Source: Planctomyces sp.
Lineage (GTDB): Bacteria; Planctomycetota; Planctomycetia; Planctomycetales; Planctomycetaceae
Assembly: GCA_016795105.1 (NCBI GenBank)
Contig: JAEUIH010000022.1
Coordinates: forward strand, 1-64,000
Direction of reading: 5' to 3'
Length of the DNA: 64,000 nt
Shown here: positions 1-64,000 of the stretch, piece by piece
Position numbering within the stretch: position 1 is the stretch's first letter
How the letters are laid out: every line of letters starts with the position of its first letter
Made by a program: the position numbers and the translations under genes
Notes under the pieces: generated by a model
Database searches by the model: none
What the model saw: only the letters and a program-made list of their open reading frames with translations
Told to the model about the DNA's origin: nothing

Positions 1-120
1 GGAGGTCATCTCGGAAGAAAATCAGACGGTGAACCCGGCTGGATTACCGTCTGGAGAGGTTTCGAAAAACTGATGCTCATCGTCAGAGGGGCAAATCTCG
101 CGGAAAAAAAATGTGGGTAA
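1..120 (+). pseudogene. IS4-family transposase, C-terminal fragment cut by window edge
   Basis: Frame 1 is open from the first base to TAA at 118-120 and encodes 39 residues. They contain LGRKSDGEPGW followed by a WRGFEKL segment. This tail resembles the C-terminus of IS4-type DDE transposases, where a conserved RK-DGEPG-x-LWRG stretch follows the catalytic core. Only the last part is visible, so it cannot be judged whether the element is intact to the left. The stop is followed within about ten bases by the first repeat of the array at 125-443, so an IS end would have to be very short or already lost. Family recognition rests on a short segment. Confidence 0.6.
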
Positions 121-124
121 CACT

Positions 125-443
125 CAGGCAGGAATGCCCATCCTACTTAGTGCGCCGCTGCAGGACTCGAACCAGCGTGGGGACGGGCAGGAATGCCCAT
201 CCTGCTTAGTGCGCCGCTGCAGGACTCGAACCAGCGTGGGACGGGCAGGGATGCCCATCCTACTTAGTGCGCCGCTGCAGGACTTGAACCAGCGTGGGGA
301 CGGGCAGGAATGCCCATCCTACTTAGTGCGCCGCTGCAGGACTCGAACCAGCGCGGGACGGGCAGGAATGCCCATCCTACTTAGTGCGCCGCTGCAGTGC
401 TCGAACCAGCGTGGGGACGGGCAGGGATGCCCATCCTGCTTCT
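125..443. repeat. REP-like palindromic repeat array A (six copies)
   Basis: Six near-identical units of 58-60 bp. Each has the palindromic core GGGCAGGAATGCCCATCC, whose arms are separated by a 4-base loop, and a conserved linker with GCGCCGCTGCAGGACTCGAA. All copies have the same orientation, with the GTAGG or GCAGG head facing the stop codon of the DUF1501 gene that ends at 450. Linkers are as conserved as cores, so this is a homogenised tandem array and not CRISPR. Open frames across it (repeating MPILLSAPLQ-type peptides) follow from the period and have no protein features. Confidence 0.85.
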
Positions 444-449
444 GACGAT

Positions 450-1913
450 CTAGCTGAGGACATCTTTCAGAACTTCACCGCCGACGTCCGTCAATCGGAA
501 GTCCCGGCCGTTGAAACGATACGTGAGTTTGGTGTGATCGAGTCCTAGCAGGTGCAGGAGAGTGGCGTGCAGGTCGTTGACGTGCACTTTGTTCTCCACG
601 GCCTTATAGCCGAATTCATCAGTCGCACCAAAATGGAATCCGCCCTTTACCCCGGCGCCAGCCATCCAGATTGTAAATCCGTTGGGATTGTGATCGCGTC
701 CCTTGTCACCCTGAGAATCTGAAGTTCGACCGAACTCTCCTCCCCAGATCACCAGAGTCGATTCCAACAGACCTCTGGCTTCGAGGTCCGCGAGCAGCGC
801 AGCGGCGGGTTGGTCGGTGTGCAGACCACATGAACGATGATTCGCCTGTAGGTCACTATGGCAATCCCACGGGACATCGTTGACGCTACCGTCACCACCC
901 ACCCCCTTCCCTGCAAAAATCTGAACAAATCGAACGCCGCGTTCAACAAGTCGACGGGCCAGCAGGCATTGGCGAGAAAACGTAGTGCACTCCGGATTGT
1001 CCATTCCATAGAGCTTATGAATGGCTTCCGACTCTTGTGACAGGTCCAGTGCCTCTGGAGCCGCCATCTGCATGCGATAGGCGAGTTCGAAGGAATTGAT
1101 TCTGGCTGCCAGATCTGCCTGAGTTGGACGCTGATTTGCGTGCTTTTGGTTCAGCTCACGAATCAGATCAAGCTGTGAACGCTGTTGTACGTCGGAGTGT
1201 CGTCCGTCCCGCGACAAGTTGTCGATCGATTCTTTGCGGCGTGCATCCAGTGTCATCGCCTGAAATGTTTTCGGCAGGAAACCAGCCGACCAAATCTGAT
1301 CGTCGCCGCGAGGTCGAGTATCATGCAGGACCACGAACGACGGAAGACTCTGATTCTGTGACCCCAGCCCATATGTCATCCATGCCCCAAGCGCCGGCAA
1401 ACCCGGGCGATTGGTTCCGCACATCAATTCCAGAGATGCCGGGGCATGGTTGTTCTGCCTGAGATGCATCGAGTGAAGAAAACACATTTTGTCCACGTGT
1501 TTTGACAAATGAGGAAACAGATCGGACACCCACGAACCTGATTCACCATATTGAGCCCACTCAAACGGAGACTTGAGGCACTTACCACTCGTCGTGAAGA
1601 AGCCCGTCGCCGGATCAGAGCCCGCCAGTTCCTGGCCATGCCGCTTCTGCAGTTCAGGCTTGTAGTCCCAGGTATCCACCTGAGAGGGGGCGCCCGTCAT
1701 GAACAACCAGATGATGGACTTAACCTTCCCAGGAAAATGCGGAGGCCTCAAAGCCAATGGATCGGTTGCATCAGCAATCGCATCAACGCTTGCGGCAGTT
1801 TCTTTTTGAAGCATGCTGGCGAGTGCCAAAGAACCAAACCCAAGTCCTGACTGCTGAAGGAAGCGACGACGAGCAGGTAAGGCAAGTTCGCCGGGAGTTT
1901 CAAAGCTAAACAT
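450..1913 (-). CDS. DUF1501 family protein, Tat-exported sulfatase-like
   Basis: Secreted member of the DUF1501 family, which has an alkaline-phosphatase/sulfatase-like fold and is greatly expanded in planctomycetes; substrate unknown. The chosen ATG gives 487 residues with a twin-arginine leader (ARRRFLQQSG) near residue 16. An in-frame upstream ATG at 1982 adds 23 residues that would bury the Tat motif. C-terminal family features are visible: GGEFGRTSDSQG, RDHNPNGFTIWMAGAGVKGG and a final LHLLGLDH block. It lies 81 bp downstream of the PSD1/cytochrome gene on the same strand, the usual two-gene unit in this phylum, and the two probably work together outside the cytoplasm. Confidence 0.9.
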   Translation of the reverse strand: MFSFETPGELALPARRRFLQQSGLGFGSLALASMLQKETAASVDAIADATDPLALRPPHFPGKVKSIIWLFMTGAPSQVDTWDYKPELQKRHGQELAGSDPATGFFTTSGKCLKSPFEWAQYGESGSWVSDLFPHLSKHVDKMCFLHSMHLRQNNHAPASLELMCGTNRPGLPALGAWMTYGLGSQNQSLPSFVVLHDTRPRGDDQIWSAGFLPKTFQAMTLDARRKESIDNLSRDGRHSDVQQRSQLDLIRELNQKHANQRPTQADLAARINSFELAYRMQMAAPEALDLSQESEAIHKLYGMDNPECTTFSRQCLLARRLVERGVRFVQIFAGKGVGGDGSVNDVPWDCHSDLQANHRSCGLHTDQPAAALLADLEARGLLESTLVIWGGEFGRTSDSQGDKGRDHNPNGFTIWMAGAGVKGGFHFGATDEFGYKAVENKVHVNDLHATLLHLLGLDHTKLTYRFNGRDFRLTDVGGEVLKDVLS

Positions 1914-1994
1914 CGTGAGTATCCTGAGCAAATCTTCTTGCGAACCAAAGAATGGTACTCGAAGAGTACCTGCCGCAATCACAAGCCACTGACA

Positions 1995-4900
1995 TCAATC
2001 AACATAAACAAATTCATTCAGACACAACAGAACATGACAGAATTCCACAAGCGCGCTTGTGGTTGCATCTGTGGACTCAGATGTTGCCGCAGCCCTTTGC
2101 TGGTCAATGAAACTCAACATGAGCGAAAGCTCATCATCTGTGGGTTGTCGTGAATAGACAATCTGATATGCCATTTGAACGGCTTCAGACAATTGAACGT
2201 CCCCGTCCGGTTTGATTCTGGCCGCCAGATTTTCGGCCTGCTTTCGTACAAGTGGAGAATTCATCAGGGCCAAAGCCTGCGTTGGTACAGTGGTGACACT
2301 TCGTTCTCCGATGCTCTGTGTAGGTTCAGGCGCATCAAACAGTGTCATGACCGGCAGCAGTTCGCTGCGTTTGACTCGCAGATAGATGCTGCGACGCTGA
2401 GAATCATCGAGTACGCTGGTGCCGTACATCGTGCGATCAAGATTTCCGCCAACCGCGAGTAGAGCGTCCCTGATTGTCTCAGCCTCAAGTCGATGCGGAC
2501 GATAGTGCCATAAGAATCGATTCGCAGGATCAATTGCGAGGTTCTCTTCATTCACCTCATGCGACTGTTGGTAAGTTTCGCTCAGCATGATGACTCGGTG
2601 AAGGTGCTTTAGCTTCCAGCCGCCTCGAACGAGTTCACCCGCAAGGAATTCGAGGAGTTCAGGATGGGTTGGACGTTCACCCTGAAATCCAAAATCGTTC
2701 GGCGTCCCGACAATACCCTTTCCAAGATGATGCTGCCACAGCCTGTTGACGATGACTCGCGCCAGCAGCGCGCCGGCACCGTGTTCCGTGTCGGTCATCC
2801 AGTTGGCGAGTGAGACTCGAGGGTGCGAGGAAGAATCGGCCGCTGGTGGTGGAGAAGACTCTGATCGCCTCCAGAGTACCTGCAGGTACCCAGGTTCAGC
2901 CTTTCCCTGTTTGTTATCAACTTCTCCACGACGAAGAAAGAAGACATCCTGCCCGCCGGCAACTGTCGTGTAGACTTCCTGCTGATTCGGACGAGGAACG
3001 GCAGTTGCGTGATCGCGAACGGCATTGAGAATCGTCGCAGTCTCTGCATCAAATGGGGCAAACCAACGGACAAGAGAGACTTTCACTGATTCCGGCAACT
3101 CACCCGGATGTGCAACTGTGATGGCACGCAGTTCGCCTATGTGCTGCCCCGAGACTCCACCAGCCCATGTAGCCGGGTTTGGTTCTGTGGAGGCAGAGAT
3201 CCTCAGGCGACCAATACCCATGTCGATGAATTTCAATTCAACCGTCAACTCTGTACCGTTCGGAAATCCGGCGAGAGGTGATTCGAATTCAAAGATGACA
3301 GCGTTGTCTTTCTTAGCAGTTGTCCGCACTACCCAGGCGGTTCCGGGATTTCCATCAACTGCATTTGCGATGGGCTGGTTCTCATCCGCAAAAGCAACGA
3401 ACACAGGCTTAAGCGGAATTGTTTGAGCAGCGTCCGTTCCCTGTGCATCCAGAGGCCGAGCGACTACAGAGACTTCAGCAAGCTGAAAACTTCCGTCACC
3501 ATTCAGCCCTGGACCATTTTGAGGCAGCGATTTGTCAGAAAACGCATCCAGCCGGAGGGACTGGATGTTTGCCTGATGCGTATTAAGAGTCAGTCGGTAA
3601 GACTCCTGATGAGGTACACTCTTACGCACACCATTCTTTCGTACAATCACGCCTGGACTGAGTGCGCCATTGTGCACAATCATCCCGTGCGGCAGAGACT
3701 TCAGCCACGATCGTTCTGCTTCAACCTTGACTGGCTCCAGCGTTTGCCATCGAGTTAACTCCGGTTGCTTCTGGAGTTCTGTATCCCGCCACGCGGTAAA
3801 TCGACCCTGTAATGTGGTTGTCGCATAAGCCTTTAGAGCAGACACAAGCGATTCGTGGTCAGCCATGTGCTTTTCGTTTGCCAGTTCGGTCGCAGATTCA
3901 TCAAGATCGAGCGTCCGCGGTCCATGGGCTGTCGTAGCGAGATTTGCAGCAAGTGCATAGTAGTCCTGATGCGGAATCGGATCATACTTGTGCTCATGAC
4001 AACGTACACACCCAAGTGTCAGACCCAGCATGGAACCACCCATGGTCATCATCATGTCATCCAGCTGGTCGTATCGAATTCGTTCCACAGTTTTGGAAGT
4101 GATTTGTCCTGGATAAGGGCCAGCGACAAGAAACCCGGTTGCGGCCGATCCACTCATCTCATCCGGCTGCAGGAGATCCCCAGCGAGTTGCATCCTGACA
4201 AACTGATCATATGGCATGTCATCGTTGAACGCTCGAATCACCCAGTCACGATAGTGGTAAGCGCCAGGTCGGAAGCCATCAAATTCATAGCCACCACTTT
4301 CCGCAAATCTGGCCGTATCCAGCCAGTGTCGAGACCATCGTTCTCCGTATGATGGACTCGACAGCAGCTCATCGACAACTCTTTGGAACGCTTCTGCTGA
4401 AGTGTCTTCCAAAAATGCGCTAACTTGCTCCGGTGAAGGTGGCAGCCCGACGAGGTCAAAGTAGGCGCGCCGAATCAATTTCTCCTTTGAGGCTGCCTGA
4501 TTTGGTTTCAATCCATGGGCTTCCTGAGCCTGTCGAATCAATCCGTCAATTGGCCTCTGAAGATCAGGCAGTTGAACTTGCTGCAGAGGCTGAAATGACC
4601 ACCACTGCTTTCCTTCTTCAAGATTGATTTCACGTTTTGGCTTTGCCGGTTTGTCACCGTCCCTGGGATCGGGGGCTCCCAGATCAATCCACTTCGCAAA
4701 ATCGGCGATGACCTCGTCAGACAATTTTCCGGACGGAGGCATTTCCATCCCATCGTACTTCAATGCCTTCAGCAGCAGACTTTCTGCCGAGTTCCCTTTA
4801 ACAAGGACCGGCCCGGTGTCTCCCCCGGCTGCAACACCCGCTGCCGAATCCAGAAACAAACCTCCCTGCAGTTTCTTTAGTTCAAGCGCTTCTGCCGAAT

Positions 4901-5036
4901 GACACCCGTAGCAGTGTTCAACAAGGACTGGCCGGATCTTTTGCTCGAAGAACTGAACACCCTCTTCGTCCGCCATGATCACGACGGACGGAACGATGCA
5001 GATGAATATGACAGATGCTGAGATCAGCGTTTTCAT
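1995..5036 (-). CDS. PSD1 / DUF1549-DUF1553 protein with planctomycete cytochrome c domain
   Basis: A 1013-residue exported protein. A hydrophobic signal (KTLISASVIFICIVP) precedes a planctomycete-type cytochrome c domain with one heme motif CYGCH and the distal MEMPPSGKL segment. A DUF1549-like region follows (RAYFDLVGLPPSPEQV, GERWSRHWLDTARFAES), then a long central jelly-roll-like region, then DUF1553 (VNRLWQHHLGKGIVGTPNDF, THPELLEFLAGE). Such proteins pair with DUF1501 proteins and are proposed to act in periplasmic polysaccharide breakdown or electron transfer; the exact reaction is unknown. The ATG at 5036 was preferred because it places the signal peptide at the N-terminus; the ATG at 5078 adds 14 residues. 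No strong ribosome site marks either. Confidence 0.92.
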   Translation of the reverse strand: MKTLISASVIFICIVPSVVIMADEEGVQFFEQKIRPVLVEHCYGCHSAEALELKKLQGGLFLDSAAGVAAGGDTGPVLVKGNSAESLLLKALKYDGMEMPPSGKLSDEVIADFAKWIDLGAPDPRDGDKPAKPKREINLEEGKQWWSFQPLQQVQLPDLQRPIDGLIRQAQEAHGLKPNQAASKEKLIRRAYFDLVGLPPSPEQVSAFLEDTSAEAFQRVVDELLSSPSYGERWSRHWLDTARFAESGGYEFDGFRPGAYHYRDWVIRAFNDDMPYDQFVRMQLAGDLLQPDEMSGSAATGFLVAGPYPGQITSKTVERIRYDQLDDMMMTMGGSMLGLTLGCVRCHEHKYDPIPHQDYYALAANLATTAHGPRTLDLDESATELANEKHMADHESLVSALKAYATTTLQGRFTAWRDTELQKQPELTRWQTLEPVKVEAERSWLKSLPHGMIVHNGALSPGVIVRKNGVRKSVPHQESYRLTLNTHQANIQSLRLDAFSDKSLPQNGPGLNGDGSFQLAEVSVVARPLDAQGTDAAQTIPLKPVFVAFADENQPIANAVDGNPGTAWVVRTTAKKDNAVIFEFESPLAGFPNGTELTVELKFIDMGIGRLRISASTEPNPATWAGGVSGQHIGELRAITVAHPGELPESVKVSLVRWFAPFDAETATILNAVRDHATAVPRPNQQEVYTTVAGGQDVFFLRRGEVDNKQGKAEPGYLQVLWRRSESSPPPAADSSSHPRVSLANWMTDTEHGAGALLARVIVNRLWQHHLGKGIVGTPNDFGFQGERPTHPELLEFLAGELVRGGWKLKHLHRVIMLSETYQQSHEVNEENLAIDPANRFLWHYRPHRLEAETIRDALLAVGGNLDRTMYGTSVLDDSQRRSIYLRVKRSELLPVMTLFDAPEPTQSIGERSVTTVPTQALALMNSPLVRKQAENLAARIKPDGDVQLSEAVQMAYQIVYSRQPTDDELSLMLSFIDQQRAAATSESTDATTSALVEFCHVLLCLNEFVYVD

Positions 5037-5612
5037 GGCGGGAAGACCTGTGGCAGGGCAGAACCGAGGAATCATCATCTGTACATCATTGCCGAAAACG
5101 CTCAGTCATTTCAAATCGCAACCACAAAATCCACCCATACCCAAAAAAGTTTAACGGCAAGCCGCAGGCGACAGGTTGAGGATCACCGATTGCGGTAACA
5201 CTCCGACGATCATTGCCACCTTCCCCCAATATCCCAGCGCGGCTTTGCTTCGCTCAGCGGCAACCAAGTTCAGTCGAGGGAATCGAGCAGTTGTTTGAAT
5301 TCGAATCGAAGGCAGGGTTGGCGTTTTGACCACGTAAGACGCGGAAGCGACGGAAGAATTGCAAAAGCACCTGATTGTGCTCTTTCGTGTGGTTGGTGTA
5401 TTTCGTGGTTACCAATCACTCTGCCGACACGCTGGATGCAGTCGGAATCAACGCACTGCATTCCTCGAGTTTTTGCCACGAATTGCGGCATCAGTGACTT
5501 CAGCAAGAGAGGCCTGACGCGATCGCCTGTATGATGTCGTCAATGACTCGAATGCACGAGGCAAGACTGTGGGTATTTCAGATCTGACAGATACAATCTG
5601 AGCGAAACGCAT
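5037..5612. other. Intergenic region, degenerate sequence, no gene supported
   Basis: About 575 bp between divergent genes, so promoters for both neighbours should lie here, but no convincing sigma-70 pair was found. Around 5385-5412 the sequence TTTCGTGTGGTTGGTGTA followed by TTTCGTGG has the repetitive TTTCGTG phrasing of degenerate intergenic repeats. Short ORFs at 5151-5333 (minus) and 5295-5534 (plus) lack protein-like composition and ribosome sites. Confidence 0.4.
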
Positions 5613-6515
5613 ATGCCAACTCGATTTGACCTGACAACGGAGCCGATTCGTCCACTGAGGCTCTTGTTGTTGGCTCTCATGATGACTTTTATCGGAGAAT
5701 ACGTCATCATGAGATTGATGCCGTATCTACTCCCCGCTGGAATTGGGGAGACTCACGCAGCGATCGCGGATGCATGCCTGTTGACAGTTTTCGTAACACC
5801 CGTCCTGTGGGTCGTGGCTGTTCGTCCAATTGAGCGACTCGCAGAGAGTCGCATGCATTTTCTTCGACGCGCCCTGACATCACAGGAAGAAGAACGAAGA
5901 CGAATTACACAGGACCTGCATGACGGGCTTGGCCAGTCACTGACAAGTCTGATGCTGGGGCTTCGAGCGATGGAAGAGACGACCACAGATCAAAGAGTTT
6001 GCGAGCAGGCAAGTACACTCAGAACAATGGGCGCCGCAATTCATGATGATTTGCGCCGCATCGTCCGAGGGCTCCGACCAGCGATTCTTGATCAACTGGG
6101 CCTGGTTGCTGCGATTGAACGACTCGTAGACGATGTTCGGCATTCAGGAGGACCGTCAATAGACTACCATGTAAAAGGAATGGACCGACTTCGCCTGAAT
6201 CAGGACCTTGAGACAACGGCATTTCGGATTGTGCAGGAAGCTGTGTCCAATGCTGTTCGACATTCCATGGCAGAGCATTTGCAGGTTTCACTGACTGTTC
6301 ATGAGCGAGAGTTGGAGCTGAGAATCTCAGACGATGGAAAAGGATTCGATGGTTCCACGATTTTCAGTGGCGGGAGATTCAGTTACGGACTTCTCGGCAT
6401 ACGAGAAAGAGCGATGATTTCAGGTGGTCGAGCCGAAATTCTTACGCGCCCGGATGAGGGTACAACCGTCACAGCTCATCTGCCTCTTTCGATTCGGACC
6501 GCGAACCATGAGTGA
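5613..6515 (+). CDS. NarL/DegS-type sensor histidine kinase
   Basis: A 300-residue membrane sensor kinase. Two N-terminal transmembrane segments (about residues 16-40 and 52-70) enclose a very short external loop. They are followed by a HisKA_3 dimerisation helix with the phospho-acceptor in ITQDLHDGLGQSL (His103) and a HATPase_c domain with the N box QEAVSNAVRHS, the G box DDGKGFDG and YGLLGIRERA, ending GTTVTAHLPL. There is no large sensory domain, so the signal is probably sensed in the membrane or delivered by a partner. Its stop overlaps the start of the response regulator by 8 bp, indicating translational coupling of a cognate pair. Confidence 0.93.
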   Translation: MPTRFDLTTEPIRPLRLLLLALMMTFIGEYVIMRLMPYLLPAGIGETHAAIADACLLTVFVTPVLWVVAVRPIERLAESRMHFLRRALTSQEEERRRITQDLHDGLGQSLTSLMLGLRAMEETTTDQRVCEQASTLRTMGAAIHDDLRRIVRGLRPAILDQLGLVAAIERLVDDVRHSGGPSIDYHVKGMDRLRLNQDLETTAFRIVQEAVSNAVRHSMAEHLQVSLTVHERELELRISDDGKGFDGSTIFSGGRFSYGLLGIRERAMISGGRAEILTRPDEGTTVTAHLPLSIRTANHE

Positions 6516-7209
6516 AATTCGTGTATTGATAGCGGACGATCACGCCGTCCTACGGTCCGGACTTCGACTTCTGATCAACACACAGCCAGATATGAAAGTA
6601 GTCGGCGAGGCCGGTGATTTTGCGGAGACCCGGCAACAGATTCGCTCGCTGGCACCGGATGTTGTGACACTCGACCTATCGATGCCGGGGGGTGATCCGG
6701 TCCGAGTCATAGAAGAGCTCACCAGAGAATTACCGACGACTCGCATCCTGATCCTCACCATGCATGATGACGCATCAATGTTCCGCGCAGTATTTGCTGC
6801 GGGAGCAGCTGGATACATTGTGAAGTCATCCGCAGACACTGAGCTGCTGAATGCGATTCGAGCTGTTGCAGTTGGGCGATCTTTCGTGAGTTTGCCTGGA
6901 AATTCCGTGCCATCTGCTGTGGAATCAAGTCCTGTATTGGAGCCGTTTGAGCAGCGAGCGTTGCAGTCCTTAAGCAAGCGTGAGCTTGAAGTTTTGACAC
7001 TTGTCGCACAGGGGCATACGAATCAGGCAATTGCAAATCGTTTGTATCTGAGCGTTAAGACAGTGGAGTCCTATCGGTCGCGACTCATGACAAAACTTGA
7101 GCTCCGAAACAGAGCTGAACTGACACAATTTGCCATGAAGACAGGACTCCTGCAGATGAATCCCGGAGAGCCGAACAACGGAGATCCGAGAGTCCGTCAG
7201 ATCGAATAG
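6508..7209 (+). CDS. NarL/FixJ-family response regulator
   Basis: A 233-residue regulator. The receiver domain has the acidic pocket (IADDH), phospho-acceptor Asp56 in TLDLSMPGG, and the conserved Lys in GYIVKSSAD. The C-terminal LuxR-type helix-turn-helix reads LSKRELEVLTLVAQGHTNQA followed by LSVKTVESYRSRLMTKL. The ATG at 6508 lies inside the kinase gene and starts exactly at the receiver domain; the longer frame from 6424 would add 28 residues read from the kinase ATPase region. Target genes are unknown. The giant surface protein gene begins 267 bp downstream on the same strand and is one candidate. Confidence 0.95.
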   Translation: MSEIRVLIADDHAVLRSGLRLLINTQPDMKVVGEAGDFAETRQQIRSLAPDVVTLDLSMPGGDPVRVIEELTRELPTTRILILTMHDDASMFRAVFAAGAAGYIVKSSADTELLNAIRAVAVGRSFVSLPGNSVPSAVESSPVLEPFEQRALQSLSKRELEVLTLVAQGHTNQAIANRLYLSVKTVESYRSRLMTKLELRNRAELTQFAMKTGLLQMNPGEPNNGDPRVRQIE

Positions 7210-7476
7210 CAAACAGCACACGATTCTCCTCCCAGGGCGGCGAATTCAGGCTTGCATCGGAATCTGCTGCCGGGGAAACCCCTGCAAACAAAGTAAAATA
7301 ATTCAAAATCTCCCCTGCATACTGGGAGTCTGCGGGATTTCTATCCTTCGCTGCTGCAAATCCAGCCATTACTCACTGCTCCACATCTGCAGTCCTGTGC
7401 AGTTGCGGCGGGCGCGTGTGAGATGGCATTTACGCTGTTTGACATCTGTGCTTTACGAATCCGAAGGACGGCGACC

Positions 7477-10400
7477 ATGAGTACATTTCTATCCGGAATC
7501 CGGCGTACGCTGAAACAACACCAGCAACGGCGGACTCACTTGCCGAAGAACCGCCGAACTCGATTTGAGACAGAAAACCTGGAGTCCAGAATTGTCCTTT
7601 CGGCGGTCGTGGGAACGATCTACGATGATACCGATGGTAACGGCGTGCGCAACAATGGCGAGAACGGGCTTCAGGACTGGACTGTCTATCTTGACCTCGA
7701 CAACAGCGGAACATTGAACAATAAGTCGGACGGAAATCCTGAACCATCTGCAGTTACCAACAAAGATGGCGATTACGTCATCAACTCAATCCTGCCTGGG
7801 ACATATCGGGTCACTGAAATTGTAAAGCCGGGCTGGACTCCTACACAGCCACTCTCTCAGGACGTGACTGTGATCGCGGGCAAAGACAGCAAAGCGAACT
7901 TCTTCAATTTTGCCGGAGGGACGATCGTCGGTACCGTCTGGAATGACCTGAATGCCGACGGACTGCGAGATAGTGATCCGGAAACCGGTGAAGTTACGGA
8001 TCCTGGATTGGAAGGCTGGACCGTGTTTCTGGATTTGGACACAAATGAGCAATTGGACCCCGGCGAACCTCAAACTCTGACAGATGCGAATGGAAATTAT
8101 ACATTTTTCGATGTACCAGCAGGTGACTATGAAGTCACGGAAATCCTCCCGATAGACTGGGAGGTATCTCCCACTTACGACACAAAGCAAACGGCCACTA
8201 TTGAACCACTGACAGAATTCAGAGTTGACTTTGCAAATTATTCACTGACGAACGGCTCCATCCAGGGCGTCATCTGGAATGACACGAACATGGATGGAAT
8301 TCGACAGACAGATTCATTGACGGGTGACTTCATAGAACCCGGACTTGCGGACTGGGTTGTCTTTGTCGACGAAAACAACGATCGACTACTGGATGCCGGG
8401 GAACTCTGGACATTGACCGACGCAAACGGTCACTATGGCTTTATCAGCCTCCCCGCCGGGGACTATGAAATCACTGAAGTCCTGCCATCAGGTTGGGAGC
8501 CCTCGCCTACATTTGACATTCGCCAAACCGTCAGTGTATTTGGAGGGGAAAATACGACGGCCGATGACTTCGCCAATTTCACGGTGCTGAATGGTTCTGT
8601 CCGTGGAACAATCTGGAACGACCTGAATCGTGATGGACTGCGAAATCGAGACCTTGGTGGTGCATTTACGGAACCGGGCTTGAGTGACTGGACCGTCTAC
8701 CTTGATATGAACAGCAATGGCATTCCTGACGAAACGGAGCCAACAGCCACTACAGATGCTGGAGGTCAGTATAGTTTCCTCGACCTCCAGGTTGGCGACT
8801 ATGACATTCGAGAGCTTCTGCCATCCGGCTGGGAGACCGCCCCTGGCTACGGCGACAATCAGACTGTGACCATTTTCTCCGGCTCTGAAACGGTCGCAGG
8901 CGACTTTGCAAACTTCAATGTTGCTGAGGCAGTACCGGGAACAATCAGTGGACGGATCTGGAACGATCTGAATGGAAACGGCCTGCTGGATCTCGCCCCG
9001 GTCGCGGAACCAGGCATTGAAGGACGCATTGTCTATGTTGACACCAACCTCAACGGACTACTCGACGGAACGGAAGCAAGTGCAACGACTGATGCAGACG
9101 GAAATTATTCGATCGGTGGAATTCTTCCCGGCACCATCAGTCTTGTGCAGGCTCCCAGTTCAGGATGGCTGCCAACTGCTCCGGTCTCGGGGAAACAGAG
9201 TATTCTGCTGAAGAACAACGGCAATGTTTCAAACATCAACTTCGGCAATCGGCAATTGAGCGATTCGGCAATCAGGGGAGCCGTGTTTGCCGACACGAAC
9301 AAAGATGGACTGAGAGGATCAGGCGAACACGGAATTGCAGGTATTACCGTGTTCCTGGATTTGAATCAAAACGCTCTGCTGGATTCCGGAGAGCCCTCGA
9401 CCGTGACATCAGAGGATCTGTTCTTTACACCGGATATCGACGAAAAGGGAACGTATAGTTTCACTCACCTGTCTGCGGGAACCTTTACTGTTCGACAGAT
9501 CGTCCCTGCAGTTCTCAGTGCAACTCCTGTTACGGAGATTGAGCATCAGGTCACGATTAATGCCGCAGAAGAACGATCTGGCGTGAACTTTGCGGATGTA
9601 TATCGCGCAAACGAAATACACGGTGTGCGATTTGAAGACAAGAACAAAAACCTCCTGAAGGACGATGACGAACCCGGGATACCCAACACCACCATCTTTA
9701 TCGACCTTGACCGCGACGATTTGCTCGACGATGACGAACCTCGCACCACTACGCTGACAGACGGTTCGTATTCATTTACCGGACTGACACCGGGCGCCTA
9801 TGTCGTTCGAGAAGTGATCGGTAGCGGGTATTCTCACGGCTATCCAGGTACCAGGAGCGGCGATCTTTGGCCGGAAGGAACGAGCAATGCCGCTCAGGGT
9901 AACGTCAGCCCGGCAATGATTACAACGTCTCTGGCAGTTGGTCAGTCGTATCACCAGACGGTTAGTCTGACACTTCCAGGATCAGGGGCATTAACGAATG
10001 CCGTCGACGTATTCCTTCTGTTTGACGACACCGGTAGCTTCGTCAACAATAGCCCGATTGTTCGAGCCGCATTCCCAAATATCATTACTCAATTGCAGAC
10101 TTCTCTGACGGGCATCGACCTCGCGTTTGGAGTCGGCCGTTTCGAGGAATACGGCAATTTCGCGTCAGAATATGCAACGGGGCGGCCCTTCATTCTGAAC
10201 CAGCCGATCGTTGCAGCAAGTACGGGCGGCTACATGGCGGCAATTCAGGCCGCACTGAATCGAACAACACCTGGATATGGAGGGGACGGACCGGAGACAG
10301 ACATCGAGGCGTTGTACCAGTTGGTCACGGGGCTCGGCTTTGACGGAAACAACAATGGCTCGGTGCTTGACAGTGGGGCCGCGGGACTCGGATCGACGCA

Positions 10401-13400
10401 GCTTACTCCCGGGAACAGCGGAGACGTGCCGTCATTTGCATCATTCACTGCAGACGCGTCTTCGTCGGTCCTTCCGGCGGCAGGCACAATCGGAGGCGCC
10501 GGATTCAGAGCTGGCGCTTTGCCTGTTATCCTCCTCGCGACGGATATTGGGTTCGCGTATCAGCCGCAAGGTGAAACATCGATCTCCGGCATCAATGGTC
10601 TCACACTTCCGGTCAGCTCTCTCACCGGAACGTCTCGGTCAACCACACCGTTTGGTAGTGGAGCAGGTCTGCAGGAAACGATTACCGGACTGAATGCTCT
10701 GGGAGCACTCGTCATTGGCCTTGGCACGAATCCGCAGGCAAATGTCGATCCGCGACAGGGGCTCGAAGCCCTCTCAAAGTTGACCGGTGCGACAAATCAG
10801 TCGTCATCGACAATTCCAAACGGTACAGCGGATCCGATTGCTCCCGGCGATCCATTCTACTTTCAGATCGCGACCGGATTTGCGGGCAGCGTCGCTGATG
10901 GCGTCAGAAATGCGATTCAAAACGCCGTGACGAATGTGGCAGTCAACATTACGGTTCAGGCATCCGATCCAAGGGTTCGAATCATCAATCATTCCGGTGT
11001 CCAAACCGGCGTCACTGCCGGCCAGACAGCAACCTTTGATATTGAATTCATCGGCGACGGAATTCCGCATCGATTTGATCTGCAATTTGTTCGCGAGGGA
11101 ACAAATGTGGTCCTCGGCTCAATACCGGTAGTTCTCGGAACGCCGATTTCAGGTGATGGCTATCACTTCGATGATCTGGAAGACGGCGAGTACGAGCTGG
11201 AGGACCACTTCGGAGACTACTCTGATGAGGGTGGAAGTGCTCCAAGTGACATCATTCTCTCTGCATCAGGCATTGCAGAGAATTCAGCCGCCGGAACATC
11301 TGTGGGTTTCCTCAGTACCACTGACTCGGACTCAACGAATCCTTTCACGTACAGCCTGGTATCGGGCTCCGGATCAACGGACAATGCCAGCTTCACACTT
11401 GATGGCAATGTGCTCAGAACGGCAACCGGTTTCGACTACGAAGCACGGAACAGCTATTCGATTCGAGTACGGACCACTGACAGTTCGGGCTTGACCTTCG
11501 AAAAATCATTCGCGATCAGTATCGCCGATCAACCTGAGGGGACAACAGCCGATGACGCATTTGTATTGACATACAGTGGAACTACTCCGGACGGGACCGT
11601 CACAGTTACGGTGTCAACCAACAGGGGCGCTGCTCGAAACCTTGGTACATTCTCTCTTGGTACACCACTCTCGCTGTTTGGTCTCTCCGGAACAGACAGT
11701 GTTCGAATTGTTGGCACATCGGGCTCAGACATCTTCCAGGTGGCTTCTTCCGGCATTCAGGTCAACGGTTCATCAATGAAGTTCGTCGACACAGAAAACC
11801 TGTATATCGTTGGAGGAGCGGGAAATGATGTTTATCAACTGGATGCAGATGAGTCACTGGGAGTAATTACGCTGGATGAGTCGGGCGGCGGAGTGGATCT
11901 GCTTGATTTTTCGATGGTGCACACTGCCGCAGTCTCGGTTAATCTTGGATTGTCGACTGTGCAGGTGCTAAATCCAAATCTAAGCCTGATTCTGAAGTCT
12001 GCATCTACGTTTGAAAATGTCACTGGAGGAGACGGAGCCGACACGCTCACTGGAAACGCCCTTGGAAATATTCTCCGTGGAGGCAATGGTAATGACCTGC
12101 TTTCGGGGATGTCCGGCAATGACACGCTCGAAGGTGAAGGCGGTGATGATGACATCGCGGGAGGTAACGGAAATGATACTTACATCTTCGACGCTGACGT
12201 CAACCTTGGGTCTGATACACTCAACGACTCGACAGGAATCGAAACACTGGACTTCTCAAAGACAACAGCTGATGTCGTACTCAACCTGTCCATCGCAATC
12301 GCACAAACGATCAATGGAGGGCTTCTCTCACTCGCATTGAACTCGACCACCAACTTTGAAAACGTCATTGGAGGGGATGGCAACGATCAGCTGTCCGGCA
12401 ATCTCCTGAATAACATCCTTCGTGGGGGAAATGGTGACGACATACTGGCCGGAAACAGCGGAAACGACATACTCGAAGGTGAAGCCGGCAACGACTCGCT
12501 CTCTGGTGACGCTGGGAATGACACTTATCTCTTTCTTGCCGATGCGAATTTGGGGAGCGATACAGCCACAGATACGGCCGGAACCGATTCCATCAGCTTT
12601 GCCGGTACCACATTCGACATCGCCGCCAGCTTGGGGACAACCTCGGTCCAGGCCGTGAATGCCAATCTTTCATTGACTCTGATGTCTGCCAATGCTTTTG
12701 AAAACCTGATTGGTGGAAACGGAAACGATATCCTCTCAGGGAGCACAATTGCCAATAGCATTACTGGCGGAGCGGGAAATGACATCATGGCAGGTGGCCT
12801 CGGAAACGACACCTACCTGTTCGATGGTGATTTGGTACTTGGAATTGACAGCGTTGTGGAAGAAGCCAGCGGCGGTACTGACAACCTGAATTTTGCATCA
12901 ACGACTTCAAAGTCTGTTGTCGTCGATCTTGGATCAATCAGTTCGCAGTCGGTCGTCGCCGGGAATCTGACACTGACACTTTCGTCCAATGCTTCAATCG
13001 AAAATGTAACGGGAGGAAGTCTGAACGATATTCTCACCGGCAATGTGCTGGCAAATTCGATTTCCGGCGGAATGGGGGACGACACTCTGAACGGCATGGA
13101 CGGGAATGACACGCTCACCGGTGCTGCGGGAGATGATCTTCTTTCGGGAGGAGCCGGCAATGACCGCTACGTCTTCGACGGCGACATCACAATAGGCACC
13201 GATACAATTGATGAATCGCACGGTGGAGTTGATACACTGGATTTCGCGTCGACGTCGACACGGTCAATCACAGTCGATCTGTCACTTGCAGGTCTGCAGC
13301 CGGTGAATCTGAATCACTCGCTCGTGCTTGGCTCGGGATCAACGCTTGAAAACGCGACTGGTGGTGCACTTCATGACACCATCACAGGCAACCCACTCGG

Positions 13401-14139
13401 CAACGTCCTAACAGGAAACGCTGGTGATGACATATTGTCCGGACTTGCCGGTGATGACCTGCTGATTGGCGGTGCAGGAAATGATGCTCTTAACGGTGGG
13501 GCAGAGAACGACGTATTTCGGTTTGACATGGACGCGGAGAGCGGGATCGACATTGTGACAGATACGGCCGGGATCGATGTTCTCGACTTTTCACTGACAT
13601 CCACGATCGGAATGATGCTCGATCTCGCCGTAACATCGGCACAAAGTCTGAATTCCAGACTAACGCTGACCCTGCCAGTTGGTACGACGATCGAAACAGT
13701 GCTTGGAACAGCTCTGGACGATTCCATCTTCGGAAACGAGGCTGCAAATATCCTTGTTGGAAATGCCGGCAATGACAACCTGACCGGAGGTGGTGGCAGA
13801 GACTTGCTGATCGGAGGACTTGGGGCAGACACGATCGATGGGGGTGCCGATGACGATATCCTCGTTGGTGGAAGAACAACGAGTGACACATCCATTGCGA
13901 AGCTCAATGTGATTCACGCTGAATGGATTTCTGCCAATGCATATTCAACTCGAATTTCTAATCTTCGTGCTGGCGTAGGATCTTCGACAAACTCCCTGAA
14001 AGCAAAAGTCACCGTCAGAAATGACTCCGTGGGCTCTGTTGATTCCCTCACTGGAGGGACCGGCGACGACTGGTTCTTCAAAGCCTTAGACGATGTCCTC
14101 ACCGATCTCTTCGCAGGCGAAACAGTGGACGCATTGTGA
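7477..14139 (+). CDS. Giant secreted SdrD B / VWA / cadherin / RTX repeat protein
   Basis: A 2220-residue predicted cell-surface or extracellular protein. The basic N-terminus with RRTRFETENLESRIVLSA at about residues 28-42 is the planctomycete extracellular signature. Seven SdrD B-like repeats follow (each starting like GTIWNDLNRDGLR and ending with a YxFxxLxxGxYxVxE strand), residues 43 to about 780. A VWA-like region has a MIDAS-like VFLLFDDTGS motif near residue 850. A cadherin-like domain lies near 1259-1352. Six roughly 100-residue RTX blocks with GGxGxD calcium nonapeptides span about 1447-2135. The tail GDDWFF...GETVDAL resembles other planctomycete RTX proteins. The ATG at 7477 has AAGGACG upstream; an in-frame ATG at 7423 adds 18 residues. 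A calcium-stabilised adhesin or surface scaffold is likely; the ligand is unknown. Confidence 0.93.
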   Translation: MSTFLSGIRRTLKQHQQRRTHLPKNRRTRFETENLESRIVLSAVVGTIYDDTDGNGVRNNGENGLQDWTVYLDLDNSGTLNNKSDGNPEPSAVTNKDGDYVINSILPGTYRVTEIVKPGWTPTQPLSQDVTVIAGKDSKANFFNFAGGTIVGTVWNDLNADGLRDSDPETGEVTDPGLEGWTVFLDLDTNEQLDPGEPQTLTDANGNYTFFDVPAGDYEVTEILPIDWEVSPTYDTKQTATIEPLTEFRVDFANYSLTNGSIQGVIWNDTNMDGIRQTDSLTGDFIEPGLADWVVFVDENNDRLLDAGELWTLTDANGHYGFISLPAGDYEITEVLPSGWEPSPTFDIRQTVSVFGGENTTADDFANFTVLNGSVRGTIWNDLNRDGLRNRDLGGAFTEPGLSDWTVYLDMNSNGIPDETEPTATTDAGGQYSFLDLQVGDYDIRELLPSGWETAPGYGDNQTVTIFSGSETVAGDFANFNVAEAVPGTISGRIWNDLNGNGLLDLAPVAEPGIEGRIVYVDTNLNGLLDGTEASATTDADGNYSIGGILPGTISLVQAPSSGWLPTAPVSGKQSILLKNNGNVSNINFGNRQLSDSAIRGAVFADTNKDGLRGSGEHGIAGITVFLDLNQNALLDSGEPSTVTSEDLFFTPDIDEKGTYSFTHLSAGTFTVRQIVPAVLSATPVTEIEHQVTINAAEERSGVNFADVYRANEIHGVRFEDKNKNLLKDDDEPGIPNTTIFIDLDRDDLLDDDEPRTTTLTDGSYSFTGLTPGAYVVREVIGSGYSHGYPGTRSGDLWPEGTSNAAQGNVSPAMITTSLAVGQSYHQTVSLTLPGSGALTNAVDVFLLFDDTGSFVNNSPIVRAAFPNIITQLQTSLTGIDLAFGVGRFEEYGNFASEYATGRPFILNQPIVAASTGGYMAAIQAALNRTTPGYGGDGPETDIEALYQLVTGLGFDGNNNGSVLDSGAAGLGSTQLTPGNSGDVPSFASFTADASSSVLPAAGTIGGAGFRAGALPVILLATDIGFAYQPQGETSISGINGLTLPVSSLTGTSRSTTPFGSGAGLQETITGLNALGALVIGLGTNPQANVDPRQGLEALSKLTGATNQSSSTIPNGTADPIAPGDPFYFQIATGFAGSVADGVRNAIQNAVTNVAVNITVQASDPRVRIINHSGVQTGVTAGQTATFDIEFIGDGIPHRFDLQFVREGTNVVLGSIPVVLGTPISGDGYHFDDLEDGEYELEDHFGDYSDEGGSAPSDIILSASGIAENSAAGTSVGFLSTTDSDSTNPFTYSLVSGSGSTDNASFTLDGNVLRTATGFDYEARNSYSIRVRTTDSSGLTFEKSFAISIADQPEGTTADDAFVLTYSGTTPDGTVTVTVSTNRGAARNLGTFSLGTPLSLFGLSGTDSVRIVGTSGSDIFQVASSGIQVNGSSMKFVDTENLYIVGGAGNDVYQLDADESLGVITLDESGGGVDLLDFSMVHTAAVSVNLGLSTVQVLNPNLSLILKSASTFENVTGGDGADTLTGNALGNILRGGNGNDLLSGMSGNDTLEGEGGDDDIAGGNGNDTYIFDADVNLGSDTLNDSTGIETLDFSKTTADVVLNLSIAIAQTINGGLLSLALNSTTNFENVIGGDGNDQLSGNLLNNILRGGNGDDILAGNSGNDILEGEAGNDSLSGDAGNDTYLFLADANLGSDTATDTAGTDSISFAGTTFDIAASLGTTSVQAVNANLSLTLMSANAFENLIGGNGNDILSGSTIANSITGGAGNDIMAGGLGNDTYLFDGDLVLGIDSVVEEASGGTDNLNFASTTSKSVVVDLGSISSQSVVAGNLTLTLSSNASIENVTGGSLNDILTGNVLANSISGGMGDDTLNGMDGNDTLTGAAGDDLLSGGAGNDRYVFDGDITIGTDTIDESHGGVDTLDFASTSTRSITVDLSLAGLQPVNLNHSLVLGSGSTLENATGGALHDTITGNPLGNVLTGNAGDDILSGLAGDDLLIGGAGNDALNGGAENDVFRFDMDAESGIDIVTDTAGIDVLDFSLTSTIGMMLDLAVTSAQSLNSRLTLTLPVGTTIETVLGTALDDSIFGNEAANILVGNAGNDNLTGGGGRDLLIGGLGADTIDGGADDDILVGGRTTSDTSIAKLNVIHAEWISANAYSTRISNLRAGVGSSTNSLKAKVTVRNDSVGSVDSLTGGTGDDWFFKALDDVLTDLFAGETVDAL

Positions 14140-14148
14140 CATCCTGTC

Positions 14149-14195
14149 TGGCGGAGCCCGGCAATTACTGAATACTCTGATTGCCGGTGTCGCCA
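14149..14195 (+). terminator. Inverted repeat downstream of the giant RTX gene
   Basis: Arms TGGCG plus CCGGCAAT pair with ATTGCCGG plus CGCCA around a loop of about 14 bases, with a small internal mismatch. It lies 10 bp after the RTX gene stop. There is no T-run on the plus strand, so it is either a factor-dependent terminator or a 3'-end stabilising hairpin. Confidence 0.4.
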
Positions 14196-14276
14196 AAAAT
14201 CCGCTGTTAAGTTGTTGCTGGAAATGCAGTCTATCGCTGCGTATTGCAACTCAACGAACATCGGGTGCTTATTCTC

Positions 14277-14543
14277 ATGAAACGATTTCTGGCGGATGTT
14301 CTTTCAACCGCAGAAACTGACCGAATCATCCAAATGGCGTGGGAAGATCGAACCAGTTTTGATGCAATTCGGAGCCAATTTGGGTTGACTCCGGGGGAAG
14401 TGATTCAATTGATGCGCAGAGAACTCTCTCCGTCTTCGTTTCGCATGTGGCGTGCGAGAACTGCCGGCAGAAAGACAAAGCATGTGGCGAAACGGGGATT
14501 TGAGTTCGGCAGGTTCCGATGTCCTGATCAAAAATGTGATTGA
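14277..14543 (+). CDS. TIGR03643 / DUF2805 family small protein
   Basis: An 88-residue protein recognised by DRIIQMAWEDRTSFDAIR, then the QFGLTPGEVIQLMRREL block and SSFRMWRARTAGRKTKH, which are the conserved core of the TIGR03643 family. The family has no assigned function; the basic C-terminal half and helix-turn-helix-like FGLTPGEVIQLMRR suggest nucleic-acid binding, which is inference. The ATG at 14277 gives the usual short N-terminus; an in-frame ATG at 14244 adds 11 residues. It converges on the truncated hemoglobin gene with 80 bp between them. Confidence 0.85.
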   Translation: MKRFLADVLSTAETDRIIQMAWEDRTSFDAIRSQFGLTPGEVIQLMRRELSPSSFRMWRARTAGRKTKHVAKRGFEFGRFRCPDQKCD

Positions 14544-14623
14544 CACCGCAAAGTCACCCAGGAGCAACGGTCAGTTGCCAGCGACGTTCCCGGCTTTCGA
14601 ACGCCTGATTCTCAGAAATCCGG

Positions 14624-15166
14624 TCAGCGATTGATAAGGAACGTGGCAACGTTGCCGAGAAACGTCCTGAGCACTGATGCTGCATCAGGGGTAAACTGAC
14701 ATTCATCGATTGCATTGTTCATCAGTTGCATCCAGCGATCACGAGCATTCTGGTCAATAGCAAACGGCGCGTGTCGCATCCGCAGTGCCGGATGGCCGCG
14801 AAGCTGCAGGTAATCCTGCGGTCCACCGAAGCGAAATGTCAGGAACAACCTGAGGCGATCTTCTGCGCCTGCGAGATCGTTTAAAGGGTACATCGGCCCC
14901 AGAATATTATCGGTTGGAATCTGCCGATAGAAAGCAGCAACGAGTCGTCGAATACCCTCAACACCGATCACTGCACAAAGCTCGTTCTCGGAGAGAGAAT
15001 TCCCCGGGATTGGATTTGACGGATTTTGGTTTGTCACTTGAGAACTCTGCAAACTTCCCGCTTTGAAATCCGACTCAAGGCGAAGAATATAATCAGAAAT
15101 CTGGTCCAACGCAGTTTCGGCGAGCCATATTTCCTCAACCTGAGATTTTTCTCGGGTCGTGAACAA
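14624..15166 (-). CDS. Group II truncated hemoglobin
   Basis: A 180-residue globin with a non-globin N-terminal extension of about 60 residues. The 2-on-2 globin core shows FYRQIPTDNILGPMYP, FLTFRFGGPQDY, RGHPALRMRHAPF with proximal His132, and RDRWMQLM with the Trp at the G8 position, the combination typical of group II (TrHbO). Such proteins bind oxygen and handle NO or peroxide. The first 60 residues are low in hydrophobics and may be disordered. The gene is divergent from the nucleoside monophosphate kinase-like gene, with 123 bp between starts. Confidence 0.9.
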   Translation of the reverse strand: MFTTREKSQVEEIWLAETALDQISDYILRLESDFKAGSLQSSQVTNQNPSNPIPGNSLSENELCAVIGVEGIRRLVAAFYRQIPTDNILGPMYPLNDLAGAEDRLRLFLTFRFGGPQDYLQLRGHPALRMRHAPFAIDQNARDRWMQLMNNAIDECQFTPDAASVLRTFLGNVATFLINR

Positions 15167-15289
15167 TGTAGTGTTTTCCTCGCGCCTTGGTTATCACTCA
15201 CGGATGGTTCCATGTAAAGTTCGGCGGATTTGATGGACAACTACCGGAGGGATGCTCACCCAGGTTTTCAGGGTTGTGCAGAGGGAAAT

Positions 15290-16501
15290 ATGCAGGATCG
15301 ACCAGAGACGCCACCAGCCAGCAATCGCACCGTAGAAAACCTCGAGGTCAAAGATGCTCAGGTCATTTTTACGAATGTCTGGAACGAACTTGAGGCCGAG
15401 TTCGGCCATGAGAATCTTCGATTCTCAAAGGAACTGATCCTGTTAGGTGGAGCTCCGGGTTCCGGCAAAGGTACGAACACCGCGTTCATTATGAAAGCTC
15501 GCGGATTGACGTGCGAACCAATCGTTGTCAGTTCGCTGCTTACAACGCCTCAGGCCCGACGCATCAAAGAAGCGGGCGGTATGGTGGGCGACCGTGAAGT
15601 GGTTGAACTGGTCTTTCGAAAGCTGCTCGAAGAAGAATATCGTGACGGCTGCGTGCTGGACGGTTTTCCGCGAACACGAATTCAGGTGGAGTGCCTGCAT
15701 CGACTGGTGCTGAAGATGAATCAGCTCAGTCGCGAATACAGAGAAACACCTCTGGCCATCAATTTCCGGAAGCCAACAATCCATGTCATGGTGTTGTTTG
15801 TTGACGAGAAGACCAGTATTGAACGCCAGCTAAGCCGTGGTCGCGAAATTGCTGAATGGAACAAGAGGGCACGTGCGGAAGGCGCAGAACTGAAAGAAGA
15901 GCGTGCCACCGATCTTGACCCGGAAGCCGCAAAACGCCGTTATCGTGTCTTCAAAGATGAAACCTGGGAGGCTCTGCAGTCACTCAAGGAAATTTATCAT
16001 TACCACTTCGTGGATGCTCAGGGGCCATTCGAAAGCGTCGAACAGAATATTTTAAAGGAACTCGACTACCAGTCGTCTCTGGAGCTCGACCCGGAAACTC
16101 ACGATGCGGTCCGACATCTTCCTCTGTCCAGTGATCTGATCACACACGCACGTCAGGAACTCGTGCGGCGGATGGACAGCTATCAGATTGAACATCGAAC
16201 TCTGTTTCACAGAGTCATTCGGCTGCTGGAGGAACGGTTCTTTCCCATCGTAGTCCGACATGCGATCCCCGGGATGGCGATTGTCAATTCAGAAGACCCC
16301 GTCTTCGACGACCCGATGGCACTGGCAATGGTGATCGATATCTTTGCTGAACGTGGATATCGGGCGGTCGCCAACGTGAATCGTGCGGAAGTCCCTGAAC
16401 GAGTCGACCTGCAGACTGGCAGAATTACCTGCTCAACCAAGCGAATTTACCGATTTCAGATTCGTTTTGCCGGCTCAGACATCCGGCGAGGTGGGCGGTA
16501 G
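15290..16501 (+). CDS. Adenylate-kinase-like nucleoside monophosphate kinase
   Basis: A 403-residue cytoplasmic protein, about twice the size of an ordinary adenylate kinase. The kinase core has a P-loop GGAPGSGKGT (about residues 53-62), the NMP-binding VSSLLTTPQARRI region, and CVLDGFPRTRIQ, matching the DGFPR signature. The LID region is long and charged (REIAEWNKRARAEGAELKEE). The C-terminal 150 residues form an additional domain without recognised motifs. The ATG at 15290 has GAGGG seven bases upstream; the ATG at 15230 adds 20 unlikely residues. A true nucleotide kinase role is probable, but the substrate base is not predictable. Confidence 0.82.
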   Translation: MQDRPETPPASNRTVENLEVKDAQVIFTNVWNELEAEFGHENLRFSKELILLGGAPGSGKGTNTAFIMKARGLTCEPIVVSSLLTTPQARRIKEAGGMVGDREVVELVFRKLLEEEYRDGCVLDGFPRTRIQVECLHRLVLKMNQLSREYRETPLAINFRKPTIHVMVLFVDEKTSIERQLSRGREIAEWNKRARAEGAELKEERATDLDPEAAKRRYRVFKDETWEALQSLKEIYHYHFVDAQGPFESVEQNILKELDYQSSLELDPETHDAVRHLPLSSDLITHARQELVRRMDSYQIEHRTLFHRVIRLLEERFFPIVVRHAIPGMAIVNSEDPVFDDPMALAMVIDIFAERGYRAVANVNRAEVPERVDLQTGRITCSTKRIYRFQIRFAGSDIRRGGR

Positions 16502-16677
16502 CTACTCATATTAGTTCTTCTGTCGAAATAGCCGTTAAATTGAAGCCCCGGCAGGAACAGGTTATCATCTGAGTACAGCCGGACAATCAGCCTGTGATTT
16601 TGGATTCGAGAATTCTTCAGAGAACACTGCTCTCAAAGTTCTGTTTGACCATGTTCCGTTCGTGAAGGCTGGCATCT

Positions 16678-17646
16678 ATGCGCTGGTTGATTTGCACTGT
16701 ATTGGTTCTTCTTACTGAATTCCCTTCCGCAGCATTTGGCCAGTTTCCTCCTCCGCCATCTCCACCCTCGCTGAATATTCCGAACTGTCCGATCATGCAG
16801 ATTGGACTCGTGAATGGGATCTACTATTGGAGGACAGAAACATGCACCTCGCCACTTCTGGTTGGCATTGGCCAGACCAACATGCTCGTTCAGACCGGCT
16901 GCAATGGAACAAGTTGCTTTAACCCGATTAACCCGCTTGTTGCGGATGCTGAACTTAGACAGCAGGTCAGAGAGTCGTCGCCCGCCTGTTCAATGACTGG
17001 TGACAGTGAAACTGTACTGAACGCAATCAAGATCGAAGTTGATCAGAATCAAGTCCGTCTTGAAAGACTCCTGCGCATGCCCACAGAAATTTCTGACTAT
17101 CGACGAGCACGACTGAACAGCTGGAGGCATTACTACATCAACTTGAAGGCGTACCTGTCAAGTACCGGCTCCAGCGCGCATTCGACTCAACAGAAAGTTC
17201 AGAATTACTGCAATGTTGTTTTGCCGGCCTTTGAACTGGATCGTAGGATTTGGAGTTCACCAAGAGTCAAATTTGGCAGAAATTACGCTCTTGTCAAAGA
17301 TGAATCGATGTCCGCAGAACTCGCCTCTGCAAGCGACGTATCCGTCAGCCCCTCGGAAGGGATTATTATCGAACAAAAATCTCCGCGGCCCCCAGTCTGC
17401 GTTGAGATACCGATCATTAACCCCGGCGATGGTCAACCAGAGAAGGTCTACTTTCTGGTGCTGACGTTCCGAGGGATCGACGACAAGGACTTGTATTCTC
17501 AGATTGGTGTTCAAGTCTCCGGACCGGGTTCCATGGAAGTGGTTCGAGGACGATTTACTGACAGGAACTCGTTCGGACACAAGATTGCGGTCGGCGATGA
17601 CCCATTTCTTGTTGTCAGCAAACAAGACCTGAGCATCCGTCCTTAG
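16678..17646 (+). CDS. Secreted protein of unknown function
   Basis: A 322-residue protein with a clear signal peptide (hydrophobic LICTVLVLL core, likely cleavage after AAFG) followed by a proline stretch FPPPPSPPS. The mature part has several cysteines in its first third (PNCPIM, TETCTSP, GCNGTSCF) that could form disulphides, then a helical middle and a beta-rich end. No family is recognised. It is flanked by the kinase-like gene upstream and converges on the kinase/FGE gene. Good codon structure throughout and the signal peptide support a real gene. Confidence 0.7.
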   Translation: MRWLICTVLVLLTEFPSAAFGQFPPPPSPPSLNIPNCPIMQIGLVNGIYYWRTETCTSPLLVGIGQTNMLVQTGCNGTSCFNPINPLVADAELRQQVRESSPACSMTGDSETVLNAIKIEVDQNQVRLERLLRMPTEISDYRRARLNSWRHYYINLKAYLSSTGSSAHSTQQKVQNYCNVVLPAFELDRRIWSSPRVKFGRNYALVKDESMSAELASASDVSVSPSEGIIIEQKSPRPPVCVEIPIINPGDGQPEKVYFLVLTFRGIDDKDLYSQIGVQVSGPGSMEVVRGRFTDRNSFGHKIAVGDDPFLVVSKQDLSIRP

Positions 17647-17709
17647 CATACGTTTTTGGTCCGGGAAAAAATTACTTGTGACTGAGTTCTCATTTCCCTG
17701 AACCCCACT

Positions 17710-19878
17710 TCACTGAAAGCGTGGCCGTGAACTTCTGCCGCAGCGAAACCCAATTTCGCTGTCGGCAGTTCTCACATCCCAGGCCATCCGAAATCTGACC
17801 GATTCCTTCCAGGTGTTTTGACTTCTATCGTTTGGCCCGGCGGTAACTGGTCCTCCACGTACGACTCTTGACTGCATGAGATTCAGAAATCGGTACTCCT
17901 CTTCTGTCCGTGGAGCATCACCAGGATAGGGATTCAGCAACGAGTCCGTCCATTCGGCAACGTTTGAATGGAGGCCAAATACTGGAAGCGATGCCATTTG
18001 ATCATTCTGAGGCTGACCTGCATTTGGATACGTCCAGATGTCAAGTGAATTCACTGCAGATTCCTCGCCGGAAGGGAAGTCTGATTTTCCAAGGTCCCGC
18101 GCAAGATACTCAAACTCATGTTCTTTCAGCAGTCGCTTTCCCATGAATTCCGCAAAGCCTACCGCCGCATTCCAGTGGACACAGACAGCATGATCATCGA
18201 CAGGCCACTGATAGGAAGGGCCGAGAGCTGAAAAGAGTCCAAATTCGTTCGCAGTGGTCTCCCGGGGATCAACATAAAATGAATCGACCGCCCGAAGGTG
18301 CTTGAATCGCAACGGCTCTCCGTCTCCCATTTCAAACTGCCCACCCGGAACAGCCACCATCCCCGCGAGTACGTCCGGTTCGGCCCGAATCGAAATCTCA
18401 GGGAGCAATACCGTCCCGTCGGAATCCACATTCCATCGTCCATGCTTGTACGGTGAAACGGCCTCGGCGCGTTTGTCTTCAGGAACCGTGCGGTAGACTT
18501 CGTGAAAGCCAAATCCCGGAACATTGACCACAATCAGATATTCGCCAGGCAACAGGTCAGCGTTTGCCACGTTCGACTGTCGAATTCGAATTGCTTCCGC
18601 TTCGGCAGGTTCTCGTGACTGAGTATCGAGCGGCAGTATTGCCCAGTCGGCAATCGCATTTGGTGGTACCTGATTTCCGGACAAGCTGTATGTCAGCCGA
18701 ACGGGATGCCGGAGAGGCTCAGGCTTCACCATAATGACCTCGCCGGGTTCTTTCACAATACGAATTTCACTTCCGAACATTAGCCTATAGGTGATAAATC
18801 CAAGCAGCACGAACACGGCCGCAAGTAGCCCTGAAACAACTTTGTGACGAACAACCAGCCGCCAAAACTTCTCAGGGACTGACACTGGGCGAATCGCAAG
18901 TGGTTTCCCATCAATAAACAGCTGCAGATTCTCTGCCATTTCGCGGGCAGAGTCGAATCGATTGAGTGCATCCTTCTCCATCGCCTTCAGACAGATCGTC
19001 TCCAGGTCGCGAGGAATGCTGTGATCGAGCTTACGGAGAGATGGAGGGGGGTCTGACAAAATTCTGAACAACAAATTTCTGGAAGACGTCGACACAAATG
19101 GCCGCTGCCCCGTCAGAAGCTCAAACAGAATGACACCCGCCGTATAAATATCTGTTCTGCTCGAAAGCGACCGACTCTCACCGCGAGCCTGCTCCGGAGA
19201 CATATACAGCAGCGTACCAACCAGCTTACCACTTTGTGTCACCGTGATTTCAGGAAGTGCCTCATATCGGGCCAATCCGAAATCTGAAATATGAGGTTCC
19301 TGCTGAGCATCAAGCAGAATATTTCCCGGCTTGAGGTCTCGATGAATAATCCCCTTATCATGAAAGACCTGAATTCCCTTCAGCACCTTGATCATCAATT
19401 CCGCTGCTTCCTTCGCTGCAAACTTCTTTTGCTTCAGGAATTCACTCAGCGTGATCCCATCAATCAACTCTGTCGCAATGTAGTAGCTGCCTTCGTGCTG
19501 CCCAATCTCGTAAACCGCCACAACATTCGTATGAGTAATCGCTGCTGCCGTTTGTGCTTCACGCAGAAACTGTCTGGAAGTCTCCCGAGTAATCCTCCCC
19601 TGTCGCGGTACTTTCAACGCAACAAACCGACGCAGTTGCGTATCCCAGGCACGGTAAACGGTTCCAAACGCTCCTTCACCAAGAATTTCATGAATCTCAA
19701 AGTGGGCTATCTGCATCCCGACCGGCGTCTTCAGGGTTGACTCCTGACCGCCTGACAGACTGAAACGGCTATGGCATGACGGACATTCAACCGAATCAAT
19801 CGTCGGCGCTTCTGCCAGACGCTCATCAGGGAGCTCAATCTGGATTGGCTGCTGACAGTTTGGGCATCGAAACTGCAT
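17710..19878 (-). CDS. Membrane Ser/Thr protein kinase fused to FGE-sulfatase (SUMF1) domain
   Basis: A 722-residue protein starting at an ATG preceded by AGGGTCAGGAT. The N-terminal zinc ribbon has CPNC and CPSC pairs (Cys5, 8, 32, 35). The Hanks-type kinase domain has LGEGAFGTVYRAWD, catalytic Lys89 in ALKV, HRDLKPGNILL (about 179-189), DFGLAR (199-204) and MSPEQARG. One transmembrane helix follows at about 345-368. The C-terminal half ends in a formylglycine-generating-enzyme-like fold (VPGGQFEMGDGE, VGFAEFMGKRLL, SNVAEWTDS, VVRGGP, EIGFRCGRS). The kinase is intracellular and the FGE-like domain probably external. The longer frame to 20058 adds 60 residues of poor quality. Confidence 0.92.
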   Translation of the reverse strand: MQFRCPNCQQPIQIELPDERLAEAPTIDSVECPSCHSRFSLSGGQESTLKTPVGMQIAHFEIHEILGEGAFGTVYRAWDTQLRRFVALKVPRQGRITRETSRQFLREAQTAAAITHTNVVAVYEIGQHEGSYYIATELIDGITLSEFLKQKKFAAKEAAELMIKVLKGIQVFHDKGIIHRDLKPGNILLDAQQEPHISDFGLARYEALPEITVTQSGKLVGTLLYMSPEQARGESRSLSSRTDIYTAGVILFELLTGQRPFVSTSSRNLLFRILSDPPPSLRKLDHSIPRDLETICLKAMEKDALNRFDSAREMAENLQLFIDGKPLAIRPVSVPEKFWRLVVRHKVVSGLLAAVFVLLGFITYRLMFGSEIRIVKEPGEVIMVKPEPLRHPVRLTYSLSGNQVPPNAIADWAILPLDTQSREPAEAEAIRIRQSNVANADLLPGEYLIVVNVPGFGFHEVYRTVPEDKRAEAVSPYKHGRWNVDSDGTVLLPEISIRAEPDVLAGMVAVPGGQFEMGDGEPLRFKHLRAVDSFYVDPRETTANEFGLFSALGPSYQWPVDDHAVCVHWNAAVGFAEFMGKRLLKEHEFEYLARDLGKSDFPSGEESAVNSLDIWTYPNAGQPQNDQMASLPVFGLHSNVAEWTDSLLNPYPGDAPRTEEEYRFLNLMQSRVVRGGPVTAGPNDRSQNTWKESVRFRMAWDVRTADSEIGFRCGRSSRPRFQ

Positions 19879-20276
19879 ATCCTGACCCTCGTTCGAATGA
19901 ATGCCGGGCTGAAGTCTTCTCTGAAATCCTTCGTGAAAATCCACTGTACATGGGGAGAATAGCAGTATCGTGGCTGCACCACAGTGACCTGTCGGCAGGA
20001 ATCTTGCCTCTCCCAGGGTGGTGACCAGACGAGAGACGGCTTCCCTGAGACGGGCCATCTGTGCAAATTTTTCGGATTTTGACGATTGCAGGAGCGATTT
20101 TAGTGGTTCCGGAGACGTCGAGCACCGTATTTATAAGCACCTCTCAACGGGCTTGTCCCGGCTCTCTCTCAGCACTTGTGTCGACACGTCGTGGTGGATT
20201 TCCACGAACTGGTTCGTGCTGTGGATTTTCGTTTTCGGTCTGCCGAACCGATTGCAACGTCCGCATCACCGAACCG

Positions 20277-21020
20277 ATGTCCGGAGTGTCGATTGTGTCT
20301 TTTGATTTTCTGTTTGTACCTGTTCGAGGTTTAGATGATTCACCTCGGAAGTTCCGCCACGATATTCAAATCCCACTCGCACTGGCAAGTTTCAGCCTCG
20401 ACAGGCATCTCGATGTCTCGTCTTTTGCTCCTCTGAGGCGACTTCGAGAGCAAAGCCCGGATCTGCTCGTGAACGGTCAATTCGAGTCAGCATGGGCATT
20501 GGTCTCTGACGTACAAAACTCGCTCATGAACCTGAACCCGCATCAACTGCGGAGGTTCTCGCTTCAGGCATCAGACTGGATGATCATGGCAGCCACGGCG
20601 ACGATGAGCAGTCGATTCGAGCAGGCAACGGCGTGGTGCCAACACTCGATTCGTGTTGGTTCTGCCAGTCCGATCGTTGCGGCAGATGCCCTGGCGATCT
20701 ATGGGATCTGCATGAGTCGTACACTGTTGAAGCCCACATCACAGCGGAATGCAATCCAATTGCTTCAGTCGGCCTATCAGCAGCACCTGTCAATTGGTGC
20801 AATTTCCGCGGCGATTACCGACCTGTGCAGTCTCGCGGTTGTTGAGTTCAATAGCGTAGGGCGCGCATGTGCTGAGGCAACTATGGAACTCGTCAATGAA
20901 CGCCTTCAGACTCTTCAGGCAGACAACACAGCACAAGCGGTCAGTCGTTTCATCGCGGCGTTCGGAGCACAATGCAAAATACCCCGTACAGAGAACACGA
21001 AAGCGTTCTGTGCGGGGTAA
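20277..21020 (+). CDS. Hypothetical helical-repeat-like protein
   Basis: Unrecognised protein of 247 residues from the ATG at 20277; the frame is open back to 20061, but that extension has a low-complexity, cysteine- and serine-rich composition unlike a protein N-terminus. The rest is helix-rich with regularly spaced hydrophobics (FEQATAWCQHSIRVGS, NAIQLLQSAYQQHLSIG), weakly recalling TPR-type repeats. The gene is divergent from the kinase/FGE gene. Its last codons and TAA stop lie inside a strong hairpin terminator, which is unusual. The start is uncertain. Confidence 0.5.
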   Translation: MSGVSIVSFDFLFVPVRGLDDSPRKFRHDIQIPLALASFSLDRHLDVSSFAPLRRLREQSPDLLVNGQFESAWALVSDVQNSLMNLNPHQLRRFSLQASDWMIMAATATMSSRFEQATAWCQHSIRVGSASPIVAADALAIYGICMSRTLLKPTSQRNAIQLLQSAYQQHLSIGAISAAITDLCSLAVVEFNSVGRACAEATMELVNERLQTLQADNTAQAVSRFIAAFGAQCKIPRTENTKAFCAG

Positions 21021-21024
21021 TTTT
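20980..21024. terminator. Bidirectional intrinsic terminator between convergent genes
   Basis: Left arm TACCCCGTACAGAGAAC (20980-20996) pairs with GTTCTGTGCGGGGTA (21005-21019) around an 8-base loop, with one wobble and a 2-base bulge. AAAA precedes it and TTTT follows, so it can stop transcription from both strands: the hypothetical gene on plus and the DUF1080 gene on minus. Confidence 0.8.
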
Positions 21025-21046
21025 GAATCAGGGATTGAGGAACAAA

Positions 21047-21748
21047 TTACTTCAGCTCTTTAATCCGAATGTTTCGCCATGCGACATCAAACGGACCAGT
21101 TCCGCCCGCAATACCGTGAACCTGAAGCCCGATCCTGCCCTTTGGATGAGTCTTGTAGATTTCTTCGTGGGTCAGATCAGCGACCGGTTCGCCGTTGATC
21201 CAGGTCTGAATGCGAGGTCCCTTCGCAACGATACGAAACTTGTTCCACTCATCATTGTGCATAAAGTTGTGAAAGTGTTTTTCGTCTTTGGGTTCTGTTG
21301 AAAGCCAGCCGTATTTCGTCGCCTCGCCGTAGATGTACCCGGACTGACCTGGGCTGGATTCAACTTCGACCTGAGGACCATGAAAGCGACCGACGCCGTT
21401 TCCTCCAGCTGCGTTTTCACCATAAGCCTTCACATCAGCTTCGGTCTTCTCTCGTGATCGAATCTGCACGCCTGAGTTCAGTTCGTTGTGAACCCTGACT
21501 TCAAATTCCAGTTCAAAGTCGCCGAATTCCTGATCGCTGGCAAGGAATGAATTCGGACTGCCTTCAACCGTCTTTCCATAGATCGTGCCATCGACGACCT
21601 TGTATTCCGCCTTGCCATGAGCGGCAGGAGTCCAGCCGGTGAGTGTCTTTCCATCGAACAGCTGAATCCATCCATCTTCGGCAGACGCGAATCCCGCATG
21701 CATCAACATGCTTAAAGCAAACAGTGAAGAAAACAACAATCGAGCCAT
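21047..21748 (-). CDS. DUF1080 (3-keto-disaccharide hydrolase-like) secreted protein
   Basis: A 233-residue exported protein. After a signal peptide (LLFSSLFALSMLMHAGFASA) comes the DUF1080 fold, a concanavalin-like beta sandwich: WIQLFDGKTLTGW, VVDGTIYGK, GDFELEFEVRVHNELNSGVQ, EWNKFRIVAKG, TWINGEPVADL, GRIGLQVHG, ending FDVAWRNIRIKEL. The fold is known in proteins acting on plant or algal glycans, including 3-keto-glycoside hydrolases. The ATG at 21748 has GAGGAGA upstream and starts at the signal peptide; the frame reaches 21823 without support. It ends at the shared terminator. Confidence 0.9.
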   Translation of the reverse strand: MARLLFSSLFALSMLMHAGFASAEDGWIQLFDGKTLTGWTPAAHGKAEYKVVDGTIYGKTVEGSPNSFLASDQEFGDFELEFEVRVHNELNSGVQIRSREKTEADVKAYGENAAGGNGVGRFHGPQVEVESSPGQSGYIYGEATKYGWLSTEPKDEKHFHNFMHNDEWNKFRIVAKGPRIQTWINGEPVADLTHEEIYKTHPKGRIGLQVHGIAGGTGPFDVAWRNIRIKELK

Positions 21749-21823
21749 GGTATGGTCTCCTCTCGCCTGAAACTGGACTATCAAAAGGGGCCGAACCATA
21801 TATGGAACCGCCTCGACGTGCAA

Positions 21824-22123
21824 TCAAGGTTCCGGAACACCCATAATTGTCCGGGTCTCCTTTTGGATGCTCTCAAGATACCTCGACAGCTTGTCAAACA
21901 GCTTTGCAGCGAATTCATCCGCTTCAAGGACAGCCGTCATTTTGTCGAGCATCGCCTGATCGGTGACCTGCTTAACATCATAGATCTTGCTGGCGGATCG
22001 AAGGTCGGACAACTTTGGCAGGAAAGCCTGCTGAAGATGCTCCGATAGTTCTCTGACCAGATAGTCTGCAGCGTGGAATCTCTCTGCTAGTGGCAGATTC
22101 TCAGCATTCTCCGCGACTTCCAT
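21824..22123 (-). CDS. Small acidic helical protein, unknown
   Basis: A 99-residue cytoplasmic protein rich in Glu, Leu and Ala, predicted almost wholly helical (ENAENLPLAERFHAADYLVR, KLFDKLSRYLESIQKETR). No family is recognised. It lies downstream of the alkaline phosphatase gene on the same strand (82 bp) and 75 bp upstream of the DUF1080 gene. In mRNA sense its ATG is preceded by CGAAACG and an 11-base G run at the Shine-Dalgarno position, so slippage could change expression. Coding status rests on composition and position only. Confidence 0.55.
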   Translation of the reverse strand: MEVAENAENLPLAERFHAADYLVRELSEHLQQAFLPKLSDLRSASKIYDVKQVTDQAMLDKMTAVLEADEFAAKLFDKLSRYLESIQKETRTIMGVPEP

Positions 22124-22130
22124 CGTTTCG

Positions 22131-22141
22131 CCCCCCCCCCC
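22131..22141. repeat. Homopolymer C11/G11 tract upstream of a start codon
   Basis: Eleven C on plus, G on minus, lying 8-18 bases before the ATG of the 99-residue gene. No comparable tract was noticed elsewhere in the window. Such tracts slip during replication and also cause sequencing errors. Confidence 0.9.
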
Positions 22142-22204
22142 GGAATTGACTCAACAAGCATGTGCTTCAATCTCCAGGATTATTGCGTTCACGATCGGGG
22201 AGAG

Positions 22205-23992
22205 TCAATTGCCCTGATCTGTGGATTCCGGATGAGAACTGCGAAGCAGCAACTCGGGTCTCTCGAGATTGAACAGATGACCGTGGTCGGCAGTGACGAT
22301 CATCAGGGATTCCTGCCAGTTGCTGTTCCGTTCCACCCACTCAGCAATCACTCGAACCGCTGCGTCACCACTGTTCACAGCGCCGATTGACGCATCAACA
22401 TTGTCATCATGATTGGCCCAGTCGACATCACCGGGTTCAACGAGCAGCCAAAAGCCCTTCGGATTCTGAGACAAAACCTCGATTCCGGCTTCGGTCATCT
22501 GCGACAGCGTGGGATTCTCGAAAATGTCTGCGGGGCGATACTTCTCTCGCTTTTTGTTAACACCTTCTACAGGGTCAAACTGGCCATCTGCCGTCGCAAA
22601 CGGGAGGTGTCCATTGTACGCACCATTGCCAAAGAAGCCGAGCAGCCTGTGCTTTCCATGCACCGCATCCCTGGCAGCTGCCGCCAGTAGGTCACGGCCA
22701 TTTTTCCCAGGCTCGCGAACTGCGGTCACATATTTTCCTCCGTGCCTGATATCCACAGCGCGGAGATCGGCGTCCGTCAGAAACACATTTCCAGGCACAA
22801 AGTTATCTCCCTGATCCTTCCCATCTTTTTTGATGACCCCCCAGCCACCACCAATCACAACATCCAACCCGCTCAATGGCATCTTTGGATGCTGTACTGA
22901 TGGTAATCCAAGCATATCACGGGTCAGATCCTGATAGTCGTCGCGACTCACATTGTGAGCGTATGCCGCTGCGGGAGTCGCGTGGCTGATTGGAACCGAA
23001 GAGATCGCTCCAACGGATATTCCCTCATCCTGAAGCCGATGAGCAATCGTCATGATTGGACTTCCAGACGGATCCACATTGATTGCACCGTTAAACAGCT
23101 TCGCACCTGCCGTCATACTGCACGCTGACGACGATGAGTCGGTGTACGCGTGTGTGGGATTCCCTTCCGCTGGCTTGCCGATCATATACCCAAGGTCACC
23201 TGGCCTGCTCCAGGGCGTTGCGCCTGCCACCGCAGAATGGTAGCCACCCCGAGTCTTTCCACCAGGATTCACAACTGTCTGAGTCGACGGATCAATATCT
23301 GTGCCGTCGTTGTGGGGCGATGTCACCATCCAGCCGAACTGAGCAGTTCCGCCGGCTTCGTATTCCTGAAAGAACGTTCCATGCCCTTTGCCCTCGGTGT
23401 AAACCCGGCCGGAATTGTAGATTCCTGCGGCCTGAGTCGACTGCCAGTCCATCCCGTCGAAGATCACAAGAAATACATACTTCTTGCCGGCAGCGATACC
23501 TTCCATCTGAAGGTCATAAATATTTGTCTGATCCATCCACGTTGCGGACGGGTCCACAGTATGCTCAGGCACATACCCATAGATGCGAGCCAACCCGGCT
23601 TCGGAACGGTAAACACTCTTGTCCCCCGTCCACGAACTCAGATCAACTCCGCTGCCAGCCCCTTTGGTCCCATAAGTGTAAACCGGAATCATCCGATTCG
23701 AGTGAGACTTCCAGCCGAAGTAGTTTTCCGGGTCAACACCCCAGTATCCAAGTGCACTTTTCTGATCGCGGAAGGCCTGCTCCTGAAGGCGGCGAACGAA
23801 GTCTCGACTCTCGATTCGAGCCTGCTCAACGGCCTGCTCATCGACTGCGTCTTCCTTCTTCTCCGCTGCTTTGACTTCCGTCTTCTTCGTTTCAGACTCC
23901 TGCTTCGTCTCTTCCTGGTTTCCACATGACGGAGGAACAGAGAAGACAAAAACAGACGCGATGAGCAGCAATGCTGAAACAGGACGAATCAC
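22205..23992 (-). CDS. Alkaline phosphatase, exported
   Basis: A 595-residue phosphatase of the alkaline phosphatase superfamily. After a hydrophobic leader with a possible lipobox-like SVPPSC and a charged KE-rich linker, metal and catalytic motifs appear: LVIFDGMDW (first metal Asp), the nucleophile region DSSSSACSMTAGAK, VEPGDVDWANHDDN (canonically VEGGRIDWANH) and MIVTADHGH. The start is taken as GTG at 23992, preceded by GAGG six bases upstream; an in-frame GTG at 24025 would add 11 residues but lies inside a hairpin. Expected role is phosphate release from organic phosphates outside the cytoplasm. No pho box was recognised. Confidence 0.9.
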   Translation of the reverse strand: MIRPVSALLLIASVFVFSVPPSCGNQEETKQESETKKTEVKAAEKKEDAVDEQAVEQARIESRDFVRRLQEQAFRDQKSALGYWGVDPENYFGWKSHSNRMIPVYTYGTKGAGSGVDLSSWTGDKSVYRSEAGLARIYGYVPEHTVDPSATWMDQTNIYDLQMEGIAAGKKYVFLVIFDGMDWQSTQAAGIYNSGRVYTEGKGHGTFFQEYEAGGTAQFGWMVTSPHNDGTDIDPSTQTVVNPGGKTRGGYHSAVAGATPWSRPGDLGYMIGKPAEGNPTHAYTDSSSSACSMTAGAKLFNGAINVDPSGSPIMTIAHRLQDEGISVGAISSVPISHATPAAAYAHNVSRDDYQDLTRDMLGLPSVQHPKMPLSGLDVVIGGGWGVIKKDGKDQGDNFVPGNVFLTDADLRAVDIRHGGKYVTAVREPGKNGRDLLAAAARDAVHGKHRLLGFFGNGAYNGHLPFATADGQFDPVEGVNKKREKYRPADIFENPTLSQMTEAGIEVLSQNPKGFWLLVEPGDVDWANHDDNVDASIGAVNSGDAAVRVIAEWVERNSNWQESLMIVTADHGHLFNLERPELLLRSSHPESTDQGN

Positions 23993-24001
23993 AAGAAACC
24001 T

Positions 24002-24049
24002 CGTTACCAGTGGAGGGCGAATCACAAAGGAAGGATTCGCAGGGTAACG
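24002..24049 (-). promoter_or_regulatory. Nested hairpin in the 5' region of the alkaline phosphatase gene
   Basis: In mRNA sense, CGTTACC pairs with GGTAACG, enclosing a second helix GCGAATC with GATTCGC. The outer helix ends next to the AGG that forms the ribosome site for the GTG at 23992. This could be a 5'-UTR control element or an upstream transcription stop. No T-run follows. Confidence 0.45.
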
Positions 24050-24097
24050 CGATTCAGAACATGATTCAAACCTGCTGAAAGTCGCTTAACGAAGTCT

Positions 24098-25090
24098 TCA
24101 CGGCTGAGGGTGAACAGGGGCTATCTGACGAATCATCAGCCGCTGGCCAGGCTGTGCAGTGCGGGGTGGTGTCGCAGGCATTGGCAATCGAGGAATATCG
24201 AGATTATTCCACCCCATCTGCTGAATCGCTGGTTCATCAGCCGCCGGAGCCGCCGGCGTTCCTGATTCAGTCGGGGGATCGACTTTCGGTGCCTGGAAAT
24301 GTTGTTCCATTGGCCGTTCTGCTGGAGGAACCGGAATCGCTTCGAGCGAGGAATCATAGGCCGGAGGAACGGCAGATGGGACATTCATTTGTCCATAGCT
24401 GCCAGGCGTCATTTGTTGCGAGGCACAGTCAGGAGTCGGCACGAATTGAAAAGATGGTGATTCACACGAGGGCGATGCCGGGGCCAGACACGATGGAGCG
24501 GCTGGAGCCAGACACGATGGGCTACTCGGGATCCCACAGGATGCTTCGCTGAACGTGAAGCTCTGGCCGGACATTATCACTGGATACGCGTTGCCTCCGG
24601 AATACGGATTGGGCGCGGGTGCACTACAGCCACAAGTCGACGGAGCAACGCCAGGAAATGGAGCAGCGATCATTCCTGAACCGCCGCACATTCCACAATC
24701 CGGAGCAGCCATCATTCCTGGTATATTGCAGCCGTGGTCAAAGGTCCCGCAGTCGCCACAGCCACCGGTCCAGCCAACGGTCATTGGAGCCACACAACCT
24801 GGATCGCCGGCACAGTCTGCACAGTCACAAGTCACATGGGAAGAGAAGGTAAACTGATGCGAATCATGAGAATGCTTCTTGTGGTGCTTCGAATGCCGTT
24901 TGCTGTGCTTCAGTGCCCAGGTATCACCTGGGTAGAGCGGCTGATAGCAGTGTGCGCACTGACAGGGAACATCCATCTCGCGATGCTTGCTGCGTTTCAG
25001 CTTTGAGAAGCAGGAACCGTCGCCAATCGAATGGCATCCGGTGACAAGAATAAGAAGACAGGCTATAGCCAGCAGATTCTGCCGATTCAT
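24098..25090 (-). CDS. Cys/Pro/Gly-rich lipoprotein, unknown
   Basis: A 330-residue lipoprotein. The leader ends in a clear lipobox LVTGC at about residue 19. The mature chain holds a CAHC pair, a His/Lys-rich stretch (SKRHSKHHKKHSHDSH) that could bind metal, CDCADC and DCGMCGG motifs, then Ser/Pro/Cys repeats (SCLAPAAPSCLAPASPSC) and a proline-rich tail. No enzymatic domain is seen; it looks like a cysteine-crosslinked envelope protein. It stands alone between the phosphatase and rodA on the same strand. Confidence 0.78.
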   Translation of the reverse strand: MNRQNLLAIACLLILVTGCHSIGDGSCFSKLKRSKHREMDVPCQCAHCYQPLYPGDTWALKHSKRHSKHHKKHSHDSHQFTFSSHVTCDCADCAGDPGCVAPMTVGWTGGCGDCGTFDHGCNIPGMMAAPDCGMCGGSGMIAAPFPGVAPSTCGCSAPAPNPYSGGNAYPVIMSGQSFTFSEASCGIPSSPSCLAPAAPSCLAPASPSCESPSFQFVPTPDCASQQMTPGSYGQMNVPSAVPPAYDSSLEAIPVPPAERPMEQHFQAPKVDPPTESGTPAAPAADEPAIQQMGWNNLDIPRLPMPATPPRTAQPGQRLMIRQIAPVHPQP

Positions 25091-25266
25091 CGAACGTTCC
25101 GTCCTGGATCATGTTCAGGCCCACTGCTTTTGTCCGTACTCGTGGACAATTGAGAAAGTGGCAACCCGTATCTGGTTCATCGACAGATGCTGATGTTAAG
25201 CTTTAACGATTATGACGATCTTTCGGAAGAATTTGAAAATTCCCAGGACGATTTCCTGTGGACAAC

Positions 25267-26550
25267 TCATGCCGCCGACCGACTGTTCCGGGAACTTTCG
25301 AACGGAAGCGTGGCGACTTCGTACCCTGGTCGCATTGAGATGCTCATCAATAGCCCCAGCGAAATCGACGTTGACAATAAGCTGCTTCCCCCATAACTGC
25401 AGAGCGGCAGCGTGATCCCGGTAATTGGCATTAGTCCAACCGTCATGCTGGTATTGATTACGACCTGCGTTCCAATCATCGTTACTATCCCCACTGCAGT
25501 CAGACGACCGAATGGTTCGTGGGTTTGCCGAGCGATGGCAAGACCTCGGAAGATGAGCAGTGAATACAGCAGCAACAGTCCGCCACATCCGACAACCCCA
25601 TATCGTTCACCGATTACAGCGAAGATGAAGTCGGTGCGTGCGGCCGGCAACTGCCATGCGGAAGGATCATCGATTGGAGGTTCGGCCTGGGAGATGCTTC
25701 CCCAGGTTCCGCCCAGAGCGAGTACTTGTTTTGACTGATGTAGATGAAAACCGTCGCCAACAGGCGCAAGTCCACCGTCCTGCTGAGTAAACACGCTGAC
25801 CACGCGTGACTTCTGCTCGCTGCTCATCTGCCACCACAATCCTGGCAGCATCAGAACTCCGATGGCCGAAGCAAACACAAGGTGTTTTGTTTTTGCGCCA
25901 GCAGCAAACAACATGGCATATAGCACAGGCAGGAACAACATGGCCGTTCCGAGATCAGGCTCTTTCAATACAAGGAGCATCGGAACAAGGGTCATCACCA
26001 GGGGCGGTATCAGGCCCATGATCTGACGATGGTGATCTCGATGCATCAGCCACGCGGCCAGCGCAAGAATGAACGACAGTCTTGCAGGTTCACTCGGTTG
26101 AAAATCCAGAATGCCAAGCGGAATCCAGCGACTGGCTCCGTTGATGGGGGGCATGAACAGCGCGACGCCGAGAAGAATGACACAGATTGAATAACTGAGA
26201 AACGCAAAAGGGCGAATGAGTCGATATGGGATCTGAGTCAGACCGAGCATCACGGGCCAGGAAAGCAGTATCCAGATCAACTGCTTCTCGAACAACAACG
26301 ATTCCCCGTACAGTTCATCGGCTCTCAAAAGTCCCGTTAATCCGAACGTGGTGATTGCAGCAATGACCACCACCAACGACCAGGGAATTCTGTAGATGTC
26401 CGTTATCACAGGGAGTCCGGTTTTTTGATGGAGGATCGTCCTTGAATCTCGAAGTCTGAACGAATTCAATGTACTGGATTTAATCGCAACCCGGAAGACG
26501 ATATGGTGCACTTCCTGTTCACTTGCCCTGTACTTCGCGGGTTCTGTCAA
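25267..26550 (-). CDS. rodA: RodA/FtsW/SpoVE family peptidoglycan glycosyltransferase
   Basis: A 427-residue polytopic SEDS protein. RodA hallmarks include PPINGASRWIPLGILDFQPS followed by EPARL, LKEPDLGTAMLF, and the C-terminal VINTSMTVGLMPITGITLPL followed by CSYGGSS. About nine to ten transmembrane helices are apparent. It polymerises lipid II during cell-wall elongation. The annotated ATG gives 47 residues before the first helix; a GTG at 26409 (VITDIYRIPW) would give a more typical N-terminus and may be the real start. No mreBCD or PBP2 gene is adjacent. Confidence 0.9.
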   Translation of the reverse strand: MTEPAKYRASEQEVHHIVFRVAIKSSTLNSFRLRDSRTILHQKTGLPVITDIYRIPWSLVVVIAAITTFGLTGLLRADELYGESLLFEKQLIWILLSWPVMLGLTQIPYRLIRPFAFLSYSICVILLGVALFMPPINGASRWIPLGILDFQPSEPARLSFILALAAWLMHRDHHRQIMGLIPPLVMTLVPMLLVLKEPDLGTAMLFLPVLYAMLFAAGAKTKHLVFASAIGVLMLPGLWWQMSSEQKSRVVSVFTQQDGGLAPVGDGFHLHQSKQVLALGGTWGSISQAEPPIDDPSAWQLPAARTDFIFAVIGERYGVVGCGGLLLLYSLLIFRGLAIARQTHEPFGRLTAVGIVTMIGTQVVINTSMTVGLMPITGITLPLCSYGGSSLLSTSISLGLLMSISMRPGYEVATLPFESSRNSRSAA

Positions 26551-26567
26551 CAGCAGCCTTCAATTCA

Positions 26568-26597
26568 GTGATTCTCTGTAATTTCGTGATTCTCTGT
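26568..26597. repeat. Two 12-bp direct repeats 18 bp apart
   Basis: GTGATTCTCTGT occurs at 26568-26579 and again at 26586-26597, between the divergent rodA and heme-protein genes and 12 bp before the latter's ATG. The spacing is near two helical turns, so an operator is possible; degenerate repeat DNA is an alternative. Confidence 0.4.
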
Positions 26598-26608
26598 GGA
26601 ACAGTCTC

Positions 26609-29600
26609 ATGAGTGAACTTTGCCGGCGTTCTGCGGCTCCTCGTCTCCGCTCAGTCTTTGCCGTCTCTCTGTCTGCGGCCTCGTTCATAATGTGTGCTCT
26701 TACCGGAACATCCATCCCTGCGTGGGCTCAGGAAGATCCCTTTGCACTCGGAGTTCGCAACACAGAGCCCCTCGAGCCTGATGCACAACAGGCAACGTTT
26801 CAGCTCCCGGAAAGCTTCCGAATCGACCTTGTCGCCGCTGAACCGGACATTGCCAAACCGATGAATATGGCATTCGATCAGCGAGGCCGGTTGTGGGTCA
26901 GCAGCTCTCTGGAGTATCCGTTCGCAGCGGCTCCTGGTACCACACCGCGAGATACGATCACAATTCTCGAAGATACCAACGGAGATGGCAGAGCAGACAT
27001 CGTGAAGAAGTTCGCAGACGAACTGAATATCCCAATCGGTCTTTACCCGTACAAAGATGGCGTGATCTGTTTCAGCATTCCAAACATTGTCTTCCTTCGG
27101 GATACGGATGGCGACGACAAATGTGATGTGCGAGAAGTGCTCTATGGGCCATTTGACACAACGCGGGATACACATGGAATGTGCAATGCGTTCCGTCGCG
27201 GAGAAGACGGGTGGATTTATGCGTGCCACGGATTCAACAATCGCTCTGAAGTCAAAGGACGCGATGGTCATACCGTGGTGATGCACTCCGGAAACACTTT
27301 TCGATTTCGACCTGATGGTTCACGAATTGAACACTACACAATCGGGCAGGTGAATCCATTTGGTATGGCCATCGACCAGTTTGGGGATCCGCTGACGGCG
27401 GATTGCCATACCAAACCCGTGACTCTGCTGCTTCAGGGTGGGAACTACGACAGCTTCGGCAGGCCACACGATGGACTAGGCTATGTTCCAAACGTTATGG
27501 AGCACCTGCATGGTTCAACAGCCATTGGTGGCATTGCACTCGGTGAAGCCACGACTTTCCCTGGCGACTTTCAGCAGTCCAGTTTCGGTGGCAATGTTAT
27601 GACGTCACGTATCAACCGAAACCTGATTATTCGAACGGGTTCGACAGTCAAGGCAATCGAAGCTTCGGATCTGCTCTCCACAACAGACCCCTGGTTTCGC
27701 CCTGTGGACCTGGTCGCTGGCCCTGACGGCTCGCTGTATGTTGCCGACTTTTACAACCGCATCATTGGGCACTATGAAGTTGACTTGCTTCATCCGGGTC
27801 GCGATCGGCATCGAGGGCGCATCTGGAAGATCAGTGCAGTGAAACCCGGGACGAAAGCCGATTCAGCGTCTCCCGTTGCAGGTCTATCTGTCAATCAGGC
27901 CGTCACAGACCTCGGAACCAGCCTGCCGGAGCGAGCTCGCCTCATCGCCGACTTTATAGCCGACAATCACGCTCAGGAATCAGTCCCGCTGCTTCGGAAA
28001 GCAGTCCGCGCAGAGTCACCAACTCTTCGAAGGCGGTCGCTTCGATTGCTGGATCGTCTTGATGTACTCGATGACAAAACCCTGGCACAGGCATGCACAG
28101 ATCCGGATGCCCTGGTTCGAGTCCACGCTTTCAGAGCTCTCAAGAACATTGCAGAGAAATCAACCACAAACCAAAACGAAACTGCCGTTCAGAATAAGCT
28201 TCAGATGATTGTTACGGGGTTTTCCGATACCGACGCGATGGTCCGCCGAACAGCAGTTCAGGCATCGTCACACATGCTGCATGAATCTCTGATCCCTGAA
28301 TTGATTACACTCTATCACATCACTCCGGCGGATGACGTTCATTTGCGTCACGCGATCCGAATGTCTCTGCGGGACCATCTTCGAAATGAAGCTTGGTTTA
28401 GAAGTCTTGCGGCTAGTGTCAAACCCGAAGATGTTGATCTGATTTCAGGCGTCTGTCTTGCATTGAAAAATGCGGCTGCTGGCGAATTTGTAGCCTCACG
28501 ACTGGATGAGATTTCCCGAATTCCGTCTGTGGACGTCGCAACTTATCTCACGTTTGCCTCTTCCTATGTAGACACAGGATCGGTTCCAGATGTCGTGCAG
28601 GCAGTTCGTCGGACATATCGAGACCAGCCGGCAATGCAGCTTCAGCTGATGGAATCAATGCGTGCCGGACTCCTTCAGCGCGGAGCCGCAATTCCTGGCT
28701 CGATTATTGACTGGGCTCAGGAAATGGCGCTGGGGCAGCTTGGCATGAAGACCCCATCGGATACAGAAGCGATTCAGGTCAAGCCGGAGTTCAGCTGGAC
28801 GTATGAGCCATCCGGACCACGTCCAACTCCGGAGAACATCTGGGGGGTAACACGCGATCGCAAATTTGCCGATGGAGAAACGGCACCTCTCTACAGCAGC
28901 TTCGAAAAGGGTGAACAGAGAACAGGAATTCTCCGATCTCAGCCATTTATGCCGGCGGAAATGCTGAGCTTCTTTCTTGCTGGTCACGACGGGTTTCCCG
29001 AAGATCCACTGAAGATGAAAAACATGGTTCGACTTCGAGACGCTGTAACAGGCGAGGTTCTTCGGGAAGCATCTCCACCGCGAAATGATGTTGGACAAAA
29101 GATCACATGGAACACATCAGAATTTCAGGGACGTAATGTTGTTGTGGAACTTGTGGATGACGATAACGGGAGTGCCTACGCATGGATGGCAGTGGGACGA
29201 TTTTCTGATGAACGACTCAATCCCGGTGAAGGAACTTCCCGACGAACGACAGCAGCGGCTCTTGTTGCCGCATATCGATTGACTGAACTTCAGCCAGCAA
29301 TGAAGCAGATTCTGCAGTCACCAAACGTGGATGCAGAAAGTCTGGCAGCATGTGGTGTCGCGATGGCTGCTATGACGCCGGGAGCAAGAATGCAGGCGGT
29401 TGCCGGGACGCTGTTTGTCCAAAAAGCATCTGAAGACGGACGACAGAAGGCGATTGCGGCGCTGTGTGATTCTGACCCGGCGATTGCCATCGAGGCATTG
29501 TCAACCACGGCGGTGTTCGCAACATCCGCGGAACAGCTGAGAATTGCAGAGGTATTGGCTACCGACACGGATGGTATTGAAGTCCTTGCAGGACTTGTGG

Positions 29601-30187
29601 AGCAGGGACGCATGTCTGCAAGGCTCCTGAGAAACCCGAACGTTCAGCAGCGGATTTCCGCGATCGCAGGTGCAGACATGAAGGCCCGGATTGAAGGGCT
29701 CACGACGGGACTTCCCGACGAATCTGCAGCGATTGAGGCCCTGATCGTGTCACGCCGTGAAAGCTGGCAACAACAAAGCGGCGACGCCGCTGTGGGTGCG
29801 GAACTGTTCAAAAAGCATTGTGCGATCTGCCATCAGGTCGCCGGTCAGGGCAAGAAAGTCGGACCAAATCTGGATGGCATTGGAAATCGCGGACTGGATC
29901 GAGTTCTTGAAGATGTTCTTGCGCCAAACCGAAATGTTGATATCAACTTTCGAACTTCCACGATCGTTACAACCGAAGGGCTCGCGATCAACGGACTCGC
30001 GAGAGACCTCGAAGGCGATCGAGTCAGTATCTTTGACAGCCAGGGGAAAGAAACAATTCTGCCCCGCGACGACATCGATGAACGGGTCACGTCCAGCATG
30101 TCACCGATGCCGGCAAATGTCAGCGAGATTCTGAATGAACAGGAATTCAGAAATCTCCTGGCATGGCTGCTGACACTTCGACACTAA
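26609..30187 (+). CDS. PVC-type heme-binding CxxCH protein with membrane-bound dehydrogenase domain
   Basis: A 1192-residue secreted protein. A signal peptide ends near WAQEDP. A beta-propeller of the planctomycete membrane-bound dehydrogenase type follows (FRIDLVAAEPDIAKPMNMAF, ILEDTNGDGRAD, HGMCNAFRRGEDGWIYACHG, LVAGPDGSLYVADFYNR), then HEAT-like helical repeats, and a C-terminal cytochrome c domain with CAICHQVAGQGKKVGPNLDG and the conserved NRNVDINF and SSMSPMP methionine region. It probably oxidises sugars or alcohols and passes electrons to the heme. It is divergent from rodA. Confidence 0.92.
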   Translation: MSELCRRSAAPRLRSVFAVSLSAASFIMCALTGTSIPAWAQEDPFALGVRNTEPLEPDAQQATFQLPESFRIDLVAAEPDIAKPMNMAFDQRGRLWVSSSLEYPFAAAPGTTPRDTITILEDTNGDGRADIVKKFADELNIPIGLYPYKDGVICFSIPNIVFLRDTDGDDKCDVREVLYGPFDTTRDTHGMCNAFRRGEDGWIYACHGFNNRSEVKGRDGHTVVMHSGNTFRFRPDGSRIEHYTIGQVNPFGMAIDQFGDPLTADCHTKPVTLLLQGGNYDSFGRPHDGLGYVPNVMEHLHGSTAIGGIALGEATTFPGDFQQSSFGGNVMTSRINRNLIIRTGSTVKAIEASDLLSTTDPWFRPVDLVAGPDGSLYVADFYNRIIGHYEVDLLHPGRDRHRGRIWKISAVKPGTKADSASPVAGLSVNQAVTDLGTSLPERARLIADFIADNHAQESVPLLRKAVRAESPTLRRRSLRLLDRLDVLDDKTLAQACTDPDALVRVHAFRALKNIAEKSTTNQNETAVQNKLQMIVTGFSDTDAMVRRTAVQASSHMLHESLIPELITLYHITPADDVHLRHAIRMSLRDHLRNEAWFRSLAASVKPEDVDLISGVCLALKNAAAGEFVASRLDEISRIPSVDVATYLTFASSYVDTGSVPDVVQAVRRTYRDQPAMQLQLMESMRAGLLQRGAAIPGSIIDWAQEMALGQLGMKTPSDTEAIQVKPEFSWTYEPSGPRPTPENIWGVTRDRKFADGETAPLYSSFEKGEQRTGILRSQPFMPAEMLSFFLAGHDGFPEDPLKMKNMVRLRDAVTGEVLREASPPRNDVGQKITWNTSEFQGRNVVVELVDDDNGSAYAWMAVGRFSDERLNPGEGTSRRTTAAALVAAYRLTELQPAMKQILQSPNVDAESLAACGVAMAAMTPGARMQAVAGTLFVQKASEDGRQKAIAALCDSDPAIAIEALSTTAVFATSAEQLRIAEVLATDTDGIEVLAGLVEQGRMSARLLRNPNVQQRISAIAGADMKARIEGLTTGLPDESAAIEALIVSRRESWQQQSGDAAVGAELFKKHCAICHQVAGQGKKVGPNLDGIGNRGLDRVLEDVLAPNRNVDINFRTSTIVTTEGLAINGLARDLEGDRVSIFDSQGKETILPRDDIDERVTSSMSPMPANVSEILNEQEFRNLLAWLLTLRH

Positions 30188-30206
30188 TCTGTCTCAGGAA
30201 GTTGCG

Positions 30207-31163
30207 TTATCCATCTGTCAGACGTCGGATGTCGCGGAGGATCTCCGGAATCGCTTCAAAAGGGTCGCGATCCTCTTCGTATTCCAATGCCACGAATCCA
30301 CGGTATTTGGCGTCACGAAGAATTCGTATGATCCGTTCAAGGTCTGCGGCCTGTTTGACGCCGTTGACTGAGACAGAGACTTTGATCTGCGCATTCACTG
30401 AATACGGGGCAATCAACTCCAGATCGCGATAGGGATCATCCGTCTGAAAATTGCCACTGTCAAAATTGACACCAAAGAACGGAGAATTCCGAACCAGTGC
30501 AATAATCTTCAGCATCTGGCCAGGCGTGGCCGTGATTCCGCCGTGGTTTTCCAGTGCGAGATAGACACCTTTCTTCTCTGCGTAGTCAAGACATTCGTTG
30601 ATGCCGGCGGCACATCGAATCACCGCGGCCTCTTCCGTATCACCAGCCGGGACCTGACCGGCAAAGATGCGAATTACAGGAGCTCCGAGAACGGCTGCGT
30701 AGTCGATCCAGGCTCGACATTCATCAAGCTGTTTTTGGCGATCATCTCCCTCCGGGAGACAAAAGTCGTTTCCGATGGCGGTTCCCGAAATTGTCAGGCC
30801 GAGTTTATGCGTGAGACTGCGGATCGACACGAGATACTCTGTGGTGATGACCTTTGGAAAGTAGTATCCCGTCAATTCCACGGCCCCCAGCCGTTGCTCA
30901 GCACAAAACCGAATGAAATCCTCCAGCGTCATTTTTGCAGCAGAGATATCCTCCGGAGTTCCCCGACGCGGAAGCAGTCTGCTGAACGAATAACCAGCAA
31001 GGCTGAGTTTCAGCAGTGATCCACCCATCCTGGCAGGAGGGTCTGCTGCAATCACCGGGGCACCAGACAACGGTATCACGTTCAGCAGTGAACTCCCGAC
31101 TGCAAATGATGCCCCAACAGTCGCCGCAGAAGACATGACGAACTGACGTCGAGTCGAATTCAC
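30207..31163 (-). CDS. Sugar phosphate isomerase/epimerase, Tat-exported
   Basis: A 318-residue AP endonuclease family 2-type TIM barrel. The N-terminus carries a twin-arginine signal (STRRQFVMSSAATVG). Barrel strands with metal ligands are visible: GAVELTGYYFP, VIRIFAG, YLALENHGGITATP (Glu-Asn-His), FFGVNFDSGNF and FVALEYEEDRDPFE. Substrate is unknown; periplasmic members of this family act on sugars or keto-sugars. It converges on the heme protein gene with 19 bp between, without an obvious terminator. Confidence 0.9.
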   Translation of the reverse strand: MNSTRRQFVMSSAATVGASFAVGSSLLNVIPLSGAPVIAADPPARMGGSLLKLSLAGYSFSRLLPRRGTPEDISAAKMTLEDFIRFCAEQRLGAVELTGYYFPKVITTEYLVSIRSLTHKLGLTISGTAIGNDFCLPEGDDRQKQLDECRAWIDYAAVLGAPVIRIFAGQVPAGDTEEAAVIRCAAGINECLDYAEKKGVYLALENHGGITATPGQMLKIIALVRNSPFFGVNFDSGNFQTDDPYRDLELIAPYSVNAQIKVSVSVNGVKQAADLERIIRILRDAKYRGFVALEYEEDRDPFEAIPEILRDIRRLTDG

Positions 31164-31417
31164 AGGAAGCTCCTTCGAAGAATAGCGGTTGAATACTCGC
31201 AGTGCTGCAAAGTCCGTTTGTGGAAACCGGCTGTTTGTGTAAATGAAATGTACTATATCACTCGGAGCCTTCAGAACAGCAGTTCAGGGAGTTGGGGAAC
31301 TGTGAAAGTCACAAAACGTGTTTCGAAACCGTCTGCACTGTTCGGAGAGTTCAGCATCGGATAGAATTCCGTGTTGTGTTGACAAAACAGAATCACGAGA
31401 AAAGAAAGAGTTGTCCT

Positions 31418-31654
31418 GTGAATTCTACTCAGAGACTGAGAGCTGCACTTTTTGTCGCTGTATGTGCACTCGGTTCAGTACCCGCAATGGCTCACCCTGG
31501 TCATGGCGATCCAGTGCATTCGGATGGTGTTATGCACTTTGTCACAAGCCCAACACATTGGGTACCCATTGCGATCGTCCTTGGACTGGCCGCGCTGGTT
31601 GCTGTTCAGCGTTTCAGTCGATCAAAGCCTTCTGGAAAGCTCTCTGACAAATGA
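31418..31654 (+). CDS. Small His-rich membrane protein
   Basis: A 78-residue protein from a GTG preceded by AAAGAAAGAG; the open frame to 31292 lacks protein-like sequence. A signal peptide (LRAALFVAVCALGSVPAMA) is followed by HPGHGDPVHSDGVMH, five histidines in 15 residues, then one transmembrane segment (VPIAIVLGLAALVAV) and a basic end. The His cluster suggests metal binding, as in the N-terminal parts of HupE/UreJ-type proteins, but this is inference. Its TGA overlaps the next ATG by 4 bp, so the two are co-translated. Confidence 0.65.
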   Translation: MNSTQRLRAALFVAVCALGSVPAMAHPGHGDPVHSDGVMHFVTSPTHWVPIAIVLGLAALVAVQRFSRSKPSGKLSDK

Positions 31655-32646
31655 AGCTTGTTGTCTTCTCTGCTCAGCCTCACGACCGGCAGTTCCTTGG
31701 CGCGGCTTTCGATGATCGTGGGCATTCGCTGGTCTACATTGAGGCAGGGTTAACATCGGAGACGGCGGCTGCAGCTCATGATGCAGACGCCATTTGCTGC
31801 TTCGTCAACGATGATCTTGGTGCAGACTCCCTGAAAGCACTGCACGAAAACGGAATCCGCCATATCCTTCTGCGATGTGCTGGTTTCAACAATGTGGACT
31901 TGGCTGTCGCTGGTCAACTGGGACTTACTATTTTGCGAGTCCCGGAGTATTCACCTGCGGCCGTCGCCGAACACACGCTGGCACTCATCCTCTCCCTGAA
32001 TCGTGGAATCCACCGAGCGTGGAGTCGCGTCCGTGAAGGGGACTTCCGGCTTGCCGGACTTCTGGGATTCGATCTCTCCGGCAAGACCGTCGGCATTATT
32101 GGAACCGGGCGAATTGGCCAGCGAGTCTGTCGTATTCTTAAAGGCTTCGGATGCCATGTGATCGCGTGTGATCGGCAACCCGATGAACAACTTAAGACTG
32201 AAGGTATTGAATACGTCGATCTGCCGACACTTCTGGGAGAGTCGCGAATTATCTCGCTTCATTGTCCACTCACACTGGAGACTCGGCATCTCATTAACCG
32301 CCACTCACTGACGCGAACAAGGAAAGGCGTGCTTCTGATCAACACCAGCCGTGGAGCGCTTGTTGATACACAGGCACTCGTGCATGGGCTCAAGTCCGGT
32401 CATGTTGGTGGCGTTGCACTTGATGTCTACGAAGAAGAGACGGGACTGTTTTTTGCCGATCATTCAATGTCGGTGATTAAAGATGACGTGTTTGCTCGAC
32501 TTCTGACGTTTCCGAATGTTCTGATTACCGGACATCAGGGTTTCTTTACGGAAGAAGCACTCACAAATATTGCCGCAACTACGTTGAAGAACATGGAATC
32601 AATCGTGCTGGGTCAACCGGATCCCGCTTGCGTTGTACGAGCGTGA
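31651..32646 (+). CDS. 2-hydroxyacid dehydrogenase (D-lactate dehydrogenase-like)
   Basis: A 331-residue NAD-dependent dehydrogenase. The Rossmann signature is GIIGTGRIGQ, with LLINTSRGALVDTQAL (catalytic Arg region), VALDVYEEE (Glu) and NVLITGHQGFFTEEAL (catalytic His). The spacing and the FFADHS insertion resemble LdhA-type D-lactate dehydrogenases, which reduce pyruvate to D-lactate. It overlaps the small membrane protein by ATGA. The leucine leader region follows, so its transcripts probably end before or within that region. Confidence 0.92.
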   Translation: MKLVVFSAQPHDRQFLGAAFDDRGHSLVYIEAGLTSETAAAAHDADAICCFVNDDLGADSLKALHENGIRHILLRCAGFNNVDLAVAGQLGLTILRVPEYSPAAVAEHTLALILSLNRGIHRAWSRVREGDFRLAGLLGFDLSGKTVGIIGTGRIGQRVCRILKGFGCHVIACDRQPDEQLKTEGIEYVDLPTLLGESRIISLHCPLTLETRHLINRHSLTRTRKGVLLINTSRGALVDTQALVHGLKSGHVGGVALDVYEEETGLFFADHSMSVIKDDVFARLLTFPNVLITGHQGFFTEEALTNIAATTLKNMESIVLGQPDPACVVRA

Positions 32647-32675
32647 CAATTCCTGGAATGTTTTGAATTCCGTGA

Positions 32676-32704
32676 TTGACGACCTGGACATGAATGGCTA
32701 TCGT
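32676..32704 (+). promoter_or_regulatory. Candidate sigma-70 promoter for the leu leader transcript
   Basis: TTGACG (32676-32681), a 17-bp spacer, and TATCGT (32699-32704). Transcription would begin near 32711, about 70 bases before the leader peptide ATG and 30 bp after the upstream gene's stop. Confidence 0.5.
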
Positions 32705-32781
32705 TTCATGCTCGCCCCGCGAAATTGCGGCCGATGAACCGTAGAAAATCAATATTCTGCAAAAAGTGGACTGTGATCCGA

Positions 32782-32829
32782 ATGTCAATTCTGCTGCTAA
32801 TCCTGCTGAGCCTACTGCTTCCGGTGTGA
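32782..32829 (+). CDS. Leucine-rich leader peptide of leuA
   Basis: Fifteen codons encoding MSILLLILLSLLLPV and a TGA stop. Eight are Leu (CTG, CTA, CTT), two Ile and one Val, so eleven of fourteen non-initiator codons are branched-chain amino acids. It ends 149 bp before the leuA ATG. An antiterminator arm begins 7 bases after its stop and a perfect terminator follows. The peptide itself needs no function: its translation senses charged leucyl-tRNA. The ribosome site is weak (GTGGA about 12 bases upstream). Too short to prove by coding statistics; the case rests on codon content plus context. Confidence 0.8.
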   Translation: MSILLLILLSLLLPV

Positions 32830-32871
32830 AGCCCGCCTCAGGTACGTACGCAGCGAAATCGTTGAGAATGG

Positions 32872-32904
32872 AACCCTGAGGTTGCGAAACCTCAGGGTTT
32901 TTTT
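32872..32904 (+). terminator. Intrinsic terminator inside the leuA leader
   Basis: Perfect 12-bp stem (AACCCTGAGGTT with AACCTCAGGGTT), 4-base loop GCGA, followed by seven T including the stem end. It is the strongest terminator seen in the window and lies upstream of, not after, a biosynthetic gene. Confidence 0.93.
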
Positions 32905-32978
32905 GTTGGTTGTTTTGTGCGGTAGTGAGTCAATCGTAGTCAAAAATTGTCATTTGTGTGGACAGGGAGTTTCTTCCG

Positions 32979-34505
32979 ATGAGCGGCGACCAGATCATCA
33001 TTTTCGATACAACACTGCGTGATGGCGAGCAGTCTCCGGGCTGCAGCATGAACACACGCGAAAAACTCGAAGTGGCCCGCGCTCTGGTTGAACTCGGAGT
33101 CGATGTGATCGAAGCCGGATTTCCAATTGCATCGCCAGGCGACTTTGACGCTGTTCGGCAGATTGCAGAAAAGTTCGGTGACCGAACGACGATCTGTGCG
33201 CTTGCAAGAAGCCGTGATGAAGACATCGAAAAAGCAAAGGGCGCACTCGTAAATGCAGCGAAGCGGCGCATTCATGTGTTCCTTGCGACCAGTGCCATTC
33301 ATCGTGAGTTCAAGCTCAAAATGGATAAGGCTCAGATCATCGAACGAGCGATCAGTTCGGTGAAAATGGCGAAAGAGTTTACGGACGACGTTGAATTCTC
33401 GCCGGAAGACGCTGCTCGAACGGAACTCGACTTCCTGTGTGAAGTCGTGGAAAAGACCATCGATGCAGGCGCAACCACAGTCAATATTCCTGACACGGTC
33501 GGCTATGCGACTCCAAATCACTATTTCAAAGTGATCTCCTATCTGAAGCAGAATGTCCCCAATATCAACAATGCAATCATCAGTTCGCATTGCCATGATG
33601 ACCTCGGACTTGCCGTAGCCAATAGCCTTGCCGCCATCGAAGCCGGCGCTCGTCAGGTCGAATGTACAATCAACGGCCTTGGCGAACGTGCCGGAAATGC
33701 AGCGCTGGAAGAAATCGTGATGGCATTGAGAACTCGCGCTGACTATTACAAAGTTCATACAAAGATCAACACACAAAAGCTATACCCGACCAGCCATCTG
33801 GTTTCATCCATCACCGGTATGAAGGTTCAGCGAAACAAAGCCATTGTGGGCCAAAACGCATTTGCTCATGAGGCCGGAATTCATCAACATGGGATTCTGC
33901 AGGAGCGGTCCACCTACGAGATCATGAGACCACAGGATGTCGGCTACGTTGGACAAAATCTGGTCCTCGGCAAACACAGCGGACGTCATGCGTTCCGCGA
34001 CCGAGTGGCTCAGCTTGGCTTTCAGCTGGACGATGCAGCAACTCAGAAGGCGTTTGACGACTTTATTGCACTTGCCGACAAGAAGAAGGAAGTCTATGAC
34101 TCTGATATTGTCGCGCTGATCGAAAATCGGATGGAAGAAAATGGCGACCGATGGAAGCTGATCAGTTTCCACACGTCCGCTGGATCGTCCGCAATTCCAA
34201 CGGCAACAATTCAGCTTCAGTATCTTGAAGAACCAGTACTCTGTGATGCAGCAATTGGAGATGGCCCGATTGACGCCGTGTTCAAGGCGATGGAACGAAT
34301 CGTCGGCCTGACCGCTCGACTGGAACAGTTCGATGTTCGCAGTGTTTCGGAAGGCAAAGATGCTCTGGGAGAAGTGCGTGTGACTATCAACCTCGGCGGA
34401 CGACATTTCCAGGGGAAGGGTGTGAGTACTGACATCATTGAAGCAGCAGCGGCCGCATATCTGAAAGCACTCAACAAGGCAGTTTCCGCAGGAGTAACCG
34501 CATGA
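32979..34505 (+). CDS. leuA: 2-isopropylmalate synthase
   Basis: First committed step of leucine synthesis: acetyl-CoA plus 2-oxoisovalerate gives 2-isopropylmalate. The 508-residue protein has the TIM-barrel signature FDTTLRDGEQSPGCSMN, metal-binding SSHCHDDLGLAVANSL, INGLGERAGNAAL, and the long subdomain with NAFAHEAGIHQHG and LGKHSGRHAF. The C-terminal LeuA regulatory domain (about residue 385 on, FHTSAGSSAIPTATIQL) binds leucine for feedback inhibition. The ATG at 32979 has GGGAG nine bases upstream; a GTG at 32958 in frame is less likely. Control appears double: attenuation in the leader and allosteric inhibition. Overlaps the next gene by ATGA. Confidence 0.97.
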   Translation: MSGDQIIIFDTTLRDGEQSPGCSMNTREKLEVARALVELGVDVIEAGFPIASPGDFDAVRQIAEKFGDRTTICALARSRDEDIEKAKGALVNAAKRRIHVFLATSAIHREFKLKMDKAQIIERAISSVKMAKEFTDDVEFSPEDAARTELDFLCEVVEKTIDAGATTVNIPDTVGYATPNHYFKVISYLKQNVPNINNAIISSHCHDDLGLAVANSLAAIEAGARQVECTINGLGERAGNAALEEIVMALRTRADYYKVHTKINTQKLYPTSHLVSSITGMKVQRNKAIVGQNAFAHEAGIHQHGILQERSTYEIMRPQDVGYVGQNLVLGKHSGRHAFRDRVAQLGFQLDDAATQKAFDDFIALADKKKEVYDSDIVALIENRMEENGDRWKLISFHTSAGSSAIPTATIQLQYLEEPVLCDAAIGDGPIDAVFKAMERIVGLTARLEQFDVRSVSEGKDALGEVRVTINLGGRHFQGKGVSTDIIEAAAAAYLKALNKAVSAGVTA

Positions 34506-35077
34506 AGCGGAGACGCTCGGCGTTGATTGTGGCAACTCTGCTGGTCTTCGGACTGAGCGGCTGGAGATATCTGAATCCCCGGCAGCCTCAGTCCGAGTCT
34601 GATCTTCAGGTTGCGTTCCTGAAACCCGCGCCGCTGTTCGAACTGTTTGACCAGAAGTCGCGTCTGGTCAAGCTCAATGCATTTCTGAATCGACATCCGA
34701 TCCTTGTTGTCTTTTTTGATGGTGATAAGGGCCCCGATAACAGTGAAGTTCTCAGAAAGCTGCGAGACTATTACCCGGCTCTCAAAGAAAACGGAGTGAT
34801 CGTACTCGCAGTTTCTAATGTCCTGCCCCAACAAAACAGGTCCCGCGCAGAACCATTTCCGTTTCCTCTGCTGTCTGATGTTGCTGGCGCAGGATCACCT
34901 TCCGTTGTCGCAGACTGGGGCTGTGCTGAGCCGGCCGATGACCCGGAAATGATCCGCGTAAGAAATGCGATGTTCTTTATCAATCAGGCGGGCTATGTCG
35001 CATGGGAAGATAAATACCCAAAACCCGTCGACAAACCGCTCGAGATGATCACCTCGCTCCTGACGGGTTCGATGTAG
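34502..35077 (+). CDS. Membrane-anchored redoxin-like protein lacking the catalytic cysteine
   Basis: A 191-residue protein with an N-terminal membrane anchor (ALIVATLLVFGLSGW) and a thioredoxin/peroxiredoxin-like fold: KPAPLFELFDQKSRLVKLNA, HPILVVFFDGDKGPDN, VLAVSNVLPQQ, FPLLSDVAG, and AMFFINQAGYVAW. At the position where AhpC/TSA proteins carry the peroxidatic Cys, it reads FFDGDKGPDN. Its only cysteine is in DWGCAEPADD. A redox role in the usual sense is therefore doubtful. Its ATG overlaps the leuA stop (ATGA), so it is co-translated and under the same leucine control. Confidence 0.75.
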   Translation: MKRRRSALIVATLLVFGLSGWRYLNPRQPQSESDLQVAFLKPAPLFELFDQKSRLVKLNAFLNRHPILVVFFDGDKGPDNSEVLRKLRDYYPALKENGVIVLAVSNVLPQQNRSRAEPFPFPLLSDVAGAGSPSVVADWGCAEPADDPEMIRVRNAMFFINQAGYVAWEDKYPKPVDKPLEMITSLLTGSM

Positions 35078-35079
35078 CA

Positions 35080-35142
35080 CTGCTGTAGCACTCGAACCAG
35101 CACTCGAACCAGCGCGGGACGGGCAGGAATGCCCATTCTACT
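35080..35142. repeat. REP-like repeat locus B
   Basis: One full family 1 palindrome (GGGACGGGCAGGAATGCCC then ATTCTAC) at 35116-35141 in inverted orientation, its head facing the stop of the RNase HII-like gene. Two partial linkers with CACTCGAACCAGC lie on the left, directly after the redoxin stop. Confidence 0.75.
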
Positions 35143-35144
35143 TT

Positions 35145-36101
35145 TTAGCGAGATCGCCAGAAGAGGGATGGGGGGATCTGCAGTTGGGCGGCGGTTTCGG
35201 AGATTTGTTCGAGGAATCGCTTTGCGTCAAGCGGATAGCCTTTCGTTGGACGCAAATCGGGAATCTGTGCCTGCCAGAACTGATTGAACCCGATCATTAA
35301 GACCTCGCGAAGGTACTTGGACACCATCGACGCCAAGGCAACGGGCAGCAGTTCTTCTGCACGTGTCCGGAAGCAAAACTCCATTCTTCCCATGCGATAC
35401 CGAGACCGTTCCATCGACTCTTCCAGTCGAAAGACAAACTGATCTTCATAGGCATCCGAGATCACTCCGTCATATCGATTCCGTCCTCCATGCTTATCGC
35501 AATAAACTCGAACCAGTTGCTCGGAATCCGGAGCCACAGCTCGTACCAACTGGAGTGTAGCTGCCGACAATACGACTCCTTTGGAGTCCGCCTGTTCCAC
35601 AAGAACATTGAACTCGTGCGGAAAAATGACTCGACTCACCACAGACTTCAGCCGCACGCCGCTTTCGTCGAATGCCTCAAGCAGTTGATCACAATATTCA
35701 GACAGCTCATCCGGAAACGATTCTATCGGCAGTTCCGGATCATACTGCAGATTCCATGGTTCGAGCAGAAGACCGGATTCAAACGGATCGCCGGCAAGCA
35801 GTTTCCCAAGGCCACGAATGGTTTGCGGAACATCGATGATAGACTTCAGGAGACTTAATACACCGGTCTCCAGATCGAGCAGGCCGGAAGACGGAGAATA
35901 GACCTGCTTCGAATCTGCAACATGCAGCCGCTGCTCATTCCGAGCAGGCTGGTTGGTTAGAACTCCTGAAAGTGAATCCCACATGCCGTGCGGTTCAACA
36001 TCGGAGGGTACTTCCCACAATGTTGCTGTCACCACCAGTGGTCCAAGATTGGGGCCATAGCCCGCCTCATCAGTGCCTGCAACAAGAGTACAACGCGTCA
36101 T
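35145..36101 (-). CDS. RNase HII-like protein, divergent
   Basis: A 318-residue protein related to ribonuclease HII, which removes ribonucleotides from DNA and RNA-DNA hybrids. The N-terminal GTDEAGYGPNLGPLVV corresponds to the DEAGRGP-x-GPVV motif, with DSKQVYSP nearby and a possible third acidic residue in YCDKHGGR. The C-terminal ASMVSKYLREVLM resembles the S-x-x-AK-x-x-RD helix but has Glu for the last catalytic Asp. The chain is about 100 residues longer than typical RNase HII. It begins 4 bp after the YCF48-like gene ends, so they form an operon. Activity is uncertain. Confidence 0.75.
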   Translation of the reverse strand: MTRCTLVAGTDEAGYGPNLGPLVVTATLWEVPSDVEPHGMWDSLSGVLTNQPARNEQRLHVADSKQVYSPSSGLLDLETGVLSLLKSIIDVPQTIRGLGKLLAGDPFESGLLLEPWNLQYDPELPIESFPDELSEYCDQLLEAFDESGVRLKSVVSRVIFPHEFNVLVEQADSKGVVLSAATLQLVRAVAPDSEQLVRVYCDKHGGRNRYDGVISDAYEDQFVFRLEESMERSRYRMGRMEFCFRTRAEELLPVALASMVSKYLREVLMIGFNQFWQAQIPDLRPTKGYPLDAKRFLEQISETAAQLQIPPSLFWRSR

Positions 36102-36105
36102 CCAA

Positions 36106-39100
36106 CTACTTTCGCTGTCGACGAATGAACCGGATCAATCCAAGTCCATCTCCGGAAACAGTTTCTTCGCCGGAGACTTTCAGAACCTGAGTTGTAAACG
36201 CTGGAACCACTCGGCGAAATCGAACAGCCCATAATTCACCAGCCCTGACCGGGCTGAGAGAAAGCGATCGAAATGGAATCGCGGCTTCGAATCTCCATGA
36301 GACCGTGTCGGTGTCCGAAGCAATGAACCACTGTGGGTCCCAGTTTCGAATCTGCCCGCACGCATCCTTCGTTTGGCCGGTCTGGTCAATCTGAAAGTCC
36401 AGTGAAGTCAGATAGTCGCGGTCGATATCCAGTGAGAATTCCAGCCGATCTCGCTCGCCAAAATCTGCGTCGTGTTTCCGATTTATGGCTCTCGATTCAG
36501 GTACGGGGCCGCCCGGAAGATGTTCAAAACGACCAGCAAGATACAGGAACTCATCGTCCCAGGTTGCAAGTACAAACGCCGGAGGATCTCCAACACTGTT
36601 TTCAGTTGCTCCTCGGAGAAAAATCTCCTCTGCTTCCTCCCAGCACTGATCGGTCAGCTGAGCATCCAGCAATGGTCGTCCGGGTGCTTTCTGAAGATTC
36701 AACACAGGAACAGGAGAGACTGCGGTTGAATGCACCGTCTGCATTTCAGCTTTCACAAATTTCTGATACTCATCGTCTCTCTGAGTCAGACCAGCAAGAA
36801 TTGTGCTGTGCTCGCCAAAGGCTCCCGCCAGTCGAAGATTGGCAGCTTTCCGCAGGGCGACTCGTGTTGTTACCTGCTCGGCAGTTGCATAACCCAGAGC
36901 AGCAAATGCCTGTTGTGCCTGCTGATCCCACCTTGACAACAGTGAACTTGAATGGTCATTGGACTGTCCCCCAAACTGAACCCCTGTGGCAGGCTCCACG
37001 TTCGGTGACGGAATCAGTCCCTCCTGCTCCGCCAGTTGAACCTGACCAATCGGACTTACACCCGGAAGTCGTCCTGACATGGGGTGTCGCGACTGCATCC
37101 GATCCATTCGAATCCGACGCACTTCGGCTGAAGAATACAAGATGAATAGTTCTTCTGCGGCGAGCTTCGATTCATTGGTTCCCGGAAATCGCCGAATCAA
37201 CTCCTGAAGCACGGCAAAATATCCATCGACATCTCCCCGTTTCTGTGTCAGCTCTCCAAGCCCTTTGATTTGTTGTAATGCAAACGTTTCCGGAAGGTCG
37301 GTCCCCATGGACTGAAGTTCGGCAATCAGGGAATTCTCCGTCGTCGCTCTCTGAAGCTGTCCCACAGCTGCCGCTGAAGCAATATGGGCTCGCTGAGCAG
37401 TGGACTCAAGACCTCGAATCTCCTCGCCTGACCTGCGGTCCAGCTTTCGACGGGCATCAGAACCAAGTCCCGCTTCAAGTCCGGCAAGCACCGATGGTGG
37501 ATTCGTTTCGCCGGAAAGTGAAACAATCGTGTAACAGTGATCCACCAGTGCAGGAAGCGGTGCCGTCTGACACCATGACAATGGCTCGGCAGCTCCGGCT
37601 ACCATCATGCCAGTTGTTGTGCCGCTGTGAGGCAGCAGATCGTTCGAACGAAATCTGAGTGCGGTCGTATCTCCGTCCGGTAGACGCCTGATGACTCGCG
37701 ACACCTGCCAGGGTTTCAGCAGGAGCGACGCCAAGACAGGATGATCGCCTTCGGGACTTGAAGTGCCATTCGTTCCTGCAGCAAGCTCAATCGCCGCCGG
37801 AAGCACTTCAGTTAAAATTTTCGCTACAGCATCCTGATCGTCCTTCGGCTCTACAACAATCACGGTCGGCCGAAAACACCTCAACCAGATTGCAACTCGC
37901 AGAGGAAGCATTGTCCGTAACTGACCATCGGTCTGCCGATTCCACTCCTGAAGCAACTGATGCTGAGAACGATAGAGTTCGGGGCGACTTCTGGTAAACA
38001 TCCAGTCCGAGGCCAGAACGTTTCCACCCAACCCCGACAACGCCTGACGCCCTGCTTCAGACTGAATTCCACAGCGTGCCATCGATGCCGGATCTCCGGC
38101 CGTATAATCTGACGAAAACTGAATTGATACCGTGCGAAGGCCTTCTTCACCTGCGAGTGCCGCAGTGACTTCCCATGGCTGTGCAACGGGCTCTGTTACC
38201 ACACTCATCAAACCAGTCCTGAATTCCCCGGAACGTACGACATCCCAAGACTGTCCAGCGTCCGAGGAACGCAGAATGACTCCCAAATCACCCAATGCGA
38301 GCATCGTTGTTTCGTCGATGAACAACATTTTATGCAGACTTCCATTGGCAGGGACCACCACCCGCTGCCAGCTTTGACCATTGTCAGGAGATCTCAAAAT
38401 CACACTCCCCGGAGTCCCCCCCAACAGTACCAGCTCGTTTTGTTGCGCGATGGCACGAAAGTCCAGAAAGCGATCAACCGCTGAAGAGATAAGGGCCGGA
38501 CTTCTCGACCATGAAACACCAGAGTTATCCGAAGTCAGTACCAGCCCTCCGTCTCCCACAATCCATGATGACCCCGATTCGTCAGAAGACATCGCTCGAA
38601 CACTGCGCATTGTGGATGTCGGCACGCCAACCGTTACCATCTGCTCCCCAACAACAGACCCGTAGGTCAATTGAGGACCTCCAAGAATCGCTTCATTCTC
38701 ACTGAGAAATGCAGCGGCTTCCCAGATAATCCCCGGCTGATCATTGTTGACGGGCTCCCACGACAAACCTCCATCGCGACTCCGGACATATGTTGCACCG
38801 TTTCGAGTCGTTATTGGCCAGGTCAGAGCAACAGCTTCCATCAATCCGAAGTAATGAAGCCTGCGAATACCCGGCAGCTTGTTCAACGCCACGGACGTTG
38901 CTGTCGACAGAGGAATTTCAGGGGTTGTTGACAGGTCGGTCCAGGTTGTGCCTCCGTCCCGGGTACTGAAGAGCACCGCAACCGGCTCGTTGACCCCACG
39001 AACAAAGCGCACCCCCGCGATCCATCCGACTTTGTTCGTCAAAAAACAAACACTCGTGAGACGACATTCCGTTGGAACACAAAACGTCTGCCACGTCTGC

Positions 39101-39420
39101 CCACTGTCCTCGGATCGAACGACTACACCATGATCACCAACCGCCCAACACAGTTTGCCAACCCTTGAGACATCATTGAGAGTCGCGTCTCCGAGGACGG
39201 ACTGAGTTCGCCGAATCGGCCCCAGAGAAAATGGCTGACGTGGAACGTCTTCAACGATCAGAGAAATCGGTTCCTGAAATCCGTTGACGGATGCTGAATT
39301 CTCAACAGAAAGCAACAGGGCGATAGCTGTCCAATTGAACAGTCGAGCGAAACTCGGCGTCATCTGTCGCGTACACAGAGAAAATACGTAACTTAGGAAA
39401 GAGGCGGTATTAGTGATCAT
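36106..39420 (-). CDS. Secreted YCF48-like beta-propeller protein with C-terminal CBM9-like domain
   Basis: A protein of about 1104 residues. After an N-terminal hydrophobic segment, BNR/YCF48-type propeller blades repeat (VVRSEDSGQTWQTF, VLFSTRDGGTTWTDLS, VRSRDGGLSWEPV, VLTSDNSGVSWSRS, ILRSSDAGQSWDVV), spanning roughly residues 70-430. The middle part has no recognised domain. The C-terminus (LDAQLTDQCWEEAEEIFLRG, ATWDDEFLYLAGRFEH, DRDYLTSLDFQID) resembles the family 9 carbohydrate-binding fold found in secreted proteins. The ATG at 39420 has GGGGAGAG upstream; starts at 39570 and 39363 are also in frame. Function unknown; likely envelope-associated. Confidence 0.82.
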   Translation of the reverse strand: MITNTASFLSYVFSLCTRQMTPSFARLFNWTAIALLLSVENSASVNGFQEPISLIVEDVPRQPFSLGPIRRTQSVLGDATLNDVSRVGKLCWAVGDHGVVVRSEDSGQTWQTFCVPTECRLTSVCFLTNKVGWIAGVRFVRGVNEPVAVLFSTRDGGTTWTDLSTTPEIPLSTATSVALNKLPGIRRLHYFGLMEAVALTWPITTRNGATYVRSRDGGLSWEPVNNDQPGIIWEAAAFLSENEAILGGPQLTYGSVVGEQMVTVGVPTSTMRSVRAMSSDESGSSWIVGDGGLVLTSDNSGVSWSRSPALISSAVDRFLDFRAIAQQNELVLLGGTPGSVILRSPDNGQSWQRVVVPANGSLHKMLFIDETTMLALGDLGVILRSSDAGQSWDVVRSGEFRTGLMSVVTEPVAQPWEVTAALAGEEGLRTVSIQFSSDYTAGDPASMARCGIQSEAGRQALSGLGGNVLASDWMFTRSRPELYRSQHQLLQEWNRQTDGQLRTMLPLRVAIWLRCFRPTVIVVEPKDDQDAVAKILTEVLPAAIELAAGTNGTSSPEGDHPVLASLLLKPWQVSRVIRRLPDGDTTALRFRSNDLLPHSGTTTGMMVAGAAEPLSWCQTAPLPALVDHCYTIVSLSGETNPPSVLAGLEAGLGSDARRKLDRRSGEEIRGLESTAQRAHIASAAAVGQLQRATTENSLIAELQSMGTDLPETFALQQIKGLGELTQKRGDVDGYFAVLQELIRRFPGTNESKLAAEELFILYSSAEVRRIRMDRMQSRHPMSGRLPGVSPIGQVQLAEQEGLIPSPNVEPATGVQFGGQSNDHSSSLLSRWDQQAQQAFAALGYATAEQVTTRVALRKAANLRLAGAFGEHSTILAGLTQRDDEYQKFVKAEMQTVHSTAVSPVPVLNLQKAPGRPLLDAQLTDQCWEEAEEIFLRGATENSVGDPPAFVLATWDDEFLYLAGRFEHLPGGPVPESRAINRKHDADFGERDRLEFSLDIDRDYLTSLDFQIDQTGQTKDACGQIRNWDPQWFIASDTDTVSWRFEAAIPFRSLSLSPVRAGELWAVRFRRVVPAFTTQVLKVSGEETVSGDGLGLIRFIRRQRK

Positions 39421-39759
39421 CCCTGAATCTCTCCCCACATCCCTTGGGTACCGTATAAATGGTTGAGCGAACGTGGTTAAAAATAGCAGAAAACGGCCAA
39501 CGACATCGAGATGGAAATGAGACGAACTGCAGGATCTGCCGGAGGACGGTGAAAATCCGGGGAATGCCAATCATTTTCTGTCTGAACGTCTTGCACTCAC
39601 CTTGACCAGATTCGCGGTGTTTGAGAAAACCCGGAAGCGAGTGGTTCGGCGTGAGATGGGAACAGAGCCCTAAACGCCGGGTATTGCGTGCAGTGGATAG
39701 AATCTGAGAAATCGCCCCACGGAAACGGGGCTTCAGTTTGGCAAAGGAGTGCCCATACC

Positions 39760-40437
39760 GTGAAGAAGTTTGTGTGTACATTGCTGGCAGCAATTGCAGT
39801 TGCCACAGTCTCTCAGGCCCAGGCTCAAAATGCACCGGCCGCGGGAGCTCCCCGAACCGCGGCGCCAGCAGCAGGCAAGACATCGTATGTCGGTCTGATC
39901 GATATGGCAGAAGTGTTCCAGGGTTACAAGAAGTTTGAAGCCCTCCGGAATGAACTTCAGGCGGAAATCGAGAAAAGCGATCAGGAAGCCAAGGCAAAGC
40001 TGGAGAGTCTCCAGGCTCTGCAGGCTGAGATCAATGAAAAGAAGTTTGCGCCAGGCAGTCCGCAGTTCGAACAAGCGGAACGACAACTGCTGGACGGCAA
40101 AGGCGAATTTGAAGCGTTTCGTGCTGCGACTCAGCGCAAACTGGCTCGCCGCGAGTCTGAAATGTTCAAGGTGATCTACTCAGACACCACGAACGCCGTT
40201 GCACAGTATGCGAATTTCAAGAACTACAGCATGATCATTCGATTCGATCGCAAGGGAATCGACGAGAACACTCCGCCACAGGAAGCTGTTCAGCGCATGA
40301 ACAAGCAGGTCGTATTCCATCGCCCGGAAGACGATGTCACGGACATCGTCCTGAAGTATCTGAACAGCGAATACGAGAAGTCACGCGGCCAGGTTCCAGC
40401 TCGCGCGGCAAGCTCCGGTGCTCCGGCAACGAAGTAG
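39760..40437 (+). CDS. OmpH/Skp family periplasmic chaperone
   Basis: A 225-residue protein starting at GTG, with AAGGAG ten bases upstream. A signal peptide (CTLLAAIAVATVSQAQA) is followed by an alanine/proline linker, the OmpH start YVGLIDMAEVFQGYKKFEAL, and a long charged coiled coil (LRNELQAEIEKSDQEAKAKL), ending with a second strand region. Skp trimers hold unfolded outer-membrane proteins. Its place upstream of lpxC and lpxA matches the classical outer-membrane biogenesis cluster. The longer ATG frame from 39688 is not credible. Confidence 0.92.
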   Translation: MKKFVCTLLAAIAVATVSQAQAQNAPAAGAPRTAAPAAGKTSYVGLIDMAEVFQGYKKFEALRNELQAEIEKSDQEAKAKLESLQALQAEINEKKFAPGSPQFEQAERQLLDGKGEFEAFRAATQRKLARRESEMFKVIYSDTTNAVAQYANFKNYSMIIRFDRKGIDENTPPQEAVQRMNKQVVFHRPEDDVTDIVLKYLNSEYEKSRGQVPARAASSGAPATK

Positions 40438-40482
40438 TGGTCGAAGTATCAACCATACTGAACGACAGATGAGGTCAAATGT

Positions 40483-40522
40483 CCGGCAGTGGAGACTCTG
40501 ACGAATCCACTGCCGGTTCTTT
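40483..40522 (+). terminator. Hairpin terminator between ompH and lpxC
   Basis: Perfect 11-bp stem CCGGCAGTGGA (40483-40493) with TCCACTGCCGG (40506-40516), 12-base loop, followed by TTCTTT. It probably ends or reduces the ompH transcript before lpxC. Confidence 0.75.
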
Positions 40523-40569
40523 CGTAATGTGACAACTGGAAACGGTGAACAGACAGAAACGGTGATCAG

Positions 40570-41496
40570 ATGGTCCAGCAGTCTTTTTCCGCACAAAAGA
40601 CAGTTGCGTTTCCATCCGGAACGCAGGTTCAGACGACCCTGTCACAGCCCGCCACCTTCTCGGGGCCGGGACTGTTTCACGGCATAGAGGCGACGGTTCG
40701 CCTTCTTCCTGCCGAAGAACACACGGGGATTGTCTTCCAACGAGTCGACATACCTGACAAGCCGGTGATACCGGCACGGGTCGAGTATGTTACTTCAGCA
40801 GCCCGCCGCACGGTTCTTCAGGGACCACAGGGCGGTAAGGTTGAAACAACAGAACACTTGATGGCCGCACTCGCCGGACTGCAGATTGATAACTGCATCG
40901 TCGAGATCTCCGGGCCGGAAGTTCCAGCATTGGACGGGTCCTGCCTGCAGATGTGTGAAGCGATTCTGGAAGCAGGCCGTTGCCGCCAGACCGCGACCAG
41001 AAAAATCGCCAGACTTCGTGAGCCACACGGAGCCGGGGGTGGAGATGGAGAGTGGATCGAAGTGACTCCACGCTATACCAGTGTCAGCTCAATCTGTTAC
41101 CAGCTTGACTATGGTCAGGACTCACCGGTCCCAGCCGGAGCATATTCAGTCAATGTCACACCAGAAGAATTTCTGGCCGAAATCGCTGGCGCAAGAACCT
41201 TCGTCCTCGAATCCGAAATCGAAGCCCTTCGAAGAATGGGATTTGGAAAACACTTGACAGCCCGTGATCTCATTGTCTTCAGTGAAGATGGGCAGGTTAA
41301 AGAGAATCGGCTTCGCTGGTCAGACGAGCCTGTTCGACATAAGATTCTGGACTGCATTGGAGATTTGGCTCTCAGCGGAGTCCCATTTGTAGGTCAGGTC
41401 ATTGCTCGCAGAAGTGGGCACAAACTGAATCATGTGATGGCGTCAACTCTGTCGATGATCTCTGGAAGAGACATCACAGGTCGCAGGGCAGCCTGA
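40570..41496 (+). CDS. lpxC: UDP-3-O-acyl-N-acetylglucosamine deacetylase
   Basis: Commits UDP-3-O-acyl-GlcNAc to lipid A synthesis by zinc-dependent deacetylation. The 308-residue protein has GPGLFHGIEATVRLLPA, the zinc His in ETTEHLMAALAGLQIDN, PALDGSC, the second zinc cluster RHKILDCIGDLALSG, and the final SGHKLNH with the catalytic His. There is no FabZ fusion, unlike LpxC in some related phyla. It lies 62 bp upstream of lpxA and forms an envelope operon with it. Confidence 0.96.
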   Translation: MVQQSFSAQKTVAFPSGTQVQTTLSQPATFSGPGLFHGIEATVRLLPAEEHTGIVFQRVDIPDKPVIPARVEYVTSAARRTVLQGPQGGKVETTEHLMAALAGLQIDNCIVEISGPEVPALDGSCLQMCEAILEAGRCRQTATRKIARLREPHGAGGGDGEWIEVTPRYTSVSSICYQLDYGQDSPVPAGAYSVNVTPEEFLAEIAGARTFVLESEIEALRRMGFGKHLTARDLIVFSEDGQVKENRLRWSDEPVRHKILDCIGDLALSGVPFVGQVIARRSGHKLNHVMASTLSMISGRDITGRRAA

Positions 41497-41558
41497 CCGG
41501 GATTCTCTGAGTTCAAAACAGATGGATTTGTTTAGACGATTCTGATCAGGATGATCAT

Positions 41559-42422
41559 ATGGAAACTCGGATCTCTCCAATGTCTCAGGTTGACCCCAAT
41601 GCTCGAATCGGGCAGGGTGTTACCATTGGCCCGTTTTGTGTTGTTGGGCCGGATGTTGAGATCGGCGACGGCACGACTCTGCACAGCAATGTCGTGATCA
41701 TCGGGAAGACTCAGATCGGGGCAGGAAATCGATTCTGGCCCGGCTGTGTGATCGGCGGAGATCCGCAGGACGTCAGCTGGCAGGCTTCAGAGACACAGAT
41801 CCTGATTGGCGATAACAACATTTTCCGAGAAGGCGTGACCGTGAATCGCGGCGCCGAGAAGGAAGACCATACTACGCGAATCGGCAATAACAATATGTTC
41901 ATGGCAAACAGCCATGTCGCACACAACTGCCGTATCTTTAACAATGTCATTCTCGTCAACGGAGTTCTCCTCGGCGGGCACGTCCATGTTCATGACGGTG
42001 CCATTGTCTCCGGGAACTCGGTCGTCCATCACTTTTCGACTCTTGGCCGGTTGAGCTTTGTCAGTGGCGGATGCAGAGTTCCTCATGATATTCCTCCATT
42101 TATGCTCGCGGCTGGCAGCGACAACCCTCAGCTCAAGACCATCAATGTGGTTGGAATGCGTCGCGCAGGAATTTCAGACTCGTCAATCGAAGTCGTTCGT
42201 GAAGCCTTCCGACTGATCTATCGTCGCAATCGACCTCTGGATGAAGTTTGCCGCCATTTTGACGATACCCTCGAAGGTGTGATTCCAATTGAACTCTCAA
42301 TGCTGCTGACATTTATTGAAAACCAGCGAAACGGAAAACTTGGACGCGCTCGTGAAGCTGTCCGTAATAAACCAGCAGCCGAATCTGCTCCCAACACTAC
42401 AGAAGAACGCAAGGCCGCATGA
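41559..42422 (+). CDS. lpxA: UDP-N-acetylglucosamine O-acyltransferase
   Basis: Transfers a 3-hydroxyacyl chain to UDP-GlcNAc (or a GlcNAc3N variant), the first step of lipid A synthesis. The 287-residue left-handed beta-helix shows hexapeptide repeats (ARIGQGVTIGPFCVVGPDVE), catalytic-site NSHVAHNCRIFNN, GGHVHVHDGAIVSG, VVHHFSTLGRLSFVSGG and the C-terminal helical segment NVVGMRRAGISD. AGGATGA precedes the ATG. The stop overlaps the next gene's ATG (ATGA). Confidence 0.95.
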   Translation: METRISPMSQVDPNARIGQGVTIGPFCVVGPDVEIGDGTTLHSNVVIIGKTQIGAGNRFWPGCVIGGDPQDVSWQASETQILIGDNNIFREGVTVNRGAEKEDHTTRIGNNNMFMANSHVAHNCRIFNNVILVNGVLLGGHVHVHDGAIVSGNSVVHHFSTLGRLSFVSGGCRVPHDIPPFMLAAGSDNPQLKTINVVGMRRAGISDSSIEVVREAFRLIYRRNRPLDEVCRHFDDTLEGVIPIELSMLLTFIENQRNGKLGRAREAVRNKPAAESAPNTTEERKAA

Positions 42423-43471
42423 ACAAGACTCGTATCGCCGTCATTGGTGTTGGTGCCCTCGGTCGACACCATGCTCGAATTCTCTCAGGATTTGATGACG
42501 TTGAACTCGTCGGTGTTGTCGACGCACGCGAAGATCAGGGACGACAAATCGCAACCCAGCACCAGACCCAGTGGTTTCGGTCTGCTGAACAGGTGCTTGG
42601 CGCTGTTGACGGCGTTGTCGTTGCGGTACCTACAGTCGCTCATCTGAATGTTGCCAGACCATTTCTCCAGGCCGAAATTCCGGTCCTCATGGAGAAACCT
42701 CTGGCTGCCTCTCTGAGCGAATCAAAAGAACTGCACGCTCTTGCTCAGCGCTCCGGTACTCTCCTGCAGGTCGGACACGTTGAACGATTCAATCCGGCAT
42801 TTGAACATCTCCGAACACTGACTTCTCAGCCACTCAACATTCGCTGTCAGCGAGTCAGTCCGTATACGTTTCGATCAACCGACATAGGTGTTGTTCATGA
42901 TCTGATGATCCACGACATCGATCTGGCTCTGTCACTGTGTGGCGGTTCAGCAACGGTGCAAAGTGTCGATTCATTCGGGGCCGTCACGATTGGCCCCCAT
43001 GAAGATATGGCGGTCTCTCGACTCAGAATGTCAAACGGTGTGATCATTGACCTCACAGCCAGTCGGATGTGTCCGTCCGCCGAACGTTCGATACAAATCT
43101 GGGCCGCTGACGGATACTTCTCTGCGGACCTGCAGACACGAAAGGTTACCTCCTGGCAACCAGCACCAATGCTTCGCCAGAACCCAGGTCTCGTACATTT
43201 GATCGCACAGGCAACACCAAATCCTCTGTCGCTCAAAGATGAAGTCTTCACCAAGTGGATGCAAAAAACAGAAGTTGAGCTCCCGGCGCAGGATGCCCTC
43301 ACCGCAGAACTTAAAGACTTCGTCAATGCAATTCGAACCGGCGCACGGCCCCGAGTCACATCAACCGATGCGGTTCGCGCCATGGACGTTGCAGATCAAG
43401 TCCTCTCCAGTCTGACGTTGTGGTCCTATCAAACAGGATCCACACAATCTCAAAACCGCAACGCCGCCTAA
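42419..43471 (+). CDS. Gfo/Idh/MocA family oxidoreductase coupled to lpxA
   Basis: A 350-residue NAD(P)-dependent sugar dehydrogenase. The Rossmann start is RIAVIGVGALGRHHARIL, with VVAVPTVAHLNVARPFL, VLMEKPLAAS (the family's EKP motif), LLQVGHVERFNPAFEHL and VVHDLMIHDIDLALSL. Direct overlap with lpxA suggests it acts on UDP-GlcNAc. In some bacteria such an enzyme (GnnA) oxidises the 3-position of UDP-GlcNAc next to lpxA to make diamino lipid A. The partner aminotransferase GnnB is not present here, so that assignment is inference. Confidence 0.9.
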   Translation: MNKTRIAVIGVGALGRHHARILSGFDDVELVGVVDAREDQGRQIATQHQTQWFRSAEQVLGAVDGVVVAVPTVAHLNVARPFLQAEIPVLMEKPLAASLSESKELHALAQRSGTLLQVGHVERFNPAFEHLRTLTSQPLNIRCQRVSPYTFRSTDIGVVHDLMIHDIDLALSLCGGSATVQSVDSFGAVTIGPHEDMAVSRLRMSNGVIIDLTASRMCPSAERSIQIWAADGYFSADLQTRKVTSWQPAPMLRQNPGLVHLIAQATPNPLSLKDEVFTKWMQKTEVELPAQDALTAELKDFVNAIRTGARPRVTSTDAVRAMDVADQVLSSLTLWSYQTGSTQSQNRNAA

Positions 43472-43478
43472 TTCCTAA

Positions 43479-43801
43479 GTAGGACGGCCATTCCTGCCCG
43501 TCCCCACCCTGCTTCGAGCACTACCGCCGCTCCCTAAGCAGGATGGCCATTCCTGCCCGTCCCCGCCCTGCTTCGAACACCACCGCCGCGCCCTAAGTAG
43601 GATGGGCATTCCTGCCCGTCCCCGCCCTGCTTCGAGCACTACCGCCGCTCCCTAAGCAGGATGGGCATTCCTGCCCGTCCCCGCCCTGCTTCGAACACTG
43701 CCGCAGCTCCCTAAGCAGGATGGGCATTCCTGCCCGTCCCCGCCCTGCTTCGAGCACTACCGCGGCGCCAGGGAAGGCTCGGGCAGGAATGCCCAAGCTA
43801 C
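43479..43801. repeat. REP-like repeat array C (five direct copies plus one inverted)
   Basis: Direct copies begin at 43479, 43538, 43597, 43656 and 43715, an exact 59-bp period, followed by one inverted family 2 copy (GGGCAGGAATGCCC then AAGCTAC) ending at 43801. Left copies have their heads towards the oxidoreductase stop 8 bp away. Linkers share GCCCTGCTTCGA. The ORF at 43593-43955 is a by-product. Confidence 0.85.
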
Positions 43802-44035
43802 ATTTGGATGGCCCGTGGCAGATGGAATCTGCCTGATCAAAAAACCTAAATGAACGTTTTGAACGTTTACAAGCCTCCGGCGAATTTTCAGCGGATCTCA
43901 AAAAGCCCAAAAAACAAAACACTTTTATCCAAAAACACACTGAAATAAATCTCAATCAATTTTGTGGACAATGAACGATTGGTGATAAGAATCGTTCAGC
44001 AGTTGTTTCCACAAGTTTCGAGGGAGTCTGGTGCA
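43802..44035. other. Upstream region of the fasciclin gene
   Basis: AT-rich stretch after array C. A possible promoter is TTGTGG with ATAAGA at 17-bp spacing around 43961-43989. Nothing else is recognisable. Confidence 0.3.
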
Positions 44036-45007
44036 ATGGTTAAGAAGTTGTTTGTTGGATTATGCGTTGCGGCGGTTTGCGGTGTGGTTTCTGCAGATCA
44101 TCGAGTCGTGAAGTCGAAGTGTCAGGGAAGCCAGACGGTCGCAGGTGTGCGAGTCATTCATACGGCCGCACGTGCCGCTGACAAGGACATTGTTGATACA
44201 GCGGTGGGTGCTGGGTCCTTTAAGACTCTCGTCGCAGCAGTGAAGGCTGCTGGCCTGGTTGAAACCCTGAAGAGCAAGGGACCGCTCACTGTCTTTGCTC
44301 CAACCGATGAGGCGTTTGCGAAGCTTCCAAAGGGAACAGTTGAAGAACTGCTGAAGCCTGAGAACAAGGATAAGCTCGTCGCAATTCTCACCTACCACGT
44401 AGTGCCAGGAAAGGTTGCCGCCGCAGATGTTGTAAAGCTGACCTCGGCGAAGACCGTTCAGGGACAGGAAGTCGCGATCAAGGTCGCTGACGGAAAAGTT
44501 TCGGTTGACAATGCCAACGTCGTGAAGACAGACATCAGTTGCTCAAACGGGATCATCCATGTCATCGACAGCGTTATTCTGCCAAAGGACGAGAGCCCAA
44601 AGTCCGCTGATATCGTAGACACGGCTGTCGGAGCCGGTTCCTTTAAGACTCTGGTCGCAGCAGTCAAGGCGGCAGGTCTGGTCGATACACTGAAGGGAGA
44701 AGGTCCATTCACTGTGTTTGCTCCAACGGACGAAGCGTTCGCCAAGTTGCCAGCAGGCACTGTCGAAGATCTGCTGAAGCCCGAGAACAAGGATAAGCTT
44801 GTTGCCATCCTGACGTACCACGTCGTACCAGGGAAGCTGCCAGCTGTGAAGGTGGTTGATGCCAAGTCTCTGAAGACCGTCAATGGCAAAGAAGCACCGA
44901 TCTCCCTGACTGACGGTGCAAAAATTGGCGATGCAAAGATTGTGAAGACCGACATTGAATGTGCTAACGGCATCATTCACGTGATCGACACAGTGATTCT
45001 TCCATAA
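44036..45007 (+). CDS. Secreted protein with two fasciclin (FAS1) domains
   Basis: A 323-residue exported protein. ATG with GAGGGAG upstream; signal peptide [16 protein letters not shown]. Two FAS1 domains of about 130 residues each start with [20 protein letters not shown] and carry [27 protein letters not shown] and [13 protein letters not shown]. They are nearly identical in their first halves at DNA level, indicating a recent internal duplication. FAS1 domains mediate cell adhesion or matrix contact. A perfect terminator follows. The ATG at 43964 would add 24 residues before the signal peptide and is unlikely. Confidence 0.94.
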
Positions 45008-45035
45008 TCTCCGCACGCATCCTCGATACCGTTTG

Positions 45036-45067
45036 AAAGCCACTGATCTCTCAGATCAGTGGCTTTT
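45036..45067 (+). terminator. Intrinsic terminator of the fasciclin gene
   Basis: Perfect 14-bp stem AAAGCCACTGATCT (45036-45049) with AGATCAGTGGCTTT (45053-45066), 3-base loop, ending in a T-run. A REP-like repeat begins 6 bp later. Confidence 0.92.
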
Positions 45068-45072
45068 TTAAT

Positions 45073-45182
45073 GTAGGATGGGCATTCCAGCCCGTCCCCA
45101 CCGCCTGCCCGTCCCCACCGCCTGCCCTTCTTCCATGTCCGTCCCAGCGCGTTGCGGACGGCATTCGGAGAATGCCTGCTAC
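45073..45182. repeat. REP-like repeat locus D (family 1 and family 3)
   Basis: One direct family 1 copy from 45073 (GTAGGATGGGCATTCC) with an extra repeated CGTCCCCACCGCCTGCC segment. Then an inverted family 3 palindrome (45154-45182) follows, in which GGCATTC pairs with GAATGCC around a 3-base loop. The family 3 head GTAGCAG contains the TAG stop of dapA. Confidence 0.78.
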
Positions 45183-46075
45183 TTTAGCAATCCGTAGGTG
45201 GTGAGCGTCTTTCGCAGGCTTTCCAGTTGAGATGTAGAAAGCGGTGTCAAAGGGAGGCGGACTTCTCCGCAGGGTTTTCCCAGCAGAGTCATTGCGGCTT
45301 TGACTGGAATGGGATTTGTGGAGAGTCCCAGCATGTCTCGACACAGAGGAAACAGCTTGTGGTGCAGCTGCTGTGCCTTAGCGACATCTCCGGATTGAAA
45401 CGCCGTGATCATTGCTTTCACATCGCGGGGAACGATATTTCCCGCAACCGAAACGACTCCACTGCCGCCTAATGCCATCAATGGTAATGTCAGGCTGTCA
45501 TCGCCCGAGAGCACAGTCAGGGTGGACGAGTTCAGAATGAACGAAGCCTGATCCATCGAACCCGTCGATTCCTTGATTGCTACCACAGTTGGACAGGCAT
45601 CCGAAATCTGACAAATCGTCTCTGGTTCCATATTCTTTGCAGTTCTGCCCGGAATGTTGTACAGCACGATGGGGATATCCACTGCATCCGCCACGGCTTT
45701 GAAGTGGGCAAAGAAACCTTCCTGAGTCGGCTTGTTGTAATACGGAGCAACCATCAAGGCGCCCGTGGCACCAGCCTTCTTTGCACTTTTGGTCAGCCGG
45801 ATTGCCTCCGCAGTGCTGTTGGATCCGGTTCCAGCCATGACCTTGATTCGACCTGCCGCCTGTTCACAAACAATGCCGATGACTCTCTCGTGCTCATCAT
45901 GCGACAATGTCGGACTTTCGCCCGTTGTTCCAACCGGACTGACACAGTCCGTGCCGGATTCAACATGGAAATCGACAAGTTTTCGTAGCTGCGACTCGTT
46001 CACAGAGCCATCTGCATTCATCGGGGTAACAAGAGCAACCGTGAGTCCGGAGAAGAGTTCGCCTTTGCGTGCCAT
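45179..46075 (-). CDS. dapA: 4-hydroxy-tetrahydrodipicolinate synthase
   Basis: Condenses aspartate semialdehyde and pyruvate in lysine and diaminopimelate synthesis. The 298-residue TIM barrel shows [62 protein letters not shown] (catalytic Tyr) and VVAIKESTG (Schiff-base Lys). The ATG at 46075 matches the family length; the frame to 46249 overlaps the upstream gene. The last sense codon AAG is followed by a TAG that belongs to a family 3 repeat. It is probably the last gene of an operon with the dehydrogenase and KAS III genes. Confidence 0.96.
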
Positions 46076-46166
46076 TTTGATTTCTGTTTTCAGTCTAAAG
46101 TACTGTTGTGATTCGTTGGATAGATGGTGCAAATTCCACGGCATCTTGATTTCGCGAACAGCAAAA

Positions 46167-47093
46167 TCAAGCCTGTCCGCGTTTTCGCCAGTCAAAGCCG
46201 GACATGTGAGACAAAGCAAGCAACAGAGCATGAGTACCGTTTCGGCCAAATCCCTGCGCTTTTACAGAGAGATACAGCTGCTCGGCGAGGGCCAGTCCAG
46301 GAAGAGAGAGCCCCATCCGTCGCGATTCTTCCAGCGCGATTCCCATATCTTTAATGAAGTGTTCGACAAAGAAGCCAGGATCAAAATTGTTGTCGATCAT
46401 CCGAGGGCCGAGATTTGACAGAGACCAACTGCCTGCGGCACCGCTCGATACAGATTTCAGCACCGTTGGAAGATCAAGCCCGGCCTTGTATCCATATAGC
46501 AGCGCTTCACAGACTCCAATCATACCCGTGGCGATCAAAACCTGATTCACCATCTTTGTGTGCTGTCCAGCGCCCGCTGCTCCCTGATGGACAATCGTCT
46601 TTCCCATTGCTCCCCACAGAGGTGTCAGGGCTGCCACAACTTCCGAGTCACCGCCGATCATGATCGACAAGGTCGCATTTCTTGCACCTATATCCCCTCC
46701 ACTGACAGGAGCATCGATGCTGTAAACACCTTTTGCCCGAGCCGCCTTATCGATCTCGACGGCCAGTGCCGGCTGACTGGTTGTCATATCCACGATTACG
46801 CTGCCCGCTGCGGCGCCGGCCAACGCCCCGTCAGTTCCAAGGATTACTTCTCTCACGTCCGCAGGAAACCCGACGATGGAGAAAACTACATCTGACTGCG
46901 ATGCCAGCTGCTTTGGCGTGGCAGCCCATTGCGCGCCTTTGGTCAGCAGGGCTTCCGACTTTGCTCGCGTTCGGGAATACACTGTGGCACTGAAGCCAGC
47001 ATTCATCAGGTGCGAACACATGCTTGATCCCATCACACCGGTGCCGATCCAGCCAAGTCGAGTCTTACCGGGGACGATTTGCGGAATAGTCAT
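46167..47093 (-). CDS. 3-hydroxyisobutyrate dehydrogenase-family NAD(P) oxidoreductase
   Basis: A 308-residue beta-hydroxyacid dehydrogenase. Motifs are [20 protein letters not shown] (dinucleotide binding), [30 protein letters not shown] (substrate binding) and [14 protein letters not shown] with the catalytic Lys. The substrate could be 3-hydroxyisobutyrate, tartronate semialdehyde or a related acid. The ATG at 47093 was preferred over 47123 because it starts nearer the conserved fold. It lies between KAS III (96 bp) and dapA (91 bp) on the same strand. Confidence 0.92.
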
Positions 47094-47189
47094 TCGAAAA
47101 ATCCAGCTCCTGCGAACGAACAATGCGGCCTGTACAACGATCGACGTAGTATCTCACGAACTCATCGCTATTCGCAAGTCAGCGACGAA

Positions 47190-48245
47190 CTAGTCGTTCA
47201 TCCGTCGGAGTCCAAGCATGATCGAATTCAAACCGCTGCCAATTCCGAGCAACGCCAGATTCTGCCCGCAAACTGCAGGTTCGGCGGCTAGCCCCATCGA
47301 CAATGCCATTGGCAACGCCGCGGCTCCGGTATTCCCAAATCGCTCAACAGTCGGAAAGTCAAGGCCGGGGCTAAGTTCCAGCTTTTCCATCAGGAGATTT
47401 CGATGCTGTTTACCCACCTGGTGTGTAAATACGCGATGGACATCACTGTTCTTCCAGCCTAAGACGCCCCGAGTCTTCTCCCAGGTCCGCCTGGCGAGTG
47501 CGATTCCGGCGTGCAGCAGCGCTTCAGAGTCAGTTTCCATTCGAGGACGCCCGTCACTGTGGCGGTCTGCCTGGACTCCTCCAGCACAAAGTTTGTGGCC
47601 GGATGTATCTGACAAACACGCGCCTCCCAGCAATTGCAGTCGACTGCGGCTCAACCGTCGATCGCAGAGCACAACGGCTGCCGATCCTGAACCAATCGTC
47701 AGCGAAGCAAATGCGGGCTTGATTGACTGGCGAGTCAGTGAAGGGTCTGAAAGCAGGCTGTCAATTGTACCTTCAACCAGGCTTCTCCCGGTTTCCGTTC
47801 CGACAACAACACCGGCGCGAATCCGACCAAGTTCTATCAGATCGGCGATCAGCAGCATGCCGTTCAAAATTCCCAGACATGCATTGCTGACATCCAGCAC
47901 GACAGCATCGTCCGGAAGCCCTACACCGGAATGCACACCCGCGGCTGTCGCCGGTTCCATCTGATCTCGGCACACTGAACCGTGTACAAGCGCCCCAAAA
48001 TGCGTCTTCGCCAATCCTGACATTTCGATAGCGGCATTCGCCGTCTGGATGCTTACGGATCCCGGCAATGTTCCAGGGTCGAAAAAACGACGTTCCTGTA
48101 TGCCGGTCATGAGTTCAAGTCGACCGAATGGCAGGGAGAGTCGCTCGTAAACCGGCGCGAGTCGCTGTTCAATGTCGGACGATGTCACCACATGGGGCGG
48201 AACCGTGTGCGCGACGGCTTCAACGCAGACATGTTCGTACCGCAT
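47190..48245 (-). CDS. 3-oxoacyl-ACP synthase III-like thiolase-fold enzyme
   Basis: A 351-residue KAS III/FabH-like condensing enzyme. The catalytic triad is visible: Cys in VLDVSNACLGILNG, His in HRVFTHQVGKQH, and Asn in ERFGNTGAAALPMAL. The glycine-rich end is LLGIGSGLNSIMLG. The insertion GSVCRDQMEPATA and QERRFFDPGT recall OleA-like and secondary-metabolite KAS III proteins more than housekeeping FabH, so its acyl substrate is open. The ATG at 48245 removes a poor 25-residue extension. A small GC-rich hairpin (CCCGGA/TCCGGG) lies just upstream of its ribosome site. Confidence 0.88.
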   Translation of the reverse strand: MRYEHVCVEAVAHTVPPHVVTSSDIEQRLAPVYERLSLPFGRLELMTGIQERRFFDPGTLPGSVSIQTANAAIEMSGLAKTHFGALVHGSVCRDQMEPATAAGVHSGVGLPDDAVVLDVSNACLGILNGMLLIADLIELGRIRAGVVVGTETGRSLVEGTIDSLLSDPSLTRQSIKPAFASLTIGSGSAAVVLCDRRLSRSRLQLLGGACLSDTSGHKLCAGGVQADRHSDGRPRMETDSEALLHAGIALARRTWEKTRGVLGWKNSDVHRVFTHQVGKQHRNLLMEKLELSPGLDFPTVERFGNTGAAALPMALSMGLAAEPAVCGQNLALLGIGSGLNSIMLGLRRMND

Positions 48246-48290
48246 GACAACAACCTGCCAGCAAACCCCGGAAATCCGGGAAAACTCAGA

Positions 48291-48328
48291 AAACGAAAAA
48301 ACGCACTCAGCAGACTGCAAAGTGCGTT
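48291..48328 (-). terminator. Intrinsic terminator upstream of the KAS III gene
   Basis: On the minus strand AACGCACT pairs with AGTGCGTT around a 13-base loop, followed by TTTTTTCGTTTT. It ends the transcript of the 67-residue gene before KAS III begins. Confidence 0.78.
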
Positions 48329-48350
48329 TGGCGAATGCTCAGCCACACCG

Positions 48351-48554
48351 TCAGACTCTGACACCCATCGCATCGGATGCCTGAAGACGCTGGGCGAGCA
48401 GCTGAATTTCATCCAGATTCACAGATCGACGCATTTCATCTGCCGGTACCGGATCACGCATTTCAAGCATGATTGCACTGCGAACATATCGCAAACCGCG
48501 GAGAAGGACATCACGTTCCTGAGCACTGAGTTCTACCTGAAGCAATCCGTCCAT
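48351..48554 (-). CDS. Small conserved-looking cytoplasmic protein, unknown
   Basis: A 67-residue protein from an ATG with CAGGAGT upstream. The sequence is helical and charged: LSAQERDVLLRGLRYVRSAI followed by MLEMRDP and LDEIQLLAQRL. I do not recognise a family. The longer frame to 48671 adds 39 residues without support. It lies downstream of floA on the same strand and is followed by its own terminator. Confidence 0.65.
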   Translation of the reverse strand: MDGLLQVELSAQERDVLLRGLRYVRSAIMLEMRDPVPADEMRRSVNLDEIQLLAQRLQASDAMGVRV

Positions 48555-48850
48555 CGCTTTGAAGACTCCTGATATCCTCAAGACCTCGCACGCCGGAACC
48601 TCCTGTGCTGGCGGTTGCGAAACAACTTTGAAACCTGTTTCAAGTGTACGCGTCAAAATGCAAATGCTCAAGGAGCAGTTTTCAACGTCTCAGAAAACCC
48701 GAATGATTTTCTCTGCATCCTGCCGAGTTCAACGCTCAATGGCTCTGCAAAGATTCTTACGGATTCTCTGCTGAACAACTCTCCACCAGCCAAATTCGAA
48801 GAAGACGCGACAAAATCATTTCAGTTTTTTCACGCGATAGCCGAGCACGA

Positions 48851-49864
48851 TCACTTCGATGAGGGGGCTGCTCGCAAGGTTCCAGCGCGGTATGTCTGGG
48901 CCATGGCTCGAGGAATTTCCGCCTCGGCCAATACGACTTTGGCCTGGTTTTCCTGAGTCAACGCTTTCATTTCCTGTTCCGACGCAACGGCCGCTGCACG
49001 TCGTTCCTCCGCTTTCGCCCTTGCAATTCGCACATCGGCTTCCGCCTGGTCCGCCTGAAGTCGAGCACCCACATTGTCGCCGACGTCGATGTCGGCAATA
49101 TCGATCGAGACAATCGCGTATGCAGTCTGCGAATCCAGTCCTTTGTTCAAAACCGTTCTTGCAATCAACATCGGATTCGCCAACACGTCTTTGTGGGAGT
49201 TGCATGATCCAATGGCCGATACGATTCCTTCACCGACTCGAGCAATCACGGTTTCTTCCGTAGCTCCCCCAATCAACTGACCAAGATTCGTTCGGACTGT
49301 GACTCGAGCTTTCGCCTTCAGCTGAATACCATCTTTCGCAACGCCATCCAGAGTACTGCGTCCTGTTCGTCCAGGGTCCGGACAATCAATAACCTTTGTG
49401 TTGACGCTGGTTTGAACTGCTTCAAGCACGTTTCGCCCGGCGAGGTCAATTGCTGACGCATGGTCCCATTGCAGTTCAATGTTTGCTCGATGAGCAGCAA
49501 TCAGTGCTCGTACAATCAACGGTACGTTGCCTCCAGCCAGATAATGAGTTTCCATGGCCTGAGAAGTAATGCTGCCAAGGCCCGCCTGAACGGCCATAAT
49601 TCGTGAATCGACGATCACATGAGGATTCACTTTCTTCAGCTTCATGAACACCATCTGCAGCGGGCCAATCGATGCCCCGGACATAAACGCCCGAAACCAA
49701 AGCGACGCCACAGAGGCAAAAATGGCAAGAAAGATGAGGAACAAAAAGCCAAAAATGATCCCGAAGCCGATCGCAAACACATACCACATATCCAAGCCAC
49801 CGTCAGGAATAATCTCCACGACTTCCTGGGCGAACAGCATTCCGTTGAGCATCTGTTGCATCAT
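48851..49864 (-). CDS. floA: Flotillin-like protein FloA (UPF0365)
   Basis: A 337-residue membrane scaffold protein of the YqfA/FloA type that forms functional membrane microdomains. One N-terminal membrane segment ([20 protein letters not shown]) is followed by the UPF0365 core: [100 protein letters not shown] and a helical [20 protein letters not shown] tail. Length and order match the family. Confidence 0.95.
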
Positions 49865-50076
49865 TCTTCCCTCGTTGGTTCCACTGATCGATCCCGTGTC
49901 GCCTGGTTCTGCGACGTGTTGGCTGGTGCCTCTTATCTTAGTTACCCGCCCTGGGGTATGGCAATCGTCGCCGAGGCTTAACTTTTCATGGTTTCCTCGT
50001 TAAAACGCGGTTTGACGCACAAACGTCCTTTCTCTGTCCGTGGATCAATGTTTCCCGATGTTTTGGAGCCCTGGTT

Positions 50077-50538
50077 GTGACAATCGATGAAAAACTGGCA
50101 TCTCTCGGTATGACTTTGCCCCCAACTCCAAAAGCCGGCGGCGTTTATACTCCGGTTGTGATCGTGGATAAACTGGCTTATGTGTCCGGTCAGGTTCCCT
50201 ACGATGCGGATGGAAATCTGGTGAAAGGACGTGTGGGTCAGGATCTGACCGAAGAACAGGGTGCCGCGGCCGCACGAGTTGTTGCCCTGACAATGCTGTC
50301 CACAGTCAAGGCTTCAGTCGGAAGTCTCGACCGGATCAAACGCGTCGTAAAGGTCCTCGGAATGGTGAACTGCACCAGCAACTTCGAACATCATCCTCAA
50401 GTCATGAACGGCTTCAGCAACACGATGGTCGAAATCTTCGGCGAAGCCGGCAAAGCTGCTCGCAGCGCCGTCGGAATGGGCTCACTCCCCTACAATGTCC
50501 CCGTCGAAGTCGAAGCCATCTTCGAACTCCACTCGTAG
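50077..50538 (+). CDS. RidA/YjgF family protein
   Basis: A 153-residue protein of the longer RidA-like branch: KAGGVYTPVVIVDKLAYVSG followed by QVPYDADG, GAAAARVVALTMLSTVKASV and the C-terminal ARSAVGMGSLPYNVPVEVEA. Archetypal RidA hydrolyses enamine/imine intermediates with an Arg at the ARxAV position, which is present here. Starts at GTG with GGAG upstream. The TAG stop is the TAG of the first copy of repeat array E, so the repeat junction defines the C-terminus. Confidence 0.93.
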   Translation: MTIDEKLASLGMTLPPTPKAGGVYTPVVIVDKLAYVSGQVPYDADGNLVKGRVGQDLTEEQGAAAARVVALTMLSTVKASVGSLDRIKRVVKVLGMVNCTSNFEHHPQVMNGFSNTMVEIFGEAGKAARSAVGMGSLPYNVPVEVEAIFELHS

Positions 50539-50823
50539 GATGGGCATTCCTGCCCGTCCCGACCTGCTTCGAGCACAGGATCGCAGCAGGGAAGGCTCAA
50601 ACGTAGGATGGGCATTCCTGCCCGTCCCGACCTGCTTCAAGCACAGGATCGCAGCAGGGAAGGCTCAAACGTAGGATGGGCATTCCTGCCCGTCCCGACC
50701 TGCTTCAAGCACAGGATCGCGGCAGGGAAGGCTCAAACGTAGGATGGGCATTCCTGCCCGTCCCGACCTGCTTCAAGCACAGGATCGCGGCAGGGAAGGC
50801 TCGGGCAGGAATGCCCAAGCTAC
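50535..50823. repeat. REP-like repeat array E (four direct copies plus one inverted)
   Basis: Direct family 1 copies start at 50535, 50603, 50671 and 50739, an exact 68-bp period; an inverted family 2 copy ends at 50823. Linkers carry GACCTGCTTCAAGCACAGG and CAGGGAAGGCTC. Heads face RidA on the left and the MBL gene on the right. There is no gene between 50539 and 50841. Confidence 0.88.
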
Positions 50824-50841
50824 GCCTGTGTTGCCCCGAAC

Positions 50842-51705
50842 TCATGGAGCGAAACACAGTTTTAGCCCGTCATACGCAGGTTCAACTCCATCCGGCAATT
50901 CTGACTTCAGTCTGTCATAGTCGAGATCATGTGACATATGAGTCAAATAGGCCTGACGTGGATTCAACTGTTCAATCAGCCTGACTGCGGCAGATACATG
51001 CAAATGTGTTGGATGGGGTTCGTATCGGAGTGCATCAAGTATCAACACATCCAACCCCTGCAGCTGTGATCGCGATTCCATCGGTATCGTGGATACGTCC
51101 GTACAAAACGCAATTCGTCCAAATCGGAAACCAAGGATTGGCAAGTTGCCGTGCCTGAGTCGAATTGGAAGGACATCCAGTCCGAGTATCCTGATGGACT
51201 GACCCGGCGTCAATCTCTCAAATCGAAGTCTTGGCACTGCATGTGGATGAGAGTGAGTTGAGGGGTCCGAAAACGCATATCCGAACGTCTGAATCAGCTG
51301 TTGCTCCACCGGCTCTTCGCAGTACAGAGGCATCTGGGTCGCCAGTTGAAAGCTGCAAATCCGCAAATCATCCAGGCCCATAATGTGATCAGCATGGGCA
51401 TGCGTGAACAGAGCACCTTCGACCAGCCGAGCATTCTCACGCAGTAACTGCATTCGCAGCTCCGGTCCTGTATCAATTACAAACGATCCTTCCGGTGCCT
51501 TCACCAGCACGCCGGACCGCATGCGTTTGTTCTTTGGATTCTCGCTGACACAAACGTCGCAACAGCATCCAACGACAGGTACACCAATGCTGGTGCCTGT
51601 TCCCATCAGAATCATTTCACAGTCCGGAACTTCCCTGGACACTTCTTCTGCAGTCTGCGGGGGCAGATGTGCAGTGTCGCCCGTCTCCTCAGGTTCTTCT
51701 GGCAA
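50842..51705 (-). CDS. MBL-fold metallohydrolase, PhnP-like
   Basis: A 287-residue metallo-beta-lactamase-fold hydrolase. The start of the fold MGTGTSIGVPVVGCCCDVC carries a Cys cluster as in PhnP-like phosphodiesterases, which use it for an extra zinc site. Metal ligands follow in THAHADHIMGLDD, the central RHG, FCTDVSTIP and LTHMSHDLDY. The first 30 residues are acidic and unconserved in appearance, so a start at the internal Met31 is possible. It probably cleaves a cyclic phosphodiester; no phn genes are nearby. Confidence 0.9.
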   Translation of the reverse strand: MPEEPEETGDTAHLPPQTAEEVSREVPDCEMILMGTGTSIGVPVVGCCCDVCVSENPKNKRMRSGVLVKAPEGSFVIDTGPELRMQLLRENARLVEGALFTHAHADHIMGLDDLRICSFQLATQMPLYCEEPVEQQLIQTFGYAFSDPSTHSHPHAVPRLRFERLTPGQSIRILGLDVLPIRLRHGNLPILGFRFGRIAFCTDVSTIPMESRSQLQGLDVLILDALRYEPHPTHLHVSAAVRLIEQLNPRQAYLTHMSHDLDYDRLKSELPDGVEPAYDGLKLCFAP

Positions 51706-51805
51706 TGTTCGAGCCTTCCGCTACGAAGTCCGTTCATGTTGTTGACAACTTTGCCGGAATCCTAGCGATTCTTTAGACCGCGAACAGGGCCGATCTCCGA
51801 ACGGC

Positions 51806-52993
51806 TCAACGTTTCAGAAGGACATTCGGAATTCTCAGGCATGCTTCCAAATCACCACTCCGATGATTTCGTATCAGCAATAGTTCAATCCCCAGAAATC
51901 TCGCGGCGGCAGTACAAAATGACAACGCATCCGCTGGCAACAAATCATCCGGACTCGGTGAACTCGCAACCTCGTCGCCTGTTAACTCTTTATAATCAGT
52001 TGTCAGTTCTTCAAGCTGAGTTCCTTTCCCGACAAGAACGTTTCGCAGTTCAATGGTCGCTCCAGCGGTATCTTCCGCAAGGCTGATCAGCAACTTTCTG
52101 CCCGTCGATCTGAAGACAAAGTTTCTGTTCATGCAATACCGAATCAGCCGTACCAGCATTGTCTTAAGAATGACCAGATCCGTGAACCATGGTGTCAGAC
52201 TTGCGGGTTGCTCAACTTCAATACTCGTCAGTTCATGTCGACCGCTGGCACTGACAATCGCGGCAGATTCGATCAGCAACTCTGAGGGATTCACTTCAGA
52301 AAGCGATGGCTGATCGGTCTTCAGAAACTGCCAAATCTGATTCAGCTGGCACGTTGCGCGACGACTACTGTTTAACAACAATGTGACTGCCTGTCGCGCA
52401 TCATTCTCTGATACACTGTTCGCATCTTTCATTACACTGTTCAGAACTTCGGCGATCCCCTGAATCGAAGTCAGCGACTGACCCAGTTCGTGGATCAGTG
52501 CCGAAGCGATTTCTCCAATTACAGACCTCCGATGCAATTGTGCCCATTTGAGCAATGACGAACGATTTAGGTCCATTGCTTCAGGAATCTCAGAACCAGG
52601 CGTCACTGAGATCAGGTAAAACGTATTCCGATTTCTCCAGCATGGCCAAATTCTGAACGATATCGGCAGGATCAGTCCATCCGCTCTTGTCACGACTGAA
52701 TCCACAATCATCGAAGTGCCAGGCTCACCTGAGCAAAGCCGGCCGGTTCGAAGCAATTCACTCAGCCCCTCCCCCAGAACCTCTCTCGAAAATCGCCCGG
52801 TACAAGTTCCAGCAACTCCCAACATCTGATCCGCGAAGGAATCACTCCAGACGATTGTCTCATCCTCAAGCTCCATCAACCCCGGTAGACTGAAATTTCT
52901 CATCGGACCATGGGAAGAGTCGTTTCGCCAGTGGATGGATTGACGACTCTCAGCAGAAATATCTAATGATGCATCTGATCGTTTATTCGACAT
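51806..52993 (-). CDS. Histidine-kinase-like protein with degenerate ATPase domain
   Basis: A 395-residue soluble protein. The N-terminal half resembles a PAS fold (ELEDETIVWSDSFADQMLGV, RADGLILPISFRIWP). A HisKA-like H box IGEIASALIHELGQSLTSIQ has a plausible phospho-acceptor His. The C-terminal region aligns by position with HATPase_c but keeps only a weak N box (LVRLIRYCMNRNF) and lacks the DxGxG G boxes; VLVGKGTQLEEL occupies their place. It may be a phosphotransfer or sensor scaffold unable to bind ATP. No regulator is adjacent. Confidence 0.72.
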   Translation of the reverse strand: MSNKRSDASLDISAESRQSIHWRNDSSHGPMRNFSLPGLMELEDETIVWSDSFADQMLGVAGTCTGRFSREVLGEGLSELLRTGRLCSGEPGTSMIVDSVVTRADGLILPISFRIWPCWRNRNTFYLISVTPGSEIPEAMDLNRSSLLKWAQLHRRSVIGEIASALIHELGQSLTSIQGIAEVLNSVMKDANSVSENDARQAVTLLLNSSRRATCQLNQIWQFLKTDQPSLSEVNPSELLIESAAIVSASGRHELTSIEVEQPASLTPWFTDLVILKTMLVRLIRYCMNRNFVFRSTGRKLLISLAEDTAGATIELRNVLVGKGTQLEELTTDYKELTGDEVASSPSPDDLLPADALSFCTAAARFLGIELLLIRNHRSGDLEACLRIPNVLLKR

Positions 52994-53218
52994 GGTGATC
53001 TCCGTTTGAGTCCTAAACGTTGTCGAATTTTCGAATGTTCAGCTGGATCCGTCCGATTTCCAGCGACCGCTCCAGCATCTGGTTCAATGTATCACAGCGA
53101 TGAATTTCAAAATCAGGTGGTGAGTTTCAGAACAAGGGCCCGGTTGTTCAACATCGTCATCTGATGCTCACTCAAGGTCTCTCTGTCATCATGTGTTGCA
53201 GCCAGACATCAAGGCATG
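52994..53218. other. Upstream region of the degenerate kinase gene
   Basis: About 225 bp of unique sequence before repeat array F. It should hold the kinase gene's promoter, but no clear signal was seen. Confidence 0.3.
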
Positions 53219-53650
53219 CAGCCTGGGCATTCCTGCCCGAACACATCCCTGCCCCGTTGCAGTACTCGAATCAGCGCGGGACAAGTCGTAGCTTGGGCAT
53301 TCCTGCCCGAGCACATCCCTGCCCCGCCGCAGCACTCGAATCAGCGCGGGACAAATCGTAGCTTGGGCATTCCTGCCCGAGCACATCCCTGCGCCGTTCC
53401 AGTGCTCGAACCAGAGTGGGACGGGCAGGAATGCCCATCCTACATTTGAGCACATCCCTGCCCCGTTCCAGTGCTCGAACCAGAGAGGGACGGGCAGGAA
53501 TGCCCATCCTACATTTGAGCACATCCCTGCGCCGTTCCAGTGCTCGAACCAGAGAGGGACGGGCAGGAATGCCCATCCTACATTTGAGCACATCTCTGCG
53601 CCGTTCCAGTGCTCGAACCAGAGAGGGACGGGCAGGAATGGCCATCCTAC
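53219..53650. repeat. REP-like repeat array F (three direct family 2, four inverted family 1)
   Basis: Direct family 2 copies (CGTAGCTTGGGCATTCCTG) begin near 53219, at 53288 and at 53358 (70-bp period). Inverted family 1 copies end at 53443, 53512, 53581 and 53650 (69-bp period). Orientation and subfamily switch together at about 53400. The last copy supplies the TAG stop of the DUF1501 gene. ORFs at 53189-53593, 53216-53449, 53271-53645 and 53416-53676 are periodic by-products. Confidence 0.88.
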
Positions 53651-54957
53651 ATTTTTGTTTGAAGAAACGTCTTTAGATGTTCATCGGGTGGGACGGAGAG
53701 TGGGAACTGGCGGCAGAATGCATGGCCGGAAATTCCAGCATGATCACGCACGGCGAGGTGAATATGTTCGGGACGAATGCGAATTCCATCCTGTGGAGCA
53801 AGCTCGCAGGTGACAGGATTCAACGGAACAAGCATCTGCTCATCATCGGTAGCTCCGAGAACCCTATTCCCTTCAATCCCGGCGCCCAGAAACATTATTG
53901 AGCCAATCGACCAGTGGTCCTTACCGTTTCCATTGTTGTAGGTTGGCGTTCTACCCATTTCACTTTGAATGATGACAACAAGCTTCTCCCGGATCTTAAG
54001 ATCCTCGGCCCTTCGCAACAGATAGTCGATACCGGCAAGGAATTCCGGGATCAGCTTCATTTGATCGGCGTCGTTATTGTTGTGACTGTCAAATTGTGAG
54101 ATCGAAAGGTTCGCTGATACGCATACACCCGCACAAAAAGATGCGAGTGCAATATCAGCCTGCTGCCAGAGCCTCTCTCGAGCAGGCTCCTTCGGTATAA
54201 ATGGTGTGACTCGCTGCAGAGCTTTTGAACTTGTCTGAGCCGAGTAAAGCATACTCTGACTCCGTTCGACACGCGGCAGTCGCGCCTGAGAGACTCGGGC
54301 CTCAAACTGTGACTCCAGAGTTCGCTCAATTCGGTCGTTTACAAAGGAATCCGAATACTGATGCGTGGCACTTCCCTCTACATAATCCGCTCTTGCCAGC
54401 AGATTCAAGGACTGCAGGTACGGAACTCGCGACATTGGCACAAGGTTTCCCGTGGCGGCGTAGTTCCCAAAAGTCAGGAATGCCAGCGGTGCGTCACTAC
54501 CGAGACACGCTGCCGCAAGTGCTGGAAATGTTGGGTAGGCCAAACTGTCGAGTTTACCCGTGGCCATGTAACGGGCACACGGTGTATGGTTATTGACCGA
54601 CAGATCCAGACCATTTAACGTCAATAACTCACTACCATACTTCTGAAAGAAGTCCTCATTGCTCATACCGGCTGTGATCTGCTTTTCAGTGGGTGCAAAT
54701 CGATGATTGCCGGCTGTCAGAATGTCCGAATCCTGATAAAGACGATTGATGCCGTTCCGGCCCTTTGGATCCATCAGGTACGTCGTATCCCAGCCTCCGG
54801 ATGCATTAAAGACCACATAGTACGGACCGACATAACCCGACTCTGCTGCCTGCTCCTGCACAGAATTGCCCAGCACCTGTGACAAGCCCACCGGAGCTGC
54901 AAAGCCAAGGCCAGTTCCGGCACACAACCGCAGAAAGTGTCTTCGACTACCCATCAT
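53647..54957 (-). CDS. DUF1501 family protein (second copy), Tat-exported
   Basis: A 436-residue DUF1501 protein, more divergent and shorter than the one at 450-1913. Twin-arginine signal GSRRHFLRLCAGTGLGF at the N-terminus. Mature features: NASGGWDTTYLMDP, NNHTPCARYMATGK, FDSHNNNDADQMKL, VVIIQSEMGRTPTYN and NGKDHWSIGSIMFLGAG. It follows the cytochrome-type gene by 23 bp on the same strand, repeating the two-gene layout seen at the left end. Its last codon ATG is followed by a TAG from repeat array F. Confidence 0.9.
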   Translation of the reverse strand: MMGSRRHFLRLCAGTGLGFAAPVGLSQVLGNSVQEQAAESGYVGPYYVVFNASGGWDTTYLMDPKGRNGINRLYQDSDILTAGNHRFAPTEKQITAGMSNEDFFQKYGSELLTLNGLDLSVNNHTPCARYMATGKLDSLAYPTFPALAAACLGSDAPLAFLTFGNYAATGNLVPMSRVPYLQSLNLLARADYVEGSATHQYSDSFVNDRIERTLESQFEARVSQARLPRVERSQSMLYSAQTSSKALQRVTPFIPKEPARERLWQQADIALASFCAGVCVSANLSISQFDSHNNNDADQMKLIPEFLAGIDYLLRRAEDLKIREKLVVIIQSEMGRTPTYNNGNGKDHWSIGSIMFLGAGIEGNRVLGATDDEQMLVPLNPVTCELAPQDGIRIRPEHIHLAVRDHAGISGHAFCRQFPLSVPPDEHLKTFLQTKM

Positions 54958-54980
54958 TGTGCATTCTACCTGCGTTGAGT

Positions 54981-57335
54981 CTACTCATACAGAAATTCAT
55001 GCTGCCGAAGCAAATAGGTGACAACGCCTCGCCACGCTCGAACCGAATAGTGAGGATCGTCAACTCGATAATCTTCCCGACCACCGCAGAAATACGTTTC
55101 CCGCTTTTCAAAGCGATCCTGGGCCTGAGCATCCTGAATGATACCCGAGAAGAGTTCGAATGTCCGAGTCACTTCCGGATCCTGTGGACGATCCTCCCGT
55201 CCAAGTATTCGCGAATGCAGATACACAATCGCATTTCTGATTCGCTCATCAGAGGTAGCGTTCCCTGGAAGCACATCCGGTTCAATCTCCGGAAACAACA
55301 CTCGCTCCTGTGCAGGTCGCCGGAAGTCTTTTGCCACCTGTGCACAGGCCACGTCGTTGGCCAGCAGTCGCTGAATCGCCCCCATTGCTCCTCCAGGATC
55401 CGCGTTTCGCTCTGTCACGGTAATGGAGTCGATTCCACCATACAAAACCGCGAAGTCTCCTTCGAGTTTTGCCCAGCGAGTCCCAAAGATGGCTGCAATT
55501 TTTCGTTCCAACTGTTCCGGACTTAACATGCGAACCACGCCCAGATCATCGAGTTCGGCTCGTCGCTCATCCGTTTCGACAAGTGCACTCAAACCGTCAG
55601 CGGAGTACAGATCCGAGTGCACGAGTGACTGAAAAACAGACTTCAGATTGAAACCGGATTCGCGAAACTCGTGTGCAACGTTTTCGATCAGGCGTCGCTG
55701 TTCACGATATGCGAGTCTCCGAGAATTGAACAATCGATCATCAGTGTCTTCGGGCGCCTGAAGCACTCGGCGTCCAAACAGCAGGTAGTAGACGTGTTCA
55801 GTCATCGCTATTGAAAATCGATCATCTTTGACGATCCGCTCGGACAGCCATTGTTGAGCTCTCCAGCGTTGTTCTGCTGGCAGACGTTCCCCCTCAAAAC
55901 CCGCCTCAAATATGTCCTGATACCAGCCGTCGCGCCGTGGCGCCAGGTATCCCATGTCATCGAAATCCTGAAAAATGCCGGCGACCGGGTCGATCGTTCG
56001 ATGACATACCACACAGTCAGGTGCTTCCATTACCGGGTTCGCATATTTCGATGCAACTGCAGAAGCATCTGTTGTTCTCGGTGCCAACTGCATAATGTCG
56101 ATCCCGAGGAAGTGCTGATAAATCATTCGAGCCCGCAGCCGATTCCGATTGGTTTCTGTTGTAGGATAACGGCGGAGGTAATGAAACATGCTCATGAGGC
56201 CCGCATGCGGATAAAGTCCGGTTAAGGATTCCTGAGTTTTTCCGTCACGGCCCGTAAGTGCCGAAAGTTGAGCCGGTATGTATTCAAAAGGATCTTCCTG
56301 ATTGCTGAACTGACCTCGGATGTTTTCAAAAATTCCATATCCGCGCGCAGTGTAGGGCGACACCATAATGTAATCAGCAGTCACAAGCTCAGTGAACGGG
56401 CGATCGTTCCGTACGATATACGCGATCAACTCCAAAGGCTCTCGTAAAATCGCTTCACGATACACATCCGCCAGTTTCCATCGCGCTCGCTCCTGCTCGG
56501 CTTCAGGAATATGACTCAGATCAAAGTCCTGGTACCAGAGACGCGTCTTTTCGAAGTGGTGATACGACAACAGAGTCTCTGCGTTGTCTTCAATACCAGT
56601 CGTCAGAAAAATATCGTTAAACCCTTCTTTCAAACGATCAAAAAATGCCGGCTCGTTCATGATCTCTGCAAGGATCGGTCGAATCGCTGCTCGCCCTTCG
56701 CTGTCCACTCGAGCCAACTCCTCGCTTCGAGGAAGTCGACCTGCAAGTGATAACGCAATTCGCCTCAGAAGCTTCTTCGTCGAAAGTGGGGTAACGTCGG
56801 TCAGAAACTCACGACGATCCTCCTCCTTCCAGACCTTCAGAGCAGCACTTTCCAACTCAGATGTGCTCGCGCCGGATGCACTGCGTTCCCGTACCGCTTC
56901 GACAAATTGAGTTAACACACGAAAGCCGGCTGAATCCGTTTTCAGGACTTCGCCTCCGCCATGTTCCAACTCCCCGCTTGCTTTCAGGAGAATTCGCGAC
57001 TGATCGGCTTTCGTCGTTTCCGAGACGACTGCCATGCTGAGAAACGCATGAAAGTTCTCTGCTCGGTCAGAAATCTGATCGGCCGATGAAAAGCGCTCTT
57101 TACGGAGCAGAAATGCTGATTCCCGAGCTTCTCCGTCCGCCCGGTGACATCGCAAACACGTCCGTTCACCCACTCGCGCCCAGACCTCTCGATCAAACGA
57201 TCGTAGCGATTCCGGAAGATCACCTGCAGGCTCCAGTGCACAGACACTGCTGATCCTGCCCAATGTGATCGCAGTCAGCAGGATGACCTGCCACATGACA
57301 GGATACATCAATTCAATGAAACTACTGCGAATCAT
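54981..57335 (-). CDS. Planctomycete cytochrome-type protein with two CxxCH motifs
   Basis: A 784-residue exported protein. The ATG at 57335 has GGGAGGA upstream; the frame to 57383 runs into a repeat. A signal segment (MWQVILLTAITLGRISSVCA) precedes a heme motif CLRCHRADGEA. The central region has DUF1549-like features (LLRRIALSLAGRLPRSEEL), then a second heme motif CVVCHRTIDPVAGIFQDFDD typical of the DUF1588/DUF1592-type cytochromes, and a C-terminal helical part (ERKIAAIFGTRWAKL). It forms an operon with the DUF1501 gene. Assignment to one exact DUF is uncertain; a periplasmic electron-transfer or glycan-related role is inferred. Confidence 0.85.
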   Translation of the reverse strand: MIRSSFIELMYPVMWQVILLTAITLGRISSVCALEPAGDLPESLRSFDREVWARVGERTCLRCHRADGEARESAFLLRKERFSSADQISDRAENFHAFLSMAVVSETTKADQSRILLKASGELEHGGGEVLKTDSAGFRVLTQFVEAVRERSASGASTSELESAALKVWKEEDRREFLTDVTPLSTKKLLRRIALSLAGRLPRSEELARVDSEGRAAIRPILAEIMNEPAFFDRLKEGFNDIFLTTGIEDNAETLLSYHHFEKTRLWYQDFDLSHIPEAEQERARWKLADVYREAILREPLELIAYIVRNDRPFTELVTADYIMVSPYTARGYGIFENIRGQFSNQEDPFEYIPAQLSALTGRDGKTQESLTGLYPHAGLMSMFHYLRRYPTTETNRNRLRARMIYQHFLGIDIMQLAPRTTDASAVASKYANPVMEAPDCVVCHRTIDPVAGIFQDFDDMGYLAPRRDGWYQDIFEAGFEGERLPAEQRWRAQQWLSERIVKDDRFSIAMTEHVYYLLFGRRVLQAPEDTDDRLFNSRRLAYREQRRLIENVAHEFRESGFNLKSVFQSLVHSDLYSADGLSALVETDERRAELDDLGVVRMLSPEQLERKIAAIFGTRWAKLEGDFAVLYGGIDSITVTERNADPGGAMGAIQRLLANDVACAQVAKDFRRPAQERVLFPEIEPDVLPGNATSDERIRNAIVYLHSRILGREDRPQDPEVTRTFELFSGIIQDAQAQDRFEKRETYFCGGREDYRVDDPHYSVRAWRGVVTYLLRQHEFLYE

Positions 57336-57351
57336 GCTGGATAGTCCTCCC

Positions 57352-57611
57352 GTAGCAGGCATTCTACGAATGCCGTCCGCCACTCACCTCATGATACACG
57401 ATGTGACTTGATGAAAATGTTGCGCACGTACCGTAGCTTGGGCATTCCTGCCCGAGCCGCCTCTGCCGCGTATCAGTACTTGAACCAGGACGGGACGGGC
57501 AGGAATGCCCATCCTACATTTAGAGCCACCCCTGCCGCGTATCAGTGCTTGAACCAGGACGGGACGGGCAGGAATGCCCATCCTACGCAGCACTCGGGGA
57601 GTGTCTGCTAC
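57352..57611. repeat. REP-like repeat array G (families 1, 2 and 3 together)
   Basis: Order: direct family 3 (57352-57380, GGCATTC/GAATGCC stem), direct family 2 (57433-57457), two inverted family 1 copies ending at 57516 and 57586 (70-bp period), and an inverted family 3 variant (57587-57611, CACTC/GAGTG stem). The last supplies the rsmG TAG stop. Heads face outward at both ends. The stretch lies between rsmG and the cytochrome gene and holds no gene. Confidence 0.85.
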
Positions 57612-58318
57612 TGTCGAGTCAGTTTCAAAATGACACTGCGACCATCGCGGCCTGGTGTCTCCCATTCGCGTATGACATCAATTCGCACGCGACGCAACAA
57701 ACCTGCTTCTTCAGCCTCAGCCTGTTCGTCTACCCACTTGCGTCCTTTGATCAGCAGCAACTCACCAATGGACCTCCAGCATGGATCAAACCAGGTCAAC
57801 AGTTTTGACAGTGGTGCAACCGCCCTTGCAGTCACTACATCGAACTTCTGCTTCTTCAGCACCAGTTCCGCTCGATCTGAGTAAACATGCACGTTCAAAC
57901 CCAGCTTTCTGATGACGTCCATCAGAACAGAGGATTTCTTTGCAATCGATTCCGCCAGGGCCATTTTTAGATCTGATCTCAGAATCGCCAGCGGTATGCC
58001 CGGAACACCGCCTCCGGAACCAACATCCAACACTCGGACACCTCGAGCAATCTCCTGAGAGAGTTCGATAGTGTCGAGTAAATCCCGACTCACAAATGTT
58101 GGAAAATCCGTGTGGCGAGTCAGATTGTGAGTCTCATTCCATTCCCAAAGCAGACGGCAATAGCGTTCCAGCAGAGGAACGAACTGACCGTCCACTCCGG
58201 GATTAAACTCCCGGAGTGCATCGGCAAGGCTGTCACACGGTTCAGAAGTCGTCGAGAGTTCCTGATTCATAGTATCCAACTGGTTTTCCACGGGCATCAA
58301 CACACGTAAACGAATCAC
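57608..58318 (-). CDS. rsmG: 16S rRNA (guanine527-N7)-methyltransferase
   Basis: A 236-residue SAM-dependent methyltransferase that modifies G527 of 16S rRNA. Family motifs: YCRLLWEWNETHNLT, RDLLDTIELS, VLDVGSGGGVPGIPLAI (SAM binding), LAESIAKKSSVLMDV, FDVVTARAVAPLSKLLTW and LLLIKGRKW. The GTG at 58318 overlaps the epimerase stop by 4 bp (GTGA); internal ATGs at 58297 and 58270 are alternatives. Its stop lies in a family 3 repeat. gidA/parA-type neighbours are absent. Confidence 0.94.
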   Translation of the reverse strand: MIRLRVLMPVENQLDTMNQELSTTSEPCDSLADALREFNPGVDGQFVPLLERYCRLLWEWNETHNLTRHTDFPTFVSRDLLDTIELSQEIARGVRVLDVGSGGGVPGIPLAILRSDLKMALAESIAKKSSVLMDVIRKLGLNVHVYSDRAELVLKKQKFDVVTARAVAPLSKLLTWFDPCWRSIGELLLIKGRKWVDEQAEAEEAGLLRRVRIDVIREWETPGRDGRSVILKLTRQ

Positions 58319-59247
58319 ACGAGGCCAAATGCTGCGTCCATCTCCAAAGCGATCTTCTTCAGTTCCGCAGCATCTCCGCCAGGAACTTCAGCGGCCAGCC
58401 AGCCGTAGAAGTTAATTTCCTGAAGCGCCTTGCGAACGTCGAGATAATCGATGTCGCCTTCAGAGATTCGAGTAAACTTGTCTTCAGCTCGTGAAAATCC
58501 TTTGACGTCCAGCTTGATGACTCGCTTACCCAACTGGCGAATCCAGTCGCCCATGCTTCCATATTTCCAGTGATTGCCAATATCAAACTGCATGCCGATC
58601 CATGGCGAGTTCAATTCGTCGACATACTTCACAAACTTGTCAGCAGTCTGAGTCGCATCTCCCTGATGATCGTAGAGGAAGTGGTTCCAGACATTTTCAA
58701 TCGCGATCGCAACACCAAGTTCGGCAGCCAGTGGAATTGCTTTAGCAATGTTCTCGATCGAGCGTTTCCAGTTCTCTTCTTCTGAACCATCGTTGCCGTG
58801 GCCGATCACCAGCAGAGTTGTATGGCCGCCGACTGCGTGAGTCGCACGCAATGCAGTCTGCAGTGATTCCAGCGCCTTCGCGCGGACAGTTGCGTCGGGG
58901 TCCGTGTGACGGACGCTCCAGTGCGTGGAGTTCACAGTGCCGTCGACTGGAAGTCCACTCTCAGCGATTGCGATCTTCGTTGCTTCAACATCCATTCCGG
59001 GAGAATCCATCTCAATCCCGTCAAACCCCGCCTCCTTCACGGCCCGAAATTTCTCCGTCAAGGTCCCTTTCACCTGGACCATCCCGATCTTCAGCGTTTT
59101 GTAGAGCCGTCCCTTTAATGGGTACTCATCTGCCCGAACAAGCGGCTGAGTCAATGAAGCTCCCAGCGCCGGAAATGCTGCTCCTGCAGCGACCATCGCT
59201 CCGCCAGCCTGAAGAAAACCGCGACGCGACACGGAACCGATGTTCAT
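58315..59247 (-). CDS. Sugar phosphate isomerase/epimerase (second), Tat-exported
   Basis: A 310-residue AP endonuclease-2-type TIM barrel with a twin-arginine signal (SVSRRGFLQAGGAMVAAG). Strands with metal ligands: GFDGIEMDSPGMD, VAIAIENVWNHFLYDH, WIGMQFDIGNHWKYG, VIKLDVKGFSRAED, and YGWLAAEVPGGD. The ATG at 59247 has GGAGG upstream. It differs clearly from the copy at 30207-31163. Coupled by a 4-bp overlap to rsmG, which looks like chance operon membership and not shared function. Divergent from the M28 peptidase gene. Confidence 0.9.
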   Translation of the reverse strand: MNIGSVSRRGFLQAGGAMVAAGAAFPALGASLTQPLVRADEYPLKGRLYKTLKIGMVQVKGTLTEKFRAVKEAGFDGIEMDSPGMDVEATKIAIAESGLPVDGTVNSTHWSVRHTDPDATVRAKALESLQTALRATHAVGGHTTLLVIGHGNDGSEEENWKRSIENIAKAIPLAAELGVAIAIENVWNHFLYDHQGDATQTADKFVKYVDELNSPWIGMQFDIGNHWKYGSMGDWIRQLGKRVIKLDVKGFSRAEDKFTRISEGDIDYLDVRKALQEINFYGWLAAEVPGGDAAELKKIALEMDAAFGLV

Positions 59248-59405
59248 ATGCAACCTCCACTCAGGAATCTTACGGGTTTGATCAGAATCAGTTTTCGGCA
59301 TCATACCCCTCCGACACTGGCGGAAACAGGCTTCCGAAGGTCATACTCCAATCACATCGGATTTTTCTTTGTCGCCAGAGCTTTTCATTTGATCGAAAGC
59401 AGATC

Positions 59406-60848
59406 ATGAGATATTCACAACGCGCCGCGATCGCTGTACTGTTCCGTGCTTTGATCCTCCCAATGGCTGGCGGAGCGTGTTTTGGCGAAGATTTTTCCGT
59501 GCAGCCTCTCACTGCCGATGAACTTCAGGCAGTTGATTCCATTCAGCAGGGAAGTGTCACCGCCACGGTTGGCTTTCTGGCTTCCGATGAAATGGCCGGA
59601 AGGAATACGCCATCAACGGAATTGAATATCGCAGCCGCGTACGTGGCTGCTCGGTTTCGCGGTGCCGGGCTCGAAGGTCCTGGCTCCGATCTGAGCTTCT
59701 TTCAGTCAACCAGCATCGAACAGGTCTCTCCGGCAAAGTCCGGATTGTCGGTGAACGTTGACGGCACACGAATCGCAGACTGCCATGTCCTGATGGGGCT
59801 CAGGGATCCTGTTGAGATCTCCGGGGCGATTGAAAATGCAAACTCCGCCAGAGCTGACCAGAAATTTGCCGGTCCCGTCTGGCTCAGTGACTCGCCACTT
59901 CCACCTCAGGTTCTCAGCAATCCCGGCGGCGCTGTTGTTGCATGGTCACGAAAGATACGCGAAATTGCAAAACAGGGAGCAACACTTGTTATCGTCCCGA
60001 TCGGCTCCGACAGCCCTCTGCATGAAATTGCTCGCCGACTTTCTGAGACCCCAATTACGCTTCCTCAGCAGTTTGCGTTTGCCTGCCCGGTTGTCATCGT
60101 TCCAGCCGGAACTGAACTCGAAAACAAAACCGTCTCCGTTACCGTTCCTGCAAACAGAATCATTTCCACTCCCGTGCACAATGTGATCGGGATTCTGAAG
60201 GGAAGCGATCCGGAACTCTCGAAACAGGCAATCATTATCTCTGCTCATCTCGACCACATCGGAACACGAGATGGCGGTGAAGACACGATCAATAACGGAG
60301 CAGATGACAATGCAACCGGCGTTACTGCGGTTGTTTCACTGGCCGATGCATATTCAAAACTCTCAAATCGTCCAAAACGCACTGTGATTTTTATGACATT
60401 CTGGGGCGAAGAAAAAGGGCTGCTCGGTTCGAAATATTATGCTCAGAATCCGATCTGGCCGCTCGATCAGACTATTGCAAACGTCAACATTGAGATGATC
60501 GGTCGTCCTGAAGAGAACGCAGAAGGTAAGGCATGGGGTACCGGATGGACTCGGTCTACACTTTGTGATCTCGTTGCAGCAGGAGCCAAACGTGCCGAGG
60601 TGGATGTCTTCCATCGGGAAGATGTCAGCGAAATGCTCTATGCACGCAGCGACAACTACTCGTTCGTCAACGCAGGAGTCATCGCTCATAGCTTCTCCGC
60701 CGGCTCACTGCATGCGGATTATCACCAGCCATCAGATGAAGTCTCTCGACTGAATCTCCCTCATATGACGAAGATCATTCGAGGTCTGATGGCGGGCACG
60801 CTCCCTCTGGCGACAGGTGAAGCAACTCCGATCGCTACAAAGAACTGA
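59406..60848 (+). CDS. M28 family zinc aminopeptidase, secreted
   Basis: A 480-residue exported peptidase. The signal peptide is followed by an N-terminal region and an inserted PA-like domain (about residues 120-270), then the M28 core: IISAHLDHIGTRDGG (zinc His), NNGADDNATGVTA (bridging Asp), FMTFWGEEKGLLGS (catalytic Glu-Glu), NIEMIGRPEE (Glu in the usual Asp position) and HADYHQPSDEVSRL (last His). It removes N-terminal residues from peptides. The open frame extends left to 58818 but overlaps the epimerase gene; the ATG at 59406 starts the signal peptide. Confidence 0.92.
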   Translation: MRYSQRAAIAVLFRALILPMAGGACFGEDFSVQPLTADELQAVDSIQQGSVTATVGFLASDEMAGRNTPSTELNIAAAYVAARFRGAGLEGPGSDLSFFQSTSIEQVSPAKSGLSVNVDGTRIADCHVLMGLRDPVEISGAIENANSARADQKFAGPVWLSDSPLPPQVLSNPGGAVVAWSRKIREIAKQGATLVIVPIGSDSPLHEIARRLSETPITLPQQFAFACPVVIVPAGTELENKTVSVTVPANRIISTPVHNVIGILKGSDPELSKQAIIISAHLDHIGTRDGGEDTINNGADDNATGVTAVVSLADAYSKLSNRPKRTVIFMTFWGEEKGLLGSKYYAQNPIWPLDQTIANVNIEMIGRPEENAEGKAWGTGWTRSTLCDLVAAGAKRAEVDVFHREDVSEMLYARSDNYSFVNAGVIAHSFSAGSLHADYHQPSDEVSRLNLPHMTKIIRGLMAGTLPLATGEATPIATKN

Positions 60849-60871
60849 ACACATTCCCTGTCAGCATTGAG

Positions 60872-62689
60872 TTATTGAGTTACAGGCCATGCGAGCCAGA
60901 TCGTATCGATCTCCGCCATGGAGTCTGGCGGTCGATATGTGGCGGCTCGAACAACTCCCGTTTCGGAATCTCGCGCAATCAGTCGAATCGCTCCACTGAA
61001 TGCTTCGACTGTACTGCCCTCGATTCTCAGCGTGACGGCTTTTGAAGAATCGCCCTCCTTTTCTGAACGAGCTGCTGCTGCCGTGACTCCTTCCGGAAGA
61101 CCTTCAACACGGAAGTCCAGAACTCCGCTATACCCATTGGTACGATCAATGGTGACAGGTATTTCAAGCGGCTTGTCAGTGGTACCTGAAAACACTGATT
61201 CCCTGATGCTCAACTTTGCATCGGGCCGACTTTCCGTAACCGTTAACAGGTAGAAGTAACGCTCTCCTCCGTGTGCATATCGATCTCGAACTTCCACAGA
61301 AAACAGACCGTCATCCGGAATGGTCAACGTGGATTCGCAGTCGAGATCAGTTCCGCTCAGATCGTCCGCTTCTTTCAGGATCGCGCCATTTTGAGAGCGA
61401 ATAGTGATTGCCGGATCAAGCAGCGAATCTCGCCGCCGCGCTTCAACTCGAACAGTAACATTCTTCCCCCTCTCACCCTGAAACTGCCAATGGTCTCGCT
61501 CACCGCCCTTATGGATCACACCTGTAATGGCCGCCGGAATGACTGTGGGTGCACTTTTGCTCCGAGATGCCCCATTGCTGTGAGATGCATCGTTGCTCTG
61601 AATCGTGCGGCCTTCAATCAGCGATGCCATGTTGATCACTGAAACAGTTACCGGCATTGCGGAGTCAAACGGTACAGACCTGCTCTCTTCAGGTGCCCCT
61701 GCCAGCACCGGCACTGTTGCTCCGTCAGGATTGAGATTCCATCCTTTCAACTCAACTGATGTATCAATCCCCGTCTGAATCGCAAGGGGGAGTGTGTAAT
61801 CGACTGCAGGTCCAGTTGAAACCGTAAGTCGATACATGTAGTTCGCACCGCCAGCAAAATGGATTGAGCTGTTGGGATCCGATGGAAACGAGAACAGTCG
61901 AATCCTGAGGATACCATCGCGTTCTGCTTTGAATGTCGCCTGAGGATCAATTCCATGGTCGTCGTCGTTCTGAATCAGAATCGCGCCGTCTTCGTCAAGC
62001 ACCTGAAGAACAGCGTCCATTGGTGAACTGAGCTCGCGTTTACCGAGAACCGACACAAACAGAGTCTGACCGGCACTGACGGGCACCGTGTACGTATCAA
62101 CGTCTCCGGACTTCTCCAGCACTCCATTGATGACACGCTGGCCGTCCGATATTGCCTGAGCTTCAGCATGCCGGTCGTTGGGCTCAACCTCGAGAAGTTC
62201 CGGTAGACGACCAACGACAAATGGTCGAAGTGACGAGCTACCCGCTGGATTCCAGAACCGCAGCCAGTGAACACCGAGCGGACAATCAGCAGGAATTGTA
62301 ATCGTGACCTTATCGTTCTTCTCGGAAAACGCTGCTGACAACTTGCCATTGCTGGACCACAGACTCAGGGGTGGCGCCCCCGGCTTGCCGGAAAGAGTCA
62401 CTTCGACCGCAGTCCCTGCCTGCCCACCCGGAGGGAAAATTCGGTCAATCACGGGAGTTTCAGGTTTGGATGGCTCCTGAGAAAATCCCTCACCATTGCT
62501 CACACACAGAATGCAGGCAACACACGGCAACATTGATCGCCATACAGCGGAGGCAATCCGGACGCAGAAATTTGCGTAACGGTGAGGGCCCGGATGCTTG
62601 AGAAAATCGATGGACTCGGTGGGACCGTCGGAGGAAAAGAACATGATACGACTCGACAAGGCTGGCAGGAAGAACTGAATGAGGGGCAT
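60872..62689 (-). CDS. Secreted protein with PPC (pre-peptidase C-terminal) domains
   Basis: Up to 605 residues. Likely start is one of ATG 62689, 62644 or 62533; the last would place a signal peptide (MLPCVACILCVSNG) at the N-terminus, and no ribosome site decides. The mature part begins with an IPT-like strand region (IDRIFPPGGQAGTAVEVTLS), followed by PPC beta-sandwich domains (LLEVEPNDRHAEAQAI, GDVDTYTVPVSAGQTLFVSV, DHWQFQGERGKNVTVRVEAR, GLFSVEVRDRYAHGGERYFY). No catalytic domain was found. It converges on the M28 peptidase gene. Confidence 0.85.
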   Translation of the reverse strand: MPLIQFFLPALSSRIMFFSSDGPTESIDFLKHPGPHRYANFCVRIASAVWRSMLPCVACILCVSNGEGFSQEPSKPETPVIDRIFPPGGQAGTAVEVTLSGKPGAPPLSLWSSNGKLSAAFSEKNDKVTITIPADCPLGVHWLRFWNPAGSSSLRPFVVGRLPELLEVEPNDRHAEAQAISDGQRVINGVLEKSGDVDTYTVPVSAGQTLFVSVLGKRELSSPMDAVLQVLDEDGAILIQNDDDHGIDPQATFKAERDGILRIRLFSFPSDPNSSIHFAGGANYMYRLTVSTGPAVDYTLPLAIQTGIDTSVELKGWNLNPDGATVPVLAGAPEESRSVPFDSAMPVTVSVINMASLIEGRTIQSNDASHSNGASRSKSAPTVIPAAITGVIHKGGERDHWQFQGERGKNVTVRVEARRRDSLLDPAITIRSQNGAILKEADDLSGTDLDCESTLTIPDDGLFSVEVRDRYAHGGERYFYLLTVTESRPDAKLSIRESVFSGTTDKPLEIPVTIDRTNGYSGVLDFRVEGLPEGVTAAAARSEKEGDSSKAVTLRIEGSTVEAFSGAIRLIARDSETGVVRAATYRPPDSMAEIDTIWLAWPVTQ

Positions 62690-62763
62690 TCAGTCTAACG
62701 CCAGCCCTGAGCAAGCCGAAGTGTTATTGGTTCTGATCGAGGAGTGTTTTCGACTCTTTCCAA

Positions 62764-63207
62764 TCAGGACCGAATCTCTACCTTTTTCGGCACCGCTGTC
62801 TCGACCTTCCGGAGGCTTAAAGTCAGCACGCCGGCTTTCAACTCGGCGTCGATCGAGCTGACATCAGCATCTTTCGGAAGCCGCAGTCGGCGAATTGACG
62901 TTCCGGAAGGACGCTCATCGTGTAAAACCGTGATGCCTTCGCCGCGGTCCGCTTTTCGCAGAGCCACCGTGACCGAAAGAATCCCATCAGCGATCTGAAC
63001 GTCAATGTCGTCCGAAACACATCCAGGCACATCAAATTGTACCCGGTATGAATCACCCAGTTCCTGCACGGTTGTCGGAAGCTCTCGCGTCGTAGATCGC
63101 CCATCCGGAAAAAGCTGCTGAACAAGCTGATTCAGCTGCTGATCAAGACTCTGACGCTGGGCCGCTTTGCGATCGGCTGTCGAACATGAACCCTGTTTGC
63201 ACGCCAT
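62764..63207 (-). CDS. Small heat shock protein, Hsp20/alpha-crystallin family
   Basis: A 147-residue ATP-independent holdase chaperone. The alpha-crystallin domain runs from about residue 48: SYRVQFDVPGCVSDDIDVQI, ILSVTVALRK, SIRRLRLPKDADVSSIDAEL and KAGVLTLSLRKVE (the GVL signature). The N-terminus is Cys-containing (MACKQGSCS) and Gln-rich. AGGAG precedes the ATG. It lies 96 bp after the second Hsp20 gene, presumably on the same sigma-54-driven transcript. Confidence 0.94.
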   Translation of the reverse strand: MACKQGSCSTADRKAAQRQSLDQQLNQLVQQLFPDGRSTTRELPTTVQELGDSYRVQFDVPGCVSDDIDVQIADGILSVTVALRKADRGEGITVLHDERPSGTSIRRLRLPKDADVSSIDAELKAGVLTLSLRKVETAVPKKVEIRS

Positions 63208-63303
63208 GACAAATCTCCTGTGTTAAACGCTGTTTTCGATTTTTTTAGACTGAAATTCTGTGTCTCCGCTTCCTGACGTGAATTGCGGATCTGAGCCCAG
63301 GCA

Positions 63304-63720
63304 TCAGATTGTGCGAATCGAAATCTTCTGCGGCTGAATCACCGGAACTCGTGGGAGCTTCACGATCAGCACTCCATTTCGAAGCTCACCTGAAATCCCG
63401 TCACGCTGCACCGGATCTCGAAGCTTCAGAACCCTTCGGAACGAACCTGCACTTCGATCACTAAACAACTCCCGAACCGCCGCATCCGCCTGAATCTTTC
63501 GTTCCCCGGAGATGATCAGCTGATCTTCGTTGAGTGAAATATCAAGATCGGACTCAGTAAGACCCGGCACATCAATCTCAACTGTGAATTCATTCGCCGA
63601 TTCGAAGACGCTCATCGCCCCCAATCGCACTGTCGCGACATTCGCATCCTCTGCCCCATGATCTTCACGGAACATGACAAACGAGTTCCCGGGCAACCAG
63701 TTTGAGTGATTCCAACGCAT
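63304..63720 (-). CDS. Small heat shock protein, Hsp20/alpha-crystallin family (first gene of pair)
   Basis: A 138-residue Hsp20 protein. The alpha-crystallin domain shows EFTVEIDVPGLTESDLDISL, QLIISGERK, GSFRRVLKLRDPVQRDGISG and LRNGVLIVKLPRVP. The ATG at 63720 has GAGGAG upstream; in-frame ATGs at 63735 and 63774 are less likely because one overlaps that ribosome site. It differs substantially from its neighbour, so the pair may form hetero-oligomers or act on different clients. A consensus sigma-54 promoter lies about 90 bp upstream. Confidence 0.94.
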   Translation of the reverse strand: MRWNHSNWLPGNSFVMFREDHGAEDANVATVRLGAMSVFESANEFTVEIDVPGLTESDLDISLNEDQLIISGERKIQADAAVRELFSDRSAGSFRRVLKLRDPVQRDGISGELRNGVLIVKLPRVPVIQPQKISIRTI

Positions 63721-63812
63721 GGCACTGCTCCTCATTAGAAAACGTGATTCCGACCTGCCTGATGGACCCTTCACACCGATCAGGAAATTCTTGCAGGACT
63801 GAAATCACTTTC

Positions 63813-63829
63813 TGCAACTCACGTGCCAA
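63813..63829 (-). promoter_or_regulatory. Consensus sigma-54 (RpoN) promoter of the hsp20 operon
   Basis: On the minus strand the sequence is TTGGCACGTGAGTTGCA, matching the sigma-54 consensus TGGCACG-N4-TTGCA at every conserved position with exact -24/-12 spacing. Transcription would start near 63802, giving an 80-base leader before the Hsp20 ATG. Such promoters need an AAA+ enhancer-binding activator; none is encoded in the visible neighbourhood. Confidence 0.82.
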
Positions 63830-63978
63830 TAAAAACACGAATTACCGTAAAGCCTTTTCAGTATGAAACTTAAAGCCGATAGCAAATAGCAAAAAGACCA
63901 CAACAGCCAATATGGCACACGGAACAAATCACCAGAAAACAGCCATTTAGGCAGCCAGCTGCCACTTCGGCACCAAAT

Positions 63979-64000
63979 GTAGGATGGGCATTCCTGCCCG
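63979..64000. repeat. REP-like repeat locus H, cut by window edge
   Basis: Direct family 1 head GTAGGATGGGCATTCCTG and following CCCG at the right boundary. The array may continue beyond the window. Between 63830 and 63978 the sequence is AT-rich with no gene. Confidence 0.75.

Follow-up and report, generated by a model that had tools for sequence, protein, structure and literature searches.

Unlike-ended GTAG REPs in a Planctomyces genome and the RAYT that very probably spread them

We analysed the first 64,000 nucleotides of Planctomyces sp. contig JAEUIH010000022.1 (the window), in which an array of hairpin repeats occupies positions 53218–53650 between two minus-strand ORFs (51806–52993 and 53647–54957). 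The array consists of three type-2 REPs on the plus strand followed by four type-1 REPs on the minus strand, 25 bp each; both this array and the one at 50535 are intergenic. The copies of interest in the window are as follows.

53218–53242, plus strand: degenerate type-2 REP (GCAGCCTGGGCATTCCTGCCCGAAC)
53288–53312, plus strand: type-2 REP, GTA+GCTTGGGCA/TTCC/TGCCCGAGC
53358–53382, plus strand: type-2 REP, left end of the central REPIN
53419–53443, minus strand: type-1 REP, GTA+GGATGGGCA/TTCC/TGCCCGTCC, right end of the central REPIN
53488–53512, minus strand: type-1 REP, tandem copy, period 69
53557–53581, minus strand: type-1 REP, tandem copy
53626–53650, minus strand: outermost type-1 REP of the array, pair 7 broken (GGCCA/TGCCC)
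50535–50823: array of four type-1 REPs (plus strand, period 68) against one facing type-2 REP (minus strand)
43479–43801: array of five type-1 REPs (plus strand, period 59) against one facing type-2 REP (minus strand)
57433–57586: one type-2 REP (plus strand) against two facing type-1 REPs (minus strand)
122–440, minus strand: tandem array of six type-1 REPs, period 58–59, the copy at 122 with an altered 3' foot
57352–57379, plus strand: family 3 REP, GTAGCA GGCATTC TAC GAATGCC GTCCG, of the family that flanks the C42 RAYT
57587–57611, minus strand: degenerate family-3-like hairpin, CACTC/GAGTG, 5-bp stem

Some copies reach into gene ends. The upstream DUF1501-like ORF (53647–54957, minus strand) takes its TAG stop from the GTAG of the REP at 53626–53650, and the first GTAG of the array at 50535–50823 is the stop codon of ORF 50077–50538. 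ORF 54981–57383 (minus strand) starts inside the family 3 REP (window 57352–57383), so the true start is probably further downstream than listed.

An initial annotation of this DNA had described two hairpin families side by side at 53219–53650, distinguished by two flipped base pairs and sharing a wobble readable from one strand only, and each of these features is present. In going from type 1 to type 2, pair 2 turns from G-C into C-G and pair 3 from A-T into T-A with pairing kept, and pair 4 is a T.G wobble solely on the GTAG-headed strand, the complement having A.C. The GTAG strand folded as DNA at -8.5 and -8.7 kcal/mol and the complement at -6.9 and -6.7, either strand being more stable than shuffles. 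As the better predicted hairpin, the GTAG strand fits the strand-specific recognition of single-stranded DNA published for TnpAREP.

The hairpins are far more abundant across the 8.9-Mb genome than chance would give. Their 14-base core GGGCATTCCTGCCC has 647 exact matches, split 317/330 between the strands, and the reversed-pattern control has none. Exact type-1 stems (GGAT/GTCC) number 196 genome-wide and exact type-2 stems (GCTT/GAGC) 286. A pattern permitting all 16 combinations at the two variable positions had 496 matches genome-wide; the 100 of these that were listed all carried matched pairs, with no mismatched stem, and included a third type, GGTT/GACC, while 14 of the 496 are neither type 1 nor type 2 and are partly listed, and a few mixed stems are possible among them. 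GTAG REPs are short palindromes with GTAG or GTGG at the 5' foot, in tens to hundreds of copies, and these hairpins have that form. A-rich sequence precedes the outermost copies (57–62% A at -4 to -2) and may be a target or a unit sequence.

Alongside the whole-genome pattern counts, we used a sample of 178 copies in 48 clusters. Type 1 faced type 2 in all 31 convergent neighbours of this sample, and 22 of the 31 pairs were 59–63 bp apart, the inverted, closely spaced arrangement of REPINs and BIMEs. Same-direction neighbours (n = 91) were cleanly of one type in 75 cases (44 type 1, 29 type 2, 2 type 3); two joined type 2 to type 1, and the remainder include a damaged copy. Family 3 follows the same grammar: within the first 100 places listed, convergent neighbours were unlike in 19 of 19 cases and same-direction neighbours alike in 23 of 26. 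Type 1 and type 2 mark the two different ends within a single REPIN family, a relationship that is new here. Inspection of the tandem junctions by eye for cleavage sites between C and T revealed no uniform dinucleotide.

The genome has several Y1 transposase genes by a Pfam Y1_Tnp search, which missed the relevant one; the window core was absent at all of the first eight loci. With one REP-associated tyrosine transposase (RAYT) as query, three other RAYT-like genes were recovered, among them one on C350 (locus L069:261-944, minus strand). It encodes 228 aa and lies between three copies of the window REP family and five further ones, so that the RAYT which the initial annotation suggested seeking elsewhere in the genome was found flanked on both sides by these hairpins. 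The REPtron configuration, a RAYT flanked by its own REP family, is present at this locus and also at L073 and L134. The C350 protein scored E 4e-17 and 62.4 bits against NCBIfam REP_Tyr_transpos (curated cut-off 80) and 19.4 bits against Pfam Y1_Tnp (curated cut-off 23), cut-offs that are model thresholds and not biological features. Its NHAH and YIGRN motifs align with those of homologues as the HuH motif and single tyrosine (Y1), the predicted catalytic residue being Y196, and a PDB search with the RAYT family profile gave 4er8, TnpArep, as the best match (E 2.4e-6). The HuH motif reads HAH, with a small middle residue, in the C350 RAYT and in genome G002, and HVH or HCH in most homologues.

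Further RAYTs of this genome have their own repeats. A second one, on C42, is flanked by the hairpins that the initial annotation called family 3, and those on C353 and C177 are each flanked by hairpins of their own. The C177 gene (G000:C177:31088-31834, L068) carries copies of its hairpin GTCGTGGATCGCTCCGCGATCC at either side and also inside its reading frame; this hairpin has 26 exact genomic copies.

Copies of the window REP number 30 in the sibling genome G001, 11 in G002 and 0 in G003, and the family is confined to the genus bar two stray single matches. G002 encodes a 64% homologue of the C350 RAYT, flanked by hairpins of the same kind. A 56% homologue at L134 comes from a MAG whose label, Candidatus Kuenenia stuttgartiensis, could reflect a binning error; flanking this gene, GCTTGGACA/TGTCCGAGT faces GGATGGGCA/TGCCCGTCC. 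RAYT homologues at 42–47% have flanking GTAG hairpins whose stems are different and compensated; most have 9 bp and a 4-nt loop. In G003 we found neither the window REP hairpins nor the C350 RAYT gene, and in G001 we found no close C350-type RAYT (best 31%) despite its 30 REP copies; the G001 gene may have been lost or left unassembled. The window REP family was absent from both orthologous sites examined in G001, where both genes use their own stops. Immediately downstream of the DUF1501-like orthologue (G001:C66, L102, after base 2682) lies an apparently different GTAG hairpin pair, of the GTAGTGGATCTTGCTAAAGATCC type.

These distributions bear on whether the repeats could be passive, owing their spread to replication slippage or gene conversion alone, while the RAYT is a bystander. 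Tandem blocks do have a nearly constant period inside the block, often different on each side (30–102 bp), as local slippage gives. However, slippage could not disperse copies to many loci, and in each of three genomes the RAYT lies among copies paired in the same unlike manner. The C42 RAYT, too, has a flanking family to itself, with at least 287 copies. We consider passive spread highly improbable.

The initial annotation had also expected the stems to covary. The contrast between families 1 and 2 was set aside as sole proof of repeated compensation, as both subfamilies may share one founding event; GGGGA/TCCCC variants in both types, family 3 and other genomes provide evidence that is more independent. 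Across 17 distinct hairpins from RAYT-related genomes, 99.3% of cells were paired and six of nine stem pairs changed on both sides. The covariation score was 0.718, compared with 0.182 for shuffled and 0.002–0.129 for slid registers, with 8 of the 17 rows taken from a hairpin scan that favours paired stems and 9 from a sequence pattern. For family 3, the covariation claimed from the window is weak at 57587–57611, where the stem has 5 bp, and is borne out genome-wide: at least 287 copies fit a pattern that does not require pairing at three inner positions, and all 100 listed copies were paired there, with five inner stems. Together with the placement of the C350 RAYT among exactly these hairpins, the strong covariation favours the hairpin-recognising enzyme that had been suggested. 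Single copies within the genome behave differently: 64 one-sided changes break a pair and 23 keep it, and all seven double changes keep pairing. Because single-copy changes mostly break pairs, we infer that what selection acts on is the spreading lineage, not the individual copy.

The other suggestion, that the folding strand is the transcribed one, would make the hairpins structured RNA elements, for example sRNA targets, terminators or stabilisers of 3' UTRs, with each copy under its own selection. They fold well as RNA, and many outermost GTAGs lie at gene ends: at the sampled loci, 13 of 51 are the stop of an open frame of at least 100 codons, compared with 35 of 457 (7.7%) other GTAGs (p 3e-4). 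Di Nocera 2013 (PMC3733652) took GT pairing and a position downstream of genes as grounds for the transcription of many REPs, and had already noted the TAG of the tag serving as a stop codon. Against a strand-bound RNA stand the 317/330 balance of copies and the convergent pairs, which place GTAG heads on both strands, so that any transcript of a REPIN meets one wobble-form and one mismatch-form hairpin. The T.G wobble favours the GTAG strand in DNA and RNA alike and forms in single-stranded DNA too, no Rfam family matches the hairpins, pair-breaking changes predominate in single copies, and the RAYT association would require a separate explanation. A structured RNA selected on the transcribed strand is therefore unlikely; these REPs could still have a secondary RNA role.

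We conclude that the window hairpins are GTAG REPs, mostly arranged as REPINs with types 1 and 2 as their two ends, and were very probably spread by the C350 RAYT acting on single-stranded DNA. REPINs with a cognate RAYT are a known kind of system (PMC3116915, PMC3733652, PMC8266576, PMC6006769). Counting against this reading are the C350 protein's scores below both curated cut-offs and its HAH motif, the 30 copies in G001 beside no close RAYT, and the RAYT loci with identical ends. In the mechanism we propose, the C350 RAYT, a HuH-Y1 single-strand nuclease, would bind the GTAG strand of each hairpin as folded single-stranded DNA, probably at the lagging strand, cut next to the hairpin and join it elsewhere, spreading the REPIN; tandem blocks would then grow from one hairpin plus local flank. 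The enzyme would require GTAG to be followed by a paired stem of about 9 bp with a short loop, yet tolerate many stem sequences, which we propose is why compensated changes persist. With unlike ends, two small hairpins would be preferred to a single long hairpin formed end to end.

Descent from a single unlike-ended founder would alone produce the unlike-ends rule within one genome. Unlike pairs of the same style also occur at the RAYTs of G002 and L134, and the presence of the rule alongside enzymes 56–64% identical suggests that it is kept. About 10 of 15 surveyed RAYT loci have unlike ends, mostly via compensated changes, and about five have identical ends. Bertels and Rainey 2011 (PMC3116915) proposed both a long-hairpin and a clover fold for REPINs and noted compensatory changes across the long hairpin. 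In rough DNA energies for 27 REPINs, calculated from the 25-base ends only in a fixed register, two hairpins gave about -13.9 kcal/mol, end-to-end pairing as found -14.6, and end-to-end pairing with the ends made identical -30.2. Full folding of the REPINs still prefers long structures, so these energies show only that unlike ends lose most of the end-to-end advantage. Unlike ends keep the small hairpins and break end-to-end pairing, which fits the clover fold. We tentatively suggest that they are a selected property of many REPINs, with the RAYT seeing two hairpins and the long cruciform avoided; were this true, covariation would directly reveal which proposed fold is the substrate. The types may instead serve as a left end and a right end, each with its own role as in IS200/IS605 elements, and not as a device against the long hairpin. 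In both families the types do stay separate in all convergent pairs, and end order is preserved on both sides of some RAYT genes, but both ends have the GTAG head and loop in common and some homologous systems have identical ends. Separate roles are possible, though we regard them as doubtful.

What began as a hairpin curiosity is now placed as a transposase–repeat system, and its likely enzyme has been identified. The unlike-ends rule is strict and holds for two distinct REP families of this genome and for several homologous systems; it offers a cheap comparative test of whether a RAYT acts on two small hairpins or on one long hairpin, the two alternatives put forward when REPINs received their name.

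The system resembles the GTAG REP superfamily, which includes Planctomycetes, in its GTAG tag, convergent dimers, tandem reiteration with flanks, TAG as stop and, in some genomes, several RAYTs; the window family was not met in the compared sections of Di Nocera 2013 (PMC3733652), which describes 24 GTAG families. As in the E. coli BIMEs with Y and Z REPs and TnpAREP (PMC8266576; 4er8), two inverted REP types are associated with one RAYT and GTAG lies 5' to an imperfect stem. Here, however, the stem is short (9 bp) with a single T.G replacing the AA-GC bulge, and the RAYT is longer (228 aa, compared with 165 aa for TnpAREP) and only remotely similar. With the REPINs and RAYTs of Pseudomonas fluorescens SBW25 (PMC3116915) it shares inverted REP doublets, many dispersed copies, a nearby RAYT and tandem clusters. 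Unlike in SBW25, the ends differ by compensated stem pairs in every sampled convergent pair, and the arrays extend as same-end blocks on each side.
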